Assembly (NCBI GenBank): GCA_003661385.1
Contig: QMWA01000061.1
Span: forward strand, 1 to 8,718
Source of the DNA: Thermoproteota archaeon
GTDB taxonomy: Archaea; Korarchaeota; Korarchaeia; B14-G2
DNA length: 8,718 bases
Direction: 5' to 3'
The translations under genes and the position numbers were made by a program. A model generated the notes under the pieces. The model ran no database searches. It saw only the letters and a program-made list of their open reading frames with translations, and was not told the origin of the DNA. Numbering within the stretch: the stretch's first letter is position 1; every line of letters begins with the position of its first letter. Shown one piece after another: positions 1 through 8,718 of this stretch.

Positions 1-1514
1 AGCTCATCCAGCCCCTTTTCCGCCATGAGGCTTGCGATGTGGGCGTGGTGGTGCTGTACCCTCTCAAGGGGGACCCCAAGCTCCTCTGCTAGCCTCCTAG
101 CTAGCCTCGTTGTGTGGAATGCTGGGTGGAGGTCACATGCTATCACGCTTGGCTCAGCTCCAACTAGCTTCAGCAGGTGGCCTGTAGCTTCTCTGAGGTA
201 CCTTAGGGTTTCAAGCTTCTCCACATCGCCGATGTGCTGTGAGGCAAAGCACCTTCTCCCAGCCAGGATGCATGATGTCACCCGCTTTTCTCCCCCAAGG
301 GCGAGGACCTCGGCTTTGAGCTCTCTTCTGAGCTCTATTGGGGCTGGAGCGTAGCCTCTAGACCTCCTTATCAGAGCTGGGCTCCCGGCTACGACTCTGA
401 GCACAGAGTCGTCGCACCTCTGGGCTATCCTCCTGTTGTGGAGGAGGAAGTAGTCCACTATGCTGCCGAGCTTCCTGATTGCTTCGCTGTTGTCCTTTAC
501 TATGGGCTCATCTGGGGGGTTAGCGCTGGTCATTACAAAGGCTGGCTCCCTAGACCAGTCGAACATCATTATGTGCATCCCAGTGTATGGCAGCATTACC
601 CCGACTGTATGGAGCCCTGGGCTTATCTGGTCAGAGAGGTAGTAGCTCTCGCTCTTCTTCAGGAGGACTATAGGCCTCATGTAGGACTTGAGGGCAGCCT
701 CTTCTGGTGGAGTGACCTCTGCGAAGGTCTTCACGGCATCCAGGTCCCTGGCCATTATGGCGAATGGCTTCTGTCTCCTATGCTTTGCTGCTCTAAGCCT
801 CAGTATAGGCTCTGATATCGTCGTTGCTGTAGCTAGGTGGAACCCTCCAATGCCTTTGACCGCCACAATATGTCCTTCATCTAAGAGCTTCCCTACCTCC
901 CTGACAGGGTCCTCGACATCGATTTCCTCTCCGCTCTTGTCGGTTAGGTAAGCTCTAGGCCCGCAAGCTGGGCATGCTATGGTCTGTGCGTGAAACCTCC
1001 TGTCAAGTGGGTTCTCATACTCCTTCCTGCAGTGGCTGCACATTTGGAAGTCGATCATCGTTGTGTTGGGCCTGTCATATGGTAGCTTCTCTATGACTGT
1101 GAATCGTGGGCCACAGTTCGTGCACGTTATGAAAAAGTAGCTGTACCTTCTGTCTGAGTGGTCTCTCATCTCTCTAATACAGTCATCGCATATCGAGACA
1201 TCTGGTGGTATTATGGATGCTCTCCTGCTTCTCTTGGAGCTGCTCCTCCTTATCTCAAATCTACTGAACTCTCCTCTGCTCTCTGTGAGCTTCGCCTCCA
1301 GTGAGAAGATCCTTGCGAGCGGAGGCTTCTTCTCTCTTATCTCCCTCATGAACCTTCTTATGCTGCTCTCATCCCCCTCTACTCCGATGAATACTGTAGC
1401 ATCTCCTCTATTCTGGACAAACCCTACTAGCCCATGTGATACTGCTAGCCTGTAGATGAAGGGCCTGAACCCCACTCCCTGCACTATCCCTGTGACTGTT
1501 ATCTCAGCTCTCAT
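1..1514 (-). CDS. hypF: HypF, [NiFe]-hydrogenase maturation carbamoyltransferase (3' end beyond window)
   Basis: HypF uses carbamoyl phosphate and ATP to carbamoylate the C-terminal cysteine of HypE, the source of the cyanide ligands of [NiFe] hydrogenase. I translated the minus strand by hand; 504 codons are open to the window edge. Domains in order: acylphosphatase-like (residues 1-90, VQGVGFRPF at 11-19); a double zinc finger with C109/C112, C131/C134, C159/C162 and C181/C184, both halves being CX2C-X18-CX2C; a YrdC-like domain (about 200-385, with KGIGGFHLA and SANPPDEPI); and the start of the Kae1-like carbamoyltransferase domain (LGGEKRVTSC, SQHIGD, and HHHAH at 488-492). HypF proteins are usually about 750 residues, so roughly a third lies off the left edge. 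The ATG at 1514 sits directly before the acylphosphatase strand. No hydrogenase structural gene is visible here. The gene implies a [NiFe] hydrogenase elsewhere in the genome. Identification is firm. Confidence 0.95.
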   Translation of the reverse strand, partial: MRAEITVTGIVQGVGFRPFIYRLAVSHGLVGFVQNRGDATVFIGVEGDESSIRRFMREIREKKPPLARIFSLEAKLTESRGEFSRFEIRRSSSKRSRRASIIPPDVSICDDCIREMRDHSDRRYSYFFITCTNCGPRFTVIEKLPYDRPNTTMIDFQMCSHCRKEYENPLDRRFHAQTIACPACGPRAYLTDKSGEEIDVEDPVREVGKLLDEGHIVAVKGIGGFHLATATTISEPILRLRAAKHRRQKPFAIMARDLDAVKTFAEVTPPEEAALKSYMRPIVLLKKSESYYLSDQISPGLHTVGVMLPYTGMHIMMFDWSREPAFVMTSANPPDEPIVKDNSEAIRKLGSIVDYFLLHNRRIAQRCDDSVLRVVAGSPALIRRSRGYAPAPIELRRELKAEVLALGGEKRVTSCILAGRRCFASQHIGDVEKLETLRYLREATGHLLKLVGAEPSVIACDLHPAFHTTRLARRLAEELGVPLERVQHHHAHIASLMAEKGLDE

Positions 1515-1540
1515 CTCAGATGCAGCCTGATCAGGTAGAA

Positions 1541-1548
1541 CTTTAAAG
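1541..1548. promoter_or_regulatory. Palindromic TATA box shared by divergent hypF and B3/4 genes
   Basis: The self-complementary octamer CTTTAAAG lies in the 57-base gap between the two divergent genes. Its centre is 27 bases from the plus-strand ATG (1572) and about 30 bases from the minus-strand ATG (1514). Archaeal TATA boxes centre about 26-27 bases before transcription start. One element could therefore serve both genes, giving a leaderless plus transcript and a leader of only a few bases for hypF. Neither start has a good Shine-Dalgarno sequence, which fits. Inferred from spacing only. Confidence 0.55.
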
Positions 1549-1571
1549 GGGGCGCTCTGCTCTCGGATACC

Positions 1572-2267
1572 ATGCTGCCACGTGTCCCTGATGTGCTGTG
1601 GGAGCCTGATGTATGCAGGTTCAAGGGGCTGTCCATAGCCTTGGCTATAGTCCAAGATGTCTCCGTTGTGAGGAGGCAGCCTGAGGTTGATGAGCTCAGG
1701 AGGAGCATTGAGGAGAAGGTGAGAGCAAGCTACACCCTCAGCTCGCTAAAAGATGTCCCATACATCAGAGCTTACAGAGACTTCTTTTGGAGGATGGGAA
1801 TTGACCCAACGAAGCACAGGCCTGCCTCTGAGGCCTTGATCAGGAGGATCCTAAGAGGACAGAGCATCCCCCAGATACTGAATGTCGTAGACCTGTATAA
1901 CATCGCTTCAGTAGAAACTCTAGTGACCATGAGCGCATACGACCTAGAGAAGGTTTCTCCCCCTCTCAGTATTAGGTTTGCTAAGCCCAGCGAGGAGGTC
2001 GTTCTCATCGGAGCTAGGAGAATGAAGCTCACTGGCCACGAACTAGTCCTAGCTGACTCAGAGAAGGTGCTCTGCGTCTATGTGCACGGCGACGTTGACG
2101 AGTGCAAGGTCACTGAGGACACTAGAAACCTGCTGCTTGTAGCATATGGGGCTCCAGGTGTCTCACCAAGCTCTGTAAGAGAGGGCCTCGAGAAAGCTGT
2201 AGGCTATATCATAAAATACGCTGGAGGCTCCCCCTCTGATGTAAGCTTGCATGAGTGCTTGAGGTGA
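1572..2267 (+). CDS. B3/4 (PheT-like tRNA-editing) domain protein
   Basis: A 231-residue protein that reads as a stand-alone B3/B4 domain, the fold found in the beta subunit of bacterial phenylalanyl-tRNA synthetase, where it hydrolyses mischarged Tyr-tRNA (COG3382 type). Visible family features are the YRDFFWRMGIDPTKHRPASEALIRR segment region (about residues 67-91), RILRGQSIPQILNVVDLYN just after it, and the later acidic stretch around GDVDECKVTEDTRN (about 173-186) ahead of a C-terminal strand-and-helix end. Free-standing members are common in archaea and bacteria; their substrate is mostly unknown, and editing of a mischarged tRNA is only a family-level guess. The ATG at 1572 lies 27 bases from the centre of the TATA-like box and has no ribosome binding site, so it is probably translated from a leaderless message. 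The next gene starts at its stop codon, suggesting one transcript. No signal peptide or membrane segment is seen. Confidence 0.8.
   Translation: MLPRVPDVLWEPDVCRFKGLSIALAIVQDVSVVRRQPEVDELRRSIEEKVRASYTLSSLKDVPYIRAYRDFFWRMGIDPTKHRPASEALIRRILRGQSIPQILNVVDLYNIASVETLVTMSAYDLEKVSPPLSIRFAKPSEEVVLIGARRMKLTGHELVLADSEKVLCVYVHGDVDECKVTEDTRNLLLVAYGAPGVSPSSVREGLEKAVGYIIKYAGGSPSDVSLHECLR
2261..2267 (+). promoter_or_regulatory. Ribosome binding site for the MBL-fold gene
   Basis: GAGGTGA matches the archaeal anti-Shine-Dalgarno partner and overlaps the TGA stop of the B3/4 gene. It is 5 bases before a TTG at 2273 and 2 bases before a GTG at 2270. This supports a start at 2273 (or 2270) rather than the earlier GTG at 2255, which has no such signal. 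It also points to translational coupling with the upstream gene. Confidence 0.6.
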
Positions 2268-2272
2268 GCGTG

Positions 2273-3136
2273 TTGGATATAGGTGAAGCCAGCTTCCTCA
2301 GGATAAGGGTTCTGGTTGAGGATACCTCAGGCTTCTCAGAGGGGCTTCTAGCAGAGCATGGCTTATCTCTCCTAGTTGAGGTCGGAGGTAGAAGCGGCGT
2401 CGCTAGGCTGCTGTTTGACTGCGGTCAAGCCTACAGTACTGTAAGGCATAATGCTGAGAAGCTCGGAGTCACCCTAAAGGATGTCAGCTTCATCGTCCTT
2501 TCACACTGCCACTACGACCACACCGGTGGGCTGCTCGGAGTTCTCAAGGAAACTGGGAGGGTGCCTGTTATAGCTCATCCTGAAGTCTACAGGCGTACTT
2601 TCCTCCTGAAGCCTAAGTTCAGGTACGTTGGTGTGCCGTTCACGAAGGAGGAAGCTGAGAAAGCTGGCGCCATACATGTTCTAGCCAGAAGCCCGCTGAA
2701 GCTCTGTGACGGCCTTGCTACAACAGGAGAAGTCGAGAGGAGAGCTGAATTCGAAGCCAGAGAGGCTCTTGAGGCCTATATGCTGTCTGATGGTAGGCTC
2801 ATAAGAGACGAGCTGAGAGACGACTTGTCTCTGGTCGCTAACGTGAGAGGCAAGATAGTAGTCATATCAGGGTGCTCTCATGCAGGCATAGTAAGCATAG
2901 TAGAGCATGCCTCTCAGCTAGCTGGGGGAAAGCATGTTTACGCCGTGGTTGGGGGGCTGCACCTAGCTGAAGCTAGTGAAGAGAGGGTAAAGCTGACAGC
3001 AGAGAAGCTCAGGGAGCTTGGAGTCGAGAAGGTCGCGGTTGGCCACTGTACTGGGCTCGACGCGATGTACATGCTTAAGAGAGAGTTCAGAGAGGGCTTC
3101 ACACAGCTGCACGTCGGGTCTCTGGTAAAGTTCTAG
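2273..3136 (+). CDS. Metallo-beta-lactamase-fold hydrolase, COG1237 (dihydropterin/beta-RFAP-type) family
   Basis: A cytosolic metallo-beta-lactamase-fold protein of about 287 residues. Seen directly: the metal-binding HCHYDHTGG motif (HxHxDH; His78, His80, Asp82, His83 counted from the 2273 start), SGCSHAGI with a further histidine, VVGGLHL, and a closing GHCTGLDA. The N-terminal VLVEDTSG and the GCSH.GI / GGLHL / GHCTG series are typical of COG1237. Database entries often label this family 7,8-dihydropterin-6-methyl-4-(beta-D-ribofuranosyl)-aminobenzene-5'-phosphate synthase, after a methanococcal member. That specific reaction cannot be inferred here, and nothing nearby suggests methanopterin synthesis. 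The start is uncertain: GTG 2255 adds six residues and overlaps the B3/4 gene by 13 bases, but TTG 2273 is the one served by GAGGTGA. The 3' end overlaps the convergent radical SAM gene by 38 bases. Confidence 0.85.
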   Translation: MDIGEASFLRIRVLVEDTSGFSEGLLAEHGLSLLVEVGGRSGVARLLFDCGQAYSTVRHNAEKLGVTLKDVSFIVLSHCHYDHTGGLLGVLKETGRVPVIAHPEVYRRTFLLKPKFRYVGVPFTKEEAEKAGAIHVLARSPLKLCDGLATTGEVERRAEFEAREALEAYMLSDGRLIRDELRDDLSLVANVRGKIVVISGCSHAGIVSIVEHASQLAGGKHVYAVVGGLHLAEASEERVKLTAEKLRELGVEKVAVGHCTGLDAMYMLKREFREGFTQLHVGSLVKF

Positions 3137-4106
3137 AGGCTAGTGGGCATAGTGGGTCTGGGCCATCAAATGTCCCCCAGGCCTTGAGTGACCTAGCATA
3201 GCACCCACCTAAGCATATCTCCCTAGTGTTGCAGTTCAAGCATGGCTCTCTGAGCATAGGGTTCGCTACTCTTCTAGAGAGCTCATGTGACTCTGCTTCT
3301 TCCCAGGCTTCTCTCAAGCTCCTCTCTCTGACAGATGTCAGCCTGTAGTCTAGCACATCACATAAGAGTATTTCTCCACTTACTCCTATGTCGATTACGC
3401 TAGCCACTCTACATGAGTAGCTGGCTGTGTGGTGTGCTATGCTTGCTGCGAAGGGCATGCACCACAGGCTCGCTGGCATGGAGGTCTCTATGACAGCCTT
3501 GTCTACCTCAGTGATCACCTCGTATACGCGGTCTGCTGTCAACTGCCTTAGCTTAGCTCCTCTTCCAGAGGGCATTAGCGGTATGAAGCTGAGGAAGCTT
3601 GCCCCAATGCTGTCAGCCAGCTCAAATACCCTCCCTATGCTCTTTGGTGTGTCTGGCGTAAGCAAAGTCACAGTAGAGAACTCTACTCCATGCTTAATCA
3701 TGCTCCTAGCTGCCTCCTCGACGTACTTCCATGAGCCTCGCCCTCTTATTGCCTCGTGCTCTTCTCTTACACCATCCATGCTGAGGTATACGTGAGCCTC
3801 TAGCCTAGCTAGCCTAGATGAGATGCTGTCGCTCATAGCTATTCCACTTGTGACCACTGTAGCATATATCCCGTGGTCAGCTGTCTCCTTGAGAAGGCCT
3901 AAGAAGTCCTTTCTAAGAAAGGGTTCTCCTCCAGAGAACCCTATATGAGCCACTCCAAGCTCTGCCGCCTCCCCAATGATCCTTAAGCATTCTTGTGTGC
4001 TAAGCTCGTCGGCTCCTCTAAACTTAGCTGCGTAGCAGTGTATACACGATAAGCTGCATTTCCCAGTGATTATCCAGATGATATCCGACATAAAGACCCC
4101 CAACAT
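3099..4106 (-). CDS. Radical SAM protein with C-terminal SPASM domain, substrate unknown
   Basis: A 335-residue radical SAM enzyme. The N-terminal CSLSCIHC gives the CX3CX2C [4Fe-4S]/SAM motif (Cys17, 21, 24), followed by GGEP at 59-62. The C-terminus matches SPASM spacing exactly: C232-X11-G-X4-C249, then CX2CX5CX3C at Cys289, 292, 298 and 302, and a last Cys320, enough for two auxiliary Fe-S clusters. SPASM enzymes modify peptides (anSME, PqqE, MftC) or tetrapyrroles (NirJ, AhbD). The PLMPSGRG segment resembles the P.GRG stretch of the heme-pathway group, but this does not settle the substrate. No precursor peptide or heme gene is seen nearby. Start choice: ATG 4106 follows AAGGTGA by 11 bases; ATG 4091 follows GGGGGT by 4 bases; the in-frame TTG at 4127 has no binding site. 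The gene converges on the MBL-fold gene. Confidence 0.88.
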   Translation of the reverse strand: MLGVFMSDIIWIITGKCSLSCIHCYAAKFRGADELSTQECLRIIGEAAELGVAHIGFSGGEPFLRKDFLGLLKETADHGIYATVVTSGIAMSDSISSRLARLEAHVYLSMDGVREEHEAIRGRGSWKYVEEAARSMIKHGVEFSTVTLLTPDTPKSIGRVFELADSIGASFLSFIPLMPSGRGAKLRQLTADRVYEVITEVDKAVIETSMPASLWCMPFAASIAHHTASYSCRVASVIDIGVSGEILLCDVLDYRLTSVRERSLREAWEEAESHELSRRVANPMLREPCLNCNTREICLGGCYARSLKAWGTFDGPDPLCPLASRTLPETRRAAV

Positions 4107-4124
4107 GGTGAAAGCCTTCACCTT
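4107..4124 (-). promoter_or_regulatory. Ribosome binding site inside a small hairpin before the radical SAM gene
   Basis: On the minus strand AAGGTGA (4124-4118) is the best Shine-Dalgarno match for ATG 4106. Most of it lies in a perfect 6-bp hairpin, GGTGAA-GGCT-TTCACC (4122-4107), that ends at the ATG. The fold could mask the binding site. The hairpin is seen directly; any regulatory role is inference, and ATG 4091 remains an alternative start. Confidence 0.35.
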
Positions 4125-4127
4125 CAA

Positions 4128-4382
4128 TAGCCAGCATAACTACTGCCCATGCCATCCTGTAATCTTGCTGCAGTGCAGTCTTTTTGGAGATAAGCCTACT
4201 TTACCCTTATGAGCTTAAACGATCACATGTCTTTAGCAGGTTCAATGGGGATTGTAGCGGCAAAGTTTTGGCATCATCCATGGCTGCTTTTCATCGGCAG
4301 CGATTGAGCTAGCTTCTAGCACAGCAGACTTTCTTCACTTTAGTCTTAAGCGTTGTCTGGATTAAAGTAAGGTGGGGGAGAG
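4128..4382. other. Intergenic stretch without recognised features
   Basis: The gap between the radical SAM start and the EF-2 stop was read on both strands. It holds short imperfect hairpins (for example GCTGC/GCAGC around 4283-4301 and AGACT/AGTCT around 4326-4346) and several AT-rich patches that could be TATA boxes or terminators. I see no tRNA, no complete C/D-box RNA with both boxes, no repeat and no convincing short gene. Confidence 0.5.
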
Positions 4383-6648
4383 CTATATTTCGAAGGATGG
4401 CCCTGTCCACTTTTCTACTGGGTAGAGGTTCTTTTCGTATAGCTTTGGCTGTGGTAGCTCTAGTGGTAGCCCCTTTCTCTTTCTTATCTCCATTATCTTG
4501 TCTACTTGCATTGCTTTGGGCAGCTCTCTGAAGCCGCTTGGCTCATACCCCCAGAAGCAGCGGCCTTGTGTTGCTGACCTGAGTAGGTCTACTAGGTCTT
4601 GGGTTTCTGCTGCTGGTATCTCCCCTGTTATTCTTACGAGGTCTTCCATGTGCTGTATCTGCTTTATCGTAGCTCTCTTCTTGTTTAATATAGACATTAC
4701 TTGGCCCTCTGTTCCTATTGGTGTTGTTATGTCTATTCTGAGGATCGGCTCGTATAGCCTTGGTCTTGCTGTGAGGAATGATATGTTGAGTGCTGCCATC
4801 ACCATGGATCTTACCTCAGAGTACCCTGTGTGAGCTGGGTCTGTGTGTACTACTGCATCTGTTATGACTGCCTTGACTCCTAGCGTGGGCTCTCTGGCGA
4901 GCGTTGCCCCATTGCAGAAGTCTATGAAGTTTGACTCTATGTAGGACTTTATCCTGTCCAGCCTCTGGGCTCCTCTTGTGTTGTCTACTAGGATGTTCGT
5001 TCCGTATATGAGCCAGATTCTTCTGGCTTCCCTGGAGTCCCATCCAGCTTTCTCGTGTAGGATTTTCGCCCTCTCTTTCCTGTCCATTTTGTCTGTTATC
5101 ACGCCTTTTCTTATGAGGTCTACTGTGACTGGGTCTAGCGGCTCCACATATATCTTTATCCTGTTTAGGGCGTTGTTAGACTTGGTTTGGACCTCCATTC
5201 CCCTTTGTGTTGGTACTTCCCTGTAGACTATTATTGGTGGTGAGACCTTTATCCTTACCATCTCGTTTATTCTCTTTGTTAAGATCTCGAGCTGTAGTGG
5301 GTCTATTCCGGAGAGTATGTACTCCTTTGTCTCCTCGTCTATTCTGAACTGTGCTGTTGGGTCTGCTGAGACCCATAGCTTGACCCACTTGCCTAGCTTA
5401 TCTAACTCCTGTGGGTTGAGTGGCTTTATCGCTATCGAGACGACAGGCTCAGCAGCGTACTTTATCTCTACAAATGGTGTGACACCTTCCATGTCAGGAG
5501 CTACTATGGTTTCTCCAGCTGGACAGTGGAACCCATAGAGTGCGAAGAGGTTCCCTGCTGGTATCTCTGGTATGTCTAGTATGTCTGTTATCTCCATGAC
5601 TCCTAGTCTCTGTACCCTCTCTAGCCTCTTTGCTGTGAGCAGTCTGACCTGCTCTCCTGCTCTGAGAGTCCCTGAGAAGACCCTGCCTATTAGAACTACT
5701 CTCTTCGTCCTTGGGTGTATGAAGAGCTTTGTTATCATGGCCATCAGTGGGCCATCTGGGTCTATTCCTCTCATGGCCTTTCCAAGCTCGGAGTCCTGGT
5801 CTCCTGGCCATATCCTCCTTATCTTCTCTGGCTGGGCTTCCTTTGGTGATGGGAGGTGCTTTACTATCATTCTTAAGAGAGGTTCATCTAGTGGCAGGTT
5901 TTCTCTGAGCCATTTTTCCTCGCCTTTCTCGTACTTCTCGAATATGACCTTCGGGTCTATTCCCTTCTCCTTTAGGATGTCTATTGTAAAGCCCCAGCCG
6001 TGCTTTGCTGACCCTATTGCTATGGTGCCGTCTTGGAACGATACTCTCCACCCTGTGTCTGGAGCGTACTTCTTGATCAGGGAGTTTACGTCCATTGCTA
6101 TCTGCTCAAGCCTCTTACCTACCTCCTTTGGTGTGAGCCTGAGTTCCTTGATCAGCCTATCGACTTTGTTTATGAACAGGACTGGCTTGCACCTCTCTTC
6201 TCCTACTGCTAGCCTGATGTTTGTCTCAGTTTGAGTCATAACTCCCTCCAGCGCGTCTACCAAGAGCACTACTCCATCGCTTCCTCTCAGTGCTCTTGAG
6301 ACCTCCCCTGTGAACGATATATGACCTGGTGTGTCGTTCAGCTGGAAGAGGTAGTTTTGCCCCTGGTAGTCATATGAGAGCAGAGCTACGCTGGTGAATA
6401 TCGTTATCCCTCGTTTGCGCTCCTCCTCGTCACTCGACCTGCCTGCACGCGCGTGCAGGCAGTTAGTCGGTGAGGAGGAGTTCTCCAGCTGCATCCGGGC
6501 TCATCAGCCCAGCTCTCTTCAGCAGGTAGTCTGTTGTAGTGGTCTTTCCGTGGTCTATGTGGGCTACTATTGAGAATATCCTCTTATTTTCTAGGGCTGT
6601 ACTCCTAACCATCTGTGCTATCTCATCTGGGTTCTTCACTCTGACCAT
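4383..6648 (-). CDS. fusA: Translation elongation factor 2 (aEF-2), interrupted by a 31-nt BHB intron; exons 6648-6464 and 6432-4383
   Basis: EF-2 is the GTPase that moves tRNA and mRNA through the ribosome after peptide transfer. Exon 1 encodes residues 1-61 plus two bases, with the P-loop AHIDHGKTT (29-37). Exon 2 supplies RGITI (switch I region, 69-73), DTPGH (95-99), NKVD (150-153), the GSAKHGWGF region, and domains II-V. Joining the exons gives 2235 bases, 744 residues, normal for archaeal EF-2, and TDYDEEERKRGITI across the junction, the expected family sequence. Without splicing, exon 1 stops at TAA after 61 residues, and the long downstream frame (ATG 6494) would lack the P-loop. The start is ATG 6648, 6 bases after AGGTG; a GTG at 6657 would add three residues but overlaps that site. 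The diphthamide histidine is present (His596), but its loop reads DPAHTGYSEV rather than the usual D..HRGPAQ. The stop is TAG at 4383. Confidence 0.93.
6433..6463 (-). other. Archaeal bulge-helix-bulge (BHB) intron in the EF-2 gene, 31 nt
   Basis: On the minus strand the intron consists of A (6463), a perfect 24-base palindrome (6462-6439; a 10-bp stem capped by GCGC), GTCG (6438-6435) and AG. Exonic CGAC (6469-6466) pairs with intronic GTCG to form the central 4-bp helix. The bulges are TAA (6465-6463) and AGT (6434-6432), giving the canonical 3-4-3 motif. Outside, CTCCTCCTC (6480-6472) pairs with GAGGAGGAG (6428-6420), with C6470-G6431 closing next to the bulge and a small internal loop between. 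Cleavage after the second base of each bulge (TA|A, AG|T), the usual tRNA splicing endonuclease site, joins TA to T to make a Tyr codon and restores the frame. The length (3n+1) explains the frame shift. Splicing is inferred from structure and protein restoration; no RNA evidence is available. Confidence 0.9.
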
Positions 6649-6654
6649 TCTGCA

Positions 6655-6659
6655 CACCT
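6655..6659 (-). promoter_or_regulatory. Ribosome binding site of EF-2
   Basis: AGGTG on the minus strand lies 6 bases before ATG 6648. It decides for this ATG over the in-frame GTG at 6657, which lies within the binding site itself. Confidence 0.65.
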
Positions 6660-6723
6660 ATCCTAGGTGCTTAGTGCTTGTAAGCTCAAAAAATTTTACC
6701 TGGTTTTGTAGGCTGCTCTGGCG

Positions 6724-6730
6724 TATTTAA
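6724..6730 (-). promoter_or_regulatory. Candidate TATA box for EF-2
   Basis: TTAAATA on the minus strand would place transcription start near 6700 and leave a leader of about 50 bases. A second AT-rich patch (AAAATTTTTT, about 6688-6697) would give a leader of about 20 bases that still contains the AGGTG site. Sequence alone does not decide between them. Confidence 0.35.
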
Positions 6731-6757
6731 GGGTTACTGCCATCCCATCTGGTAGCC

Positions 6758-6764
6758 TTTTATA
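6758..6764 (+). promoter_or_regulatory. Candidate TATA box for endonuclease IV
   Basis: TTTTATA is centred about 35 bases before the TTG start at 6796. Transcription start would fall near 6787, leaving a leader of under 10 bases. The position fits an archaeal promoter divergent from that of EF-2. Confidence 0.45.
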
Positions 6765-6795
6765 CTCTTCAACTTGACCAGCTTGGGGTTGGCTG

Positions 6796-7653
6796 TTGGC
6801 TGATAGAGCTAGGTTTGGGCCAGCTGGTTTTCCCGTCGGTAGGGATGTACGTGGCCCTGATGCCATGGCCTACTTGAGGGAGGTTGGGCTTGATGCAATG
6901 GAGTATCAGGCTGTCAGGAGTGTGAGGATGAAAGCTGAGAAGGCTAGGGTTCTAGGGCAGGCTGCTAGCGAAAACGACATCCTCCTTGCTATACATGCCC
7001 CATATGCTATAAACTTGGCTTCTAAGGAGAAGAGTAAGTTGAAGGGGAGCAAGGACAGGCTGTATGCAGCTTGCACGCTAGGCTACTACATGGGCGCTGT
7101 ACACTGCACTTTCCATCCTGGATACTACAAGGAGCTTGACAAGGATGAGGCCTTTAAGATGGTGAAAAGGGGTGTTGAGGAGGTTGTTGAGAGGCTCAAG
7201 CAGGAGAGGATTAAGATAAAGCTTGGCCCTGAGACCACAGGTAAGCCTAGCCAGGTAGGCTCTCTGGATGAGGTGCTAGAGCTGGCTGCTCAAGTCGATA
7301 TGGTTGAGCCTACAATAGACTTCGCCCATATACATGCGAGGGAAGGCGGTGTCATAAAGTCTAAGGAGGACTATGCTAGGATACTTGATAAGATAGAGAG
7401 CACTTTGGGAAGTGATGCTGTTAAGAACATGTTTATCCACTTCAGTGAGATAGAGCTTACTAGCAAAGGTGTTGGTGAGAAGCAGCATCACGAGCTTGGC
7501 TCTGGATACGGCCCTGACTTTAAGCCTCTAGCTCAGCTGATTGCTGAAAGAGGGCTCACCCCAGTCATAATATGCGAGACTCCCTTGCTAGACTTGGATG
7601 CGATCAAGATGAAGAAGATATACCAGAGGGCACTGCGTAGAGCCAGGAGGTAG
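6796..7653 (+). CDS. nfo: Endonuclease IV, AP endonuclease (deoxyribonuclease IV)
   Basis: A 285-residue TIM-barrel AP endonuclease of the Nfo/AP2Ec family, which cuts 5' of abasic sites in base-excision repair. Metal ligands seen in family order: His67 (HAPYAINLAS), His107 (TFHPGYY), Glu146 (GPETTGKPSQVGS), Asp175 and His178 (DFAHIHAR), His215 (FIHFSEIE), His231 or His232 (QHHELGSG) and Glu261 (CETPLLD). Only the site matching Asp229 of the E. coli enzyme looks different: KQHHELG here against DRHHSLG there. Length and spacing match single-domain archaeal members. The start is TTG at 6796; the reading frame has no better codon, and GGGGT at 6785-6789 is a weak binding site. The gene is divergent from EF-2 across about 150 bases and is followed after 102 bases by the Orc1/Cdc6 gene in the same direction. 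Confidence 0.93.
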   Translation: MADRARFGPAGFPVGRDVRGPDAMAYLREVGLDAMEYQAVRSVRMKAEKARVLGQAASENDILLAIHAPYAINLASKEKSKLKGSKDRLYAACTLGYYMGAVHCTFHPGYYKELDKDEAFKMVKRGVEEVVERLKQERIKIKLGPETTGKPSQVGSLDEVLELAAQVDMVEPTIDFAHIHAREGGVIKSKEDYARILDKIESTLGSDAVKNMFIHFSEIELTSKGVGEKQHHELGSGYGPDFKPLAQLIAERGLTPVIICETPLLDLDAIKMKKIYQRALRRARR

Positions 7654-7724
7654 CTCCTGATCTTGCTACGCCATAGGCTGGATCTTAATACATTCTGAAG
7701 GTGCCCTGGAGGAAGTGGGCAAAA

Positions 7725-7732
7725 GTTATTAG
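7725..7732 (+). promoter_or_regulatory. Candidate TATA box for orc1/cdc6
   Basis: GTTATTAG within an A/T-rich patch is centred about 27 bases before ATG 7756, the spacing expected for a leaderless transcript. No ribosome binding site precedes that ATG. The match to a TATA consensus is loose. Confidence 0.35.
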
Positions 7733-7755
7733 CTTAGCTGCGGAAGCAGAGTAGT

Positions 7756-8718
7756 ATGATAGCTGAGCCAGCTGTTATGTTCAGGGACAGGAGGACACTA
7801 GACTTAAGCTATGTTCCAGAGGAGCTTCCATGCCGTGAGCAGGAGAGGAAGCAGCTACTTGAGTCTCTGCTGCCAGCAGCTGCTGGAGAGCATTCCCGTC
7901 AGGTAGTGATTTCAGGTGAGTATGGTGTCGGGAAGACGGCGCTAGCTAAGAGAGTCGGCAGAGATCTAGCTTCCATTGCAAGGGAGAACAGGTACAAGTT
8001 CAGGTATATCCACGTGAACTGCAGGCATAAGTCTCCGCTGATTGTGCTAGCTGACATCGTATGGAAGTCCTTTGGCAGGAGAATACCGACTAGAGGCTGC
8101 TCTCTAGAGGAGCTGCTCCAGCACTTCAGATACTCGGTCATCGAGGAAGGCGTCAGCCTCCTTATAGCTCTAGATGAGGCCGACTCCTTCTGGTATTATG
8201 GTCGTGATGGAGAGGTTCTCCTCTACAACCTAGTTAGGTTCTCTGATGACTCTCTTGACTCTGACCTCCCCTCCCTATCCCTGATGCTGGTATGCCGACT
8301 AGACTTCTTGCTCAAGGAGACACTGCATGGCGATACGCTAGCTCTGCTGAGAGACCAGGTGTACCTGAGGAAGTATACCCTAGAGCAGCTTCGTGAGATA
8401 ACAGAATACAGGGCATCTAAAGCCCTGTACAGGGAGGCATACGACAGTGAGATAGTAGACTTGATAGCCAGGGTAGCTGAGCCCTTTGGAAGCGCCAGGG
8501 TGGCCTTACAGACCCTCAGGCTCGCTGCTGAGAAGGCTGCAGCTGACGGCTTGCCCAGAATATACCCTGAGTACGTCAGGGAGGCTGCTGAGTCAGTCTG
8601 TCCAAGAGACGGCTGGGGGATTAGTGAGCTGACTACGGAGCAAGCTACCATCCTGCTAGCAGTAGCTTCCCTTCTGAAGAGCCGAGAGAAGCCTTATGTG
8701 AAGACAGGCGATGTCTGG
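7756..8718 (+). CDS. cdc6: Orc1/Cdc6 family replication initiator ATPase (3' end beyond window)
   Basis: Archaeal Orc1/Cdc6 proteins bind origin boxes and help load the MCM helicase. The 321 codons in the window contain the N-terminal VPEELPCREQE segment (about 20-30), typical of the family just before the AAA+ domain; Walker A GEYGVGKTA (54-62); Walker B LLIALDEAD (135-143); a sensor-2 type GSARVAL (245-251); and the beginning of the winged-helix domain (LTTEQATILLAV, from about 292). Where the family usually has a sensor-1 asparagine (ISN), this protein reads LVCRLDFL (178-185), and the following arginine-rich segment is also altered, so it is a divergent paralogue. The frame is open to the right edge; about 70-90 residues are probably missing. 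ATG 7756 is chosen because the conserved segment follows at the usual distance. The gene was read directly from the sequence because no stop codon lies inside the window. Confidence 0.88.
   Translation, partial: MIAEPAVMFRDRRTLDLSYVPEELPCREQERKQLLESLLPAAAGEHSRQVVISGEYGVGKTALAKRVGRDLASIARENRYKFRYIHVNCRHKSPLIVLADIVWKSFGRRIPTRGCSLEELLQHFRYSVIEEGVSLLIALDEADSFWYYGRDGEVLLYNLVRFSDDSLDSDLPSLSLMLVCRLDFLLKETLHGDTLALLRDQVYLRKYTLEQLREITEYRASKALYREAYDSEIVDLIARVAEPFGSARVALQTLRLAAEKAAADGLPRIYPEYVREAAESVCPRDGWGISELTTEQATILLAVASLLKSREKPYVKTGDVW

Follow-up and report, generated by a model that had tools for sequence, protein, structure and literature searches.

A predicted 31-nt BHB intron in an Asgard-type elongation factor 2 gene and similar 30-nt inserts in Lokiarchaeal EF-2

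In the open-access literature covered here, the experimentally confirmed introns of archaeal mRNAs are those of cbf5, and putative introns in other genes have been mentioned without confirmation (PMC2738675, 2009). The cbf5 pre-mRNA introns of Crenarchaeota (Watanabe 2002; Yokobori 2009, PMC2738675) are short BHB introns that interrupt a conserved gene for an RNA- or translation-related protein, and the intron predicted here in the gene for elongation factor 2 (EF-2) shares these features. The gain, loss, and movement of BHB introns is a question left by the same work (PMC2738675). No report of an EF-2 intron was found in the open-access literature; subscription papers and preprints were mostly outside this coverage, so an earlier description is possible. 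Within the open-access literature, EF-2 would be a further conserved gene with a BHB intron beyond cbf5, the sole confirmed precedent found.

The window analyzed here is an 8,718-nt stretch of a contig (C61) from a draft archaeal genome assembly of 1.74 Mb in 206 contigs that is 91% complete. Its EF-2 gene runs on the minus strand from 6648 to 4383 and is split by a 31-base insert (6463..6433). Exon 1 (6464..6648, minus strand) comprises 61 codons plus the TA of codon 62, includes the P-loop AHIDHGKTT, and was delimited by translation of the spliced frame and by its match to Odinarchaeia EF-2, which starts at residue 1. Exon 2 (4383..6432, minus strand) is an open frame for residues 62-744 that takes in what remains of the G domain and runs to the stop codon, with a 100% self-match and Asgard homology. 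The insert lies after the P-loop (DHGKTT) and before switch I (RGITI), where the original prediction had located the break in the frame. The unspliced frame encounters a TAA stop at the 5' splice site directly after TD, at a codon count of 61. Cutting at the canonical BHB positions joins codon 62 as TA|T (Tyr) and yields, on translation, a 744-aa frame that reads ...LLLTDYDEEERKRGITIF... across the junction. This protein contains AHIDHGKTT, NDTPGH, NKVD, and HTDPAHTG and is thus a full-length GTPase with the G motifs and the domain IV His tip, although the tip sequence (HTDPAHTGY) deviates from the canonical HEDxxHRG. The spliced protein is 61% identical to Odinarchaeia EF-2 from residue 1 and 64-65% identical to Baldrarchaeota EF-2, and the junction is gap-free in both comparisons. 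Translation and the Asgard alignment therefore bear out the proposed restoration of TDYDEEE and of 744 residues.

The intron ACTGCCTGCACGCGCGTGCAGGCAGGTCGAG (6433..6463, minus strand) is defined by its sequence, its fold, and the 744-aa frame that results from its removal. The central helix is formed by CGAC in exon 1 (6466..6469) and GTCG in the intron (6435..6438), with 4/4 pairs. Two 3-nt bulges flank this 4-bp helix on opposite strands. The 5' bulge, TAA (6463..6465), is assigned by geometry and translation; its predicted cut, TA|A, falls between 6464 and 6463, and the same triplet is the in-frame stop at which an unspliced message would terminate. The 3' bulge, AGT (6432..6434), is assigned by geometry, and its predicted cut, AG|T, separates 6433 from 6432. 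With each bulge cut two bases in, the resulting mature sequence is gap-free against intron-free homologues. The remainder of the intron (6439..6462) is a perfect 24-nt palindrome that folds into a 10-bp stem with a 4-nt loop, and both the palindromic stem and the bulge-helix-bulge arrangement of the original prediction are confirmed. Outside the bulges, CTCCTCCTC in exon 1 (6472..6480; Leu codons) is the 9-bp complement of GAGGAGGAG in exon 2 (6420..6428; Glu codons), so that exon codons CTC CTC CTC pair with GAG GAG GAG, and a small internal loop separates this outer helix from the bulges (all elements on the minus strand).

The folding energy of the insert is -37.2 kcal/mol compared to -19.9 ± 3.1 kcal/mol for dinucleotide shuffles (z = -5.6), and 0 of 200 shuffles fold as well, which shows that the fold exceeds chance. 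A scan of both strands of 842 kb of the same genome returned 11,336 BHB-geometry matches before the helix-length filter, and the EF-2 insert ranks first by its combined inner and outer helices. Chance hits are plentiful under loose criteria and were not accepted as further protein-coding BHB introns; besides EF-2, no match in the 842 kb paired a long inner and outer helix with convincing frame restoration. The insert totals 31 nt, compared to the hundreds of bases in the catalytic core of group I and group II introns, and its host gene is EF-2 rather than cbf5. The insert is very probably an EndA/RtcB-type BHB intron in EF-2 mRNA.

The splicing endonuclease and RtcB genes named as a check by the original prediction are both in the genome. 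PF01974 occurs twice in one 370-aa frame that encodes a two-domain EndA, and its motifs KYGVDFMFY, GIDHGPY, and SVRKTF, which carry the conserved catalytic Tyr, His, and Lys, align with endonucleases of known structure (3p1z). The RtcB homologue (PF01139, E = 1.6e-134) is on a small contig (C181, locus L124) and has a one-base frame break at ~3428-3575 on the minus strand, with 11 nt where 12 are expected. The break is probably a sequencing or assembly error; a second intron was ruled out, as the frame shifts by a single base without inserted sequence. Of 26 tRNA genes that ARAGORN lists in the scanned part of the genome, 18 are predicted to be intron-bearing. A strict BHB-geometry match is present in only 8, so these tRNA introns are weak support for active splicing.

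In the proposed mechanism, the EF-2 pre-mRNA would fold into the outer helix, a 3-nt bulge, the 4-bp helix, a second 3-nt bulge, and the hairpin. EndA would cleave past the second base of each bulge to free the 31-nt hairpin, and an RNA ligase, most likely RtcB, would seal the exons within codon 62 (TA|T, Tyr). Translation of an unspliced message would end at the 5'-bulge TAA after 61 residues, and EF-2 synthesis would depend on the tRNA-splicing enzymes.

A scan of named genomes yielded Lokiarchaeal EF-2 genes with an in-frame stop at the position of the window insert. Inserts of similar form were found in a survey of 227 Asgardarchaeota genomes, 30 of which were then followed up; counts are among the matches listed. 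At least ~18 Lokiarchaeal genomes among these matches, all from one GTDB family (f51), have 30-nt EF-2 inserts with in-frame stops. The coding nucleotides before the cut number 189 (TDSD|DEE), 183 (TD|SD), or 90 (AH|IDHGK, in the P-loop), and an additional site is DHG|KTT. The predicted cut in the window gene is after nt 185, a position close to the Lokiarchaeal sites at 183 and 189 but not identical to either. The window intron is thus similar to the Lokiarchaeal introns in its BHB form and near-same site and differs in exact cut position. In every gene tested at the nt 189, 183, and 90 sites, all four central pairs form and the 9-bp inner stem is mostly perfect; removal of the insert at the canonical positions reproduces the intron-free protein in each. 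A comparison of 12 distinct 30-nt introns shows compensatory changes in the helices: at three of the four positions of the central helix and at several inner-stem positions, both partners of a pair vary (for example TA/AT, GC/CG, GC/TA). Three genes (L164, L165, and L172) have 30-nt BHB introns at nt 90, and L172 has two inserts in one EF-2, the second at the TDSD site. The DHG|KTT insert (L167, the same gene as L069; coding nt ~102-133) is also 30 nt long with a stop and a BHB-like fold; if cut strictly at the canonical positions, it would lose 28 nt and leave the frame broken, which places it outside the canonical geometry. In one other Lokiarchaeal EF-2 (L177, genome G183) the match begins at residue 72-74, and exon 1 is absent or in another frame. 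Further archaeal EF-2 matches with stops at different positions end in normal C-terminal stops and were set aside.

The comparison of relatives with and without the insert that the original prediction proposed could be made, as both kinds exist. In four pairs of intron-bearing and intron-free relatives (83-93% nucleotide identity over ~1.5 kb), the genes differ in length by exactly 30 nt at the site, the length of the intron, and have no other internal gap. The existence of Lokiarchaeal EF-2 genes with and without inserts decides the case for the window intron. An assembly or amplification artefact, in which sequencing generated a false hairpin, might be suspected from the perfect palindrome and the draft state of the assembly, but random error would not give an in-register 4-bp helix, complementary exon codons, and a position ≤6 nt from the Lokiarchaeal introns. 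The same insert type also occurs in independent assemblies from several projects, including one intron-bearing Lokiarchaeal gene on a single-contig chromosome (L100 = CP070805), and an artefact is accordingly considered highly improbable.

Translational bypassing, in which the ribosome skips a hairpin without RNA splicing, is known from T4 gene 60 and the byp elements of some yeast mitochondria, where the bypassed element is a short hairpin insert opening with an in-frame stop. The window insert is likewise a short hairpin that starts with an in-frame stop, and a GAC codon flanks it on either side. However, a hop from GAC to GAC would produce TDEEE, which lacks two residues of the conserved TDYDEEE, whereas the BHB cuts give the exact length. 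The take-off and landing codons at the P-loop site (CAT | ATT) are mismatched, and bypassing leaves the conserved 4-bp helix and 3-nt bulges at three sites unexplained. These points make bypassing a very unlikely explanation compared to BHB splicing.

The exon sequence around the BHB introns also pairs. The flanking codons GCTCC...GGAGC in intron-bearing Lokiarchaeal genes pair across the intron, and the flanking-exon duplex energy has a median of -10.1 kcal/mol in intron-bearing genes compared to -4.0 kcal/mol in intron-free genes (Mann-Whitney p = 1.5e-6; the genes are phylogenetically related and not independent). The stronger exon pairing in intron-bearing genes suggests that flanking exon sequence is kept for RNA structure.

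Mapped onto the EF-2 tree, intron presence and absence requires at least 13 changes, and at least 9 if the nt-189 intron is considered by itself. Identical 30-nt introns are present in three non-sister EF-2 genes (L082, L086, and L117), hinting at conversion or mobility. The patchy pattern fits repeated loss, gene conversion, or intron mobility. The recurrence across Asgard-type EF-2 genes is more interesting than the single window intron. We tentatively propose, as a reading with less than even chances, that Asgard-type EF-2 hosts recurrent and possibly mobile BHB mini-introns of ~30 nt within the first 65 codons, from P-loop to switch I, that are often gained and lost and may couple translocase supply to the state of tRNA splicing. 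Recurrent EF-2 introns in Asgard lineages near the origin of eukaryotes would mean that tRNA-type splicing of mRNA is wider than thought, and standard gene callers would truncate EF-2, a common phylogeny marker, in such genomes. Patchy introns at several sites form a natural system for the study of BHB intron gain, loss, and movement.

The window genome encodes one EF-2 paralogue on another contig (C14, L036:2588-4639), and no further Asgard-type EF-2 was found in this genome, which leaves the paralogue as the sole other EF-2. A second intact EF-2 gene had been named in the original prediction as grounds for doubt; the paralogue is instead divergent, 683 aa long and 33-37% identical, and it lacks the His tip motif of domain IV. 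The second EF-2 of Odin- and Lokiarchaeia is similarly degenerate with the tip motif gone, and that of Baldrarchaeota keeps part of the tip and lacks the canonical HRG. The paralogue lacks the tip and the window gene has it, and therefore the intron-bearing gene is the more canonical copy. The existence of the paralogue makes a caveat necessary to the description of EF-2 as a universally required GTPase. With that caveat, the window EF-2 would be essential for the cell. The presence of the second EF-2-like gene would allow the window gene to be a dying pseudogene whose activity is supplied by the paralogue. Yet the window gene is otherwise intact across 744 codons and 61-65% identical to functional-looking Asgard EF-2, the presumed replacement has lost the tip motif like the second copies in Odin- and Lokiarchaeia, and pseudogene decay leaves the geometry of the insert unexplained. 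We consider decay improbable, with only a slight chance of being correct, and retain the BHB intron as the preferred reading.

EF-2 paralogues occur in archaea without diphthamide genes, according to the statement in PMC10307638 that cites Narrowe 2018. A PF01866 search detected no dph1/dph2-type diphthamide gene in the window genome, which thus resembles the dph-lacking archaea described in that statement (PMC10307638) in combining the lack of a PF01866 match with a tip-less second EF-2. As set against those archaea, the window intron is located in the His-tip copy (HTDPAHTGY) and not in the degenerate paralogue.

The EF-2 tree tentatively places the window EF-2 beside Baldrarchaeota (SH-aLRT 94; long branch). 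Among the 28 other genomes of the host GTDB phylum, 27 have an ordinary EF-2, one has no match, and none has an Asgard-type EF-2. The window genome, which GTDB places outside Asgardarchaeota, combines an Asgard-type EF-2 with a degenerate paralogue and undetected PF01866. The Asgard-type EF-2 may have been acquired by transfer, or the lineage may be misplaced. The tetranucleotide composition of contig C61 is average (rank 14 of 62, within a continuous gradient in PCA), and the adjoining endonuclease IV gene has its nearest matches (60%) in genomes of the GTDB phylum to which the host is assigned. Given this composition and affinity, a misbinned contig is not favored, and C61 probably belongs to the bin. 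An Orc1/Cdc6-like ATPase, named by sequence appearance, occupies 7756-8718 of the window and runs off the contig end.

The cbf5 introns are like the predicted EF-2 introns in their cut sites, past the second bulge base, in giving a product that equals the intron-free homologue, and in their patchy distribution among relatives. The EF-2 motif adheres strictly to the canonical form; most introns of cbf5, by contrast, contain an unconventional BHB that is cut by a hetero-oligomeric endonuclease (PMC2738675). Unlike the cbf5 introns, the EF-2 introns belong to Asgard-type EF-2 lineages, are 30-31 nt long with a single stem-loop, and occur at several sites in a very patchy distribution. The BHB introns of archaeal pre-tRNAs have the same motif as the EF-2 introns and the same predicted enzymes. 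The EF-2 intron differs from these in its mRNA substrate, where failed splicing would cost the cell EF-2 rather than a tRNA.
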